From Prorocentrum cordatum (lineage: Eukaryota; Sar; Dinophyceae; Prorocentrales; Prorocentraceae), in assembly GCA_963575745.1 (NCBI GenBank), contig CAUYUJ010015506.1, forward strand, positions 115,001 through 179,000: a stretch of DNA of 64,000 bases, written 5' to 3'. Both the position numbers and the translations under genes were made by a program. The notes below the pieces were generated by a model. It did no database searches. It was not told where the DNA came from and worked only from the letters and a program-made list of their open reading frames with translations. Positions 1 to 64,000 of this stretch are shown here, one piece after another. Numbering within the stretch: the first letter of the stretch is position 1; every line of letters starts with the position of its first letter.

Positions 1-67
1 AGGAGGAGGAGGCGGAGGCGGAGGCGGAGGCGGAGGCGGAGGCGGAGGAGGAGGAGGAGGAGGAGGA
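1..67 (+). repeat. GGA/GGC trinucleotide microsatellite
   Basis: Imperfect run of GGA and GGC triplets at the window edge. The array probably continues to the left. Open frames through it are compositional. Confidence 0.9.
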
Positions 68-90
68 TGAGGAGGAGTCTCGAGATGGGG

Positions 91-560
91 GTCAATGCAA
101 ACGGGGTCAGCCAGAGCGCAGGATCTTGCAAGATCCTGCAACGCCAGGGTCGCGTTGACCCGGGTTTGGGTGCAGGATCCTGCGGGATCTTGCAGGATCC
201 TTCGCACTGACCCGGGTTTGGGTGCAGGATCTTGCAGGGTCTTGCAAGATTTTGCAAGGCCTGACTGACCTGAGTCTGGATTGACCCGGGTCAGAACGTT
301 GAGACGCGGGCCAGCGCAAACGTCAAGTCGGGCCTGGCCCTCTACAGGAGGAGTACTCAGAAGTAGTCAGAAACTGGCACGGGGCCGATTTTTTGAAAAC
401 TATTTTTGCCCACTTGGGGGGGCATTTTTGGTGTTTTTTTTTCGCCCATATTTTTCGCCCAAAATCCCGCTGTAGGGGGACATGCCCGACCTGATGCAAA
501 CGGGGGTCAGCCAGGACACCGGATCCTGCAGGATCCTGCGAAGACCCCTCTGTCCGACCC
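91..560 (+). repeat. Minisatellite of palindromic GGATCNTGCA blocks
   Basis: GGATCTTGCAAGATCC-type palindromes recur at about 120-142, 174-202 and 222-258, joined by the spacer ACTGACCCGGGTTTGGGTGC, which appears twice. The phrase GATGCAAACGGGGGTCAGCCAG with the same palindromes recurs at 491-545, so two copies flank the MITE-like element at 325-494. No coding potential is supported. Confidence 0.7.
325..494. mobile_element. MITE-like element, copy 1
   Basis: About 160 bp bounded by imperfect inverted repeats. The left end reads GTCGGGCCTGGCCCTCTACA and the right end, read backwards, GTCGGGCATGTCCCCCTACA. The interior is AT-rich, with T runs at 391-460. A related copy with matching ends and outer flanks (GTCGGGC and CCTGATG) lies at 47205-47360. 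It has no ORF, so any movement would need an enzyme supplied in trans. Two copies with shared termini support the call; no target-site duplication was confirmed. Confidence 0.6.
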
Positions 561-705
561 GGGTTAGCGAGCCGCTCGTGGCCGCGAGGCGGCCGCGCAT
601 ATTGGCTGACCCGTGTCTGCGACGCCCTGCGCTGCAGTTTCGTTGTCCTGCATTGCAGTCTTTTGGTTTCTTGCTGACCCGAGGAGCGGGGAGGAGGAGC
701 GAGGC

Positions 706-786
706 GGAGCAGGAGGAGGAGGAGGAGGAGAAGGAGGAGGAGGAGTAGGAGGAAGAGGAGGAGGAGGAGGAGGAGGAGGAGGAGGA
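706..786 (+). repeat. GGA microsatellite
   Basis: Nearly pure GGA/GAG triplets with one GGAGTAGGAGGAAG interruption. Confidence 0.9.
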
Positions 787-1028
787 AGACCAGGGTAAAC
801 CCAAGGCGTATCAACGATGGTGCAATGCACCGTTCCTCCAATTTCCCTCTTCATAGATCACTGCAAAACTTGTTTCCATTGCGGGAAGTGGCCCATTGAA
901 AGACAGCTAGCTGTCTGAGTCTGACAGTCTTCAGTCATGCCAAAATTCTAGACGCTTCTCCTAACCCCACCAGCTCATCCAGAAACGATGCCCAGAGGAA
1001 TTGCCTCGATCAGGGAAGTGGGCAGCAC
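787..1028. other. Unique sequence without recognised feature
   Basis: Mixed-composition sequence between the GGA run and the CTTGG repeat block. It has no convincing ORF and no repeat shared with the rest of the window that I can see. Confidence 0.5.
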
Positions 1029-1770
1029 ACAGAGGAAGGGTCCCCCAGTGGAGGCCTCTTGGAGCGTCTTGGGGGCCTCTTGGCGGTCCTGGACGCCTCT
1101 TAGAGCGTCTTGGGTGCCTCGGAGAGCTTCTTGGGGTCTCTTGGGGTCTCTCGGGAGCCTCTTGAAGGCCTCTTGGGCGCCTGTTGGGGCCTCCTGGGGC
1201 CTCCTGGGCGCCTCTTGGGGCCGCCCTCTTGAAGCGCTCTTGGGAGCCTTGGGAGCGCTTTTGGAGCCCTCTTGGGCCATCTTGGAGCCATCTTGAAGCC
1301 TCGGATGGCCATGGGAAGCGAAAAGGCGAGAAAGCCAAACACATGGATTTTCACAAGGTTTCGGAAGTATGTTGGCCTCTTCGGGGCCTCCTGGGGGAGC
1401 TCTTTGGCCACTTGGAGCCGTCGTGGAGCGGTCTTGGGGCCCCTTGGAGTATCGTGGGAGCCATCTTGAGGCATCTTGGGATATCTTGAGCCATCTTGGA
1501 GGTCATCTTGGGCTCTCCCAGGCGCTCTTGGAGTCATCTTAAGTAGTGCCCCCCTCCCCCCCAGGAGGCCAACATGTGGCCAAAACCTTAGTAACATCAG
1601 TGATTTTGGCATTGTCGCCGAGGCCTCTTGGAGCGTCTTGATTGCCTCTGGGGGGCCTCTTGGGGCCTCTTAGGGGTCTCCTGGAAGCCTCTTGGGGGCA
1701 TCCTGGGGGCCTCTTGGGGGCCTCTTGGGGCCTCCTGGCCACCTCTTGGGGCCCTCTTGGGGCACTCTCG
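1029..1770 (+). repeat. CCTCTTGG-type mosaic repeat, block 1
   Basis: Degenerate units of GCCTCTTGGGGC/GCGTCTTGGGG, about 9-15 bp each, with interspersed non-repeat segments. One segment at 1306-1345 carries, inverted, the TCGCCTTTTCGCTTCCCA motif that also occurs at 13376, 30727 and 31110 inside other blocks of the family. Long ORFs through the block (RPQEAPKRPP-type protein) appear on both strands and are products of the repeat. Confidence 0.85.
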
Positions 1771-1778
1771 GGAGCGCT

Positions 1779-1955
1779 GATGCTGATGCTGATGCTGATG
1801 CTGATGCTGATGCTGCTGCTGCTGATGATGATGATGCTGAGGAGGAGGAGGATGAGGATGAGGAGGAGGAGGAGGAGGATGAGGCGGAGGAAGAGGAAGA
1901 GGAGGAGGAGGAGAAGGATGAGGAGGAGGAGGAGGAGGAGGAGGAGGCGGAGTGG
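1779..1955 (+). repeat. GATGCT hexamer run merging into GAT/GGA microsatellite
   Basis: Starts with about eight GATGCT units (1780-1822), then GAT, then GAG/GGA with occasional GAT. It abuts the 3' end of the LINE-like element on the opposite strand, which could make it the expanded tail of that insertion. Confidence 0.9.
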
Positions 1956-3268
1956 CACGTCGCGGTGTCGATGGTGCCTGGGCGCTCGCCGCGACAGCGG
2001 CAGACCGAGCACAACCTCTTGCCGGGCTCGCCGCGCAGCTGGCACTCCAGCCGCGGCACCGCGGCCGCCGCCACCACAGCCGCCATCGGCGCAGGCTTGT
2101 TGGGCTTGGCGACCCGATGCCGGGCCATCGCCGAGATCGACAACGCCACGCCCTCTACGGTCTTCCGTGCGCACGCGAGGCGCTGCCGATCCCGCAGCGC
2201 CAGCCGTCCATGGGCAGCAGCACTCATCGCCGCCTGGTCCGCCAGCTTGTTGCCGTGCTAGTCGCGGTGCGTGGTGCGGCCGTCCAGGATCTGCTTCCGC
2301 AGAAGTCGCGCAGGCACCTCCCGCGCGGAGAGGCCGGCAGCGCCAATGCCCCCGAATTCGCGCAGCAACCGCCAGACCTCCCGCCACAGGTGCGCCCACG
2401 CGTATTGATGGGAGGTGGTGCGCTCCTCTCCCAGCTCCGTGAGGCTGAGGAGCACGAAATTGCTGTCGACGATCGCCGTGACAGGAGGCAGCGCAAACAT
2501 CAGCGCCGCGAGGAGCGCCGAGAGCTCACCTCCGTTGATGTCGACCAGGGGCTCGCACGGCGCGCCTGAGACCGCAGTGGCGATGACCGCCCAGCCCGCG
2601 CTGGTGCACTTACGAAAGTCACCCTCGAACGCCGAGCTGTCCAGGAAGATCTCGCCTGACGGCGGGCAGCCCACAGTCTGCCCGAGCCAGCGCGCGTCAG
2701 GTCGTCGACCAGGTAGCTGAAGGCCGCGAGGCGCGGGCCACAGCGCCCGCTCCAGTGGGATCTGAAGCTCGCGCAGGTCCACGCGCGCCAGTAGCTTCTT
2801 CATCGGGGCAGGCAACTGCAGCCCAGCGGGCCACCCAGGGCAGCCACAGTGGCGCGCGCAGCAGAGTGCCCGCCTCGCCACACAGCAAGCAATCTGCATT
2901 GAGCGCCATGCCGCTGTCGAACTCGCGGCTCTGGGACCACTGGCCATCCACGACGACCGACGCCAGGTGGCCCTTTTCCTCCGGCGCGAGGCGAATCGTA
3001 GCACCGGCGGGTCCACGTGGCGACGATTGTGCCTGAAGTTGCCGTCCGAAAGCTTCATGGCGACTGACCGTGCCAGTGGTAGTATGGCGCGCCAGAGGCC
3101 CCAGCACTCCGCCGGCCGCCAAATGCCCCTCGACCGCGCGCCACAGCGGCTTCGGGGCCCAGGGCGACACCTCGAAGACATTGATGCTGACCCCGTCGTG
3201 GGTGACCTAGTTCTTGCCGCCCGCGATGGACCGCCCCACCCGCTCGAGCGACGTGCGCGCGGCCGCAA
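1955..3268 (-). pseudogene. RNase H domain and C-terminal tail of the LINE-like element
   Basis: The minus-strand frame ending at 2258 carries an RNase H fold in order: the first acidic strand in EIFLDSSAFEGD (about 2660), the glutamate of NGGELSALL (about 2540) and the aspartate of IVDSNFVLL (about 2465). After a TAG stop at 2258-2260 the same frame continues with NKLADQAA (about 2230-2250), the usual last RNase H block, then a Cys-rich end (CSVCRCRGE, near 1990). Upstream, ALNADCLLCGE (about 2900) resembles the zinc knuckle found between RT and RNase H. The in-frame stop and a frame change near 2700-2890 show it is dead. The role would have been degradation of the RNA strand during reverse transcription. 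Confidence 0.7.
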
Positions 3269-3305
3269 AGGCCACCCGCGCTTGGCACCAGCTGGCGGCC
3301 ACGCA

Positions 3306-4615
3306 CTACTCGAGACCGTGCTCGATGATGTGCCGGGGAACCCGCGGCTCCCGCGCGGCCCCAGGCATGGCCATGATGGGCAGGGCCGTGGCGCGGTGCA
3401 TCGGGTCGAGGAACGGCGTCAACATGAGCGTGGGCGTCCTGGGCCCCCCAGCCGCCGAAGGCGCGACGGCTGTAAATGCGACCGCCCCGAGTTTGTCCAG
3501 CTCCGTGGCCGCGCGGCCCGTGGCGGCGAAGCCGTAGGGGGCGCTTGCTTCAAGTCCAGATCGCGCCACCTTGCGAATCCAGCGCCGGTCTTCGGGCAGG
3601 CCACTCGCCGCGGCCGAAGGCCAGCCAGCGCCAGTTTTTCCTCCCCACCTTGCGCGCAATGCGTCTGCCACGCGCGTGGTCCACGCTGAGGTTGCGCCCT
3701 CCCTGTGCCGACTGCGCTCCGATCGGCCGCTTTAGCCGGCGTTTCAGGACGTGCCGTGCCTGCGGAAGGTTCGCTAGCGAACGCGACTTCTTCGCGGCCA
3801 CGTCCAGGTCGACCTCCCGCAGCAGCGCCTTGAGCTTGAACGCCGCGTCGGCCACTTCGCGAGTGACGCGCGCCAGGCCGCCGACGCGGTGGAGCATCGA
3901 GTCGCCCAACGCCGCCGCTGGCGAGATGGTCGGGCGCTGCTGTGCGAGGCGGTCCAGCGGCCCAATCCCGACCAGGATCAGTTTCTGCATGGTCGTCGCG
4001 GAGCGGAGCGCCGACTGCGCGGCCTCCGCTGCGTCCGACGCAGCCTGTCCCAGTGTGAGCACGCTCGGCGCGCGGTGCAGCTCCGCCTGCATGCAATTTG
4101 AGTTGCCGCAGCGGGGAGCCAGCGGCCCTGGCCGCGTCGGTCAGCCAGTGGCGCCTCGCCTGCTCGAAGGCCTTCAGCAATTCCAGGAGGGCGGCCGCGG
4201 CGACCCGGGCTTCGGCGTCCTGGGGTAGCTCGCTTCGCTTTGTCGCGCACTCGCCGATGGCCGCCTGATGCCGCGCGACCCTCTCGGAGCTGCGGCCCGT
4301 CGACGCCCGCCAGTAGGGTCGGGCATTGCGAGCCTCCAAGTCACGCGCGATCCCTCGCCGAAGCCCGACCTGCACGCGCTCCATGCAGCTCCATGGTGAT
4401 CGCGATGGGCCTGACGCGGCCGAGCCGCGTCTGGATGAAGCAGATATCGTTGGTCGTCTGGGGGCAGGTCGCGTCGCGCCCCACCGCCTCGGAGATGTCA
4501 ACGAAGACCTCCGGCGCCTCGTCGCAGAGCTCGAGGAGCTGCCGCGGCCGCGCGGCGCAGAACGACACGCCCGTGCCCATCTTGAACGAGCGAAGGACCT
4601 TCGCAGCTGCTCCAC
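3306..4615 (-). pseudogene. Reverse transcriptase domain of the LINE-like element, catalytically altered
   Basis: Pieces of an RT appear in successive frames. The fingers segment, FKMGTGVSF to RVRPIAITMELHG, is at 4600-4385. After a frame change near 4390 come GIARDLEARNARPY and the motif A region LLELLKAFE (about 4160), where the usual catalytic Asp reads Glu. After another change near 4090 comes the motif C region ALGDSMLHRVGG (about 3900), where YVDD is expected. The thumb and linker follow (DVAAKKSRSLAN to RNLSVDHARGRRIARK, about 3800-3640). The last frame runs to 3306. The family assignment rests on this motif order. The lost acidic residues and frameshifts indicate an old inactive copy. 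Confidence 0.7.
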
Positions 4616-5960
4616 TGATGGCCGGGCCGGCCTCTCGCCCAGGTCGGGCGGCCAGCGCGGCGCCGTCCGCTGTCAGGGCGTCCCCCGCCAGGTACGCCAC
4701 CCCTGCTTCAGCGCGACGACCTCGGCGCCGACTTCCAGCGGCGCCAACTTGCCCTGCTTCTGGGGGCCGCAGTCGTCGTCGCCAGCGGTGGGCCCGCTGG
4801 GACTGGCGTCGAAGCCCGTGACCAAGCGGTGGACGGCGTGAAAGCCGCCGCCTCCACCGACGGCTTCCCTGGCGACCTGGTGATGGAGCCTGGTGTTGCG
4901 CTCCGCCATGTTTCGCTCCCTCAGATGCAGCGCCGCCTCGTGCACCCCGTTGCTCGGCTGAGGCAGCGCGCCGACATCCAGCGCGTCCAATTGCAGGCTG
5001 CTTAGCGACTGCCGCCGCAGCTGATCCACGGGCACCTCCTGGAGACGGCGAGACCTTGTCCGAAGTGGAAGCACCTCTGGTCAGGCGAGGCGCCTTCGCC
5101 AGCAACTTGCGAGCACCCTGTAGGGCCCGCAGTCGAACGGGGGACTGGCCGACGCACCCCGCGACCTTCAGCGCGTTGGCGATCCTGTGGGACCGCGTGG
5201 CTTTGGCCGAGACGCGGCCAGCGGCCGCTGACCGTCGGCAGGCTGCGCGCGCCCTTCTGCGGGCAAGGTGGGCCGGGCGATAGCTGGCGCAGCGACGGAC
5301 GGATTTGCCACGCAGCTCGCGCCGCCGAATCCCCAGGCGCCTCCTGGCGCCGAAAGCGGCCGCGCGTCGAGGATTGGCTCTTCGGCGGGGCGACCGAAAC
5401 CAGCTGCGTGTAACAGGCTTTGAACCTCCCCTTTTCCTTCCCCAGCCTTTCGTCCGACCCGAGCAAGGCGGGTCGCCCTCCTCCCCGCCTCTGTCGCCGT
5501 CGTCGCCGCCGCCGCCCCCCCTGCCGCGGGGTCCATTCGTCGGCCCCGAGGAGGGGGGGGGTCTTTTGTTGTTAATCGGGAGCTCGCATTCTTCGTGGAG
5601 CTCCCCCCAGGCGCGGCCCCGGCATCGCGCCTGGCGGCCCCGGCGGCGGGCCCGGCGGCGGGCCCGGGCTCGCGCCAGAGGGAGGCGCCGCGTTGGCGGC
5701 CTGGTTGGCCGGCCCTGGCGGCCCAGCCGGCGGCCTCGGGCAGGCCAGCTGCCCGGCCCCGGAGGCCAAGCCTGCGGCTCGCGGCCGCGACCATCCCAGA
5801 GATCCAACGTATTGGAAAAATCAAGACGTAGGTTTTTCGTACTTTTCGGCCTCGCGGGGCCCTCGCCGGGTCCCGGGACCGTCAAAAAGACGACCCAGGA
5901 TGAAGAACCAGCCCTGCATGGGGAATGGGTCGAGATTTCATGGGACCCCGCACGGAAAAA
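4616..5960 (-). pseudogene. Inter-domain region between endonuclease and RT
   Basis: The minus frame at 5074-4673 contains a plausible native segment (REAVGGGGGFHAVHRLV, then SGPTAGDDD), resembling the linker before the RT in related elements. Sequence from 5075 to 5960 is Arg/Gly/Pro-rich in every frame, includes a (GGC)n-like stretch at 5615-5680, and shows no recognisable domain. It may be inserted or rearranged DNA. Confidence 0.4.
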
Positions 5961-6644
5961 TTACGACATCGGATCTCTGGGATATTCCCCACTAGCGATG
6001 ATATCAGGAATGACGTCCAGCACCTGCGCCAGCCGATCGCGAACAGACCTCCACCTGGGTGCAGGATCCTCGCGCAGGCACCCAGCGGGCCGTGCCTGCG
6101 GGAAGGGCTTCGGCACGTCGAACGGGCGGATCCACGGGGGTTGCCGCGTCGCTTTCAGATTGAGAAGCACAGGCCGATGAGGGTAAACGGGCGACCCGCT
6201 GACCACCTGGATGCCGATCACCTCCAGCGCCTGGGAGACAATAGACATGTCGACGGACCGCTGCACTTGCACGCGCGTCGCCTCCAGCGCGTCCACCACC
6301 CGGCCCTCGAAGTGCCGCAACACGCCGCGCTTCTCGAGCTCGCTCTTGGTGACGTTGAAATCACCCCCGACCACGTGTGGGCATCCGTGCTCGCGCAGCC
6401 TGCCCGCCAGGTCGCGCAGCGTGTGGTAGTTGAGCGCGTTGAGTCCGACCCCCGGCTCGAGGCGCACACTCGCCACGACAGCGCCGCCGCAGGGTGCGAC
6501 TCCAGCAGGATGAAGGAGCTGCGCTCGCCCCTCTGGAATGACGGACGGACATGACTGGCGCCAGTCCATCCGTGCTCCAGCCGAGAACGCGTGTCGGAAG
6601 GGGCGAACTGGGCCATCCGGGGGGTGCATGGACGAGTGGGCCAC
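5961..6644 (-). pseudogene. AP-type endonuclease (EEP) domain fragment of the LINE-like element
   Basis: This 227-codon open frame carries the C-terminal half of an endonuclease/exonuclease/phosphatase fold: VVASVRLEPGVGLNALNY (about 6470), the catalytic strand HVVGGDFNVTKSELE (about 6370-6330) and PVYPHRPVLLNL (about 6185). In active enzymes the last block reads SDHxPV; here Asp is replaced (YPHRP). The N-terminal half with the first catalytic Asn/Glu is not recognisable upstream. In the intact element this domain nicks the target DNA to prime reverse transcription. Confidence 0.7.
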
Positions 6645-7039
6645 TCATCGGGCAGATGGCACGAAGGGGCGCATGACACCACAGTAGGGAATGCGCGTCG
6701 TGGAGCCGCCCACTTGCACCGCTCGCCCCGACCGTTTTGGCGGGAGGCAGCTTTGGTCAGATGGATGACATCAGGGCTGTTTCGGCCTTTCCACGCTGCT
6801 TGCATATCAACGTACACCACGTTCTTGCGACCTCTTCTGTTTTGTTGTTGCTCTAGACGCGGCGAAGTTGCCTCCGTGAGATGTGTCATCGCAGGCGGGG
6901 GAGGCTGATCGGGTAGGACGAGGAGGCGGTAGCCACCACTTCGCGCGGGCATCGTCGTCGCAATTTTTTCCCGGTTTCTCGTCTTTTGCCAGGATTCTCT
7001 TGGAACGCAGATATGTGCTGCATGGAACTACATGGAGGA
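6645..7039. other. Sequence upstream of the endonuclease fragment, no gene recognised
   Basis: Could hold the missing 5' part of the element, but no frame gives a convincing endonuclease N-terminus. No repeat is seen. Confidence 0.4.
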
Positions 7040-7646
7040 GGTGCATTGTGCGGACGAGGAGGGAGGGGGGCGGAGGAGCGAGGAGGACGGAGGGTGGAGA
7101 GAGGCAGAGAGAGGGGGGAACGAGGGAACGGGAGGGGAGGGGGAGGGTGGCCTGGCCCGCGGAACAGCTCCCCCCCAGGGCGCGGAACGCCTTTCCAGCG
7201 ATTCAGTGGACAAGGGTTCCGATGGCCGGATGGATGGCTTACTTGGGGCCCCCGGCGATCGGCCGGTCCGTTGGCCTTCCCGGGACTTCGAAGCGGCGCG
7301 GGCCGGAAGGCTTCCCGCGGAACGGCTACCACGAGCCGGATGGATGGACCACTCGGGGCCTCGCGGGGCGGCCGGGCCCGGCGCGGGGCGCGTCGGCCTA
7401 ATTACCTGGGGCCCCAGGCGGCCCCCCCCCCCATGAGGCGATGAGCCGGTCCGATGGCCTGCTTGGCGCCTCAAAGCGGCCTGGCAGAATGGCGTTCGGG
7501 AGGGCGTCCGGGATCTCAAGGACAGCCCTGCTGATGAGAGCCCGGGAGGGGCGGGTGGGGCAGATGGCGGCGGGCGGGAGGGCGGGGGGGCAGGGGGGAG
7601 GATTGGATTGGGAGAGAGGAGTGGCAGTGGACAAGGGCGCGCGACG

Positions 7647-7696
<50 letters not shown>

Positions 7697-7830
7697 AAGA
7701 GAAGACAGTGGAGGGACTGGGAGAGGGGGACGGGGGGAGGAGGGAGGCGGGGGAGGGAGGATCTGGGGAAGAGTGAGGGGTGGCGGGGAGACGGAGTGGT
7801 TGGATGGGGCAGGAGGACCACCAGCAAGGG
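7040..7830 (+). repeat. Purine-rich low-complexity block with GA dinucleotide run
   Basis: GGGA-rich sequence with an almost pure (GA)n tract at 7651-7700. Between them, a degenerate ~110-bp motif containing GGATGGATGG and ACTTGGGGCC/ACTCGGGGCC recurs at about 7228, 7338 and, weaker, 7443. Ser/Pro- and Arg/Glu-rich ORFs on both strands are compositional. Confidence 0.8.
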
Positions 7831-8930
7831 AGCGTGCACAAGCGAGAGCAGGGCAACGGCCGCCGCGGCGACGTGACAGAGCGTGGCCTTCGACGAGGAT
7901 AAGGAGACGAGAAGGGTAGAGGGTGGCAGCAAAGCAATCTCCACGGATGGCCCCACGGACCATTCGGCGCCACTCGCGCGGCTGGATCCCGCTTCCGGGC
8001 GGACCGGTGTCGGCGCGAAAGCGGTCTGCGAATCGAGGGGCCGAATTGCCCTGAACCCTCGCGCGGAACGACGTTCCCAAACTCGTGGGATGTTTTCCCG
8101 AACGCCGGTCCGTACACCTTTTTGGCGACCCACCTTCTGGATGGCCCAGTCCGCCCCGCCTAAGCGTGATGAGACCACCAGTCGCCAGCTCTCCTGCCTG
8201 CGATGGTAGGGCCGCAGCTCAAGCAGCACGCCACCCACGACGGCGAAACTCTCCTTCAACATCCGCCGTTAGCGCCGCGCTGAATGACGTTGGCGTTCTC
8301 GCAGTCTCCTCGGTCATTCACTTGTCGGGGTACGAGAACGTGTTCATGTTCAGTGCCGCGAAGCGCCACGTTCTGTTGCCCCTGCCGCGACCTCTCCTGC
8401 GCCTGGCTGCCGTGCTGCGCCCGGAAGCCCTCGAGAGCCACCTGCGCCCCTCGGCGCCGCCGCCGCGGAGCTCGCCGGCAGCAGAGCTGAACGAGGCGGC
8501 CGAGAGCGAGGATCCACCGTCCGTCGCATATGCCCTCTGGGGCGCTTCAGCGGCTTCTGAATGGGCGGCCGAGAAACTTGCTGAAAGGTTGCGGGATCGC
8601 TGGGGAAACTCGCACGGCGCTCCCGGGGAGCCCAAGAGGGCTTCATGAGGGCATTAAATTTCAGAATGTGATACAAAAAAACGCTGTTGGGTCGGACGTG
8701 CCGTCTTGTTAAGACTGTAAGACTGTTGCTACATCGGAGCGGGAGCCGCAGGCGCAGCAGGTGCGCCAGGATTCCGCGGAGGGTTCGGGCGCTGCCGCCC
8801 CTGCCGCCGCCTGCCCCTCGGCCCTGAACTGCACCGCGCCGCTGCTGAGCTGATGGTCATCGCCCGCCAAACCACCCCGGCCCAGCCCGAAAGCTTCAAG
8901 GTGCCCTCCATTTCCAGTGGTGGGGTCTGG
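7831..8930. other. GC-rich sequence without recognised gene
   Basis: An open plus frame (8085-8648, 187 codons) ends in an alpha-helix-like stretch (ASEWAAEKLAERLRDRWG). There is no recognisable domain and an overlapping minus frame is equally long, so I do not call a gene. Confidence 0.4.
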
Positions 8931-8935
8931 GGCTG

Positions 8936-9175
8936 AGTGGGCTCTGGAAACGACAGGGCCGTTTTTTTACCGGTTCCGTTTTGCCGTTTTTTTGCCGGCA
9001 CCGACGCTTTTTTCTACCAGTTCCGTCGCCGTTTTTTGACCGGTTTTGGCTCTGGTTTTAATCCAGGAGCCGTTTTTGTTGCCGTTTCCGGTCGCCGTTT
9101 TTTTGCCGTTTCCATTTACAAGGGACATTTTTTCGGAAACGGTGAAAAAACGGCCCTGCCGTTTCCAGGGCCCAC
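8936..9175. mobile_element. MITE-like element with ~36-bp terminal inverted repeats
   Basis: The left end AGTGGGCTCTGGAAACGACA (8936 on) and the reversed right end AGTGGGCCCTGGAAACGGCA (9175 back) match with few differences. The match continues through CAGGGCCGTTTTTT for ~36 bp. The ~165-bp interior repeats the phrase GCCGTTTTTTTGCCG and its complement about six times, so the whole 240 bp can fold on itself. No ORF. Immediate flanks (GGCTG and AAGTT) show no clear target duplication. Confidence 0.75.
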
Positions 9176-10140
9176 TAAGTTCCGGGGACACTGTAAGAAC
9201 ACATGGGACCCGTGCCCCCCAAATCCGAAGTTCGGGTCGACGTCGGGTTTTCGGGTTGGGTTGGGGTGGTCTGATAGGTAGTCAGATGGAGCAGCGCCAT
9301 GAGCGGCCCAGCAGCGTCGCCAAAGTCGACCCCGTGCAGGTGGGGCGACAAGTACTTGGCCATGCCCACGTGCTTGCAGGCCAGCGCTGCAGCCGGGCGA
9401 TCTCGCGGCGGCGGGCGGGCCCCACTCGGACGAGGCGAGTCGCCCTCCACGACGGCCTGCTTCGCCTTCGCCACCCCCTCCTTGAGCTCGCTCTCCATCT
9501 GTTCGACCTTCTTCTTCTGCCCGTAGGTCGCCTCCGACGCCCTGGAAGCCGCCTCCTGCTTCTTGCCGCAGTCCGCTTTGGCCTTCTCCAAGCGGCGCCC
9601 AGCCTCATCAGCAGCCACCTGCGCCGACTCGACTTGCTTGACGGCCGAAAGGGTCCCCAGCTGCTGCCGCGCCAGGAACCTGGCCTGACGAAGGCCCTGC
9701 TTGTCGCTGTCGCGCAGGCTGCTCTGGAACAGCTCAGTTTCCTCATCGCCGAAGGCCATGAAGCGTGCCCGGGCTGCGTCCGAGAGCCTGGGGGGCTGCG
9801 GCTTCTGGGGCGGGGCGCCGCCAGCTCCACGAGCTCCGCCACGAGGGTGCGCGATGCTGACGTTCGGCCATGTGTGCCAGGGAGGGCCGTTCGCCCAGGC
9901 ACTGCCAGCACCGCGACCGCCACCACGCCCACCAGGGCGATGCGCGTCGGTCGGGCACTGGCCGTTGCAGCCCGCCAATCGACCCTTCGTGCGCCAGCCC
10001 ATGTTCCTGTAGTCGCAGTGCGAGCGATGCCACCCTGCAGGCTGCCCCGATCCGCCAGGGAGGATGACGAGGAGGATGAGGAGGAGGAGGAGGAAGAGGA
10101 GGAGGTGGAGGACGAGGAGGAGGATGGGGAGGAGGAACAA
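9175..10140 (-). CDS. Coiled-coil protein, possibly retrotransposon ORF1
   Basis: Open minus frame of 321 codons. The first ~25 codons are Leu-rich and come from the antisense of a GGA microsatellite, so the true start is probably further in or on a missing exon. Near residues 35-60 is a Cys/His-spaced, possibly zinc-binding segment (HCDYRNMGWRTK, then CNGQC). Residues about 130-235 are strongly helical and charged, with heptad-like spacing (AADEAGRRLEKAKADCGKK; KKVEQMESELKEGVAKAKQA). I have the impression that similar zinc-finger plus coiled-coil proteins serve as ORF1 of LINE-like elements. It lies in the same orientation, 2.5 kb upstream of the decayed LINE, and may be its separated ORF1. 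It could also be an unrelated host exon. Confidence 0.45.
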   Translation of the reverse strand: MFLLPILLLVLHLLLFLLLLLILLVILPGGSGQPAGWHRSHCDYRNMGWRTKGRLAGCNGQCPTDAHRPGGRGGGRGAGSAWANGPPWHTWPNVSIAHPRGGARGAGGAPPQKPQPPRLSDAARARFMAFGDEETELFQSSLRDSDKQGLRQARFLARQQLGTLSAVKQVESAQVAADEAGRRLEKAKADCGKKQEAASRASEATYGQKKKVEQMESELKEGVAKAKQAVVEGDSPRPSGARPPPRDRPAAALACKHVGMAKYLSPHLHGVDFGDAAGPLMALLHLTTYQTTPTQPENPTSTRTSDLGGTGPMCSYSVPGT

Positions 10141-10195
10141 GAGGAGGAGAAGGAGGATGACGAGGCGGAGGTAGGAGGAGGAGGAGGAGGAGAAG
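10055..10195 (+). repeat. GGA microsatellite
   Basis: GAG/GGA/GAT triplets reading through the 5' end of the minus-strand coiled-coil ORF. Confidence 0.9.
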
Positions 10196-10344
10196 TAATG
10201 TCCAATACCTGTTTAAAAAATGATACCCCCCTTCCCCCCCAGATCCCGACTGCCACTGCCGAATAATTATTGTTTTGACTGTCCCCCTGGAACATATTTC
10301 ACGGGGGCCGATGCGATTAATACTTGTCACCAGCTGTTTTTGTA

Positions 10345-10650
10345 GCTGAATGGTCTGATGTTGGCTCTCAGAATCCCCGGTTTACATTTGTTTTTTCTCA
10401 CGTAGTTTCGGGGGTGACACGTGCCACCCGTTGTTTTTGCGAGGCTGAATGGCCTTATGTTGGCTCCCCAATTTCCAAATTTACGATTGTTTTTTGCTGG
10501 CGCCGTTTCGGGGCTGTCGCGTGAACTGAAGCTGAATGGCCTTATGTTGGCTCCCAGAATCCCAACTTTACATTTTTGTTGTTTTTATCATTTCGGGGGT
10601 GCAACGGGTCGCCCGCTTTCTTTGCGAGGCTGAATGGCTTTCTGTTGGAC
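10345..10650 (+). repeat. Tandem repeat, ~95-bp unit, about 3.2 copies
   Basis: GCTGAATGGYCTTATGTTGGCTC begins at 10345, 10444, 10531 and 10629. Each is followed by a T-rich stretch (CATTTGTTTTTT) and GTTTCGGGG. Unit lengths are 99, 87 and 98 bp. Confidence 0.8.
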
Positions 10651-10797
10651 GCGGAGCGCCAGGGCGGTCGCGGGGACGTCCCCGGCGGTCCTGCCTGCCC
10701 CGCTTTCTTTTCGTGTTCTATATGCACACTACAGCGCAGGGAATCATTTTTTTTAGCTGTCCCCCCATATTGATTTTTGAAAAGCGCTTTTGGACAT

Positions 10798-11110
10798 TAG
10801 GAGGACGAGGAGGAGGAGGAGGAGGAGGAGGAGGAGGAGGAGGAGGAGGAGGACGGGGAGGAGGAAGAGGAGGACGAGGAGGAGGAGCAGGAGGAGGAGG
10901 AGGAGGAGGAGGAGGAGGAGGAGGAGGAGGAGGAGGAGAAGGAGAGGAGGAGGAGGAGGAGGAAGATGAAGAGGAGAAGGAGGAGGAGGAGGAGGAGGAG
11001 GAGGAGAAGGAGGAGGAGGAGGGGGAGGAGGAGGAGGAGGAGCGGGGAGGAGGAGGAGGAGCGGGAAACGAGGAGCTGGGAGGAGCGGGGAGGAGGAGGA
11101 GCGAGCAGGA
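10798..11110 (+). repeat. Long GGA microsatellite
   Basis: About 310 bp of GGA/GAG triplets with scattered GAC, GAA and GGG variants. Confidence 0.95.
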
Positions 11111-11369
11111 AGGGGTCAATTACACAAGGGAAAACCCTAATCAATGGATGGTGTGACATGGGATCGAAAATGAGATCGATAAGGAGATCGACCGGGAACC
11201 CTACCAAAATCGGCGGAGAAATTCGCCAAATTTTTCAATGTCCGCTAGGACCCCTTCAGTGCAAGCACTGATTGGGGAATATCGAGGAAGATGATGAGGC
11301 ACGGCGAGGGGAGGAGCGGGGAGGAGCAAGGAACGAGGAGGACGAGGAGGAGGAGGAGGGGGAGTGACG

Positions 11370-11372
<3 letters not shown>

Positions 11373-11442
<70 letters not shown>

Positions 11443-11523
11443 CCAGCAGCAGCACCAGCAGCAGGAGGAGGAGGAGGAGGAGGAGGAGGAGGAGGAGGAG
11501 GAGGAGGAGGAGGAGGAGGAGGC
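11373..11523 (+). repeat. CAG run joined directly to a GGA run
   Basis: About 30 CAG/CAC triplets (11373-11463) pass without a break into GAG triplets (11463-11523). A plus ORF through it (11291-11632) would be Gln- then Glu-rich, but has no support as a gene. Confidence 0.9.
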
Positions 11524-11689
11524 ACGGGCGAGGGGAGGAGCGGGGAAATGTGACAGTGAACTATATCGGGACACCTCCCCGCCCCTCAGGTTCATTTCGA
11601 AACGATCGAGCCAGTTATATGTATGCATATAACGCCGCACCGGGCTCGGGGGCCCCGGGGCCGCAGCCTCGACCACAAATGGGGGGACG

Positions 11690-12540
11690 TCGGGCCCAGC
11701 CCGCTCCCCGGCGGGCCCCAGGTCGGCCCCCGGAGCGCCCAGACGGCCGTCCAGGCGGCCCAAGGCCGCCCAGAGCCACCCTGAGGACAACCTCCAGCGG
11801 TGTCCGGCGGCTCAAGAGGCGGCTCGAACCGCCCCAGACGCCTCCAAGACGCTCGAAGACCTCTCCAAGAAATCCCCCCAGACGGCCCCGGGAAGCAAAA
11901 ATAGCCCCCTTCCCTTCGTAAAACGTATATTTTTACCATATTCGATTTTTTGTCCTTCGTACCGTCCTTTACGACCTCAGACTTTTCCTAGACCGCCCCA
12001 AGACGGCCCACGAAGCCCACAAGAGAGCCCCAAGACGGCCCCAGAGGGGCCCAGGACAGTCCAAGAGGCGCCCAGGACGGCCCAAACGCGTCCCCGAAGG
12101 GCCCCAAGAGGGGCCCAAGACGGGAAACCCAAGTGAACCTTCCAGCCCCCCCGCCCCAGGAGGCCCCCAAGAGGCCCCTAAGAGACCCCCAAGAGGCCCC
12201 AAGAGGCCCCCAAGACGCCCGCGGCAGGCCCCAAAGGGCCTCCAGAGGCTCCCCAAGAGGCTTCCAAGAGGCCCCCCGAGGTTCCCAGGAAACCCCCAGG
12301 AGACCCCCAAGAGAGCCCCAACGGGCTTCTGAGAGGCTTCCCCAGAAACCTTCATGTACGTCTACATGCGTCCTCCGGTCCAAAAACCTGAGACCGTTCC
12401 TGGGACGCCGCCGGGGCCGCCAGGCTCCAACAGCCAATTGAGGAAGCACGGAGAACACCCCAGAAGCCTTTCAGATGCCCCCACGAAGACCCAAGAGGTT
12501 CCCAAGAGGCCCTCAGGAGGCACGACTATGTCACGCGCCT
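11690..12540 (+). repeat. CCAAGAGG mosaic repeat, block 2 (inverted relative to block 1)
   Basis: Degenerate CCCCCAAGAGGCC/CCAAGACGGCC units, densest at 12140-12320. An AT-rich island with no recognised feature lies at 11905-11990. This is the reverse complement of the CCTCTTGG family at 1029-1770. Confidence 0.85.
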
Positions 12541-12649
12541 GTGCTTGATAGCGCTGTCCACGATCTTCTAGCGCGCCCCCGGCCTGGGCTAGAACCTGAG
12601 CGCGCGCGAAGCGCGCGCGATGGTTCCAGTGTATATGTAGTTGTCTGTA

Positions 12650-12706
12650 TGTACATACATACATACATACGTACGTACGTACGTACGTACGTACATACAT
12701 ACAGGC

Positions 12707-12763
<57 letters not shown>

Positions 12764-13020
12764 TACATACATTCATGCATGCATGCATGCATACATACAC
12801 ACATCCATACATGCATACATACATACATACATGCATACATACATACAAACACACATACATACATACACACATATATATATACATACATACACATGTACAA
12901 ACATACACACATGTATATACATATATATACACACGTATATATGTATACGTACATGTATATGCGAATGCATATGCATATGTATATGCATGTGTATCGGAAT
13001 ATCTACATGTATATATGTAT

Positions 13021-13057
<37 letters not shown>

Positions 13058-13060
13058 GCA
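12650..13060 (+). repeat. Compound tetranucleotide microsatellite
   Basis: ACAT/ACGT, then CAGA (12702-12762), then CATA/CATG, then a TA-rich tail ending in (AT)n at 13028-13055. Tyr/His/Ile/Thr ORFs in several frames are artefacts. Confidence 0.95.
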
Positions 13061-13139
13061 CACACGCTCATAACAGGGAACTGGGTCCAGGGGCCCCCGG
13101 GCTGGCCCCCCGACCACAGATGTGTGGACTGGGCTGCCT

Positions 13140-13455
13140 AGGGCCCTGCTGGCGCGCCTGAGGCCCTTCAAGATCGCCCGAAGACGGCCCCGGGTTGCTT
13201 GAAAACGCAGTTCGAGACCGCCAAAACAGCACATGACGGCCCCAGATTGGCCAGAATTGGCGCCGCATTGTAGACGTCTCAAGAGGCCTCCACAAGGCCT
13301 CCCACGAACCACGAGGCCGTACAAAAGGCACAATTCATTCATGTATCGAAGGTTTTTGAAGGATTTTGTTTCTTTCGCCTTTTCGGCTTCCCAACTGTCC
13401 CACGCAGCCCGAGACGCCACCCAGGAAGACCCAATACTATCCAGGAAGAGCCCAA
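13140..13455 (+). repeat. CCAAGAGG mosaic repeat, block 3
   Basis: GGCCCTTCAAGATCGCCCGAAGACGGCC-like units, with the family's non-repeat segment (GAAGGATTTTG, then TTCGCCTTTTCGGCTTCCCA) at 13348-13392. It ends directly at the first ATG of the membrane/PAS ORF and has the same strand sense as the family copy inside the transposase intron. It may therefore be intron or 5' flanking sequence of that gene. Confidence 0.75.
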
Positions 13456-13456
13456 G

Positions 13457-15289
13457 ATGCTCCTCCGTAGCCTGCTGGACGCCGCCAGCAGCCCGTCTCT
13501 TGACAGGGGCGCGCGCTTCGGAGTGGAGAGCGGGTCTGCAGGAATGCACACGGAGCTCTTGTTGGCAGCAAGCAGCCGCCGGCCACCAGTGGATGGCATT
13601 GGATGTTGCGTCGCCTGGCACTCCTTTTGGTATCGGTCTTGGGCAACGACTTTGACAGAAGAGTATATGTCTTCACCTATCAGCCGGCGTAGGCTGTGGA
13701 AGTACTACGGCATCGGTGTGACGTGGTGTCTGATCGGGGACATCGTCTTCGCTCTGACCAGCTCAGTCTCAGATTATTGGTTCTGGTGTGATTTTGCTGC
13801 TTATTATGTGAGCGAATATGCTCTGGCAATTTTGTTCGTGCGCCTTCCCGTGACGACGTTGAAGTCAGATGCGTTAGTTGTCATTTATTTGTTTCTTGTG
13901 TTTTGGGCGAGTGTGGCACTTTGGCAACAAAGCAATGATGCAAAGTCTGTTGTTGTAAGTTACTCGTGGCCCTCAGCCTTGACGTGCAAAGTAGTTATGT
14001 GCCATGCTGCCGGCTTGCATTCTCTGTTGATCACATTTTACGCTGCTTGCTCCGGATTGCTTGTTTGTGTCCTGATCTCTGTGAGCTGTGCGCCTCAGAT
14101 TTGCTGCCCAGTACTTCTGATCACAGTCGTGATGACTCTGTTCGAGTGGCTCTTGGCATCGTATTTCCACGAGATGTCGGAGCAGCTACGCGCCATGCAG
14201 ACTCTGCTCGACAAAGCGACTGATGGCTACTGCACGGTGAGGAGGCAGATGGGAACCATCTCACACGTCAGCGATAGTCTCCAGCTACTCCTTGGCGGAG
14301 ATCCGCGGGGTACGCAGATACTGGACGCCGTCGTCTCGGAAGACCGCTGGAAGGTTGCGCGCCTGTACGATGTCAGCCAGTGGGACGTGGCAGAGCCGGT
14401 GCTGGCCACCTTCACCCAAACTCTTGGCGAGGGGCGGCAGCCGCTGGAATTCGACGCGCGCCTGGTGCCCTATCGGGCCACTGGGGCGGACATACACATC
14501 AGCTTCCAGAGAGTCGGCGAGGTAAGGATGGCCAAGAGGGGCCTCGCCGAGGATGTCGCGGGGGGCGCGGGCCCCAGTGGGCCTGGCCCCTCTGGTGCTG
14601 GGCTGGTCGGCTGCGGGCTTTCGAGCATGGAGAGCCGAGACGTAGATCGCCTGCTCTTTCCCTCGCCAGCCTCTTTCCAAGAACATGCGCGTGCACAGCA
14701 GGCGGCGCTGGACGAGGGCGGGCGCGCGCCGATGCAGAACGACGCGGCCGGCAGTGGCGGATGCCAGAGTTCGGCAGAGACGGTGGATGAGTTGCACATT
14801 TCGTTCGATGCTGGTCACCCGAGTTTGCTCATCCGTGAAGGTGACTGCAGCCGTCACTTGTTGCCTCGTCAGGGGCAGCTGGTACGTTGGTTCCCACGTT
14901 TTGCGCGAGACCGGATCGAGAAGTGGATCATTGACGCAGTGAACAGCAGTGTCGAGCCTGGGATTTGTTCAACGTATCTTGAGCATGTTGAACTTGTCAT
15001 CCCCCCAACACCAGCGATCAAAGTCGTAGCAAAGCGAGCTTTCATCATAACCGAGGATCCTGAGGAGGACGACAATGGTGCCATTTTGTTACCAGCCTCG
15101 CTGTGCTTGAAGGATGCGGTGATGTCGCGGAGGCATTGTTACACAACCCGTGCCCGAGCTCATTACAGTCAGGATCTATCCACAATCGTTGAGGATCGGC
15201 ATCCCGAATGCGATGCCTCATCGATGAACAGCAGTGAGGGTATAGACCCATCTGACAGCGCGTCGGTTGTCATGGCGAACCTCCGTTAG
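13457..15289 (+). CDS. Multi-pass membrane protein with PAS-like domains
   Basis: Uninterrupted 610-codon ORF with lower GC than its neighbours. From residue ~84 there are about six hydrophobic segments: YYGIGVTWCLIGDIVFAL, WCDFAAYYVSEYALAILFV, ALVVIYLFLVFWASVALW, and three between ~175 and 245. A short helical linker (EMSEQLRAMQTLLDKA) leads to a PAS-like module at ~255-350 (DGYCTVRRQM to GADIHISFQRVGEV). After a low-complexity Gly/Pro spacer (~360-440), a second region at ~450-560 (HPSLLIREG to KRAFIITEDPEE) resembles part of another PAS domain. I infer a membrane-anchored sensor typical of large protist families; ligand and output are unknown. The ATG at 13457 touches a repeat block, so an alternative start is the ATG at 13667. 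No kinase or cyclase domain follows. Confidence 0.65.
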   Translation: MLLRSLLDAASSPSLDRGARFGVESGSAGMHTELLLAASSRRPPVDGIGCCVAWHSFWYRSWATTLTEEYMSSPISRRRLWKYYGIGVTWCLIGDIVFALTSSVSDYWFWCDFAAYYVSEYALAILFVRLPVTTLKSDALVVIYLFLVFWASVALWQQSNDAKSVVVSYSWPSALTCKVVMCHAAGLHSLLITFYAACSGLLVCVLISVSCAPQICCPVLLITVVMTLFEWLLASYFHEMSEQLRAMQTLLDKATDGYCTVRRQMGTISHVSDSLQLLLGGDPRGTQILDAVVSEDRWKVARLYDVSQWDVAEPVLATFTQTLGEGRQPLEFDARLVPYRATGADIHISFQRVGEVRMAKRGLAEDVAGGAGPSGPGPSGAGLVGCGLSSMESRDVDRLLFPSPASFQEHARAQQAALDEGGRAPMQNDAAGSGGCQSSAETVDELHISFDAGHPSLLIREGDCSRHLLPRQGQLVRWFPRFARDRIEKWIIDAVNSSVEPGICSTYLEHVELVIPPTPAIKVVAKRAFIITEDPEEDDNGAILLPASLCLKDAVMSRRHCYTTRARAHYSQDLSTIVEDRHPECDASSMNSSEGIDPSDSASVVMANLR

Positions 15290-15457
15290 ATGGCTCACAA
15301 GGGGACACCATGTTCTTATCCTCAGTGCCCCCATTTCACCTTCGATGTTGTCATTGCCTGTCGTTGCTCCCCGTGTGCTCTCAACCTTCTTGCAATGGGT
15401 AGTGGATCGTGATGGCTACATATTCTCCTGGGCAGTGCTCTTGGGCGTTCTGGAACG
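15290..15457 (+). other. 3' flank of the membrane/PAS ORF
   Basis: Unique sequence between the stop codon and the palindrome. Presumed 3' UTR; no polyadenylation signal identified. Confidence 0.4.
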
Positions 15458-15911
15458 TCTGGTGGTCTGGTGGTCTGGTGGTCAGGTGGTCAGGTGGTCT
15501 GGTGGTCTGGTGGTCTGGTGGTCTGGTGGTCTGGTGGTCTGGTGGTCTGGTGGTCTGGTGGTCTGGTGGTCTGGTGGTCTGGTGGTCTGGTGGTCTGGTG
15601 GTCTGGTGGTCTGCCCCTTATGCGAGCCGTTGGATCCACAACACCAGACCACCAGACCACCAGACCACCAGACCACCAGACCACCAGACCACCAGACCAC
15701 CAGATCACCAGAGTCTGGTGGTCTGGTGGTCTGGTGGTCTGGCGGTCTGGTGGTCTGGTGGTCTGGTGGTCCGGTGGTCTGGTGGTCTGGTGGTCTGGTG
15801 GTCTGGTGGTCTGGTGGTCTGGTGGTCTGGTGGTCTGGTGGTCTGGCGGTCTGGCGGTCTGGTGGTCTGGTGGTCTGGTGGTCTGGTGCTCTGGCGCTCT
15901 GGTGCTCTGGC
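15458..15911 (+). repeat. 8-bp minisatellite (GGTCTGGT)n with an inverted block
   Basis: The GGTCTGGT unit runs at 15458-15612. After a 30-bp interruption the complement (ACCAGACC)n runs at 15643-15712, then the direct orientation resumes at 15714-15911. All frames stay open because the 8-bp unit has no stop, giving WWSGGLVV peptides. The inverted block can form its own hairpin. Confidence 0.95.
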
Positions 15912-15964
15912 GTCGTCGGGCAAACGACGCAAGCATGAACAAACGCAGACCAGCCCAGGGAGTT

Positions 15965-16007
15965 GGGGGAAATAGCGTACCAATCTTGTGATTGGTTCGA
16001 TATTTCC
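15965..16007. repeat. Hairpin element GGAAATAGCGTACCA, copy 1
   Basis: GGGGGAAATAGCGTACCAAT followed after a short loop by ATTGGTTCGATATTTCC, so the arms are complementary with a few mismatches. A TTTGG follows as in other copies. It sits at the inner edge of the left minisatellite. Confidence 0.7.
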
Positions 16008-16009
16008 TT

Positions 16010-18201
16010 TCTTAGGTTTGGTGGTGCTACACGCGCTCCTTTTGCTAGACGCGCCCCTCTGTTAGACAGGCTCCCTCGCCAAGCTGATTAAACAAACCTC
16101 AGTGGTGCTAGACGCGCTCCACTGTTACACAAGCCACCTCTGTTAGGCAGACTCCCTCGTCAAGCAGATTAACAAAAAAACTCAGTGGTGCTAGACGCGC
16201 TCCTCTGTTAGACGCGCTCCTCTGTTCCACAGCCCTCCTCTGTTAGACAGGCTCCCTCGCCAAGCCGATTAAAACATCTCAGTGGTGCTAGACGCGCTTC
16301 TCTGTTACACAAGCCCCTCTGTCAGACCGGCTCCCTCGCCAAGCTGATTTAAAAAATCTCAGTGGTGCTAGACGCGCTCCTTTGCTAGACCTGTCCCTCT
16401 GTTAGACAGGCTCCCTCGCCCAGCTGATTAAAAATTATCAGTGATGCTAGACGCCCTCCTCTGTTACATAAGCCACCTCGGTTAGACAGACTCCCTCGCC
16501 AAGCTGATCAAAAACATCTCAGTGGTGCTAGGCGCGCTCCTCTGTTATACAGGCCCCCTCTGTTAGACAGGCTCCCTCGCCAAGCTGATTTAAAACATCT
16601 CAGTGGTGCTAGACGCGCTCCACTGTTACACAAGCCCCCTCTGTTAGACAGGCTCCCTCGCCAATCTGATTAAAAAACATTTCAGTGGTGCTAGACGGGC
16701 TCATTTTGCTAGGCGCGCCCCTCTGTTAGACAGCTCCTCTGTTACACAAGCACCTCTGTTAGGCAGACTCCCTCGCCAAGCCGATTAAAATGATCTCAGC
16801 GGTGCTCGACGCGCACCTCTGTTACACGCGCCCCTCTGTTAGACCGGCTCCCTCGCCACGCAGATTAACAAAAAACGCAGTGAAGCTAGACGCGCTCCTT
16901 TGCTAGACCTGCCCCTCTGTTAGACAGACTCCCTCGCCCAGCTATTTAAACAAATACCTGTGATGCTAGACGCGCTTCTCTGTTACACAAGCTTCTCTGT
17001 TAGGCAGGCTCCGTCGCCAAGCTCATTAAAAACATCTCAGTGGTGCTAGGCGCGCTCCTCTGTTAGACGCGCTCCTCTGTTGCACAAGCCCCCTCTGTAA
17101 GACAGGCTCCCTCGCCAAGCTGATAAAAAATCAGTGGTGCTAGGCGCGCTCCTCTGTTATACAGGCCCCCTCTGTTAGACAGGCTCCCTCGCCAAGCCGA
17201 TTTACAACATCTCAGTGGTGCTAGACGCGCTCCACTGTTACACAAGCCCCCTCTGTTAGACAGGCTCCCTCGCCAAGCTGATTAAAACATCTCAGTGGTG
17301 CTAGACGGGCTCATTTTGCTAGGCGCGCCCCTCTGTTAGACAGCTCCTCTGTTACACAAGCACCTCTGTTAGGCAGACTCCCTCGCCAAGCTGATTTAAA
17401 CAATATCCGTGATGCTAGACACGCTTCTCTGTTATACAAGCTCCCTCTCTTAGACAGGCTCCCTTGCCAAGCTGATTAAACACATCTCAGTGGTGCTAGG
17501 CGCGCTCCTCTGTTAGACGCGCTCCTCTGTTGCACAAGCCCCCTCTGTTAGACGGGCTCCCTCGCCAAGCTGATAAAACAAATCTCAGTGGTGCTAGGCG
17601 CGCTCCTCTGTTACACAGGCCCCCTCTGTTAGACAGGCTCCCTCGCCAAGCCGATTTAAAACATCTCAGTGGTGCTAGACGCGCCCCACTGTTACACAAG
17701 CCCCCTCTGTTAGACAGGCTCCCTCGCCAAGGTGATAACAAAAAAAAACATCTCAGTTGTGCTAGACGCGATCCTTTTGCTAGGCGCGCCCCTCTGTCAG
17801 ACAGCTCCTCTGTTACACAAGCCCCCTCTGTTAGACAGGCTCCCTCGCCAAGCTGATTAAAACATCTCAGTGGTGCTAGACGCGCTCCACTGTTACACAA
17901 GCCACCTCTGTTAGACAGGCTTCCTCTGTTAGACAGGCTCCCTCGCCAACCTGATACAAAAAAACATCCGTGGTGATAGACGTGCTCCCCTGTTGCACAA
18001 GCCCCCTCTGTCAGACAGGCTCCCTCGACAAACTGATTAAGAAAAACTCGGTGGTGCTAGACGCGCGCCTCTGTTACACCTGCGCCCTCTGTTGGACAGG
18101 CCCCCTCGCCAAGCTGCAGGCTCCCTCGCCAAGCTGTTTATACAAAGCCTCACTGGTGCTAGACAAGCTTCATGTTACACAAGTCCCCTCTGTTAGACAG
18201 G
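16010..18201 (+). repeat. Left array of ~81-bp units
   Basis: About 24 imperfect units. The core is CTCCTCTGTTACACAAGCCC, then CTCTGTTAGACAGGCTCCCT, then CGCCAAGCTGATTAAAACAT, then CTCAGTGGTGCTAGACGCG. Units vary by loss or duplication of the 15-20 bp subunits around CTCTGTTA. No ORF is conserved between units and no tRNA-like fold or promoter box was recognised. Confidence 0.9.
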
Positions 18202-18203
18202 CT

Positions 18204-19645
18204 CCTGTCTGACAGAAGGGGCTTGTGCAGCAGAGGGGCGCGTCTAGCGCCACTGAGATTTTTTAAATCAGCTTGGCGAGGGGGCCTGTCTAGCAGAAGG
18301 GGCCGGTTTGACAGAGGAATCAGCTTGTCGAGGGAGCCTGTGTCTAACAGAGGGGGCTTGTGTAACAGAGGTGCGCGTCTAGCACCACTGAGATGTTCTA
18401 AATCAGCTTGCCGAGGGAGTCTGTCTAACAGAGGGCGCAGGTCTAACAGCGGAGCGCGCCTAGCACCACTGAGATTTTTTTTTAATCAGCTTGGCGAGGG
18501 AGCCTGTCTAACAGAGGGGGCTTGTGCAACAGAGGAGTGCGTCTAGATCTTTTTAATCAGCTTGCCGAGAGAGCCTGTCGAACAGAGGGCGCAGGTCTAA
18601 CAGAGGAGCGCGTCTAGCACCACTGATGTTTTTTTATACAACTTGGCGAGGGAGCCTGTCTAACAGAGGGGGCTTGTGGAACAAAGGAGCGCGTCTAGCA
18701 CCACTGAGATTTTTAAATCAGCTTGGCGAGGGAGCCTGTCTAACAGAGGGGGTTTGTGTAATAGAGGAGTGCGTCTAGCACCACTGAGATTTTTTAAATC
18801 AGCTTGGCGAGGGAGCCGGTCTAGCAGAGGGGGCTAGTTTTACAGAGGAATCAGCTCGGCGACGGAGCCTGTCTAACAGAGGGGGCAGGTCTAACAGAGG
18901 CGCGCGTCGAGCACCACTGAGGTTTTTTGAAACAGCTCGGCGAGGGGGCCTGTCTAACAGAGGGGGCTTGTGGAACAGTGGGGCGCGTCTAGCCTCACTG
19001 AGATGTTTTACATCGGCTTGGCGAGGGAGCCTGTCTAACAGAGGGCGCAGGCCTAACAGAGGGCGCAGGTCTTACAGAGGAGCGAGTCTAGCACCACTGA
19101 TGCTTTTTTAAACAGCTTGGCGAGGGAGCCTGTCTAACAGAGGGGGCTTGTGCAACAGAGGAGCGCGTCTAGCACCACTGAGATCTTTGTAGTCAGCTTG
19201 CCGAAGGAACCTGTCTAACAGAGGGCGCAGGTCTAGCAGAGGCGCGCGTACAATACCACCGTGATCTTTGTTTTAAATCAGTTTTGGCGAGGGAGCCTGT
19301 CTAACAGAGGGGGCTTGTGTAATAGAGGGGCGCGTCTAGCACCACTGAGGTTTGTTTAATCAGCTTGGCGAGGGAGCCTGTCTAACAGAAGGGCGCAGGT
19401 CTAACAGAGGCGCGCGTCTAGCACCAATGAGATGTTTTAATCTGCTTGGCGAGGGAGCCTGTCTAACAGAGGGGGCTTGTGTGATTCAGCGCGTCTAGCA
19501 CCACTGAGCTTCAGCTTGGCGAGGGAGCCTGTCTAGCAGAGGTGGCCTGTGTAACAGAGGAGCAGGTCACCAGAGCACCAGGCCACCTGACCACCAGTGC
19601 CTAGCAGAGGGGGCCTGTGTAACAGATGAGAGCGTCTAGCACCGC
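18204..19645 (-). repeat. Right array, inverted ~81-bp units
   Basis: About 17 units of the same sequence in reverse complement (GCACCACTGAGATTTTTTAA, ATCAGCTTGGCGAGGGAGCC, TGTCTAACAGAGG). Copies diverge to a similar degree as in the left array, so this is not a simple recent duplication of one arm. Confidence 0.9.
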
Positions 19646-19657
19646 CAAACCGAAGAA

Positions 19658-19703
19658 GGGGGAAATACCGTACCAATCACAAGAATGGTACGTTATTTCC
19701 CCC
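19658..19703. repeat. Hairpin element, copy 2
   Basis: GGGGGAAATACCGTACCA, a loop, then TGGTACGTTATTTCCCCC. Preceded by CCAAACC. It is the mirror partner of copy 1 in the palindrome. Confidence 0.75.
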
Positions 19704-19757
19704 TCCTCTCTGGGCTGGTCCACGTTTGCTCGTGCTTGCGTCGTTTGCCCGACGACG

Positions 19758-20417
19758 CCAGAGCACCAGAGCACCAGAGCACCAAAGCACCAGACCACCA
19801 GACCACCAGACCGCCAGACCGCCAGACCACCAGACCACCAGACCGCCAGACCACCAGACCACCAGACCACCAGACCACCAGACCACCAGACCACCAGACC
19901 ACCAGACCACCAGACCACCAGACCACCAGACCACCAGACCACCAGACCACCAGACCACCAGACCACCAGACCACCAGACCACCAGACCACCAGACCACCA
20001 GACCACCAGACCACCAGACCACCAGACCACCAGACCACCAGACCACCAGACCACCAGACCACCAGACCGCCAGACCGCCAGACCACCAAACCACCTGACC
20101 ACCAGACCACCAGACCACCAGACCACCAGACCACCAGACCACCAGACCACCAGACCACCAGACCACCAGACCACCAGACCACCAGACCACCAGAGCACCA
20201 GAGCAGAGCACCAGAGCACCAGAGTTCCAGAGCACCAGAGCACCAGAGCACCAGACCACCAGACCACTAGACCACCAGACCACCAGACCACCAGACCACC
20301 AGACCACCAGACCACCAGACCACCAGACCGCCAGACCGCCAGACCGCCAGACCACCAGACCACCAGACCGCCAGACCACCAGACCACCTGACCACCAGAC
20401 CACCAGACCACCAGACC
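19758..20417 (-). repeat. 8-bp minisatellite (ACCAGACC)n
   Basis: More than 70 units, the inverse of the left minisatellite. Variants are CCGCCAGA and GAGCACCA; a cluster of GAGCACCA at 20189-20250 marks an internal boundary. Confidence 0.95.
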
Positions 20418-20452
20418 CGCGGAGTCGTCAATCAGAGCGCCACCAAACCAAA

Positions 20453-20500
20453 GGGGGGGGAACAGCGTACCAATCATTAGTTGGGTACGCTATTTCCGCC
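20453..20500. repeat. Hairpin element, copy 3
   Basis: GGGGAACAGCGTACCAAT, a loop, then GGGTACGCTATTTCCGCC, followed by TTGTTTGGG. It lies just outside the right minisatellite. Confidence 0.65.
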
Positions 20501-20504
20501 TCCT

Positions 20505-21185
20505 CTTGTTTGGGAACGCACAATCCCAACCACCATGGTCGTCGTAGTCCTGCTCCTCGTCATCATGCCCCCTCCTCTTTCATCGCCATCACCCTTGTTC
20601 CTCAAACGCAAGCTTGGTTTCGGACTGGGTCAGGGACCGCCGTTGCTGCAGCTGAACGCAGCTCGGGAAACTGGTCAGGAGAGCGTTCACGGTGGGAATT
20701 TGGAGTAGTCCAGAGTGGCGTTGGGGTGGTCTTGAGAAGCCGGGAGGGGAGGAGGGGGGTTTCGTGTGCCAGTGCCGAGAGAGAGGAATGGGAGTAGGAG
20801 AGGCGGAGGATGAGAGAAATGATAGAGAAGGCAGGAGAGTAAGAGAGAGAGAGGGAGGAGGAGAGGGAGGTGGGTGGACACCACGTGTTTTCTGCAGCTG
20901 GTAGGGGCTAGCGCTAAAGCGCTTACTGTCACGATGTCATATCTCGATCTCGACGGCAGCCATAGGATGGGCGTGCTGCAACAGACTAGAAAGCGCACGC
21001 TGCCGATACAACCCGCAGTCAGCAAACGTGTGCAAATCCGAAGGTGGTTTGCTCACCTCCGGGCTCAGCTACGGTTGGCCCAAACCTTTAACAAGGAAGG
21101 TGGAATACATGAGATCGCCCCAACAACTCATCACAACGTGACAAAACTAAATGGCGACGTACTCGACGCCGTACTCGGTAGATCC
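20505..21185. other. Intergenic sequence between palindrome and ATPase ORFs
   Basis: Purine-rich low complexity at 20690-20875. The rest (20876-21185) is unique sequence. A plus frame there has no recognisable domain. It may include the 3' end of the minus-strand mobile genes. Confidence 0.4.
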
Positions 21186-21186
21186 C

Positions 21187-21842
21187 TCACGGCGTCAACG
21201 CCGCGGCCTCCCGCTTGCCAAACAAGCGCCTCCTCTTCGTCGGCGACTGGGAGCCCTCTCCCATGAGGTGCTCGTTCTTTTCCGCCTGCAGCGGCGCCGT
21301 GTATTGAATGCCCTTCTCCGGCGGCGGCGGCTCCTCGTCTTCTCCGAAGAAGCCCGCAGCATCAGCGGCCATGGCATCCCACTGGGCCTCCAGGCGCCCC
21401 TGCTCCTCCGCGAGGCGCTGCTCGTCCATCTCTGCGAGGCGCTGCTCCTCCTCCATATCCGCGAGGCGCTGCTCCTCCTCAGTCGCGCTCTCGACCGTCT
21501 TGGCCTCCGCGGGCACTTCGCCGCCCTCGGCGGCGCCGCCGAGCACCTCGCCCAGGCCCGCCTCCACTGCCCTCGATACTTCCTCCAGCTGCGAGACCCC
21601 GGTCAGGAAGTAGTGGACGGCGTCAGAGGCCGCGGCGCAGCTGACGCCGAACTCGCGGCGCATGTCCTCGAACACGCTCGCCGACAGGCCGCGGAAGTGC
21701 TGGATGGCCCGGTGGGCGAAGCGCGCGAGCTCGGACTTCTTCTCTGGCGCCAAGAGCGCCCACCAGCCAGGCGCGCCGTCGGCGCTGGCGGGCAGCGAGC
21801 CGTCCCACGGCTCCCACGCGGCCCCAGGGGCAGGATGCACCG
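21187..21842 (-). CDS. C-terminal companion ORF of the SF3-like ATPase (coiled coil)
   Basis: Minus-strand ORF of ~217 codons without its own ATG (the frame opens with GTG). It begins 21 bases after the ATPase stop. A helical N-terminal part (LARFAHRAIQHFRGLSASVF) leads into Glu/Arg heptads (EEEQRLADMEEEQRLAEM, residues ~120-150) and a basic end (TKRRRLFGKR) that resembles a nuclear localisation signal. The ATPase frame and this frame differ by one base across a run of eight G (minus strand, near 21872-21879). They may therefore be one protein split by a one-base indel, a sequencing error in a homopolymer, or an unseen intron. No domain recognised. Confidence 0.55.
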
Positions 21843-21863
21843 ACGAGGCGCCTGCCTCCGCCG

Positions 21864-23249
21864 TCAGGGGGAGCCCCCCCCGCTGCTGCTGCTGCCCGCA
21901 GCTCCGTCAGCGCGCTGCTCCTCGGTCAGCAGCCTTCCGAAGAGGGCGTTCTGCTCGGCGTACGCCTCGTCAAACCCCGGCGGGAAACGCGACTTCCCGT
22001 GCTTCTTCCACGTGCCGTACGTGTGCATGTTGGCGGTCTTGAACCAGTTGTCGCCGACGCCCTCCGACGTGATTATGTGAATCGGCTCTTCCTTGGACGC
22101 CGATGGGGGCCGGTAGTACACGCCCCTGTACCCCGCAATGCAGAGGGGCCCCCTCTTCAGAATCGCGAGGAGGTGCTCCTCTGGCACGCCTTCGAAGGAA
22201 GGCTTCACCATCGCGTAGAACACAGGCCACTCCAGGGTCCCGCCGTGCACAGGGTTCTCTGGTTCCATGGTCTGGTCCCAAGTGTTGTCCACGATCGCCC
22301 GCGCCGAGTTCTTGGCGAACGAGACGGGGGAATACCTACAATCCACGTGGCCGTGGAAGCCAGAGTCCATGAACTGCTTGATGTCTTCGTAGGCGAACTT
22401 CGGGATGTTGCCGTCGTCGATGATGATGCCGTGGTACACCTGGTGCTCGATGCCCTTGAAATCGTCAAACTGCTTCCCGCGGTACCAGCCAGGCGTGGCC
22501 TCAGCCCCCAGCGCGTCGATCCAGTACTGACCTACGGCCGTCGCTAGAATGAACACAAAGGGGGTTTTCCCGACCCCAGCCCTGCCGATGACAAAGATGC
22601 CATGGTCGAGCATGGTGCGCGCGACGGCCGGCACCATCGTGTTCGCCAGGACGTCCTTCAGGTCGTGCACGGTCAACGTGAAGCCAGTCTTCAGCTTGGC
22701 CGACGCCGCCTGCTTCGCGCGGAGCTCGCAGAACATGTATATGTAATTTGTAGGCCAGCCCCGAATCGGCGAGTACACTGCCTTGTTGTGCGTGAGGATC
22801 CACTCCATCTGGTCGATGGTTCCGTTCGGCGGCGCGTTCTCAATCACGAACTTCCTGCCCTTGCGGATTTCGTCCACGGTCGGGAGCCACTCGCCCTTGG
22901 AGCCCTTGGCCGTGTCGCCAGATGCCGCGCCGCGGGGCGGGAGGGTCGCGCGGGCGAAGAGCATCTTCCACCCCTTCGCTCCCTGAAGCATTATCTGGAA
23001 GGCCCTCTTCGCTCCCACGGTGTTCGACGCCCTCTCCTCCATGATGATCTGCATGACGTCCCCGGGCAGCAGCGCGTCGGCCGGGCGGATGCCGTCCGGC
23101 ATAGCCCCCTCTGGCGCCGACTGCGCGCCGTTCCTCATCGCCTCGCCCAGCGCCTCCAGCGCGAAGCCCTCTGGCGGCGCCCAGCCACTCACAAAGTCCA
23201 CCACGTCCTTGAAGTTCTTCTTGCCGACGCTGCGCGGGAACGGCTCCAT
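21864..23249 (-). CDS. SF3-like P-loop helicase/ATPase
   Basis: From the ATG at 23249 the frame runs 461 codons. A Walker A motif, VIGRAGVGKTPF, lies near 22585-22555. Walker B, HGIIIDDGNIP, lies near 22440-22410. A conserved Asn segment (FAKNSARAIVDN, about 22315-22285) fits sensor 1. This spacing is that of superfamily 3-type helicases, the replication ATPases of small DNA elements and viruses, but the overall sequence is not one I can name. It probably acts in replication or transposition of the element. The downstream neighbour adds a coiled coil; upstream on the same strand is an ISXO2-like transposase. The frame before 23249 stays open into an Arg-rich, non-native stretch, while a better N-terminal exon lies in another frame (23282-23923), with a likely acceptor CCTTGAAG at about 23256-23263. 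Confidence 0.6.
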   Translation of the reverse strand: MEPFPRSVGKKNFKDVVDFVSGWAPPEGFALEALGEAMRNGAQSAPEGAMPDGIRPADALLPGDVMQIIMEERASNTVGAKRAFQIMLQGAKGWKMLFARATLPPRGAASGDTAKGSKGEWLPTVDEIRKGRKFVIENAPPNGTIDQMEWILTHNKAVYSPIRGWPTNYIYMFCELRAKQAASAKLKTGFTLTVHDLKDVLANTMVPAVARTMLDHGIFVIGRAGVGKTPFVFILATAVGQYWIDALGAEATPGWYRGKQFDDFKGIEHQVYHGIIIDDGNIPKFAYEDIKQFMDSGFHGHVDCRYSPVSFAKNSARAIVDNTWDQTMEPENPVHGGTLEWPVFYAMVKPSFEGVPEEHLLAILKRGPLCIAGYRGVYYRPPSASKEEPIHIITSEGVGDNWFKTANMHTYGTWKKHGKSRFPPGFDEAYAEQNALFGRLLTEEQRADGAAGSSSSGGGSP

Positions 23250-23281
23250 GAAAGCCTTCAAGGAACAAGGAGAAGCGACAC

Positions 23282-23923
23282 CACCACCACCAAGCCAAGG
23301 GGGGGGCCCGCTCGAGACATCCCCGATGTCCAGCCCAGGAGTGCATCGTGGAGCTCCTCGCTGGAGGTGGCCCCCCTGGTCGTGGTGATGTTGCTTCTCC
23401 TTCCTCCGACCTTCAGACCCTGGGCGCTGTGTCCGTCCTCCTTCGCTGGCATCGGCTCGGCGCTCGCCGCCGCGTCCCACGTCGCCCCGCCGCTCTCCTC
23501 GATGAGTCGGTCGAACACGGGCAGGAGGTCGCCGACTGGCGCCACCGCGCCGCCTCCAGGGGCCGCCGCGTCGGCAGCGCTGGCGGGCGAGGAGGGCGCA
23601 GCCATCTCGGCGGGCGAAGCTGCTGCGTCGGCTGCGCCGGCGGGCGAGGGGGGCGCTGCCATGTCGGCGCCCGGAGCTGCTGCGCCGGCGGGCGAGGGGG
23701 GCGGCGGAAGCCGCGCGGATCGCTGGGTCGCTGGCAATCGAGCCGAGCGAGCTGCGGCGCGGCTTCCGCGGAGGAGGCCCCACCCAATTCGCAATCTCGG
23801 GTCAACGAAGCATCGAGTTCGGGCGCCGCGAGCCCAGGAGTCGGGGCGCAGAGGCCCCAGCGCCCCCCTCGGAAGCAATGTTTTCTCGCCCGTCGCAGCC
23901 ACCCCGCGCGCACTCAAGATCAA
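23282..23923 (-). CDS. Probable 5' exon of the SF3-like ATPase gene
   Basis: A minus frame with Ala/Pro repeats (PSPAGAADAAASPAEMAAP-type, ~23700-23580) followed by a native-looking helix, PVGDLLPVFDRLIEESGG (about 23545-23490), and ATSSEELHDALLGW (about 23370-23325). It ends close to the presumed splice acceptor of the ATPase exon. The sequence between (about 23310-23260) is pyrimidine-rich on the minus strand. The donor site is not identified, so the join is inferred. Confidence 0.4.
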
Positions 23924-24023
23924 CGCCCGCCCCTGGGCGCCCGATCGCTAGATAGCAGTGCGTGGATCGCGGCTGGTCTACATCGGCGGTCACGCCCGCC
24001 CCTGACAGACCACCCAAGATAAA

Positions 24024-25492
24024 TCACCACGCGTCCCCGTTCATCCTGGCGTGCATGACCGTCAGCCCGAGCGCACTGAAGAGGCACGCATCGTCCCCGC
24101 GACGGTACCTCCAAGCCCACTCGTGTGCCCATTTCTCCAAGGCCCCCATCGCGAGGCTGTCGATCGTGTGGAGCTGCGCTGGGATCCTGTGCTTGAGGTG
24201 CTTCCATAAGCCATCCTGGAGCTGCGTGCCCCCGTAGCACGCGAGCACGCTGCCATCGGAGAGGGTCAGCTTGCACATCTTCACCCACTGCTTACGACAA
24301 TGTTTCACTCTGGTGTTGAGTGGCAGCCTCCTGTAACACCTGGCGCCGTCAGAATGCCAGATGACCGCAGCGTCGGCAGTGTGGTGGCTCATGAGGTCCT
24401 CGATTTCGGCGATGCTTTCAGGCCTGGTCTTCCCCCCCTTCGGCGTGGTGTACAAAGGGGGCGGGTAGATCACCGTGGATGTTCGGTCTCCGCGGCAGGA
24501 CATGCCGAAGTAGCGGACATGGAGCAGCCGACCGTTGTTGAGCGTCACTGTCCGCAGAGTTGTCGCATCCACCTCGGGGGCGCATGGGGGAGGGGGGCGC
24601 ACGCCCTTGCTCGGTGCCCTTCTGGCCGCTTCTTGGGGCCCTCTGGAGGCCCCCCTTTGGAATCCCCCTGTGGGGCCCCAATTGGGTCCCTCCGTGGCCC
24701 CCTCGGGCCGCAGAGGAGGGAGCGGGACCAGCAGGATTAGGAGGGGATGGAGAGGGACGAGGTTGAGGATACCTCGCACTGCCCAGAGAACACCACGTCG
24801 CGCTGCTCCATCTTACTGCCGAGAGCCATGACATCGCGCAGGGCGTCCAGGACCTCCTTGCAAGTCCTGTGCGCTACTCCTGTCAGCTGTGCTGCGTCGT
24901 CTTGATGTACCCGAGCAGTCAATTGCCCGCTTGCGAGCCACGCCAAGGCGGCGAGCTTCTTCATCGGGACCTCGTGGTCTGCCCAAGTCCCAGCGGTCGC
25001 TCTGTTCGTCGTGCGGCAACCGCGCCTGAAGCACTGCACGGAAGGGTGACGGTTGTCGCGGAAGCATGTCCTCCCCAGGGGCCATTGACAGCCTGCGCAT
25101 TCCTTGTTGTGGAGGTCTTCGAGGAACCCGAGCTTCACGAGCATCCAATAAGCGGCCTTGTTGTCCATGGCAAGGATCTCGTCAAACGTCCAACGCTTCG
25201 CCTTGGCAACCCGTCCGCGCTGCACCGCGGCAGCGCCTTTCTGTTCACTCGGAGTGTAGAAGACGCCGGTACGCTCCAGGGCCGCCCTTTTGCGTGCCCA
25301 CGCTGCTCTCGCCTTCCGGGCCAACGCCAGACTGTTCTTCGACCGCTCCTGCGACTTCCGTTTGTTCCGCTTTTTCTGGCTGAAGTTACAACTCGCTTTG
25401 CCCCCCTTCTTCTTGGCGAACTTGTTCTGAACGTTGGTTCCCTGGGTCGCTGCGCGGGCAGGCCTCTTCATCACCTTTGCTCCCGGCGGCAT
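24024..25492 (-). CDS. IS1595/ISXO2-like DDE transposase, one intron
   Basis: Two exons on the minus strand: 25492-24773 and 24572-24024. Exon 1 has a basic N-terminus (KKKGGKASC, QKKRNKRKSQ), a CX2C-type zinc ribbon (CAGCQWPLG, then CFRRGC, ~25105-25020) and a helix-turn-helix-like stretch (AAQLTGVAHRTCKEVLDAL, ~24895-24840). Splicing joins QCE to VDATTLRTVTLN, bringing the first catalytic Asp into frame. The second Asp is in WHSDGARCYR (~24350). The third acidic residue is in GTQLQDGLWKHLK (~24225), Asp rather than the usual Glu. The end WAWRYRRGDDACLFSALG fits the family. It acts in the nucleus, cutting and joining transposon ends. The start is the ATG at 25492; the frame opens upstream to 25579. 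No stops interrupt it, so it may be functional. Terminal inverted repeats were not found. Confidence 0.75.
24573..24772 (-). other. Intron of the transposase gene, made of the CTTGG repeat
   Basis: 200 bp, GT...AG on the minus strand (GTATCC to CCCCGAG), phase 0. The donor side reads TGCGAG|GT and the acceptor CCCGAG|GT, so CGAGGT is repeated at both borders. The interior (24605-24720) is the mosaic CTTGGGGCCCTCTGGAGG repeat seen elsewhere in the window. Removal restores the ISXO2 reading frame across the first catalytic Asp, which is the main evidence for the intron. Confidence 0.75.
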
Positions 25493-25629
25493 GGTTGCGC
25501 CATCCCCGCGGGGCGAGATCGGCGGCAAGCAATGGCTGGGCGGCAAAGCCGCCTCGAGCATAAAACGGCTTGGCAACAACAGCAGATTGCGGTCGGAAGG
25601 GGAGGCGCCAGAGGACGAGGCGGAGGAGT

Positions 25630-25775
25630 AGGACGAGGAGAGGGAGAGCGAGAGAGAGAGAGAGAGAGTGAGAGAGGGAGAGAGAAAAAAATGGAAGAGA
25701 ACACATCATATTTATTATGTGTATACATGTGTGTGTGTGTGTTTGCCTACATGTATGTATGTATAAACGGATGGA
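25630..25775 (+). repeat. GA and TG/TATG microsatellites
   Basis: GAGAGA run at 25645-25690, then TGTGTG and TATG at 25722-25765. They lie just upstream of the transposase gene and may be in its promoter region. Confidence 0.8.
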
Positions 25776-25894
25776 TCTTCATCGGTGCATCTGAAGGCCC
25801 CAAGCCCCCTCAGGCTCCCTCGCCATCATTTGCCCCTCTTGGGCCACAGGCGTGTGAATTGGCGAAGGGCTGCGGATTCCTCGCGGCCAGGCTC

Positions 25895-26490
25895 GAAACA
25901 AGGGGCGGGGAAATAGCGTACCAAACTATGATGTGGTACGTTATTTCCCCCATTCCCCGTTTTGGCTTCCATTGTTTTCTCGCGGGTCCTCCAGGGCGAT
26001 CAAACAAGCCCGAAACAATGGAGAGGGAAATCGCGTACCACAAACATGCCTGGTACGTTAATTCCCCCTCTCCTGGTTTGGAAACCATGATTTTTTCCTG
26101 GACCGTCTTGCGGCTCTCTCAGCCCGTCGCGGGTATGCCCAGGCCACCCAACGAGGCTGAGCCTGGTCTGCTGCTGCCGCTCATCATTCCTCCTCCTCCT
26201 CCTCTTCCTCCTCCTCCTGCTCCTGCTCCTGCTCCTCCTCCTACTGCTCCTCCCCCTGCTGCTCCACCATTTTCCTCCTCTTCCTCCTACTCCTCATCCT
26301 CCTCCTCCTCCTCCTCTCGTTTTCCTCCCATCGCCCCCTCGCGGCCAAGCTAAAACAACGGGCTTGGAAATAGCGTGCCAGGAGCTAGTTTGGTACGTCA
26401 TTTCCCCCCCTTCCCGTTTTGGTTGCCGTTGTTTTTTTCCTCGCGGGCCTTCCGGGGCCATCAACAAGCAACTCCGAAACATAGGAAGCA
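25895..26490 (+). repeat. ~120-bp tandem units, each with the hairpin element (copies 4-6)
   Basis: Hairpins at 25904-25951, 26022-26073 and 26361-26422: GGGAAATAGCGTACCA, a loop, TGGTACGTTATTTCCCC, with outer pairing of CGAAACAAGGGG to ATTCCCCGTTTTGG. Between them a shared spacer contains TCGCGGGTCCTCCAGGGC or TCGCGGGCCTTCCGGGGC and CAACAAGC. The third unit is separated by a CCT microsatellite (26185-26335). Confidence 0.8.
26185..26335 (-). repeat. CCT microsatellite
   Basis: CTC/CCT triplets with CTG variants, splitting the hairpin-unit tandem. Confidence 0.9.
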
Positions 26491-26734
26491 ACATCCAGCG
26501 CTCAGGCAACAGCACACTTCCCAATCTAGCTTTCGCCCAAAAATGGCCCCCAAGACGCCCCCAAGAAGACCCAAAAAGGCCCCCAAGGGGTCGGCGGTGT
26601 GGCGTAAGCCTAAAAATCTAGTTTGTGGCCAACGCTCTGGTGACAGAACCATTTCCGATTAGGGATATGGCCGGCGCTCAGGCGACAGCACCATTCGCTA
26701 CCCCTCCCCCACTCTGCACGAATCATGTGTCTGC

Positions 26735-28833
26735 TCATCCGCTGGCCAAGGCATCTTGGAGCCCAGGGTTGCGCGGTCTCAAGCTAGACTGGCTGGACAC
26801 CCTCGCTGCTCCTCCCTCTGCTGCTCCTCCCTCTGCTGCTCCTCCCTCTGCTGCCCCCCCTCCCTCCTCCTCCTCCTCCTCCTCCTCCTCCTCCTCCTCC
26901 TCCTCCGCCTCCTCCTGTTCGTACCCCAACTCCACCTCCTCGTCGCCTTCCCCCTCCTCCTGGGGTGGGAAAGGGGGGAAAGGAAGGAGAGGAATTGGAT
27001 GATGACTTTTGGCTGGGTCCCGTGGCCCTGCGCGCGTCCCCCTGCGCGCTTCTTGTCTGCAGTGGCACTGAGCTTGGCCACGACGGCCTTCTTGACCATC
27101 ACGGGGCTCGCGGCCCCGTTGCGCAGCTTCGTGGTGCTCCCCAACGCGCCCCCGAGAACCGTGCATACCTTGCACAGGTTCCACCCTACGTTGAAAGGAT
27201 TCAGCAGAGCCCTCACAGACCCCAGGAAAGCGAAGTACTTCAGGTCCTTCTTGCTCCGGCCTGCGCCGCGGCCGAGCTCTGCGTCGACAATGCCGACGAG
27301 GTCGCTGCACACGTCGGCGACCCGGGCAGCGCGGCCTGGGCCCGCCTGGCCGAGGTCCTTGAAAATATCATGCACTATCTTGACGTTCGTGGACGACTGG
27401 GTCGACAACGGTCCGTCCAAGTGCACGAATCCCATCGACATGAGGATGTCGCACACGTGCGGCAGCATCAAGTCGCTGCGCAAGGCCTCCTCGAGCTGGC
27501 CCAGGTACACCTCCGGACCAGGGCAACGCCTGCTCTCCACGACGCTCCTCCGCGCAGGCGGCACGCGCGGCAACCGCGACCAAGGGGAAAGGGAAACCAG
27601 GGCAGAGGGCCGTCCAGGAAAGGAGGAGGCGGAATGGGAATACACGAAAGCGCAACCCATGACACCGCGCAGCCTGCGCGGGGTAGCGACACGTTCAAGA
27701 GAGGTGTTGCTCTGGCCCCGCCTTGCCGCCAGCGACGACCCGGTCGACTCGGACCAGCAGCACCTGCATGTCCTCGGCGGACAAGGAGCTCTGGTGCCGG
27801 TTGCGGTGGGGGCCGTCGGCCTGCGGTCCGCGGAAGGCCTTGTAGCCCAAGTCGTGGAGGTAGTTCGCCCGACCGCGGATCACAGCAGCAAGGTTCGTCG
27901 TCTTCCGTAGCCGCGCGGAGAAGTCCTCGACGACATCCACGGAGGTGGTGAAAGCGAGGAGGGCAGCCACCTTCACGAGCTCGTCCTCGCAAAACCCCCG
28001 CCGCCGAAGCTTGCCAACCAGCGTCGTGATGGAGGCCGTGAGCGGGTCGACCGAAAGACCCGTGCCCTCGTGGGCAACGTGGAAGCAAGAATGCACCGAC
28101 ACAGCCTTCATCGCCTGGGCCACTGTGACGCGGCCCGTGGCCCATGGAATGGCTGTGTTGTACACTGAGTCGTCGGGGTCGTGCTCCTGGAACCCCTCCC
28201 GGTGCAGGATGTGTGACCACAGGACCTGCCGAAGGCAACGCTTATTCGAAACGACCAGCCAGGCGCGCACCAGGCGCGCGACATGGCGCACCTGGCACGC
28301 CAGGCACACAAAGCACACCAGGCAGGCGCACCCGGCGCACCAGGCACGCAAGGCACACCAGGCACACAAGGCACGTCAACCAGGCACACCAGGCACACCA
28401 GGCACACCAGGCGCACCGGGCACACCAAGCGCACCAGGCACACCACGCGCACCAGGCACACTAGGCACACCAAGCACACCAACCAGGCGCACCAGGTACA
28501 CCAGGGAAAAAAAACACAATGTAAAACCAACTGTTTCAAGGTAGCGTTGCCCTCGCGAGCCTGCGCGCACCGCCTTCCGCGAAACAGGACACACCCTGCC
28601 GCGCAAAGGTGGTCCTCTGTGGCGGTGCCGCTGTCCGCCACTGCCATGGCGGCACCACACACGTCGCGCGCCAGCTTCTCCGGTGTTCCACGCCCACGTC
28701 GCTCGTCCCTCACGGCGACCTTGCTGTGGACCCAGTTGGCCACGCAGGTCGCTGCATCATAGAAGGCCGGCCCGCGCTTGCCTTCGCTGATCACCACCCG
28801 ACGCTTGTGGATCCTCTTGTACTTCCGTGCCAT
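26735..28833 (-). CDS. Unrecognised protein gene, at least three exons
   Basis: Minus-strand exons 28833-28528, 28225-27711 and 27529 to about 27030, joined by a GT-AG and a GC-AG intron. The ATG at 28833 gives MARKYKRIHKRR. Joined exons keep one frame: NATLKQL|VLWSHILH, then KAGPE|RCPGPEVYLGQLEE. The product is a mixed alpha-helical, non-repetitive protein of about 430 residues without membrane spans or a domain I know. Blocks such as GRANYLHDLGYKAF and PHVCDILMSMGFVHLDGP look conserved rather than random. A possible last exon, 26959-26735, starts after the polypyrimidine acceptor CCCACCCCCAG and would add an acidic Glu-rich tail; its donor is unclear. The gene lies 3.3 kb upstream of the transposase, same strand, so it may belong to the same mobile unit or be a host gene. 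Confidence 0.55.
26800..26910 (-). repeat. GCTCCTCCCTCT minisatellite and CCT microsatellite
   Basis: TGCTGCTCCTCCCTC repeated about four times, then CTC triplets. On the minus strand this encodes the EEEE/GGAAEGGAAE end of the candidate fourth exon. Confidence 0.85.
27530..27710 (-). other. Intron 2 of the unrecognised gene (GC-AG)
   Basis: 181 bp, from GCAACACC to GAGAGCAG. AGAGCA is repeated at both borders. Without removal the frame stops 9 codons past the donor (…HLS*). Removal keeps the frame open for about 160 further codons of native-looking protein. Confidence 0.6.
28226..28527 (-). other. Intron 1 of the unrecognised gene, filled by a minisatellite
   Basis: 302 bp, GTTTTACATT to CGGCAG. 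Positions 28260-28500 are a degenerate minisatellite (CACCAGGCACAC, unit 9-12 bp), CysLeuVal-rich if translated. GT-AG borders, phase 0. The minisatellite nature of the interior and the frame change across it support the intron. Confidence 0.65.
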
Positions 28834-28840
28834 TGCAGGG

Positions 28841-30225
28841 TGAAGAGGGTAAGAAGGAGGAGGAAGATGAGGAAGACGAAGATGTGGACAAGGAAGGGGG
28901 ATGGTGAGGAAGGGAGAGCGAAAACAATAAGGAAGAGGGAAACGATAAATATTGACAGGAAGAGAAAGAGGCGGAGGAGAGGGGAAGAGGAGGAGCGACG
29001 AGTGAGGAGTGAGGAGGAGGAGCGAGAGGGAAATGAGGAAGAGGAGGTGGAGAAGGAGGAAGAGGAGACGTGAAGAGTGAGGAGGAAGAGGATGCGGAGG
29101 AGGAAGGATTTAGAAGGAACGAGGGGGCGAAGGAGCGATAAGAAGAGTATTGGGCTGATCTTGAGGTGGAGGATGGCGGAGGCGAGGGAGAGCAGGGGAT
29201 GGGCAAGGAAGAGTGGAAGAGTGAGTAAGAATGAGGAGGAGCAGGGGTGCGAGAAGGATGATGATGAGGAGGAGCGAGAAGTAAGGAGCGGGCGGAGGAA
29301 CAGAAAGACAAACGGCGAATCGGAGGAGGAGACCCAGGGCGCCAAATCGACTAGAGCCAAAGAGGCTCGAGTCAGAGTCTCCCTCAGAATTGTTACGCCA
29401 CGGCCACAGGCAAACCGATGAGCAGCAGCAGCAAGAGGAGAACGATGATGGGGCGAATGAGGAGGACGAAGGGGAGTTGCGCAGGAACAAGCTTAAACAA
29501 ACGTTGTAGCAAAGAAAAGGAAATACCATGATCAACAGACGAAGGAGCAATGAGGAGGGATGAGGAAGAAGGATCGGCAAGATGACACCAGCAAGGTGAG
29601 TCACCAAAGAAGTCCCGTCCCCCTCCTCCTCCACACCCTCCTTTGCCCCTGTCTCTTTTAGCCCTCTCCTCCTCCTCGTCCCTGGCCTCTCTCTCTCTCT
29701 CTTCCCCTCCCCGCCCTCGTGATCCTTATCATCCTCATTGTGCTCGTCCTTCTGCTCCTCCTGCTGTATCTCCTCCTCCTCCCCCTCCTTCTTATCCTCC
29801 ACCTCCACCACCTCCTCCTCCTCGTCTTCATCCCTGTCTCCAACTCCTTATCCACATCCTCTCTCTCTCTCTACTCGCCTCCTCTTCCTGCTCCCCTCAT
29901 TGTCTAGTCCTCCTCATCCGTGCCTCCTCCTGCTCCCTCTCCGACTTACCTCATCATTGTCATCTCCTCCGTCTCGTCCTGATCATGCTCCTCATCACCT
30001 GCTCCTACACGTGCTCCCGCTGCTGCAAGTGCTGTTGCTGCCGCCGCTGTCTCCAATGCTGGCGCAGCTACCACTGACAAGGGCCAAGGGGAGGAGGAGG
30101 AGGAGGAGGAGGAGGAGGAGGAGGAGGAGGAGGAGGAGGAGGAGGAGGAGGAGGAGGAGGAGGAGGAGGAGGAGGAGGAGGAGGGAGGAGGAGAGAGGAG
30201 GGAGGAGGAGGAGAGAGGAGGGAGG
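28841..30225. repeat. Low-complexity purine, then pyrimidine block
   Basis: 28841-29630 is GA-rich (GGAGGA, GAAGAG, GGAAGA) on the plus strand. 29640-29970 switches to CTCCTC/TCTCTC. 29975-30075 is mixed. 30085-30225 is a nearly pure GGA run. ORFs in all frames are compositional. No gene seen. Confidence 0.85.
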
Positions 30226-30435
30226 TGTCAGTTTCCTTCGAAAAGTGCCCAAGAGCACTGCCCACGGGAGTCTGTTGGCATCGTGGTCACCACCAGCACG
30301 AATCCAGATACAATCGCATGCCTCGACCCTCTATGGGCGACGCCGCCAGCACGCCCAGTCTGGTCGCGCAACGACGAGCGCACCCGTGGGTACAGTCTCA
30401 GTAGTTTGCCGCTGGTTGGTGGCCAACGAAAAAAG

Positions 30436-31375
30436 AGAGCCCCAAGACGCCCCGACAGAGCTCCAAGACGGCCCCGAGAGGGCTCCAAGCCGGCCTCAGA
30501 GGCCTCCAAGACGGCCCTAGAGGCACATCAGACGATTCCAGAGAGGATCCAGACGGGGACCCCGAACGGACAATTCGAGCCCTCGGCCCCGAGAGGCCCC
30601 CAAGAGCCCCCAAAGAGGCCCGAAGCGGCTTCCGCGACGCCTCCAAGAGGCCTCACGAGGCCTCCACGAGGCCCCCCAAAGAAGCAAATTCATCAAATCT
30701 TCAGTGGTTTCGAAGGATTTTCGCGTTCTCGCCTTTTCGGCTTCCCAGCGCTCCAAGGCCGCCCAAGACGCCGCCAAAAGGCTTCCACGATCGCCCCAAT
30801 ACCGTCCAAGAGGTTCCCAAGAGAGCCCCAAGACCCCCCGACAGAGCTCCAAGACGGCCCCGAGAGGGCTCCAAGCCGGCTTCAGAGGCCTCCAAGACGG
30901 CCCCAGAGACTTCCAAGACGACTTCAGAGAGGGTCAACACGGGGGCCCCAACTTAACATTCGAATCTTCCGCCCAGAGAGATCCCCTTGAAGCCCCGAGA
31001 TTCCCCACGAAGCCCCCAAGAGGCCCGAAGATGCTTCCAAGGGGCCTTCAAGAGGCCCCCACGAGGCCTCCACGAGGCTCCCCACAGAGCCCAGAGGCTT
31101 CGAAGGATTTTCGCGTTCTCGCCTTGACAGCTTTCCGACGATTTAAGGTTTCCAAGATCGCATCACCACCGTCCAAGAGGCCCCCAAGAGCGCCACAACC
31201 CACCACAAGAGTCCCCCAAGAGGGCCCCAGAGGCCTCCAGGGCGGCCCCGCAGCGGCTCCCAAGGCGGGACCCTCGCACGGCCAAAGACGGCTCCAAAAA
31301 TCATCTGCGCGGCCGTACAGCGGCCCCAAGAGGGCCACAGGGGGCTCCAAGAAGCCCACATGCGGGTTCCATCGG
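30436..31375 (+). repeat. CCAAGAGG mosaic repeat, block 4, with a ~385-bp tandem duplication
   Basis: Two successive ~385-bp copies (about 30436-30820 and 30821-31145) share GACAGAGCTCCAAGACGGCC, GAGGGCTCCAAGCCGGC and the segment GAAGGATTTTCGCGTTCTCG (30715 and 31101). Each is made of the degenerate CCAAGAGGCC family. A third, shorter part reaches 31375. Confidence 0.85.
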
Positions 31376-31560
31376 TGACCACATGTGAACCCTACCCCCC
31401 CCACGATCTCTGAGGGGGAGGGTGGGGGTTCACTTCGTTCGGGAGCTTTCGACCGAAACGAACCCCCACCCTTCCTTAGAAATCGTGGGGGGTAGGGCTC
31501 ACATGCGGTCCCCTACAAGAGGGCCACAGGGGGGCTCCAAGAAGCCCACGAGTGGGTTCC
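31331..31560. mobile_element. Inverted-repeat element flanked by a ~35-bp direct repeat
   Basis: A long hairpin at 31376-31510. The left arm GACCACATGTGAACCCTACC matches the reversed right arm GACCGCATGTGAGCCCTACC, then CCCCCACGAT on both sides, with an inner pair around GGTGGGGGTTC and GAACCCCCACC. Directly outside lie two copies of GAGGGCCACAGGGGGCTCCA + AGAAGCCCAC (31330-31359 and 31519-31549). The larger direct repeat may belong to the surrounding repeat family rather than be a target duplication. Confidence 0.6.
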
Positions 31561-32195
31561 AAGAGGACCCCTCAGAGCGATCCCGCGAGGGAGCGCTCGC
31601 GCGACCGCTGCTTTGAACTGCTCTCGGAGCCCCCTTGGACGCCCCCCGCCGCCATCTCGGGGCCCTCCCCCGGGTGGGCGCCACGAGGACCCCAAGAGCT
31701 CGGGCAGGGGATCGACTGCCACATTGGATTTTTTGCCATGAGCTGTCTTCCCGCCGGGTCTGCATCCACTCGCGTATGAACGTGCGCGTGCCGAACAACG
31801 TTGCACGGCTGTGTCGCAGATCGACGCACGAGTCCACCTGGGGGTAGGCCGATTCTGTGGTCGGCCCCTCTGCTCGGAGAGCGATCACACGAGCTGCGGG
31901 AAACCGTGCGCTTCCCGGGCCTCTCTGGTCCCCCCCCGCCGCTCAAAACTGCTTCAGAGGCCACCGAAATTCGACCAGGGCGGCCTGAAATGGCCGAAGA
32001 CGCCCGAATAATTGTTTCAAGACGGGTCAGGAGGCCCCGAAGATATCCAAAGAAAGCTCCGAGATGGGCCCTGATAGTCCTTCTGTTGGAGTCGCAGGTC
32101 GGCTATGACACGCGTCCGCGGATAGAGAAACATCAGCGCCATGGGAAGGGAGGGAGGGAGGAATAGGATGTCAGATGAGACGCGAGCGCACCTAG
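31561..32195. other. GC-rich sequence, no gene recognised
   Basis: Several short frames on both strands; none has recognisable motifs. Some CCGAAGA-type fragments of the mosaic repeat persist at 31990-32060. Confidence 0.4.
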
Positions 32196-32290
32196 CTCGT
32201 CTCACTACCTCTCTCTCTATCTCTCTCTCTGTCTCTCTCGATCCCTCACTCCCTCCTTTCCTGTTGTTTTCTCTCTCTCTCTCTCTCCCC
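32196..32290 (-). repeat. CT microsatellite
   Basis: TCTCTC run with small interruptions. Confidence 0.9.
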
Positions 32291-32768
32291 CCTCTACGGC
32301 AGACTTTAGCTATGGTAGGTTCGTCCTGTCTGCTCGCCAGACCTTCACGTCCCGACTCTGATTTCAAATGTCTACGGAGAGAGGAGGGATGAGGATCGCC
32401 GTGAATCAAGAGCGAAATCGTTACCCTGCGACGTACCCAACCCACGTGCATCAAATGGCAAGAGGAGTATGCCAACATTAGCAGGAACAACGACAGTGTA
32501 GACGCGGCGATTTGCTGTGCAAGCTACATGGGATGCGCATGCGTTGCACGATTCACAGGACGACGATCGAAAGAACGAGGCTTGAGGCCCCAGGATCGAA
32601 GAAGAACGGGTACGGGAACGAGGGGTAGGAGAGGGATGGAATGGAGGGCGGGGGGGCGAAAGGCCATCGCGGAAGCAGCAGCATGCATGGAGAAGGTGAG
32701 GCGGGGAATAGGACGACGATGAAAGTGGCGGGAGGAGACAGAAGACTGCCGCGTTTTTTAAGTGCGAG
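32291..32768. other. No gene recognised
   Basis: Mixed sequence, purine-rich at 32600-32740. No supported ORF. Confidence 0.4.
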
Positions 32769-33215
32769 CTAAACCCGCAGCGCTGCCTGCGCCATGTCGT
32801 CGCAGAGTTCCACATGATAAAACTTGTTAGAGTGCAAGGAACGAGCGAGGCGTAGCTCGCCCGCTAGCTTCTCCGCCTCCTTCCCGCACATTTCAGCGCG
32901 GGAGCTGAACGCTCGCAGGCGCGCCGCCAGGTCTGCGGGCGGCCCGCGGGAAAGAAACTCAAGGCCGGGGTCGCGTATCATCAATCGGTTGTCCATCGTC
33001 CAAAGTTGCACTGGCGACGTACTGGTTGAACGCGGAGCGAGCAGCATCACGCGCGTGCCTGAACGCCACGCAGGTACAGTGCACGCGCGATTGGGACTTC
33101 AGGTCGATCACGCGCGTCTCCACCAGGCTTGGCAACACCACGCGACTGAGGATCTCACTGCGGTCTGCCATGCTGCTGTCCGCGAATGCAATGCGCTGCC
33201 TGCAAGTAAGGCGGC
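32769..33215 (-). CDS. Exon fragments of an unrecognised protein
   Basis: Minus frame 33050-32769 ends in native-looking sequence: NRLMIRDPGLEFLSRG, DLAARLRAFSSRAEMCGKEA, EKLAGELRLARSLHSNKF. The preceding stretch, in another frame (about 33215-33010), also looks coded: QRIAFADSSMADRSEILS, VVLPSLVETRVIDLKSQ, FRHARDAARSAFNQYVAS. The change of frame near 33010 may be an indel or an unseen short intron. Helical, charged, no domain recognised. No start is visible. Could be the 3' end of a gene or a gene remnant. Confidence 0.4.
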
Positions 33216-33229
33216 GGCGTCCACTTGTC

Positions 33230-33466
33230 TCAGAAGATGTTCCCGCGGGCCCGAAGGGCGACCGCCAGCTCGAGCCGCGGCGCCGGCAGGCCAGATAAGG
33301 ATCATGCAACAGCAAAGACGATGACAGAGCAACGAGGTATCGGCGAGTGCATGACCGGCCTCCGTTTCCTGCACTTCTTTCCTGTAGTTCCCCTAGCTCA
33401 TCGAGCTCAGCAGATGTTTCTGCGGGTCCGAAGGACGACCGCCAGCTCGAGTCGCAGCGCCACGTG
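33230..33466. repeat. ~55-bp direct repeat, 176 bp apart
   Basis: AGATGTTCCCGCGGGCCCGA (33236) and AGATGTTTCTGCGGGTCCGA (33412) each continue with AGG(G/A)CGACCGCCAGCTCGAG. If coding on the minus strand, this is a duplicated exon edge upstream of the fragments at 32769-33215. Confidence 0.6.
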
Positions 33467-33511
33467 GCGCGAACCGCAGAGCAAGGGCACGCGAGCATTG
33501 CTCGTGGTCAG

Positions 33512-34206
33512 AATCTGAGTCCCCGTGGTGCCTCACTCCGCTTGCCACCCACCAGCAGCCCTCGAAAGTGGCGACAGTTTCACAGATCGCAGCCGCCCAG
33601 GGGTGGCGAGGTCTAATCTGAGTCCCCGTGGTGCCTCACTCCGCTGGACCCACCAGCAGCCTCGAAAGTGGCGACAGTTTCACACAGGGATGGCGAGGTC
33701 TAATCTGAGTCCCCGTGGTGCCTCACTCCGCTGGACCCACCAGCAACCCTCGAAAGTGGCGACAGTTTCACAGATCGCAGCCCCCCAGAGATGGCGAGGT
33801 CTAATCTGAGTCCCCGTGGTGCCTCACTCCGCTGGACCCACCAGCAGCCCTCGAAAGTGGCGACAGTTTCACAGATCGCAGCCCCCCAGAGATGGCGAGG
33901 TCTAATCTGAGTCCCCGTGGTGCCTCACTCCGCTGGACCCACCAGCAGCCCTCGAAAGTGGTGACAGTTTCACAGATCGCAGCCCCCCCCCAGAGATGGC
34001 GAGGTCTAATCTGAGTCCCCGTGGTGCCTCACTCCGCTGGGCCCCACCAGCAGCCCTCGAAAGTGGCGACAGTTTCACAGATCGCAGCCCCCCCCCCCCC
34101 AGGGATGGCGAGGTCTAATCTGAGTCCCCGTGGTGCCTCACTCCGCTGGACCCACCAGCAGCCCTCGAAAGTGGTGACAGTTCCGCAGATCGCAGCCCGC
34201 CAGGGA
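33512..34206 (+). repeat. Tandem repeat, ~101-bp unit, seven copies
   Basis: AATCTGAGTCCCCGTGGTGC starts at 33512, 33615, 33702, 33803, 33904, 34008 and 34117. Each unit ends in CACAGATCGCAGCCCCCCAG + GGATGGCGAGGTCT. Units are nearly identical and vary mainly in the C-run length (six to fourteen C). The third unit is shortened by loss of the AGATCGCAGCC part. Confidence 0.95.
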
Positions 34207-34898
34207 TGACGTGAAAGGCAAGAGAAGAGAAGAGGAGGAGCGAAGAGAGGAGGAGAAGGCAAGCAAGAGAGGAGAGGAGGAGGGAAGAGAGGGGGGGGCG
34301 GGAGGAGGAGAACGGAGACCGCAGTGCTCTATTCAAAACGAGTACCCAACGCAGGAGGGTTGGGAACAAAATACACGTACATGAATCCACGTTGGTTTTG
34401 AGAGAACGCATTGCGCGAACGTTCGTATCATGCGGTCAGGCTCGCTGATGAGGGGGCCGTGTTCATGTGCGTGGTTGGGCGCGTACGTCTTTGGTGGGCT
34501 CCCTAATGCAGGACGTGTTGCTTGATGCAAGGAAGCATTCCTGAGTGATTCTTGAATGAAGGGGAGGAGGGGGGGAGGGAGGGAAGGGGGGGAGGGGAGG
34601 GGAGGAGGGGAGGGATTCCTGAGGGCAGGAGGGGCTTCTGAGGCGTCGGTGAGCGAAAGGAGCAGGGAGGGAGGAGAGGGGAGGAGGGGAGGGATATCCT
34701 GAGGGAAGGAGGGGTTCCTGAGGGGTCGGGGGGGAGGGGGGGAAGGAATCAGGGAGGGACGGGGGAGGGGAGGGATTCCTGAGGGAAGGGAGGGGCCCCC
34801 GAGGAAGCGGGGAGGGGAGGGAGGAGGGACTCCCGAAGGGAAGCAGGCCTCCAAGAGCGGGCTCTCCCCAGGGAGGGCTCCTCCTCCCCCCCTCCTCC
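34207..34898 (+). repeat. GGGAGG low-complexity sequence
   Basis: Purine-rich at 34207-34310, unique sequence at 34311-34555, then G-rich repeats (GGGAGGGATTCCTGAGGGAA, several copies at 34600-34840) up to the gap. Confidence 0.75.
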
Positions 34899-34998
34899 NN
34901 NNNNNNNNNNNNNNNNNNNNNNNNNNNNNNNNNNNNNNNNNNNNNNNNNNNNNNNNNNNNNNNNNNNNNNNNNNNNNNNNNNNNNNNNNNNNNNNNNN
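34899..34998. other. Assembly gap (100 N)
   Basis: Exactly 100 N, a conventional scaffold-gap length, so the true distance is unknown. It lies next to G-rich repeats. Confidence 1.
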
Positions 34999-35111
34999 CC
35001 AGGGACAGTGAATGACCGTTCGGTTCAGCCCCCTCACTCTGGTCTTTTCCCAACATCTAAAGTTGGTTTTTGTTTTCTCAGCACACGCCGCGCAGGATCG
35101 CCCCCCCTTTC

Positions 35112-35385
35112 CTCACTCACACACTCACACACTCACACATTCATCATCGTCACCATCAGCATCATCATGAATTAGCATCACCACTCATCATCATCATTCT
35201 CATCATCGTCACCATCATCATCATTCGATTATTCATTTACTCACTCATCATCATCATCATCATCATCAGTTCTCACTCACTCACTCACTCACTCACTCAC
35301 TCGCCAACCTCACTCACTCACTCACTCACTCAGCCACTCACACAATCATTCACTCACTCATTCACTCATGATTTCGTCACCATTC
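35112..35385. repeat. ACTC and ATC microsatellites
   Basis: CACTCACA/ACTCACTC tetramers at 35112-35140 and 35270-35370, with ATCATC triplets between. Confidence 0.9.
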
Positions 35386-35391
35386 ACCTCC

Positions 35392-35867
35392 TAGCTTGAA
35401 TATGGATGAAGTCTCAAGCGGGAACTGCGTCTGTGAGTGAATTGCGAGGGAGTCTCAGTCGGGACCCCTCTCTCTATGTGTCCCGCACTTCATGTTGGTA
35501 ATCCGAGCGGGTCATCCGAAACGTGTAACCGTCGTCACTTTTGGGCTCCTCAGGCCTGAATTTGGGGGAAATATCAAACGGGAACCTCGTTTGTGAGTGA
35601 ATCGCGAGGAAGTCTCAGGCGGGAGGGCCCCCCCTTATCGGGCCTGCGGATCATGTTGGTGATCCGAGCGGGTCATCGGATTCTTGTAACCGTCGTCACT
35701 TTTGGGCTCCTCAGGCTTGAATTTGGGGGAAAGTATCAAGCGGGAGCCTCGTCTTCGAGTGAATTGTGAGGAAGTTTCAGGCGGGAGCCCCCTCCCTATG
35801 GGTCCCGCAATTCATGTTGGTAATCCGAGCGGGTCATCCGAAACGTGTAACAGTCGTCGCTTTTGGG
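35392..35867 (+). repeat. Tandem repeat, ~160-bp unit, three copies
   Basis: Units start near 35392, 35553 and 35713 with CTTGAATTTGGGGGAAA-like sequence. All share GTGAATTGCGAGGAAGTCTC, CATGTTGGTAATCCGAGCGG and CGTGTAACCGTCGTCACTTT. The third copy ends where the helicase-like fragment begins. Confidence 0.9.
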
Positions 35868-35868
35868 C

Positions 35869-36900
35869 CCAAGCTTAAGCCTCCAGCGCGAAAACTTCGG
35901 CTCGGCTACGGCATGGGCATCTACTGGGAGACGTTTGCGAGATGGATCAACGCGCGCGCTCGTCGCGACGCGCGGCGCCTGGGCGTGCCCTTCGTTTTAC
36001 TGCAGGCCGTGGACGAGTGCGGCACGATTCAGGGCGAGCCCGACGCGGGTCGGCGCCTCCTGAACTTCCCGAACATGCACAAAACGGGGGACATCCACGG
36101 CGTCTTGCCGGCACACGTCGGCATGGAGGTTCGGTTCACGGCCATGCAGGAGGAGCTGAAGAAGAAGTTGGGGCTGGTGCAGGAGCAACGGGCCACCATC
36201 CTTCGAGTTCCACCGCGAGGACGAGCAGCGGTGTGCGGAGTGCCCGGCAGGCCAGCTCTTTCGCCCCCGCTTCCTACCGCAGGGGATCTGGCTGCAGGTG
36301 CACGGCTTCCAGGAGTCTCCGATCTACCAGGAGGTTGCCGAGGTGCTGCGACAGGGCGCCGAAGACGCCGACGACGACGGCCAGGCCGAGGCGCGGGCTC
36401 GGAGTTTGCTGATGTTCAGGCCCGGCGAGCAGGAACTCACGTGGCAGAGCTCGGGGTCGCGCGCCGTGCGCCGCGCGGAGCGTCTGGCCCTGCGACAGCG
36501 CGCAAGCGGCTTGCGCGCTGTCGCAGGGCCAGACGCTCCGCGCGGGCGTCGCCGTCGACTGCGCGAGGGACGAGGGCGCTGGCCGCGCGGGCACGTCGGA
36601 CGACCAACGGTGGCTGCGTGTCTACGTCGTGCTCTCCCGCGCCGCGTGCGCGCGGAACATGCTGATCCTGCGGCCGCCCTCGCGCGAGTCTCTGGAGCGC
36701 GGGCCGCCTGCTTCTTGCGGAAGGCGCTCCTGGAGTTCGACAAGAGAGCGGAGACGTCCAGGGATGAGGCTGAGCAGCTCGCCGCGGAGCTTGGGTTCGT
36801 ACTGCCTCCCGCCCGAGCGCGACTGCGCCCCGCCCGGAGCCCGCGGGGTTGTCCCAACGGCTTGGTTCGCGGGGCTGTCCCGACCGCTTGCCCCCGCGCC
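35869..36900 (+). pseudogene. PIF1-type DNA helicase C-terminal fragment
   Basis: Three frames carry consecutive pieces. First (35869-36200): FPNMHKTGDIHGVLPAHVGM, EVRFTAMQEELKKKLGLVQE. Second (36203-36470): EFHREDEQRC, FRPRFLPQGIWLQVHGFQES. Third (36509-36720): ALSQGQTLRAGVAVDCARDE, with LRVYVVLSRAACARNMLILR. Then a return to another frame: RKALLEFDKRAE. The SQGQTL and VVLSRA blocks match motifs V and VI of superfamily 1B helicases of the PIF1/RecD type. The N-terminal P-loop half is absent, and the left edge coincides with the end of a tandem array. I recall PIF1-like genes as abundant in dinoflagellates, both as host and mobile (Helitron-like) copies; no Rep domain is seen here. Frame changes and an inverted duplication at 36471-36545 show it is broken. 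Confidence 0.65.
36471..36545. repeat. Perfect 37-bp inverted repeat with one-base spacer
   Basis: The 37 bases at 36471-36507 are the exact reverse complement of 36509-36545. The right arm is the coding segment of the helicase motif SQGQTLRAG. The left arm is its inverted copy, which replaces normal gene sequence. Such fold-back duplications arise by template switching; a read or assembly artefact is also possible. Confidence 0.95.
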
Positions 36901-37430
36901 CCAGCGGCCCGCGGGGTTGCCCCAAAGTCTTCGCGAACCAGCCGTCGGGGAATGTGCTCGCTCTGGCCGCGGCGGCGACGGCGCCCAAGAGCAAAAACAT
37001 TTGCTTGCCCCGACCAGTGGGAAGGGGAGGAACGCGCGGAGAAGAAGCAGGGGAAAATCGAGGACGGGGAAGGGGTAGGGAGGGGGTGATGATGAGGAGG
37101 AAGTGGAAAAGGAGGAGGAGGATAAGTAGAAGGAGGGGGAGTAGGTGAGGACAAAACGGCGGGCGAAAGGATAATGTCCGTCAGGGCGAGGAGGAAAAGG
37201 GTAAGGGCAAAGTGAACATATTCTCATGTGGGATCTTTCAGTCGGAGTAATTTCCTTCCATGAGGGCGTCCACCGGAGCGCCAGGCTTGGCAAAAGGAAA
37301 CATCTCGACTGCGCCAGGATGCGCGCAGCGCCGTGCGCGCATCGGGCGGCATCGGATCGCCAAGGAAACGACATCGAATGGGATCGAACTGGGCGAACTC
37401 GGCGTCGTGGGTCCAGCGCCCGCGGGGGGA
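36830..37430. other. No gene recognised; small GC repeat
   Basis: CGCGGGGYTGYCCCRA occurs three times at 36840-36930. 37030-37140 is GA-rich. The remainder is unique with no supported ORF. Confidence 0.5.
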
Positions 37431-37518
37431 GGCGGAGGAGGAGGACGAGGAGGAGGAGGAGGAGGAGGAGGGGGACAAGGAGGACGAGGAGGAGGAGGAG
37501 GACGAGAAGGAGGAGGAG

Positions 37519-37553
<35 letters not shown>

Positions 37554-37575
37554 CCAGGACCACGAGGAGGAGAAG
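37430..37575 (+). repeat. GGA microsatellite
   Basis: GAG/GGA triplets with GAC and GAA variants. Confidence 0.9.
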
Positions 37576-37744
37576 GAGAGTTTACGTTTGTTTCGTGTCT
37601 TGTTTCCCTGCGGTGGCGGGTGGGCCCTCGCCGTGGTCCCCCACCCGCCATGGTGAAGGCTCTCAGGCGCGCCGAGGACGTGGCCAGGGATCGCGACGAG
37701 GCAACGGCGGCCGTGGCCAGGGGATGTTGCGAAGGAGAGGAGAC

Positions 37745-38680
37745 CCTGATGATGATGGTGATGGTGATGGAGGTGGTGGTCGTCATGATGGAGATGATGG
37801 GGAAAATGATGGTGATGATGCTGATGATGGTGATGAATATGATGATGCTGATGCTGATGATGATGATGATGATGGTGATGGTGATGATGGTGATGGTGAT
37901 GGTGGAGGTTGTCGTCATGATGGAGATGATGAGGAAGATGATGGTGGTGGTGAGGAAGATGAGGGTGACGATGATGATCATGAGGATGGTGGTGATGATG
38001 ATGTTGATGATGTTGATGATTACGATGATGATGCTGCTGATGATGATGATGATGGGGAAGGTGGTGGTGATGAGTTTGGCGATGAGAGGGCTGATGATGA
38101 TGCGGATGAGGATATTGTCGGCAAGATGGTAATCATGATATGTTGCTGGGAGGCTTGTGACATTGAATCTGGTGATGATGTTGTTCTGCGTTTAATCGCA
38201 CTGATCAGGATAAGGAGGAGGTTAGGCTGATGATGGTGATGATGCTGCTTATGATGCTTATGAGGATGATTGCGAAGACGACGACAACCACGACGATTAT
38301 GCGGATGACGACACTGATGACGATTCGATGACGGCGATGACGATGATGACGACGACGATGATCCTGATGATGCCGATGATGCTGATCATGATGTGGATGG
38401 TGTGGATGACGATGACGATGATGACGACGAATGACGACAATGATGACGACAATGATGATCTTCATGCTGATGATTGTGACTATACTAATGATACTGCTGA
38501 TGATGCTAATGCTGATGATGCTGATGATGCTGATGATGCTGATGCTGTTGAGGATTCTGTCGCTGATGACGAGTATGCCGATGCTGGTGATGATGTTGAT
38601 GCTGATACTGTCGACGACGACTATGATGATGATGCTGATGATGATGATGCTGCTGATGATGATGCTGATGATGATGATGC

Positions 38681-38712
<32 letters not shown>

Positions 38713-39533
38713 TGGAGTATTGTGCTGATCAGTGTGATCCTTACGACGATGTTTATGATGATGATGGTGCTGGTGCTGGTGAGGCTGATCGTGATGCTGA
38801 TGACGATGCTGCTGATGATGCCGATGATGCTGCTGATGGTGATGATGATGATGCTGCTGCGGATGATGTGGGTGATGTGGATGATGTGGACGATGTGGAT
38901 GATTATGATGATGCTGTGGATATGTGGGTGACGTGGATGATGTGGGCGATGTGTATGATCATGATGCTGATGCTGATTATGATGATGATGCTGACGATGA
39001 CGACGATCCTGATCATGATGCAGATGCTGACGATGCTGATGATGATGATGTGGGTGACGATGACGATAGGATGGCGATGCTGATGATGCTGGTGACGATG
39101 CTGATTGTGATGCCGATGGCGATGGTAATGATGATGCTGCTGGTGATGTTGGTGGTGATGATGACCATGTCTATGACGATGATGATGCTGACAATGACGA
39201 TGACGATGTCGACGAACATTTTGATGATGATGATGCTGACATTATTGTTGTCGTAGTTGATGCTGATGAGTCTGATGATGCTGACGATGATGCTGCGATG
39301 TTAATGATGATGTGATGATGATGACGACGTTGGTGATGATGACGAGGATGATGATCATGATGATGATTGTGATGCTGATGCTGATGACGATGATGATGCG
39401 GACGATTGTGATGATGACGATGCCGATTCCGACGACGGCGACGACTATGATGATGCTGCTGATGATGGTGATGATGATGGTGGTGATGATGCTGATTATG
39501 ATGATGATAATGATGATGATGTTGATGCTGATT

Positions 39534-39581
<48 letters not shown>

Positions 39582-39585
39582 TTGT

Positions 39586-39636
<51 letters not shown>

Positions 39637-39640
39637 CGAC
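37745..39640 (+). repeat. GAT microsatellite, about 1.9 kb
   Basis: Imperfect GAT array with GCT, GGT, GAC and GTG interruptions, pure at 39535-39637. Met-rich, Asp-rich and (minus) Ile/His-rich ORFs are artefacts. A short non-repeat island lies at about 38120-38215. Confidence 0.95.
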
Positions 39641-39769
39641 CCTCTCCGCTGGCTCCCTCTCCATCTTAATGGGATCTGCCATGTGCCGGGGCAAAATTGG
39701 GATGCTTGGGTGCCGACTTGAAGCAATATCGGAACCTCATGCGAGGACGATTGGTAGCTATAACGTCAT

Positions 39770-40262
39770 TTACCCTGGATCGTGGGCTCGGGGACGTGAA
39801 CCAGGCGTAATTTTCTAGGGATCGTCGCCTCGGGGGCGCGAATTCCGCGTACCCTGTGAGGGATTCTGGCCTCTGAGGCTCGAATCCAGCCGAATTTGCA
39901 AGGGATCGTGGCGTCGGGGGAGCGCACCTCGTGTAATTGATACGGGATCGTGGCCTCGGGAGCGTGAGTCCCACGTAACTGACAAGGGATCGTGGCCTCG
40001 GTGCGCGATATCTGGTGCGAGCTGCTGAGGATTCTGGTTTCGGGATCGCGGGTTTGGCGTAATCTGCTAATGATTCTGTTTTCGGGATCGCGAATCTGGT
40101 GCAATCTATGAGGGATTCTGGCCTCGGGAACGCCGATCTGGGGCACTTTGCAGGGGATGCTGGTCTCGGGAGCGCGACTCGTTCACAAAGGCTTCTGGCC
40201 TCCGTTGGCGCGAATCGTTGGCAGCCTGCGCGGGATTTCGGCCTCGAGGGCGCGAATGTCAT
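39770..40262 (+). repeat. Tandem repeat, ~42-bp unit, about 11 copies
   Basis: Each unit has GGGATCGTGGCCTCGGGAGC or GGGATTCTGGCCTCGGGAAC, then GCGAATC and a variable stretch with GTAATCTG. Because 42 is a multiple of three, the minus frame 40262-39666 stays open as 14-residue repeats. No gene is inferred. Confidence 0.85.
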
Positions 40263-40691
40263 GCATTTTTACGTGTGCCCGGGCCCCCACGGCATTCTGA
40301 AAACCCTGGGGGGGGGGGACGGGTGGTAAAGTGTCCGTTTTCGGTTCCCCCCTTCGTGCGGACAGCAACGATTTACAGCTGGACGCGAAGAGTCGAATTA
40401 TAACATTGGAGACTGGAAACTGCAAGTAGTGCAGGGTGCAGGGAACCTTGTCCGCGCAGCCTGGTGGCCCCACCCGGATAATGATGATGGCGATGTTGAT
40501 GCTGATGTTGTTCTTCGTCGCCACGGCCGGATTCGCCTGCGGAACGCACCTGGAGAGCGTCTCGGTAGTTTTTTTTCCCCCCCCTTGCCCCCTTCCCGCC
40601 TTCCTCTTTCCGCCATCCAAGACTCCCAGCTGACGCGTCGCTCACACGCGTCAGAGACGGCCTCTGGCTCAACGCAGGCAGGCCCTGAATC
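40263..40691. other. Sequence upstream of the relict spliced leader, no gene recognised
   Basis: Unique sequence with short poly-G (40309) and poly-T (40568) runs. If the gene behind the leader is a retrocopy, the insertion boundary should be at about 40692, so this is unrelated host DNA. Confidence 0.5.
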
Positions 40692-40713
40692 TCCGTAGCC
40701 ATTTTGGCTCAAG
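40692..40713 (+). other. Relict dinoflagellate spliced leader (DinoSL)
   Basis: All 22 bases match the dinoflagellate trans-spliced leader, which begins D-CCGTAGCCATTTTGGC. The next bases are CTTGG, not the GT donor that follows the exon in an SL RNA gene, so this is not an SL RNA locus. The GH99/WbsX-like ORF starts 23 bases later. Immediately after comes CTTGGCTCAAC, which resembles the end of a second, older leader and may record a second round of retroposition. Confidence 0.9.
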
Positions 40714-40735
40714 CTTGGCTCAACTTGCTGTGGCG

Positions 40736-41953
40736 ATGCGCGCTGTGCTGGGCCTAGGCGCAGCATTCTCACTCGCAGGGCTGCTTGTATACACCCAGCG
40801 TAACGGCAGCGCGAGGCCGGTCGTGACTGGGGCACCATCCCGCACCGTGTCAGCGCGCGCCGTGTTCGGGGCCATCCGCTGGGATGCATGGAACGGGCTC
40901 GCTGGGGACGTGGTCTCATCGACCGTGGCGCAGACGATGGCCCCGGTCAAGTACCACTGGCGCCTCCCTTGGTACGCCACGGTCGACCCTGCGAACGAGA
41001 CCAAGATCTCGTTCAACGCCGACCGGCAGAGCATCATGGATCAGGAGCTCCAGCTCGCGCACGCCGCGGGGCTCTCCTTCTGGGCCTACGACACGTACTG
41101 CGTCTGGCCGACGGACGCGCACATCCCCGAATGCCAGTTCTGGTGGGACACGGAGTCGGTCGGCTACAAGGCGACGGACCCGGCCTACGGGCTCAGGCTG
41201 CACCGCAACTCGTCCGTGAAGCACCTCATGAACTTCTCCCTTGTGCTGCTCGGCTCGTCGCCCGCCACGCCGCAGCTGCGGCCCCGGTACCTGGAGCTCT
41301 TCGCGGACCCCAGCTTCCAGCGCGTGGGCGACAGGCCCCTCGTCTTCCTCTTCAACGTGGGCCGCCAGCAGGCCGACCACATGGGCGGCTGGGCCAAGTG
41401 GCGCGAGCAGTGGGACGCCTTCCGGCGCGAGAGCATCGCACAGGGGTCCGGGAACCCGTATTTCGTCGCCATGTGCGTCGGCGCCGCCAACCTGCACGTC
41501 GCCGAGGAGGCAAGGGCTGGGCTCGGCTTCGACGCCGTGTCGGCCTACGCCCTGCCCGGCGGCACGGTCGGCGGCACGGCCTTCGCGGCGCAGGCGGCGG
41601 AGGCCCGCGAGTTCTGGGGCCAGGCCCGGGCGGCCGGCTTGGAGCAGGTGGTCCCGGTGCCGACCGGCTGGGACCCGCGCCCGCGCGCGGACCACGAGCC
41701 GGTTTGGGTCAAGGAAGGGCCGGAGCACTTCCTGGAGCCGACGGCGGCCGAGCTGGCGCGGCTCGTCGAGGACGCGGCCGCCGCGGCCGCCGAGGAGGAG
41801 CCCGGGGTCGCGCTCCTGTACGCCTGGAACGAGAACACTGAGGGCGGTTGGCTCCTGCCGACTCTCGGCAACGGGACGACACGGCTGGACGCGGTCGCAG
41901 CGGGCTTGAAGAGGAGGGCCGGGGCCGAGCGGAACCATGCGCTCTGGCAGTAG
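40736..41953 (+). CDS. GH99/WbsX-like glycan enzyme, retroposed intronless gene
   Basis: An intact 405-codon ORF from the ATG at 40736. Residues ~3-20 (AVLGLGAAFSLAGLLVY) form a signal anchor, suggesting a Golgi or secretory type II membrane enzyme with a lumenal catalytic domain. Signature blocks of the WbsX/GH99-like TIM-barrel family follow in order: GAIRWDAWNG (~43), YHWRLPWYA (~73), LAHAAGLSFWAYDTY (~109), RPRYLELFADP (~177), RPLVFLFNVG (~197), VPVPTGWDPRPR (~302), LLYAWNENTEGGWLLPTL (~365). The Glu residues in the last block fit the catalytic region of the GH99-like family. Members act on mannose-containing glycans or build bacterial polysaccharides; the substrate here is unknown. No introns and a relict DinoSL 23 bases upstream mark it as a reinserted processed mRNA that has kept its frame, so it may still be expressed. 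Confidence 0.75.
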   Translation: MRAVLGLGAAFSLAGLLVYTQRNGSARPVVTGAPSRTVSARAVFGAIRWDAWNGLAGDVVSSTVAQTMAPVKYHWRLPWYATVDPANETKISFNADRQSIMDQELQLAHAAGLSFWAYDTYCVWPTDAHIPECQFWWDTESVGYKATDPAYGLRLHRNSSVKHLMNFSLVLLGSSPATPQLRPRYLELFADPSFQRVGDRPLVFLFNVGRQQADHMGGWAKWREQWDAFRRESIAQGSGNPYFVAMCVGAANLHVAEEARAGLGFDAVSAYALPGGTVGGTAFAAQAAEAREFWGQARAAGLEQVVPVPTGWDPRPRADHEPVWVKEGPEHFLEPTAAELARLVEDAAAAAAEEEPGVALLYAWNENTEGGWLLPTLGNGTTRLDAVAAGLKRRAGAERNHALWQ

Positions 41954-43078
41954 TCGGAGCCGATGTGGTTGCAGCGGGGGCTGTCTCCATGACAAATAGT
42001 TTTGCAGTGTTGCTGTTGAATTGCGCACGAGCCAAAGCGTGCAGTCACATGATGTTGTTTTCACAATTGACCGTGCTGCGTTTGATTGGAGCGGCGCTGG
42101 CAGTGAGAGCGGGTGGCACGCGCGGCGAAAGGCGGGGTGGCCAGGGAGGGGGGTAACGAAGCATATCAGGTGATGCTCAAGGCTGGGGTACGGAAACGGA
42201 TTATTTTCAAGTAAGGAAGGTTGGGAGCGAGCTGGATGAGGCTCGGGCGCCATTCGTGGCCTCTCCCGCTCGGATCAGGATTGTCTTCTGGCGCGACGCA
42301 TTCCGTCCTGTTCGCATCTTGTTGGTGGGTGCATTTGCAAGTTTGCCGCAGCCACTGGCCTTCACGCCTATTTTAGTCAGATCTTTTCTGGCAGCCGCTG
42401 TAGAACCGAAGTTGGGCTCTAATATATCACAGCAAGACCGCAGCTTGCCGAAGCCGCTGTCCACTTGTTCGCGCCACTGCAGCCTTGCCGTTATTGCAGC
42501 ATGCGAAGCGAACACAACAAAATCGCAGGCAGGCCCTCAATCTGGGGCCTCTGTATCCACGTTCACTCGCAGGGGTCTCGATCGCGCTAGTTTAGTTTGC
42601 TTACGCAGGTCCCGCTAACGCCTGTAAAGAGAGGCCATGGTTGCTAAACACCGCCCGCCCCCTCCCCCATGGCCTCCACAGAGGGAATTGACCACGGACG
42701 ATCGTGCCCATGCCGCCGCGGCGGAACAGCTTCTGTATGAATCGTTGCCGCTCTGATCTTTGTGAGCCACTTGTTCCCGCGGACCTGTACATATCTGTAC
42801 CTCCCCCTTCCCCACGCTTGCTTGCACCTCCCCTTCCCGGCCACAGGCGTCGGGGTGGCCGGGAAAGGGATCTACCAGGTGGGCGGGTTAGGAAGGCCGA
42901 CTCACTCAGCCCTAGGATTGGGATGTATCTCTCCGGAGCGTTCCGCCATGCTCTCAGAGCGTCCCGGAACGCTTTGCAGCGGCTGCGGCGCAGCCAGCTC
43001 TCAGAGATCTTCGATCTGTCCCGACCCGACCTTGTCCCGCTCCGGGCTCCGTTTTACCGACGCGTCGACAGTTCCATG
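41954..43078. other. 3' flank and intergenic sequence, no gene recognised
   Basis: Unique sequence. No poly(A) remnant of the retroposed gene is obvious. Frames of 70-120 codons have no motifs. 42930-42990 contains GCGTTCCGCCATGCTCTCAG and GCGTCCCGGAACGC, a weak inverted pair. Confidence 0.5.
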
Positions 43079-43260
43079 TCTTATGATTCTCCAACCTATT
43101 TTAGCCTTGATCACCAGCAATCGTTTCGAGCACCAGGAAAGTACCGAAACCAGAGGGTTTTCAGGTGTCGGGCCCTGTCAGGCGATGCTCGTTTCGACAC
43201 TGTTTCGATATTTTCTGGGTGCTCGAAACTCTTTCTGGGATGTGGTTCTGAAGTACGAGT
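43079..43260 (+). repeat. Dispersed ~190-bp repeat, copy 1
   Basis: TTATGATTCTCCAACCTATTTTAGCCTTGATCACC, in overlapping pieces TTATGATTCTCCAACC and TTTAGCCTTGATCACC, then GAAGTACC…GGTTTTCAGGTGTCGGGCC and TTCTGGGATGTGGTTCTG. It matches the copy at 47607-47795 along its length with indels. Non-coding in both. Confidence 0.7.
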
Positions 43261-43794
43261 GGAACAGCACAATCCGTGTCCACCACAACGGGGGCACGGG
43301 CGTTCGAGCGCTTGCCGCCGCGCGGGGGCCCGAGCAGAGCCCGAGAGGCCCCGAGAGAAAGGCCCCGACGGCAGCCGCTGTGCCCCTCGTGAGCTGCAGC
43401 AGTCGGGAGCGGGGGGGCGACTGGGAACGGGCCTTGGGTGCGGCGCGCCCGTCGCTGCTGTTCGTTGGCGGGCGGGCGGGCGCACCCGTGCGCAGCCAGG
43501 CCGCGCGTGGATGGAGCGCTGCGAGATTTGTGTTCAGTTCGTTGTACGTATTAATAAGATTGTGAACGATGGTAGGTCGCACTTATACAGTTCTAAGGAT
43601 TTCGTTATGATGTATGTTATGAGAATATTCCTATTTGAACCACAGTATGGTTCTATGTGTGTCATTATCGATGTGTCTATGTCTTTTCATTGGGGATTAT
43701 TTTTTATGGGGGGCCACGAAGGGGACCAGACAAGCACTGCTAGACTGGTCAGTATGGTGGCGGGCCGCTGTGTATTCTCTGACCGGGCACGTTC
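43261..43794. other. No gene recognised
   Basis: GC-rich at 43270-43510, then AT-richer at 43530-43720. No supported ORF. Confidence 0.5.
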
Positions 43795-44115
43795 TCCTCC
43801 ACCTCCTCCTCCTCCTCCTCCTCCTCCTCCTCCTCCGCCTCCTCCTCCTCCTCCTCCTCCTCCTCCTCCTCCTCCTCCTCCTCCTCTCTCTCGCCTTCTA
43901 CATATATCACGCCATGAAGGGAGAGATCGGCGCTCCTCCTCACGATTTTACTTCGGTCTCGGCTGCCGCACGATTTCGAGCAGTCGCCATTCAGCGATTG
44001 CGAGTCGGGTAAGTGACTGGGACTCTTCTCAGGGGACGTTCACTCCTCCTGCTCCTCCTCCTCCTCTTCCTCCTCCTGCTCCTCCTCATCCTTCTCCTCC
44101 TCCTCCTCCTCCCTC
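43795..44115 (-). repeat. CCT microsatellites
   Basis: CTC triplets at 43795-43885 and 44043-44115, separated by a unique stretch. Confidence 0.9.
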
Positions 44116-44754
44116 GGGTCGCCTACTGCCCCGGGGGAAACCGTGCACGTGTGCTAGCCCAGAATGTGTGTTACCATGCCCAGCGCTGCCGACAGCGCGC
44201 AGCCACTGTCGGGCCGCCCTGCGCCGCCTGCCTCGCGTGTGGAAGTCTCGGTGGACAGGCGCTCCTTGGCCCCAGCACACGCTCTGTGGACTTGTGGGGG
44301 ACGATCAATGGAGAGGAAGCATGTTGCCAAATCATTTCCAGATGTCTACAGCATGTTCCAGACATGTGTTCAATACGTTAAAAACATGTTGGAAACATGT
44401 CTAGAACATGCTCTACACATTCGAAACACATAGTCCATTGTCATGGCATCCACACCTGTGGACCATCGACAAGATGGCCCTTGAGAGGCCCCCGGGTGCG
44501 CCCCCCTCGCTCCGTGGCGACCGCTGGCCCCAGGACCCCCTCGTGCGCCGTGGCCGCCGGCCCGCGCGGGCCCGCCGCCGCGCCACGCCCGCGCCGGCGC
44601 CGCTTCGCCCCGCCCAGGCGGAGGCGGCCCGCCGGGCCGAGGACGCCTCGCGGGAGCACCGGGAGGCCGCGGGGGGGCGGCCGCGGGGGGGCGGCCGCGG
44701 GGGGGCGGCTGCGGGGCCCGGAGGGGGGGTGGAGGGGCTAGAGGGTCTTCGGGC
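44116..44754. other. No gene; ACATGT-rich and GGGGGGCGGC repeats
   Basis: 44330-44415 has seven ACATGT/ACATG words. 44670-44720 repeats CCGCGGGGGGGCGG three times, with NotI-like GCGGCCGC palindromes. Confidence 0.6.
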
Positions 44755-44861
44755 AGTGCAAAGGGGTGTGGTGCCAACTTTGGGCAGAAGCGACTCTGGC
44801 GGTGCTATTTTTTGCAGACAGCGTCGCCATTTCCACGATTTGGCACCATACCCCTCTGTGC
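44755..44861. repeat. Inverted-repeat (hairpin) element A
   Basis: AAGGGGTGTGGTGCCAA (44761-44777) pairs with TTGGCACCATACCCCT (44839-44855). An inner pair is GGCGGTGCT with AGCGTCGCC. Confidence 0.65.
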
Positions 44862-44934
44862 CACACCCATTTCCGACCTCCAAATGTCTTACGCCATCCT
44901 TGGATTCGAAGAAGGGAAACGCCATGCGTATAAA

Positions 44935-45067
44935 CTTGTGGCGCTCCGCGCGGATCTCTTGGATCCGCACTGGGCCCCCCTGGCGGCGCCTCCAGTGCCG
45001 CCCCTGGCGCGCCCGGGAGGTGGGTCCAGCGCAGATCCAAGAAATCCGCGCGGATCGCCAAATGTTT
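44935..45067. repeat. Inverted-repeat (hairpin) element B
   Basis: The arms at 44935-44977 and 45022-45067 are ~43 bp with few mismatches (CGCGCGGATCTCTTGGATCC against reversed CGCGCGGATTTCTTGGATCT). The 45-bp loop is GC-rich and partly self-complementary. It sits 75 bp from element A, and both could belong to one larger non-autonomous transposon. Confidence 0.75.
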
Positions 45068-45164
45068 GTGCTTACGCCGTTTTTTCTTCTTCTATGGATG
45101 CGTGTGTGAAGTGGGATTTTGTGGCCGGGATTCTGCCTGTTTGTCGTCTGTTGGTGTCGTCGTC

Positions 45165-45262
45165 GCCCCCTCCGCGACCCACCCGCGACCCGCCACCCGG
45201 CCCGCGACCCACTCGGCGACCCATCCGCGACTCACCCGCGACCCACCCCGCGCCTGCCCCCT
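45165..45262 (+). repeat. CGCGACCCACC minisatellite
   Basis: About seven degenerate units of 8-17 bp built on CGCGACCCACC/CGCGACCC. Confidence 0.85.
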
Positions 45263-47204
45263 CGCTCTTATCCGCAATTATGGGGTGCTGCGTACACTGA
45301 TACCACACCGCTACCTTTGAGATTGTAGTTCTTCTCTGGCGCGTAATTGACGTCGTCCATGACCCCCCACCTCGTTCCAACGCCGATGGGTGGTCTAGCG
45401 GACCTGCGTTTCCAAAATGACCTCATCGTGTGATGCGCAAGGGTAGCTCTGTACATTGCAGGAAGCGGCGGCTGATGCGCATGAGAATTGGTAGGGGGAA
45501 GAGGAGAAGGATGAGGAAGGAGGAGAAGGATGAGGAAGGAGGTGGAGGAGGCGGATGAGGAGGTGGAGAATGAGAAGAAGGATGAGGATGAGGAGGAGAA
45601 GGCAGCACCGGTATAAGCAGGAGGAGGATGGTGATCGTTTTCTTATTCATTGTTTTACCGATCGGCGTAGGCCCTCGCAATCTTGGCTGTTTTTGGCACC
45701 TGTTTCGAGCAGATGGAGGCTCCTCCATGGGACGCACTGCTGCAAACAGTCGCATGAAGCAGAGGTCCAGAGCCAGACACCTCCCCTCTCCCTTTCCGCC
45801 CAATGTCGAAACGCCGCGTCAGAAAAAGCTCACGTGCGGTGCCTGAGCAGGTGCAGCATGAGCACGAGCCAGAGCAGGAACAGAAGCAGGAGCAGCAGCA
45901 TCAGGAGCAGGAGCCAGTGGGAGGAGCAGGAAGGACCAGGAACACGTGCAGGATGGGACAGGATGCGGGCGACAACGACGAGGAATGCCGGATCCAGACG
46001 TATGGCTCTCGCGTGGGGCGAGAACGCCATCCTGAACGACGGGGGCAATGCGCCGATCTGGAGACGATGCCAATTCTCCTTCGAGAAATTCGTGGCACAA
46101 CACAAACACTCCGATAGGAACACATGACACACAGGCATTCAGACTTGTGTGCGACAAGTATGCGGGAGAAGTAGCGCCCCGCTTGCACAGTATCTGGGGA
46201 GAGAGGTGAGAAGGAGGGGGGAGGAGGAGGAGGAGGAGGAGGAGGAGGAGGAGAAGGAGGAGGAGGAGGATGAGGAGGAGGAGGGATGAGTAAGAGGAGG
46301 GGAGGATGTAGGAGGAGGAGGAGGAGAGGAGGGAGAGGAGGAGGAGAAGGAGGAGGAGTGAGGTGCGGAGGAGGAGGAGAAGGAGAGGAGGAGGAACGAG
46401 GAGGCGGGAGGAAGGGAAGGAGGGGGAGCGATGGGGGAGGGGGAGAATGGGGCGGGGAGGGGGATAGGAAAGGGAGGAGGGTGAGAAGGAGAGGATGAGA
46501 GGGAGGAACGATGAATTGCATTATTTACTGATTAGGTACAGCGGGGACCAGGATGATGGGGGAGGGAGGAACCCCATCCTTCGTCTGGGGGAGGAGTGTA
46601 AGGGGGAGGAGAGAGAGGGGGAATAGGCGGGAAGAGAGGGGGAGGAAGGAGAGAGGGAGGAGGAGGGGAAGGAGAGAGCAGGAGGAGTGAGGAGGAGGAG
46701 GAGGAGGAGGAGGAGGAGGAGGAGGAGGATAGGAGGAGGAGGGGAGGAGGAGGAGGAGGAGGAAGGAGGAGGAAGGAGGAGGAGGAGGAGGAAGGCCTAC
46801 GATGAGGAGGAAGACAAAGAGGAGGATGAGGAGGAGGAGGAGGAGGACGGACACCCAATCTACTTCCAACACACTTTCCTACTTTATGGTTCTACCTACT
46901 TCTTCCGACCCCTTGGTATGCTTGGCCTCCTCCGCCTTCCCCGGGGCGCACCGCCGACGTGAGGGAGGCAGTGCACACGGAAGCCGGGGACGACGAGCAC
47001 AGCTGCCGTGACCGTTAGCGCGAGCGTCGCTTTGGGCTCGGGGGGGGGGGGGGCTCTGGTCGTCGTGCCGTGCCTCAGGTCTGTGGCGAGGCACCTGCTC
47101 GTGGCCAGGGCCCGCGGTGGCCGGGAGGGAGCCCCTCCGTCCCCATTTGTTTTCGCTCTCTCCCTCTCTGGCAGCACGATGGCCGTCGATGTCGCGGTGT
47201 CCTT
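45263..47204. repeat. Mostly purine-rich low complexity
   Basis: GGA/GAT runs at 45490-45605, 46205-46510 and 46680-46855. GCAGGA-type repeats at 45845-45950. Intervening stretches (45263-45480, 45620-45840, 46860-47204) show no supported gene. Confidence 0.75.
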
Positions 47205-47360
47205 GAGTCGGGCGTGTCCCTCGACAGGAGGAGTATTCAAAAGTTGGTGACAGATAGTTTTGGGACGATCTTTCTGTTTTTTATTGATTATTTGGGAACA
47301 TGTTTGGGGTATCTTTCATTTTTCGTCCACAATCCGCCTGTCGGGGGACATGCCTGACCT
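47205..47360. mobile_element. MITE-like element, copy 2
   Basis: The left end GTCGGGCGTGTCCCTCGACA and the reversed right end (GTCAGGCATGTCCCCCGACA) form ~25-bp imperfect inverted repeats. The AT-rich core resembles copy 1 at 325-494 mainly at its ends and T runs. Confidence 0.6.
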
Positions 47361-47606
47361 GATGGTATCCGTGACCCCCTCCATGCCCTAGCGCGGAAGA
47401 TCGCCGCGCGCGGATCCACGCCGAAGCTCTACAGTCGGACAACGTGGCCTGCGATCCGGGGCTCCCCAGTCGTGGCCGCGAGACTCGCGAGTGCAGATGC
47501 GGAGTCCGAGCAGGTGCAGCTCTAGATGGATCTAACGCAGTGGCAGGAGCGCGTGGTCTTCACGATCTGGGCAAGCGACGCGATGGGCACACAACCGGTT
47601 CCCGAG

Positions 47607-47795
47607 GGTTATGATGTTCCAACCAACTTTAGCCTTGATCACCGGAGAGAATTTCGAGCATCAGAAAAAGTATCTAAATTCGAAGGTTTTCGCGTGTCGG
47701 GACCTGGGAGACACTCCTCGCCCGACACTGTTTCGCCACTGTTTCGCCACTCTTTTGACACTTGTTCGGATGATTTCTGGGGTGTGGTCCTTGAG
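47607..47795 (+). repeat. Dispersed ~190-bp repeat, copy 2
   Basis: TTATGATGTTCCAACC, TTTAGCCTTGATCACC, then CGAAGGTTTTCGCGTGTCGG, GACACTGTTTCG (with the following CCACTGTTTCG duplicated) and TTCTGGGGTGTGGTCCTT. Partner of 43079-43260. Confidence 0.7.
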
Positions 47796-49540
47796 TAGGA
47801 CGGGAGCAAAATCACCCGGGGGCAGTGTTCGTGGGGCGACGCGCACGCCTCCGAGCGCAGCGTGCGCGGGGCAGCAGGCGAGCCGAGCGGTGAGCACGGG
47901 GTCGAGCGCGGAGAGGCCGCGGCAGAGCCGGGCGGCCGATGGGCAGGGGCGGGCGGGGTCGCCCAGCCCTGCTGCGGCAGAGCGCCTCGTCGTCGATCCT
48001 GTGCTGCACATCTTGGCGGACTGCAGCAGTCTTCGCTTCGTAGCCGCGCTCTGTCGCCAGCGGCCTCGTTTGGAGCGCCGGCGCAATGCAAAACGTGCAG
48101 TCGTTTTTCAGGGCATCGTGGAGCCAATATTGCTTCCGGCGCTCTGGCGCCACTGCCGTGCTCTCATAGGGCCGTCCTCCGGGACGATTGTCGGCGTCCT
48201 GTCCTGTCCTGTCCTGATCTGTGCTGTACATCTTGGCGAGCAGACCAGCGCATGTAAAGTCGGGGCGCTGAAGAAGGAACCCTTTGCGTCGGGGAGGGGC
48301 TCCGTTTTCCTCATATTTGTTGTGCATTTCGCTGTGGTTTCACACCCCCTTTTTGCCAATGCACCTCTGACGTGCACGGCTTCTCTCTCTCTCTCTATCA
48401 TTACGTTCTCGATGGAGCATCGACCAATAGTTTTCAGGAGGAAAAGAAGCACACAGACACAATTAATCCTCGATTCCCCAGAAAATATCGGAAAATATGG
48501 GAAGTGGGCTGGAAGACAGAAACCCAGAACATATGAGAAAATATGGGGAGTATTTCTATTTGTGTGTATTTATTTGTGTGTCCTGGGACCCCTTCAAGTT
48601 TCTGGATAAAAGGCGCCTCGTTTCTCCTCTTCTAGGGTTCCTTAGGTCAACGCCTCGACTGTACCAGAGGTTGACAGATCTCCCACCTTTGCCAAGGCGC
48701 GACTTTGCGATGTTCGAATCTCGAGAGGGTGCTGCGCCAGATTTATTTTTGCGGGCCTGGGCCCGCAAGGTTCCCTCGTGGGTCGTTTTCACCAAGGGTG
48801 TTTTGCTAAGTGGCCTTGTCAACCTCCGAACGTACCGCAGCGATAGGGCGGCTCGTTTCGATTCCTCCAATTCGATTCGATCCGATTTCGATGGTTTCCG
48901 ATTCCGATTCGATTCGACATGGGATTCCGATTTGGGGTCAGATTTCTCAATGGAGGCTTACTGGCATGCCGATTTGCGCCGATTCGACTTCTCCCGACTC
49001 GGCTGTTGATCTCCGCCGATCCGATTCATTTCGATCGCCGGTCCGACTTATCGATTCGATTTTGGGGTCTCCCCGGGGTTGTCCACCCCCGAATGTACCG
49101 CATTCATCTCTCCTGTCATCGCCCTCCTCGAACAATAGCTTCACAAGAGGGCCGAGGTGTGCGATCAGACAACGCTTACCGCTCTGGTCCTGGATATCAC
49201 CCTGATGCGAAGCGCATGCCGACTGGCTGGTGGTACACCGTAGTCGGGGCGCCCGATGGCGGAGCGGACGTTTTAGTCGAAATTAAAGGTGGCGCCCCCT
49301 TGCAGTCACCTTCTGCGTGATACTGCTGAGAGCCAGCCAGAGCTGGAGGCCAATTGCATATTTATAGTGTGTGTGTATATATATATATATATCACCCAGT
49401 CGACTATTGAGATTGCGAGGTCCTTACGGAGGCAGGAGGGGGGAGGATGAGGAGGAGAAGGTATCGAGCAGAAGCGATGGAGGACGGGGTCGTAGAAAGG
49501 AGGGAGGGGCGGCCAGAAGGAGGGGGAAGAGGATGATGAG
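47796..49540. other. Intergenic sequence; CGATTC-rich segment
   Basis: GC-rich until 48250, then more AT-rich. GGAAAATATGGGA-like words repeat at 48480-48550. 48850-49065 is a degenerate CGATTC/CCGATT repeat (~20 copies). TGTCCTGTCCTGTCCTG at 48200. (TA)n at 49375-49393. No gene supported. Confidence 0.6.
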
Positions 49541-49544
49541 GAGG

Positions 49545-49580
49545 CGGTGATGGTGGTTGTGACGATGTACAGGGTGATGC

Positions 49581-49636
<56 letters not shown>

Positions 49637-50692
49637 CTGATTATGATAATGACGATGGCGATGCAGATTATGATGATGACGATGATGATGATGACTCGGA
49701 GAAGGAGGATGATGGGTAGGGCGAGGGTTGTGATGATGCTAGTCGTGGTGGTCATGATGACGATGATGATGATGATGATTATTGCGGTGTTGGCGGCGAT
49801 GATGGTGATACCGACGGCGACGACGACGATGATACTGATGATGCTGATGATGCTGATGATGATGCTAAGCTGGTGGTGGTTGTGGCGATGGTGGCGGTGG
49901 TGATGATTCGTATGATGCTGATAATGGTAATGCTGATGATGATGAGGATGATGATGTCGATGCTGCTGTCGGCGTTGATGATGCTGATGGTGACGATGAT
50001 GGTTGTGGCGATGATAGTGGTGGCGATGCTGCTGATAATGACGAGACTGGCGATGGCGTGAGGAAGATGGTTATGCTGATGATGGTGGTGGTACAGAGGA
50101 TGACGACGATGCTGCTGCTGATGATGACCATGATGAGGGCGACGATGACGACGATGAGGGTGATGTTTATGCCGGTAACGTTGGTGATGCTTCTGATGAT
50201 GGTCATGATGGTGATGATGATGACGATTGTTGTGATGATTGTATCTCTGGTGATGATGATGCTGATGAGGATGATGATGATGACGCGGATCATGATGAAA
50301 ACGATGATAGGGATGATAGTGCTGATGATGCTCTTTCTGATGACGATGGCGATAAGGATGTTGACGACGATTGCAATGATGATTCATGATGATGATGCTG
50401 TTCCGTGATGGTGATGATGCATCTTCTTATGCTGGTGATGGTTTTGATGCTGCTGATGATGACGACGGTGACGACGATGGCGACGATGACGGTGATGGTG
50501 GTTATGCTGATTCTGATGATGATGGCGACGATGGTGATGCCGGTGTTGGAGATGGTATTGATGACGATGGCGACGATGATGAAGTTGACGATGGTGATGC
50601 TGATGCTGATGTTCGGTGGTAGCGAACGGGGTCGTTATGCGTATGAGTGGTAATGATACTGATGATGTTGATGATGATACTGATGATGATGC

Positions 50693-50725
<33 letters not shown>

Positions 50726-51008
50726 TGGGAATCCGATGTGGGAATATATACATGACCACCGCTTGGAGGGTCAGTTTTCGGAGCCTCGGCAGGCGAAGTA
50801 TATGGATAAATCCCCGCCTCGCAGGGGAATCTGATTACGAGGGCGACGACGGCGATGATGATGCTCATCTTGCTCAGGATGCTGCTGATGGGGCTGATGG
50901 TGATACTGATGAAGATGCTGGTGATGATGCGGGTGAGGACGACGGTGATGCTGATAAGGATGATGACGATGATGATGCTGATGATGATGAGGATGATGAT
51001 GATGTTGT

Positions 51009-51044
<36 letters not shown>

Positions 51045-51482
51045 CGAGCATGTCGATGATGATGATGATGATGATGACGATGATGGTGATGCTGGTGATG
51101 ATGATTGAATTGCTGGTGATGACGATACTGCTCTTGGTGACGATGAGATGATGCTGATGATGTTTGTGAGGATGGTGCTGATGATAATGCTGTTAATGCT
51201 GATATTGATGCTGCTGATGACGATCAATATTATGAGTATGATGATGAGGATGATGATGAGGATGAGGATAAGGACGATTATGATGCGGAGGGGGCGGATG
51301 AGGAAGATGAGGATGATGAGGAGGAGGAGGAGGAGGATACTGATGAGGACCAGGAGCCAGAGGAGGAGGCACTGAACCCAGCAGGAGCACGACGAGGAGG
51401 AGGAGGAGGAGGAGGAGGAGGAGGAGGAGGAGGAATAGGAGGAGGAGGAGGAGGAGGAGGAGGAGGAGGAGGAGGAGGAGGA
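49545..51482 (+). repeat. GAT microsatellite followed by GGA microsatellite
   Basis: GAT array with GCT/GGT/GAC interruptions, 49545-51260, with a non-repeat island at 50730-50840. Then GAG/GGA, 51280-51482, pure at the end. Confidence 0.95.
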
Positions 51483-51869
51483 CGACAACGACGATGCCCG
51501 CCCCTCCGTCCAGCTGCACGGCTCCGCCACCGAGGCCTCCGCCTCGTTTGCGGCGGTCGTCGCCGAGGTCTGCGAGCTCTTGGCGCGGACGCGAGGTGCG
51601 CTAGGCGAGCTCGAGGGTGCGGACGAAGGGGGGGCACGGGGAAGTTTGGAGGAGCTCAGATATCTGTCTTCGTGGCCAAGGTTCGCTCTGCCAGAAAGGC
51701 GCCTTCGTTCATGATTCGGGGGTCGCATAGTAGCACGATGATGGTAACGTCTTCACGTCTTCATCTGGGAGGGGGAGAGCCTCGCACGGGTGGGACTTGG
51801 CTGGGAATGGCAATTTCGTATAGTGCACGTGTTCTGTGCGCATTGAGCCTATTCTCTTGCACAGGGTGT
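51483..51869. other. Possible short exon after the GGA run; otherwise no gene
   Basis: The plus frame leaving the GGA run (stop at about 51436, next stop about 51715) reads VQLHGSATEASASFAAVVAE, then CELLARTRGALGELEGADEG, which has protein-like character. No start or splice site is identified, so it is not called as a gene. Confidence 0.3.
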
Positions 51870-53240
51870 CTAGAGCTCCGACCACTTTATTCCGCGTCGC
51901 GACGCACACCCACCTCCTCCTCCTCACGCACCATATCACCACCTCCCCTCCCCCAGTGGGGGCCCCGCCCACTGCCCCCTCCGCCACGACCACTTTATTC
52001 CGCGTCGCGACGCACACCACCTCCCCCACCTTTCCCCCCGCGTCCCCAGAGCCCCAGTCATCCCCCCGCCCAGTGCCCTCGCCGCCCCGACAACTTTATT
52101 CCGCGTCGCGACGCGCACCCCCTCCCCCACCCTCCCCCCCGCGTCCCCAGCGTCACAGTGGGACCCCCGCCCCGTGGCCCTCTGCCCCGAGCCCTCCGCG
52201 TCCCTAGTGCCCCAGTGGGAGCCCCGCCCAATGCCCCCTCCGCCCCCGCTGTACAATGCCCCCCGTCCCGCCCCAGGGGCTCCGCGCCCAATGCCCCCGC
52301 CCCGCCACGAACGCTCCCGTATTCGCGTCCCCGAGGCCAAGAGTGGGACCCCCGTTAGCGGGTGTCGAGGCCCGTGCCCCCCCGCGTCCCCAGCCCCTCA
52401 GGGTGCCCGCCCACTTTTTTTGCTGTGTATTTTTCGTTTTTCTTTTTTGTTTTTTTTGTTTTTGTTTTTTATTTTGCCCCCTCCGCCACGAACGCTTTAT
52501 TCCGCGTCGCGACGCACACCACCTCTCCCACCTCCCTCCCCGCGTCCCCAGCGCCCCAGTGGGGGCTCCGCCCCGTGCCCCCTCCGCTCCGACAATTTTA
52601 TTCCGCGTCGCGACGCGCACCACCTCCCCCCTCCCCCCCCCGTCCCCAGCGCCCCATTGGACCCCCGCCCCGTGGCCCTCTGCCCCAAGCCCCGCCCAAT
52701 CCCAAAATGCCCCCTCCGCCTCGACCATTTTATTGCGTTCCTTTCGCCTCGTCGCGACGCACACCACCTCCCCCACTTCCCTCCCCGCGTCCCCAACGCC
52801 CCAGTCGCCTGAGCCCAGCCCATTGCCCCTCCGCCCCGACAACTTTTTTCCGCGTCGCGACGCACACCACCTCCCCCCCCCCGCCGCGTCCCCAGCGCCC
52901 CAGTGGAACCCCCGCCCCGTGGCCCCCTGCCCCGAGCCCCCCGCGTCCCCAGCGCCCCAGTGGGGCCCCCCCGTGCCCCCTCCGCCCCGACTATGTATGT
53001 CGCGTCGCGACGCACACCACCTCCCCCCCGCCCCCCCGCGCCCCCAGCGCCCAGTGGGACCCCGCCCCGTCTCCGCCCCGACCATTTTATTCCGCGTCGC
53101 GACGCACACCACCTCCCCCCCTCCTCTCCGCGCCCCCAGGCCCCAGTGGGACTCCCCCGTGCCCCTTCCGCTCCGAGGCCTTTGGGGAACGTCGCGACGC
53201 ACAACACTCCCCCCCCTCCCCACCTGGGATTTGGGCCCCG
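51870..53240 (+). repeat. Tandem repeat, ~105-bp unit, about ten copies
   Basis: Each unit has TTTATTCCGCGTCGCGACGC, then ACACCACCTCCCCC, CGCGTCCCCAGCGCCCCAG and CCCCTCCGCCCCGAC. The core GCGTCGCGACGC is a 12-bp palindrome, at about 51894, 52003, 52104, 52505, 52606, 52855, 52995 and 53096, with degenerate ones at 52753 and 53193. A ~200-bp insert with a T-rich tract lies at 52260-52490. Pro-rich (plus) and Gly/Arg-rich (minus) ORFs up to 385 codons are artefacts. Confidence 0.95.
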
Positions 53241-53289
53241 TTGCTGGGCCCGAGGGGCGATGTCTTGCCCCCTCTTCCCCTCTCCTCAC

Positions 53290-53392
53290 CTCCTCCTCCC
53301 CCTCCCACCTCCTCCTCCTCCTCCTCCTCCTCCTCCTCCTCCTCCTCCTCCTCCTCCCCCTCCTCCTCCTCCTCCTCCTCCTCCTCCTCCTC
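53290..53392 (-). repeat. CCT microsatellite
   Basis: Nearly pure CTC triplets. Confidence 0.95.
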
Positions 53393-53860
53393 CCATGGCA
53401 CGCGCACTTTTAATTTATACACATACATTATTTGATTCGCTCTCATCAGATAACCGTGTTGAATGCTTCGCTCATTCCGCCAGTTTGCATCCATCCCACC
53501 ACCGTTGGTGCGTGATGGTATGCTCGTAGCCCGCGGGAGCTGTGCGGGAGCCAGGAACTTTCAAACACACGTTTGTGGGGCGTGGTTCCACACGTTGCGC
53601 GTGGTTTATTGGAGTATCTTGTGGGGCTTGGTGTGATTCTTGGACCGTCCGAGGGGTCGTCTCGGGGTGTCTTGTGTTTGCTGCGGGGCATGGTTCGGGG
53701 TGTAGGTTGGAGGCGGCTGGATTATCTTTGGGTGTCTTGGGGTGACACGGGGTCGTGGACAAGACGCCTCTTCAAGAGGCTTTTCGGTGTCCTGGGAGGC
53801 ATTGGCCCGCGGCGTTCTGGGCGCATCGCGCCGCGGTGAGGTCGCGGCCCTTGTCAAGGG
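53393..53860. other. No gene; degenerate GT-rich sequence
   Basis: 53560-53760 contains repeated GTGGGGC/CGGGGTGTCTTG words. No ORF with motifs. Confidence 0.5.
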
Positions 53861-53862
53861 TA

Positions 53863-54436
53863 CCCTTGTGTCCTCTCAGGATTTGGGAGCTCATTTCGCT
53901 TCGAAGTAAGGCTGTGATTGTGCTGGCCTCCGGCCAGTGCCGCCAATCTGGGGCGTTCCGGATGATGATGATGATGCTGCTGATGATGATGACGATGATG
54001 CTGACGATGATGATGATGGCGATGGTGATGATCACGATGCTGATGATGCTGATGATGATGCTGCTGATGATGATGATGCTGATGCTGCTGATGATGATGC
54101 TGATGCTGCTGCTGATGATGATTAGTATGATGATGCTGGCGATGCTGATCATGCTGATGATGATGCTGATGATGATTAGGATGGCGATGATGATGATGAT
54201 GCTGATGATGATGATGATGATGATGATGATGCTGCTGATGATGATGATGCTGATGATGATGATGCTGATGATGTTCATGATGACGATGATGATGATGCTG
54301 CTGCTGCTGATGATAGTGATGATGATGCTGATGATGATGATGCTGATGATGATGATGCTGATGCTGATGCTGATGCTGCTGCTGATGATGATGATGCTGA
54401 TGATGATGTTGATGATGACGATGCTGATGATGATGG

Positions 54437-54468
<32 letters not shown>

Positions 54469-54475
54469 CTGATGC

Positions 54476-54555
<80 letters not shown>

Positions 54556-54625
54556 ATGATTAGTACCCTTGTGTCCTCTCATATTTGGGGGCTCCTTGCG
54601 CTTCGAAGTAGAACTGTGATTTCAG
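53863..54625 (+). repeat. GAT microsatellite bracketed by a ~60-bp direct repeat
   Basis: GTACCCTTGTGTCCTCTCAG, then TTTGGGAGCTC, CGCTTCGAAGTA and CTGTGATT occur at 53859-53918. A second copy lies at 54564-54620. Between them is a GAT/GCT array at 53962-54560, pure at 54475-54550. The array plus one flank may have arisen by unequal exchange. Confidence 0.85.
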
Positions 54626-54794
54626 CGCCGCGCCGACGGCAGGTCAGGTCGTGGACGGTGAGGGGCACTCGCCCTGCGCGAGACCTGCGCTCTCGGGGCG
54701 CCTTGGTCGGCGGCCGCTGCTGCGCTGGTCGGTGCTTCGGGTCGCTCTGCCGCGGGAGGTGGAGAGTTTCTCCGAAGTGCTTAGGCGACCCGTC

Positions 54795-54910
54795 CTCCTC
54801 CTCCTCCTCCTCCTCTTCCTTCTCCTCCCTCCTCCTCCTCCTCCTCCTCCTCCTCCTCCTCCTCCTCCTCCTCCATCTCCTCCTCCCCCTCCCCCTCCTC
54901 CACCTCCTCC
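54795..54910 (-). repeat. CCT microsatellite
   Basis: CTC triplets ending one base-pair cluster before the left terminal repeat of the DIRS-like element. Confidence 0.95.
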
Positions 54911-54913
54911 TCT

Positions 54914-55013
54914 GTGTAGCTCTGTGAACGTTACTGCCTGCCCAATCGTCTTGGCCGCTGCACGGCAAGGGATGCGATGTGCCTCCGCCGCCGTGCCCTG
55001 CTCAATCCTTTTC
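54914..55013 (+). repeat. Left terminal direct repeat of the DIRS-like element
   Basis: Begins GTGTAGCTCTGTGAACGTTA and ends CTCAATCCTTTTC. The partner is 61196-61295; 11 differences in 100, no gaps, mostly transitions. Confidence 0.85.
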
Positions 55014-55267
55014 GAGAGCGGTGGGCCCCATGCTTCATCAGTTTTTGGTCCAGTCCAGTCTCTCCGTTGCAATCCAGATAGCGCTGGGCTGGGTGCGACG
55101 GCTCGGCTGTGTCTTCGTCGAGGGCGGGCAACTGGCCGTAGTGGAGCAGCTGGGCGGGATCAGAGCCGTCCGTCTGCTCGTGTTCGTCATCGGCACGCTC
55201 GTGGTCTGCTGCTGCTGCTGCTGCTGCTGCTGCTCGGCGTGTGTTCTGGCCGCAGGCGCTGCCCACC

Positions 55268-56568
55268 ATGGCGTTCGTTTGGCGGGCTGGGATGCGAGTG
55301 CTGGTGCATTGGCACGCGAACGAGGAGTTCCAGGTGAGGCTTCTCCTTCGCGAGTCCTACGGCGTCGAGCTCGAGACAGAGCTCGGGACACCAGCGACGA
55401 GTCCTACGAGTCCGGTGTGGATGGCCGCTACGCCCGACCTCGACATGTACCCTCACGAGCTGGAGATACCGCCTCTGCACGCGCTGGTCCCCTGCGATCC
55501 GACGGGCCGGCCGCTGTGGCGCGATCGAGTGGGCGCGGACGGAGGACGCCGGGCCCGCCCGTTTTACCTCCCAGTGGTCTCCGGCCCCCCACGAGATCAT
55601 GGAACTCCGCTCTGCTTGTGGCGCGAGCCCGCCAGCGGGGGAGCTGGCGAATGCGGGCCGGCCAGCGCTGGCGGCTCCGCCGGGCCCGCTGGATGGGAGA
55701 GCGACTCCTTTTGAAGGGGTGGTGCGAGGCTCGGGAAGGATGGAGGTTGGCCCCGGGCGGCGATGGTTCATCGTAGGCTGCGAGGACGAGGGTGAGGTGA
55801 ACGTGCCGGCGGACTTCGACAGCTGCGAGTGGTTCATGGTCTACGACACGCTCGGGGTCGTGAAGGCCGGGGGGACAGGCTACCCGGTGAAGTCCACGAT
55901 GGAGAAGCAGGCCGAAAGTTCGTTGGACGCGCGTGTGTTGCCCATCCTGTACGGTTCGACGTCGAGAGGCGGCGCGTCTTCAAGGACGCAGTGCGGGGCA
56001 TGTCCGAGACGGCGTGGGTTGGTTGGCCCGTGAAGGGGCCGCGGACCGCGTTGTGGCGCGTCCGCTTCCTCGGGGAGCAGGGCGCGCATCCCCGCGCCAG
56101 GCGCAGCAAGTGGCGCGCGGGGCGCGGCTTGACGGCGAACGACACGGGCGTCTCGGACCACGAGCTGGCGATGAGGGCGGTGGAGCTGGGTGCCAGCTTC
56201 GACCAGCTCAACATGACGGAGCTGGCGCTGGTGGAGCTGCTGGTTTGGCGTGCTCAGCTGGTGGAGTGGCGACACAGAGAGAGGCTGCCCAAGAGCAGCG
56301 GCGACGAGTGTACCTGGAGGACGAGTACCTGTACGTGGGGACCTCGGAGACACGAGGGCCACTCATGGTGCGCCCGCTGCTGGTGGATCACATCCAGGCA
56401 GAGCTGCGCAAAGAGGCGACGCCCATGAGGGAGAAGCGGAAGCTCCGAGAGGAGCGGATGTTGTCTCGCGGGCAGGGATTTGCCGGCGGAGGCGGCGGGA
56501 ACAAGGCGCTGCGCGACAAGGTGGCGGCTCAGGCCGTGGAGATCAGCGAGCTCCAGGCGAAGGTCTAA
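55268..56568 (+). pseudogene. ORF1 (gag-like) of the DIRS-like element, frameshifted
   Basis: The ATG at 55268 has a good context (CCACCATGG). The protein-like signal moves through frames: MRVLVHWHANEEFQVRLLL to DLDMYPHELEIPPLHALV (55268-55520), RRWFIVGCEDEGEVNVPADF to WFMVYDTLGVV (about 55757-55865), GMSETAWVGWPVKGP to LVWRAQLVEWRHRE (about 55995-56285), and EDEYLYVGTSETRG to a coiled-coil end ALRDKVAAQAVEISELQAKV (56310-56566), stopping at 56568. I recall similar proteins preceding RT in dinoflagellate retroelements, so I infer a nucleocapsid-type role. No zinc knuckle is seen. At least three frame changes make it a pseudogene. Confidence 0.55.
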
Positions 56569-56899
56569 GGCCCCCCGGGCGGCGAGCGTGCCAGAGGAGG
56601 GGGCGGGGCCAGTTGAGTCCATGGTGGTCGCCCGGGAGCTGCTGCCGTGCCCGGTGCCCGCCTCTGGCCGCCCTCCAGCCGGCGGCGGCTGCCGGGCGGT
56701 GCGCTCTCGGGTGCGACAGCGTCGGCGCGTTGGCCAGCGGCTGTCAGAGGATGTGCATGCCGTCAATTCATTGTGCGGCCGTGGTGCTCCCCGACAGATC
56801 TCCAGGCGTCGTGTCCCCATCTCGCTGGCATTGACCACGCCCGCGACGTCATCTCGGAGGCAAGTCCCCCGCCTCTTTCAGGAGCGGCAGCCTGCGCCG

Positions 56900-58000
56900 A
56901 GCTTGTGCTCACACTTGCCGGAGTTTGCAGAAGAGACCGTGCGCCGAGCCACCTACTCCGAGGGGTTGGTTGCCCCGCCGACGGCGGGCGGGCAGTGCAA
57001 GGGCGCTGCGCGCTTGTCGTGGTGGGCCCGCGATCTGTGGGTAGGCTGGCAGAAGCATCTACTTCGCCATTATGGGCCCGCGGATGGTCCTCGCCTTCGT
57101 CCTTTCTCATCTTCGAAATTCGTGTAGCGCAAGCGGGCCCACTCTCGTTTTGTTGGGCAGCTGTTGGACCGAGGTCTCGTCGACCTGGGCGAGCGGGCCG
57201 AGGCGACGGTGGGCGTCTTCTTCATTTTCAAGAGCGGCAGGCGGACCCATGGCGTTATCGCCCACGCTCGTGTGGCCAACGCGCGTTTTTGGCCGCCAGC
57301 CTACTTTTAGTTGCCGACCGCGGGCGCATGGGGTAGCCTGACTGCGCTGGAGGGCAAGTCCCTGCAGATGGCCCAGATGGACGTGGCTGAGGCGTCCTAC
57401 AGGATCGCCTCGCCGCCCAGGCTGCGCGACCACTTCGCGATGCCTGCCGTCGACCTCGACGCCCTCCGGACCGAGAGGCCCGACCTGGCCGCGCAGTTGC
57501 CCGCTGGGCGCAAGGCGTTACCGCGGCTGGTGGTTCTCGCGGTGGGCTGGAGCTGGGGCCTCTTCTTCTGCCGGCAGATGGTGGAGGCCCAGGTGATCCA
57601 GAGCGGGCTGGCGTGGGGGCGGCCGGCGCGTGACCAGCGCTCCGCGCTTTGCCTGGGGCAGGGGCCTGCCGCCGGGGCGTGCGTGGGCGGGGCCGCCGTC
57701 ATCGGGCTCGACCGCGCCGAGGCGGTGGGGGCGGCCCAGCGGGCGCGCGCCGCCCTCGACGCGGCGGGCCCGCAGTGCGAGGGGCTCGAGGAGCCCATCG
57801 CGGAGGCGGCGTTAACTGGCCTGGCGTTTGACGAGGCGAGGGGCCGCGTCGGGCTCAGTCGCCGCCGCGTGTGGCGCATCCGACCGAGCGCGCTGTGCGT
57901 CGCCGGCCGGGGGCCCACCTCGGGCGACGAACTGCGGGCGCTCCTCAGCCGCTTCACCTGGGGCGCGCTTGCGCGGATGGGGGCCCCGGTCCATCTTCTC
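56900..58000 (+). pseudogene. Reverse transcriptase of the DIRS-like element, inactivated
   Basis: The fingers (FVGQLLDRGLVDLGERAEAT, VGVFFIFKSGRR, then ANARFWPP, 57145-57300) run into a TAG stop at 57308-57310. The next frame gives the palm: motif A QMDVAEASYRI (about 57376) and the DIRS-typical block PRLVVLAVGWSWGLFFCRQM (about 57523-57580). Where motif C (YVDN/YVDD) is expected before AVIGLDRAEAV (about 57700), the sequence reads CVGGAAVIG, so the catalytic Asp pair is missing. The thumb segment EAALTGLAFDEARGRV follows. The GWSW-type block points to DIRS-like rather than LINE reverse transcriptase. Confidence 0.7.
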
Positions 58001-58099
58001 CGCGGCCCGCCGGTTCGCTACCTGGGCCGGGGGGCGGCGGCGCCGTCTGTGGGGCGCCGTGGAGGCGGAGCTCCGCGTGGCCGCCGCGCTTGTCGCGTT

Positions 58100-58800
58100 C
58101 GGCTACGTGAACTGCAGCCGCCGCCCAGGCCCCGTGGTGCTGGCGACCGACGCCTGCGGCGCGACGGCCTGCGACGCGGGCGGTTTCGGCGTGGTGGGCC
58201 GCGCCTGGGGCCCGGGCGACGTCGCCTGGGCCTGCGCCCAGGCCGAGCGGTGGCGGTGCCGCGTGTCCGAGGCTGTGTCGGCGCGGGCGCGCGCGCTCGG
58301 GCTGTCGGAGCGCCCGGCCGTCCTTGGGGCTGCAGGTGACCCAAATAGTCAGAAAGCCACGCAGAGCCATCCTGGTCCAGATCAGGTCCTATCGCCTCTA
58401 TCGAGTTCTCCGCAGCACATCTCTGAGTTCGACCAGCCGGCTGGGGACATGTACATGGTCGATTTCGTTCGAGCAGATCGCCTCGAGTCATGTCGGCAGC
58501 TTCGACGCGCGGCAGCTCCGGGTCAGAGGTAGGTTCAGCACAGCCGAGAACATCGCCCGTCTGGCGGTGCACGGGGCCGTCATCGGCGTTCGACATGAGC
58601 TTCGGGCTATTTCCCGACGGGGGCACAAGCTGCTCGCGTTGCGCGACAACCTGGGCCCGGTGTGGGCCCTTGGAAAAGGGCGGGCTACCGCCCCGATTGT
58701 GAGCCAGATTTGCCGCGAGGTCGCCGCGCTAAGCATCGTGGGGGGCCTCTCGGTGACCGTTCGGTGGGCCCCCTCGGAGCTCAACCCAGCTGACCGTCCA
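58100..58800 (+). pseudogene. RNase H of the DIRS-like element
   Basis: PVVLATDACGATACDAGGFG (about 58132-58190) carries the first catalytic Asp. After a frame change and a ~100-bp stretch without motifs (58330-58440), FDARQLRVRGRFSTAENIAR (about 58500) and HGAVIGVRHELRA lead to LLALRDNLGPVWALGKGRA (about 58630-58690), with the third acidic residue. The segment ends with SVTVRWAPSELNPADRPFR (about 58752-58806), the standard end of DIRS RNase H. The Glu expected in the IARLAVHGAV helix is absent. Confidence 0.65.
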
Positions 58801-59329
58801 TTCCGTATACCTGGTGCCCGGGCTCGAGACCTTCGGGTAGGTCTTCGGAGGGCGAGCGTCGACCCCGCTGGGCCGCCGCGGTGCGACGCCGAAGCGGCTT
58901 GCGCGCCGCGGTCGACGAGGCGCTATCGGGGGGGGAGCTCGACTGGCTGGGCCGGCCGCAGGCTTGCGCGGCTGGGCTTGGGGACCTCTTCGTGGGCGAC
59001 CCGCTGCCGGGTGGCGCCGCGCGGCTGCGTGCTGAGGCGGCGGCTGGTGGCGGCGACAGCGGCGGCCCAGCGGCGTGCGCGGTTTCCGAGAGCAGCGGCA
59101 GTGCTCGAGCGCCTGTGACTTCGGTGACTGCGGCGAGACCTTCGAAGACGTCGACTCCTGCAGTGGCGGGCCGGCGCCTGGCGCCAGCCCCGAAGCAGGC
59201 GCTGGGTGGGCGGATGTCGGGCCCCCAGGTGAAGGTGGAAGAGGGTATCGAGCGCCGCGCGGCCCGCCGTCGAGCCCCCGCCGCGGGCGCCGCCCCGGCG
59301 AGGCTTCCGGGCGGCCCGCGCGAGATCAC

Positions 59330-60170
59330 TTCGAGAGCAGGCGTGTGACCGAGAAGGGCCAGGACACGCTGCGCCGCGGTGTCTGGGCCTCCCGCGCGTG
59401 GTGCCAGGGGCATCGCAAGCCCGTGGGCTCCAGGGCGGCGCTCGACGACGCGCTCGCGGAGTACCTGGGCCCCCACTGCTACTTCGACGGCGAGGGGCGA
59501 CAAGCTTCAGTCAGGCCCGGCCTTCGAGGAGCCGAGGTTCAGGCGCGGCGGCGAGGGGGGCTGGGCGCGAGCCCGGGCTGCCCTCCAGGGTTTCCGCCGC
59601 CTGGCACCTGGACAGATGAGGCTGCCGCCGACGCGACCAGAGTTCGCCGCGCTGCTGGGGGCCGGGGTCGCGGCGCTGGGGCGGGGCTTCGGGATCAGCC
59701 TGGCGATCGCGTGGGGCGGCGGGTTGCGGCTGCCCAGCGACATCATGAGCCTGCAGGGCCGGTCGCTCATCCCGCCCCCTCCGCGCTCGGGCGTCAGCAA
59801 TTGGGGCCCGACCCCGCGCCCGGCCGAGGCGGAGGTGGCGAGCAAGTCTGGGCGCGAGGGCGAGCGGTAGCCGCTGGGCGGCGCGTTCGTGGACGGCCTG
59901 CGCGCGCAGCTGTGGTGGCTGAGGGGGGCGGCGGGCGAGACCGGCCGCCCCTGGCCGCTCGCCGCCGCGGAGTTCAGAGCGGGCTTCAAGAGTCAAATGA
60001 GCGGCCGCCATGATCGGGCGGCCGTCGCTGCATCCATGCCAAGTGCGACGCGGGGCCGCCAGCAGCGACGCGCTATCCCGACGGCGATCCCTGGCGGAGA
60101 TCCAGGAGCGAGGGGCGCCATGCAATGCAAGAAGCGCGCGCTGTACCTAGCCGAGCTCAGCAAGGTGCCG
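59330..60170 (+). pseudogene. Tyrosine recombinase of the DIRS-like element
   Basis: The N-terminal helical part reads SRRVTEKGQDTLRRGVW, then GHRKPVGSRAALDDALAEYL (59335-59475, one frame). After a frame change come GWARARAALQGFRRLAPGQM and GFGISLAIAWGGGLRLPSDIM (59560-59745), with the catalytic Arg block (LRPSE-like, here LRLPSD) and SKSG (about 59840). The end of the domain is HAKC (usual HxxR), then GAASSDALSRRRSLAEIQER (about 60050-60115), matching the GGxS and helix that precede the catalytic Tyr; the Tyr itself is probably in CKKRALYLAEL (about 60130-60155). The order and spacing fit DIRS YR domains. Multiple frame changes make it inactive. Confidence 0.6.
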
Positions 60171-60239
60171 CCCCGCCCGCGGGCATGCGGGGAGGCGGTG
60201 GAGGCGCAGATCGCGGCGGCCCTGAACGGGCGCCTGGCG

Positions 60240-61090
60240 CTGCTGCCGCCGCCCGACCCGGCCGCAACTGCGCGCTGGAGGCCGGTCGCGCCCGCCTCGT
60301 GGGGGGCGCGCTGGTGCGCGGCAGGCAGCTGTCATCGGCCGCCGTGCGGGCTCGGCCGAGCGACGCCATGCGACGCGAGCTGGGCAGGTCCCCTCCTTGC
60401 TATCTGGACCTCTTTTCGGGCGCGGGCGGCGTCCTCCGCGCGCTCAGAAGATGGCGCAATGTCAGTATCGAGATGGACCTTCGCCATTCAGAGCTTTCCG
60501 GTCTCGCCTCGAAAGTGGTCGGACAGACCGTCGTTGGTAGGATCGCCAGTCGCCTGGTCGTCGGCGTCTTTGCAGCTGCCCCGTGCTCGACCTGATCGCA
60601 GGCCTCGCGCAATTCTTACCGATGCCCTGCCAGCGTCTGCCGACGTCCTCATCTCGAGGGGCAGGCGCTTGAGTCAATGAGCGCCTCTTAGTAGGTGGCG
60701 CGATCCTCGGTGTCACTCAGATGACGATCCGCGTGCGCGTGCGCCGCGGCGCCCCGATGAGCTGCGAGGGCCCTGTCAGCAGCTGCGCTTGGCGAGAGCC
60801 CATCATGCAGCATCTGTCTCAGCATTGCTTGTGTCGCGACGCCGTTTTCGACGTGTGCCAGTTTGGAACGCCGCAGAGAAAGCCCACTCGCCTCCGCTCG
60901 TTGAATTGTGTGCCGCCACCGTCTGCTCTGCGCCGTCGCTGTTGCAGCTCGCGCGGCGCCTGCTCGCAGTCCAGGCAGCCCCGCGTCGCTCGCCGGGGGC
61001 CAGGGCCGCGCGGTGAGCGGTGGAGTCGCATCGCCGAAAGCTATCCCAATACGTTGTGCAGCCAAATCGCTCGATGGCTGCGATCCTCCA
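60240..61090 (+). pseudogene. DNA methyltransferase (cytosine-type motifs) of the DIRS-like element
   Basis: CYLDLFSGAGGVLRALRRW (about 60399-60455) is the AdoMet-binding motif I with FxGxG. The acidic IEMD at 60468 fits motif II. RLVVGVFAAAPCST (about 60550-60592) ends in a Pro-Cys pair at the place of cytosine-methyltransferase motif IV, followed directly by a stop. In another frame (60810-61085), DAVFDVCQFGTPQRKPTRLR, GACSQSRQP and RIAESYPNTLCSQIARWL look like the C-terminal half. No DPPY (adenine-type) motif is seen. In the living element it would methylate DNA, perhaps the element's own copies. Target base and specificity are inferred only from the PC motif. Two or more frame changes. 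Confidence 0.6.
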
Positions 61091-61122
61091 GGGCGCAGTG
61101 TGGGATCGGGCAGGGCGAGATC

Positions 61123-61443
61123 CGCATCGCTTGCAAGCTGGAAGCCGCTCCCCCGAACGCATTCCTGATCTTGCCATGTACAAAGGAGCCTGCATGTGTA
61201 GCTCTGTGAATGTTATTGCCTGCCCAATCGTCGTGGCCGCTGCGCAGCAAGGGATGCGATGTACCTCCGCCGCTGCGTTCTGCTCAAGCCTTTTCCTCCC
61301 TAGCCCTCCTGCCACCCATATTTTGCTGGACTGTTTGCACGCACTTGGCTGTTCTAGTAGAAGGCGGAGCGAGCGCCGCATCGTTTGCAAGCTGGAAGCC
61401 GTTCCCTCGAACACATCCTTGATCTGGTCATGTAAACAGGGAC
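61123..61443 (+). repeat. Direct repeat bracketing the right terminal repeat
   Basis: CGCATCGCTTGCAAGCTGGA (61123-61188 copy) and CGCATCGTTTGCAAGCTGGA (61378-61443 copy) match over ~65 bp, 255 bp apart, with the right terminal repeat between them. Nested repeats at the 3' end are typical of DIRS-type termini, or reflect a partial duplication. Confidence 0.8.
61196..61295 (+). repeat. Right terminal direct repeat of the DIRS-like element
   Basis: Begins GTGTAGCTCTGTGAATGTTA and ends CTCAAGCCTTTTC. Partner of 54914-55013. Confidence 0.85.
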
Positions 61444-61510
61444 CGGCGCTCCTCCTGTCGCCTACGGCCCCGGGGGAAACCGTGCAGCGGGAGGATGGGT
61501 TGCGCGTCCT

Positions 61511-61965
61511 GTCGTTTGCGATGTTCGCGTCCGCGCCCTGGTTCTCTGGGTCCCCCGCCATGGCGACGGGTTGCTCTCCCGCGAAACGGTGGTCTGCGCG
61601 TCCCGTCGTTTGCGACGTCTGTGTTTCTGCGCCCCTGTTTTCTAGTCCTCCGCCATGGCGACGGGTCGCTTTCTCGCGGGAGGGTGGTGTGCGCGCCCTG
61701 TCGTTTGCGACGTCCGCGTTTCCGCGCCTTTGTTTTCTGGTCCTCCGCCATGGCGACGGGTCGCTTTCCCGCGGGAGGTGGTCTGCGCGTCCCGTCGTTT
61801 GCGACGTCCGCGTTTCCGCGCCCCTGTTCTTTGGTTCTCCGCCATGGCGACGTGTCGCTCTCCCGCGAGAGGGTGGTGTGCGCGCCCTGTCGTTTGCGAC
61901 GTCCGCGTGTGCGCCTTTGTTTTCTGGTCCTGTGCCATGGCGACGGGTCGCGCGATCGCCCGTGT
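61511..61965 (+). repeat. Tandem repeat, 94-95-bp unit, about 4.8 copies
   Basis: GTCGTTTGCGACGTCCGCGT starts at 61511, 61605, 61700, 61794 and 61889. Each unit has TTCTGGTCCTCCGCCATGGC, GACGGGTCGC and CCCGCGGGAG. The constant period and high similarity suggest recent amplification. The minus ORF 62065-60803 runs through it without real coding support. Confidence 0.95.
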
Positions 61966-62339
61966 ATTGCGCGCCGACGGTCGGATACTGAGCCTCAGAG
62001 CTGTCGCCTGACAGCGGGGTCGCCCGCGTTCGGGGAGTGCTCGCGCAGTGAATCTCCAACGACACGCTTTAATGTTCGTGATGCCCAGGGAGGGGGGGGG
62101 GCGCGGGCGGCGCGCCATGCCATGTTTTTTCCGCTATGGGCGGCGCGGCCACTCCGGGTAGCTTTGGTGCCCTGTGCGACGTGCGCCCCCTCTTCGCCGG
62201 GCTGCGGGCCGGCCGCCGGGGGCTGCGGTCGCGGCCTCGGCAGGGTGCGCTCGTGTTCTGTGGTTCTGGAGGCCACGTTGCCGTCTGAAGAGCCTTGCTT
62301 CCTGTCGCGTGTCCTTTGCAGGCAGCTCTGCCTGTGTGG
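61966..62339. other. No gene recognised
   Basis: GC-rich unique sequence, with a poly-G run at 62092-62102. Confidence 0.5.
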
Positions 62340-62590
62340 TCCCTGTTGGGGGCCTCCGGAGCCCTCGTGGGAGGCTTCTTGGGCCATTTTTTGGCCCGTG
62401 CCGTCTTGTAGCCGTCCAGGGAGCCAGCCTCCTGGGCTGACTTGGCCGTCCTGGGATTACCTCAAGTCTTCTTGAGGCCATCTTCGGCCGTCTTGGGGCG
62501 CACTTGGGCTGTCTTCGCACCCTCTTCGGCTGGTCTCTGGAGCGCCCTGCGTCTTGGAGCTCCCTTGGGAGTCCCGAAGGTCACGGCCAC
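62340..62590 (+). repeat. CCTCTTGG mosaic repeat, block 5
   Basis: TTGGGGGCCTCCGGAGCCCT, GGAGGCTTCTTGGGCCATTT and CGTCTTGGGGCGC-type units, same orientation as 1029-1770. Confidence 0.75.
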
Positions 62591-62784
62591 AAGAAAAACA
62601 TGGATGAGCCATACCTTATCAGGTTTTTTTTTGGATCGCGCGTGCGAATGAAAATGCGCAGGAGCTCTCATTGGAGATTTTGGCTCGCCTCCGGCCCGCT
62701 GGGCTGGCGAAGTGCTTTGGGGAGCCATGGGCATTTTGCGGTCTTGCGAGGCCCACTATTACGCCTTGCTAAGGGTGAGCGCTG

Positions 62785-62917
62785 GAGTGATGGTGATGGT
62801 GATGGTGGTGATTGTGATGGTGATGGTGATGGTGATAAGGATGACGATGATGATGAGGACGATGATGATGATGATGATGCTGCTGATGCTGATGATGATG
62901 CTGGTGCGGATGCTGAC

Positions 62918-62953
<36 letters not shown>

Positions 62954-62969
62954 CGATGATGATGATGAT

Positions 62970-63034
<65 letters not shown>

Positions 63035-63357
63035 TATGATGATTATGATGATGAGGGTAGTGATGAGGATGGTGGTGGTGATGATGACGACGATGACGAT
63101 GCTGATGCTATTGACGTTGTTGTAGACTATCATGTTTGTATTGTTAATGTTGATGTAAATGCTGGGGATGATGACGATGGTGATGCTGTTGCTGATGATA
63201 TTGTTGTTGATGATGCTGATGATCATGATGCTGCTGATGATGCTGATGCTGATGATGATGACGATGATGAGGATGCTGATGCTGATGATTATGCTGATGA
63301 TGAAGATTGCGGTGGTGGTGCCTATGATGATGTTGATGATGTTGATGATGAGGATGG

Positions 63358-63404
<47 letters not shown>

Positions 63405-63525
63405 GTGATGGTGATGGTGATGGTGATGGTGATGCTGATGGTGACGGCGATGATAGTGCTGATGCTGCTGCTGATGATGATGATGATGATTATCGTGATG
63501 ATGATGCTGACGATGATGATGCTGC

Positions 63526-63557
<32 letters not shown>

Positions 63558-63840
63558 CTGATGCTGATGATGATGATAATGCTGATGCTGATGATACTGA
63601 TGATGATGCTGCTGATTCTGATGATGATGCTGGTGCGGATGCTGACGGATGATGATGATGCTGATGCTGATGCTGATGCTGATGATGGTGATCATGATTA
63701 TGGTGGTGGTGGTGGTGATGATGATGATGGTGATGACGGTGATGTTGATGGTGCTGGTAATGATGTTGATGGCGATGATGGTGAGGGTGAGGGTGAGGTG
63801 AAGATGAGGATGATGGTAAGGATGATATAGGCCGTGACCA
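62785..63840 (+). repeat. GAT microsatellite with an internal duplication
   Basis: GAT/GCT/GGT array. The non-repeat phrase GGTGCGGATGCTGACGGATG occurs at 62901-62921 and again at 63630-63650, each preceded by GATGATGATGCT, so a ~730-bp part was copied. Confidence 0.95.
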
Positions 63841-64000
63841 GTAGGCTTGAGTTTGGGAAGGGAAGGAGAATAATGAGGAGGAGGAGGAGGAGCGGGAGGG
63901 AGCTGGCATAGGTCGAGATCATTTAGACAAAGCAGGGAGATGCACCGCGGAGGGCGAAGAAGCCAAGGTGGGGCCGATGCGCAGGGACAACGAAGGACGA
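63841..64000. other. Window end, no gene recognised
   Basis: Short GGA run at 63868-63895, then unique sequence to the edge. Confidence 0.5.

Follow-up and report, generated by a model that had tools for sequence, protein, structure and literature searches.

The window analyzed here, a 64,000-nucleotide stretch of the Prorocentrum cordatum genome, contains a decayed copy of a probable tyrosine recombinase (YR) retrotransposon, extending from position 54913 to about 61440-61447 (Table 1). Its genes are ordered ORF1, reverse transcriptase (RT), RNase H, YR and methyltransferase (MT) within an A1-ORFs-B1-A2-B2 repeat layout, and ORFs and domains are spread across three frames, with stops present. 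These domains lie where the initial annotation had placed them, including a GWSW block in RT, RLPSD and GAASSD in YR, and LDLFSGAGG and APCS in MT. The direct repeats it reported around the element were also recovered, as A1 and A2. The extent it gave, 54914 to 61295, holds at the left end but not at the right, where the element continues to about 61440-61447; B1 and B2 form a second repeat pair, overlooked earlier. A CTC microsatellite is found upstream of A1, and GCTCCTCCTGTC after B2.

Table 1. Features of the retrotransposon copy, in window coordinates
Feature	Position	Strand	Remarks
A1, left terminal repeat	54913..55013	+	89% identity with 61195-61295 over 101 bp, blastn E 4e-32
ORF1 (gag position), broken	55268..56568	+	open pieces; part matches ORF1 of relatives
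Reverse transcriptase, with stops	56987..57976	+	64% identity to P. cordatum protein P0003, 330 aa
RNase H, two frames	57990..58824	+	similarity to P. cordatum proteins P0002 and P0003
Putative tyrosine recombinase, several frames	59366..60269	+	57% identity to P. cordatum protein P0001, 251 aa; E 9e-69
MT N-terminal part (motif I to PC box)	60404..60604	+	RT frame; profile E 8e-10
MT C-terminal part, other frame	60682..61086	+	profile E 5e-24; EGP replaces ENP; DVCQFGTPQRKPT
B1, internal repeat	61109..61186	+	82% identity with 61363-61440, E 8e-16
A2, internal repeat	61195..61295	+	partner of A1 (101 bp, 89%)
B2, right terminal repeat	61363..61440, possibly to 61447	+	partner of B1; alternative alignment 85 nt at 80%

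The earlier label 'DIRS-like' fits the gene order of the element but not its repeats: DIRS1-like inverted repeats were ruled out, none being listed between the element ends, and the repeats are split direct, of the PAT/Ngaro type. PAT elements (Pat1, Toc, Kangaroo) likewise combine RT, RNase H, MT and YR with split direct repeats, A1-B1-A2-B2 (PMC4157794). Which of MT and YR comes first differs from one PAT element to another. Ngaro and VIPER share the split direct repeats, RT-RNase H and YR, but are described as having no MT domain (PMC3266345, PMC4157794). DIRS1-like elements resemble the present one in carrying RT-RNase H-MT in one ORF; they differ in their inverted terminal repeats (PMC3266345). 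The window element is broken and dead, and belongs to a PAT-like family of retrotransposons with DIRS gene order, of which this dinoflagellate harbors many copies.

Plain tblastn aligned three P. cordatum proteins, P0001 to P0003, with the stretch (E 2e-104 for RT and 9e-69 for YR), and the same number of P. cordatum proteins was matched by the YR-MT region in protein databases, where the RT-RNase H piece had no match and the MT region none at E<=1. Searches of Pfam, NCBIfam and PHROG with the window's own pieces, single or joined, returned nothing useful. Within ORF1, positions 55946-56469 match ORF1 of two relatives from the same genome, L020 (E 1e-18) and L033 (E 2e-15). A profile built from the RTs of relatives found retroviral RTs among known structures, at best with E 1.3e-4. 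The RNase H label derives from homology to P0001-P0003 and position alone; P0002 matches 58065-58454 and 58459-58989, and P0003 matches 57990-58454. As to the recombinase, the YR profile of relatives had XerD as its sole, weak match at E<=1 in the PDB (E 0.054), integrase PHROG matches were weak (P0002, E 0.0058 to phrog_1; P0001, E 0.26; P0003, E 0.24), and relatives display the boxes R...LRHGG...RRYEK. Weak profile matches and motif boxes point tentatively to a YR.

The MT of the window was located with a profile of 21 related MTs. Chance motifs were ruled out as a source of this call, as the profile scores no better than E 1.2 anywhere else in the window (against E 8e-10 and 5e-24 for the two parts). 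The domain extends beyond the earlier reading, to 61086, by way of another frame. In P0002 the YR is connected to the beginning of the MT, and this protein also contains the linker and the CYLD[IL]FSG motif of the window MT.

Relatives in the P. cordatum genome

A search of the genome for the MT gave 10,549 first-look candidates, and all 150 that were scored reach E<=3e-32; the window's own copy lies outside these 150 best matches. From them, 20 loci were picked by hand with an eye to variety and, in part, to long open frames, and the number of intact copies among them should therefore not be taken as a rate for the genome; two of these loci (L014 and L027) contain N runs, through which frames were read as open. 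RT is followed by MT in all 20 loci, on 20 separate contigs. All four repeats are present in 12 loci, one pair in six and none in two. Where all four are found, B1 and A2 abut, and in L015 their joint equals the two element ends. Both repeat pairs are 100% identical in 4 of the 12 complete elements, indicating recent copies. CpG is not depleted in the complete elements (0.92-1.03) nor in the window copy (1.06), and hence no sign of decay driven by methylation is seen.

The relatives have split direct repeats, ORF1, a Pol frame coding RT and RNase H, and a small C5-type MT at the far end. RT, YR and MT do occur together in single elements, as the initial annotation required. We detected the YR in 15 of the 20 loci, in 14 of these only in the +1 frame, and could not detect it in the other five. 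The YR gene, read in the +1 frame, overlaps Pol, and the Pol frame has no stops across it in 10 of 11 copies. These 11 are the copies listed as having a long YR frame, 12 in all, minus L014; in some of them the start of the tested Pol stretch overlaps RNase H. An overlap between the YR ORF and the RT-RNase H-MT ORF is seen in half of 28 DIRS1-like elements (PMC3266345). There, however, the catalytic part of the YR is reported to lie outside the overlap, whereas here Pol crosses the YR gene to reach the MT beyond.

Outside P. cordatum, no relative of the element was found in viral contigs, where four matches (L001-L004) were judged to be due to chance, and plasmids had no match to the RT. MT queries against phages and plasmids gave only matches with E >0.1, some of which led to mini-C5 proteins.

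The class of the methyltransferase

The MT family presents AdoMet motif I, a PC box with the catalytic cysteine and the Glu-Asn of motif VI (EGP in the window copy). The PC..S box and ENP at motif VI each occur in 19 of the 21 MT sequences, a box with cysteine and serine occurs in all 21, and the PC-box cysteine is invariant in the 20 aligned MTs; a DPPY-like box is absent from all 21. The MT profile matches that of five mini-C5 phage and bacterial proteins (P 9.4e-16) and, less closely, that of four canonical C5 phage proteins (P 1.2e-6), while 11 control profile comparisons yielded P values of 0.065-0.91. PHROG 757 was reached by 9 of the 20 relative MTs. The PHROG 757/mini-C5 MTs share motif I, PC..S, ENP and a K-P/R-T box with the retrotransposon MTs; they are encoded by free-standing genes of phages or bacteria (211-250 aa), and their label as DNA (cytosine) methyltransferases comes from annotation, not from an assay. 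In the retrotransposon MT, the region with which canonical C5 enzymes recognize their target is missing, and a conserved Cys/His-rich tail is found instead. From these motifs and profile comparisons, we consider the MT to be C5-like.

Pfam alone does not settle the class. None of the 20 relative MTs is above the Pfam cut-off, and the weak matches favor the adenine family, with MethyltransfD12 in six (best E 0.011); PF00145 appears in one, under the cut-off (E 0.38), but is passed by two of the three phage/bacterial relatives tested. A PDB search with the MT profile and other MT queries returned nothing significant. The assignment to the cytosine class made in the initial annotation is supported insofar as motifs and profile comparison indicate a C5-like AdoMet MT, and no profile match placed the terminal domain outside the AdoMet methyltransferases; the Pfam matches, weak as they are, lean the other way.

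DIRS-group MTs are described as Dam-like N6-adenine enzymes in PMC3783388, in contrast to the C5-like MT proposed here. A much-diverged Dam-like MT would occupy the same position in Pol and might account for the weak MethyltransfD12 matches. We dropped this reading as very improbable: PF05869 (Dam), a profile that picks up the MTs of fungal DIRS elements (PMC3783388), matched 0 of the 20 relative MTs at E<=1 in the Pfam comparison, and both the boxes described above and the profile match to C5 proteins speak against it. The combination of DIRS backbone and cytosine MT, singled out for checking in the initial annotation, is not new, since SymbioDIRS-Dnmt3, a DIRS-like dinoflagellate element with a Dnmt3-type methyltransferase, was published in 2018 (PMC5890265). 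By its description, that element also has its DNMT in Pol with RT, a YR in a separate ORF and A-coding-B-A-B repeats, so that the MT here might be a captured eukaryotic Dnmt3. This is improbable in our judgment, because the Dnmt3-clade enzymes of SymbioDIRS were found with PF00145, a profile that the present MTs do not reach, their nearest family being PHROG 757. C5 enzymes usually have ENV at motif VI, and the prevalence of ENP in our sequences also argues against a Dnmt3. In the literature drawn on here, the kind of MT found in this family, closest in our comparisons to phage/bacterial mini-C5, looks unreported and, going by description, distinct from Dnmt3.

A rather unlikely alternative is an MT that has retained the fold but lost its activity on cytosine in DNA, working instead on RNA, serving only to bind nucleic acid, or forming a structural component of Pol. 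This would agree with the missing target-recognition region, the Cys/His-rich tail in its place and the undepleted CpG. Against it stand the invariant PC-box cysteine, the annotation of the phage/bacterial relatives and an estimate of selection: dN/dS is <0.2 in 11 of 13 close pairs (those with 0<dS<1 among 25 listed of 190; the pairs are non-independent), and in these 11 the MT is, by this estimate, under purifying selection. The adjacency of RT, YR and MT might also be ascribed to nested insertions or chance, in line with the split of the window copy among frames. We discarded this possibility, whose probability is close to nil: it is contradicted by the constant order in relatives on 20 separate contigs and by P0002, which connects the YR with the MT start.

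Proposed cycle and implications

The reading we retain, and regard as probable, is that of a dead PAT-like, DIRS-order copy whose relatives carry a C5-type MT at the end of Pol and would follow a life cycle that includes cytosine methylation. RT would copy the element RNA; the repeats would let the cDNA close into a circle with a B-A joint; and the YR would integrate this circle by recombination, leaving no target-site duplication. The MT, made as part of Pol, may then methylate cytosines of the new DNA, which would come to resemble the host genome. In this way the MT may mark the element's own DNA, as the initial annotation suggested. A more specific version, about which our opinion is evenly divided, holds that dinoflagellate PAT-like retrotransposons regularly carry in Pol a phage-type mini-C5 MT that belongs with neither Dnmt3 nor Dam and escapes Pfam, that this MT is maintained by selection in thousands of copies in one genome, and that Pol is kept open along the full length of the overlapping YR gene to produce an RT-MT protein methylating the new DNA of the element.

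Searches for retrotransposon MTs that rely on Pfam PF00145 or on Dam would overlook this family, in spite of 10,549 first-look candidates in one genome. The long Pol/YR overlap, open against chance, makes up a large two-frame coding region whose expression is open to study. If the MT does methylate DNA, YR retrotransposons would have acquired cytosine MTs from different sources, among them one of phage/bacterial type. The role of the MT of DIRS elements has been called unknown (PMC3266345); if our reading is true, a domain of some 230 residues would be enough to put this role to the test.

Anatomy of the window copy

The initial annotation read this element as a DIRS-like tyrosine recombinase (YR) retrotransposon with ORF1, reverse transcriptase (RT), RNase H, YR and a methyltransferase (MT), and most of that description holds. 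Three P. cordatum proteins, P0001, P0002 and P0003, the only named protein relatives found, match RT, RNase H and YR in order: in a protein-to-DNA comparison they cover window positions 56689-60421 in successive pieces (identities of 55-64% for RT, 44-61% for RNase H and 43-78% for YR). ORF1 also has homologues in related elements. Since the coding pieces are spread over several frames and interrupted by stops, the window copy is dead. In structure comparisons, the RT profile hits retroviral RTs (best E 1.3e-4), and the only PDB match of the YR profile at E<=1 is a weak one to XerD (E 0.054). The integrase PHROG matches of P0002, P0001 and P0003 are also weak (E 0.0058, 0.26 and 0.24, respectively), so that the YR label leans on motif boxes and position. 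P0002, encoded on a separate contig, extends beyond the YR to the MT start (residues 1055-1085), which ends in CYLDIFSG versus CYLDLFSG in the window. In the published gene model this Pol then runs into an RRM protein (residues 1086-1401), a probable false fusion.

The claimed 100-bp direct repeats are present (A1 and A2; 101 bp, 89% identical). A second pair, B1/B2, is present too, and the element ends are therefore split direct repeats in the order A1-ORFs-B1-A2-B2; the element remains a YR retrotransposon, with its DIRS-like subclass label corrected. In this it resembles PAT elements, whose split repeats are described in passages of PMC3783388 and PMC4157794. Those passages also describe the Dam-type MT of DIRS, which differs from the C5-type MT proposed here.

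Boundaries and repeats of the element in the window
Feature	Position	Strand	Remark
A1, element start	54913	+	directly 3' of CTC microsatellite
B1/B2 repeat pair	61109-61186 / 61363-61440	+	82% identical
Element right end	~61440-61447	+	sequence there is GCTCCTCCTGTC

The boundaries suggest insertion into the CTC microsatellite, the match at the right end (GCTCCTCCTGTC) being short. Long ATG/CTG-type and CTC-type microsatellites occupy 53842-54912, immediately 5' of the element, and tandem copies with a spacing of ~95 bp occupy 61493-61951, immediately 3'. Elsewhere in the window (G+C 61%), tandem arrays of an ~81-bp unit run in opposite orientation over 16056-19563: among the matches listed, arrays at 16056-18108 are followed by arrays of the reverse-complement unit at 18318-19563. 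At 15457-15910, the 8-bp unit GTCTGGTG forms at least two arrays.

Related elements in the genome

A DNA pattern made from the window's MT motifs was searched against bacterial and archaeal genome contigs. It identified a single locus, L005 (PBZD01000127.1, labelled as a Chromatiales bacterium MAG), which codes for a recombinase-like C-terminus, followed closely by an MT in a different frame. The contig is probably of eukaryotic origin and a contaminant of this MAG. Using the L005 MT as query against the P. cordatum assembly (4.128 Gb), we obtained 10,549 first-look candidates, of which the best 150 were scored (all E<=3e-32; stops inside the match in 12). Twenty loci, hand-picked from these best 150 of 10,549, were fetched for analysis of architecture.

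RT precedes MT on the same strand in all 20 loci. In 15 loci a YR can be detected between the two, which supports the occurrence of RT, YR and MT in one element; none is detectable in L019, L021, L022, L026 and L027. In 14 of these 15 the YR is confined to the +1 frame relative to MT; in L031 it occupies two frames. RT and RNase H share the MT frame throughout in 15/20 loci, with a frame shift in L018, L019, L021, L025 and L026; the MT-containing open frame reaches at least 1,300 codons in 13, two of which (L014 and L027) contain stretches of N. Twelve loci show all four repeats, five only B, one only A and two (L020 and L029) none. B1 directly adjoins A2, and the junction in L015 corresponds to both element ends brought together, in agreement with the circle-junction models of YR retrotransposons discussed, for DIRS1, in part of PMC3266345. 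Both repeat pairs are 100% identical in four of the 12 complete loci (L015, L023, L024 and L033), which for this reason look recent; judged by its pairs, only 89% and 82% identical, the window copy is older than these.

The pairing of a DIRS backbone with a cytosine MT, flagged for checking, is already in print, as sections of PMC5890265 report Symbiodinium DIRS-like elements that carry Dnmt3; these SymbioDIRS-Dnmt3 elements share the DIRS-like backbone and repeat order with ours. DAM and DCM domains in retrotransposons are reviewed in part of PMC6338049. The titles and abstract openings searched, a scope mostly outside the subscription literature, contain no report of a phage-type C5 MT in YR retrotransposons, and the words methyltransferase, retrotransposon and DIRS are all absent from the main text of the P. 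cordatum genome paper (PMC10666404).

Class of the methyltransferase

Motifs and a chain of profile comparisons support a C5-type MT, as first proposed. Among 21 MT sequences, the C..[FWL]S box occurs in all, PC in 19 and ENP in 19 (missing from L030 and L032), with DPPY-like boxes in none. The MT profile matches that of five phage or bacterial mini-C5 proteins (P 9.4e-16), which in turn matches four canonical phage C5 proteins (P 3.4e-9); directly, MT matches the canonical proteins over motifs I to IV only (P 1.2e-6). Eleven control comparisons, five with RT or YR and six with shuffled columns, gave P 0.065-0.91. PHROG 757 (DNA methyltransferase) matches most of the L005 MT (E 2.7e-6) and is reached at E<=0.01 by 9/20 MTs; Aureispira WP_264793705.1, annotated as a DNA cytosine methyltransferase, matches it at E 7e-28 and scores above the PF00145 cut-off. 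Pfam on the 20 MTs is undecided and leans weakly to MethyltransfD12, against the C5 call: this family appears in six (best 0.011), PF00145 in one (0.38), both below cut-off, and PF05869 in none. The MTs have a Cys/His-rich tail in place of the canonical target-recognition region. They are putative DNA cytosine methylases.

Selection, reading frames and a possible cycle

The MT is under purifying selection in spreading lines. Among 25 listed of 190 gene pairs, 13 are close (0<dS<1), and 11 of these show dN/dS of 0.06-0.19; the remaining two have 0.43 and 0.83, with dS of 0.04 and 0.01. The Pol frame also seems to be maintained free of stops across the YR gene. When synonymous YR codons were shuffled 1,000 times in each of 11 copies, 3.1 to 14.3 stops were expected in the Pol frame, against none observed in ten copies and one in L016; in no copy did more than 2.8% of the shuffles give a stop-free frame. 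Stops in the third frame number 4 to 22, roughly as expected. This evidence is strong but not unbiased, because the copies were chosen partly for open frames. An open Pol frame would allow RT and MT to be translated as a single polypeptide. A long Pol/YR overlap is likewise reported in half of 28 DIRS1-like elements in part of PMC3266345, although there the catalytic part of YR lies outside the overlap.

CpG is without depletion, at 0.92-1.03 in the 12 complete elements and 1.06 in the window copy versus 0.86 for the rest of the window; these levels lend no support to lasting methylation of the elements, yet are compatible with it. DNMTs are enriched in the nuclear fraction of P. cordatum, according to a section of PMC10449503. 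Element RNA would be reverse-transcribed, a DNA circle with a B-A joint would form, and YR would insert the circle; the flanks of some copies are simple repeats. For SymbioDIRS, parts of PMC5890265 argue that the cDNA is methylated and refer to de novo CG methylation by its DNMT. In P. cordatum, the new copy may be methylated by the element's own MT.
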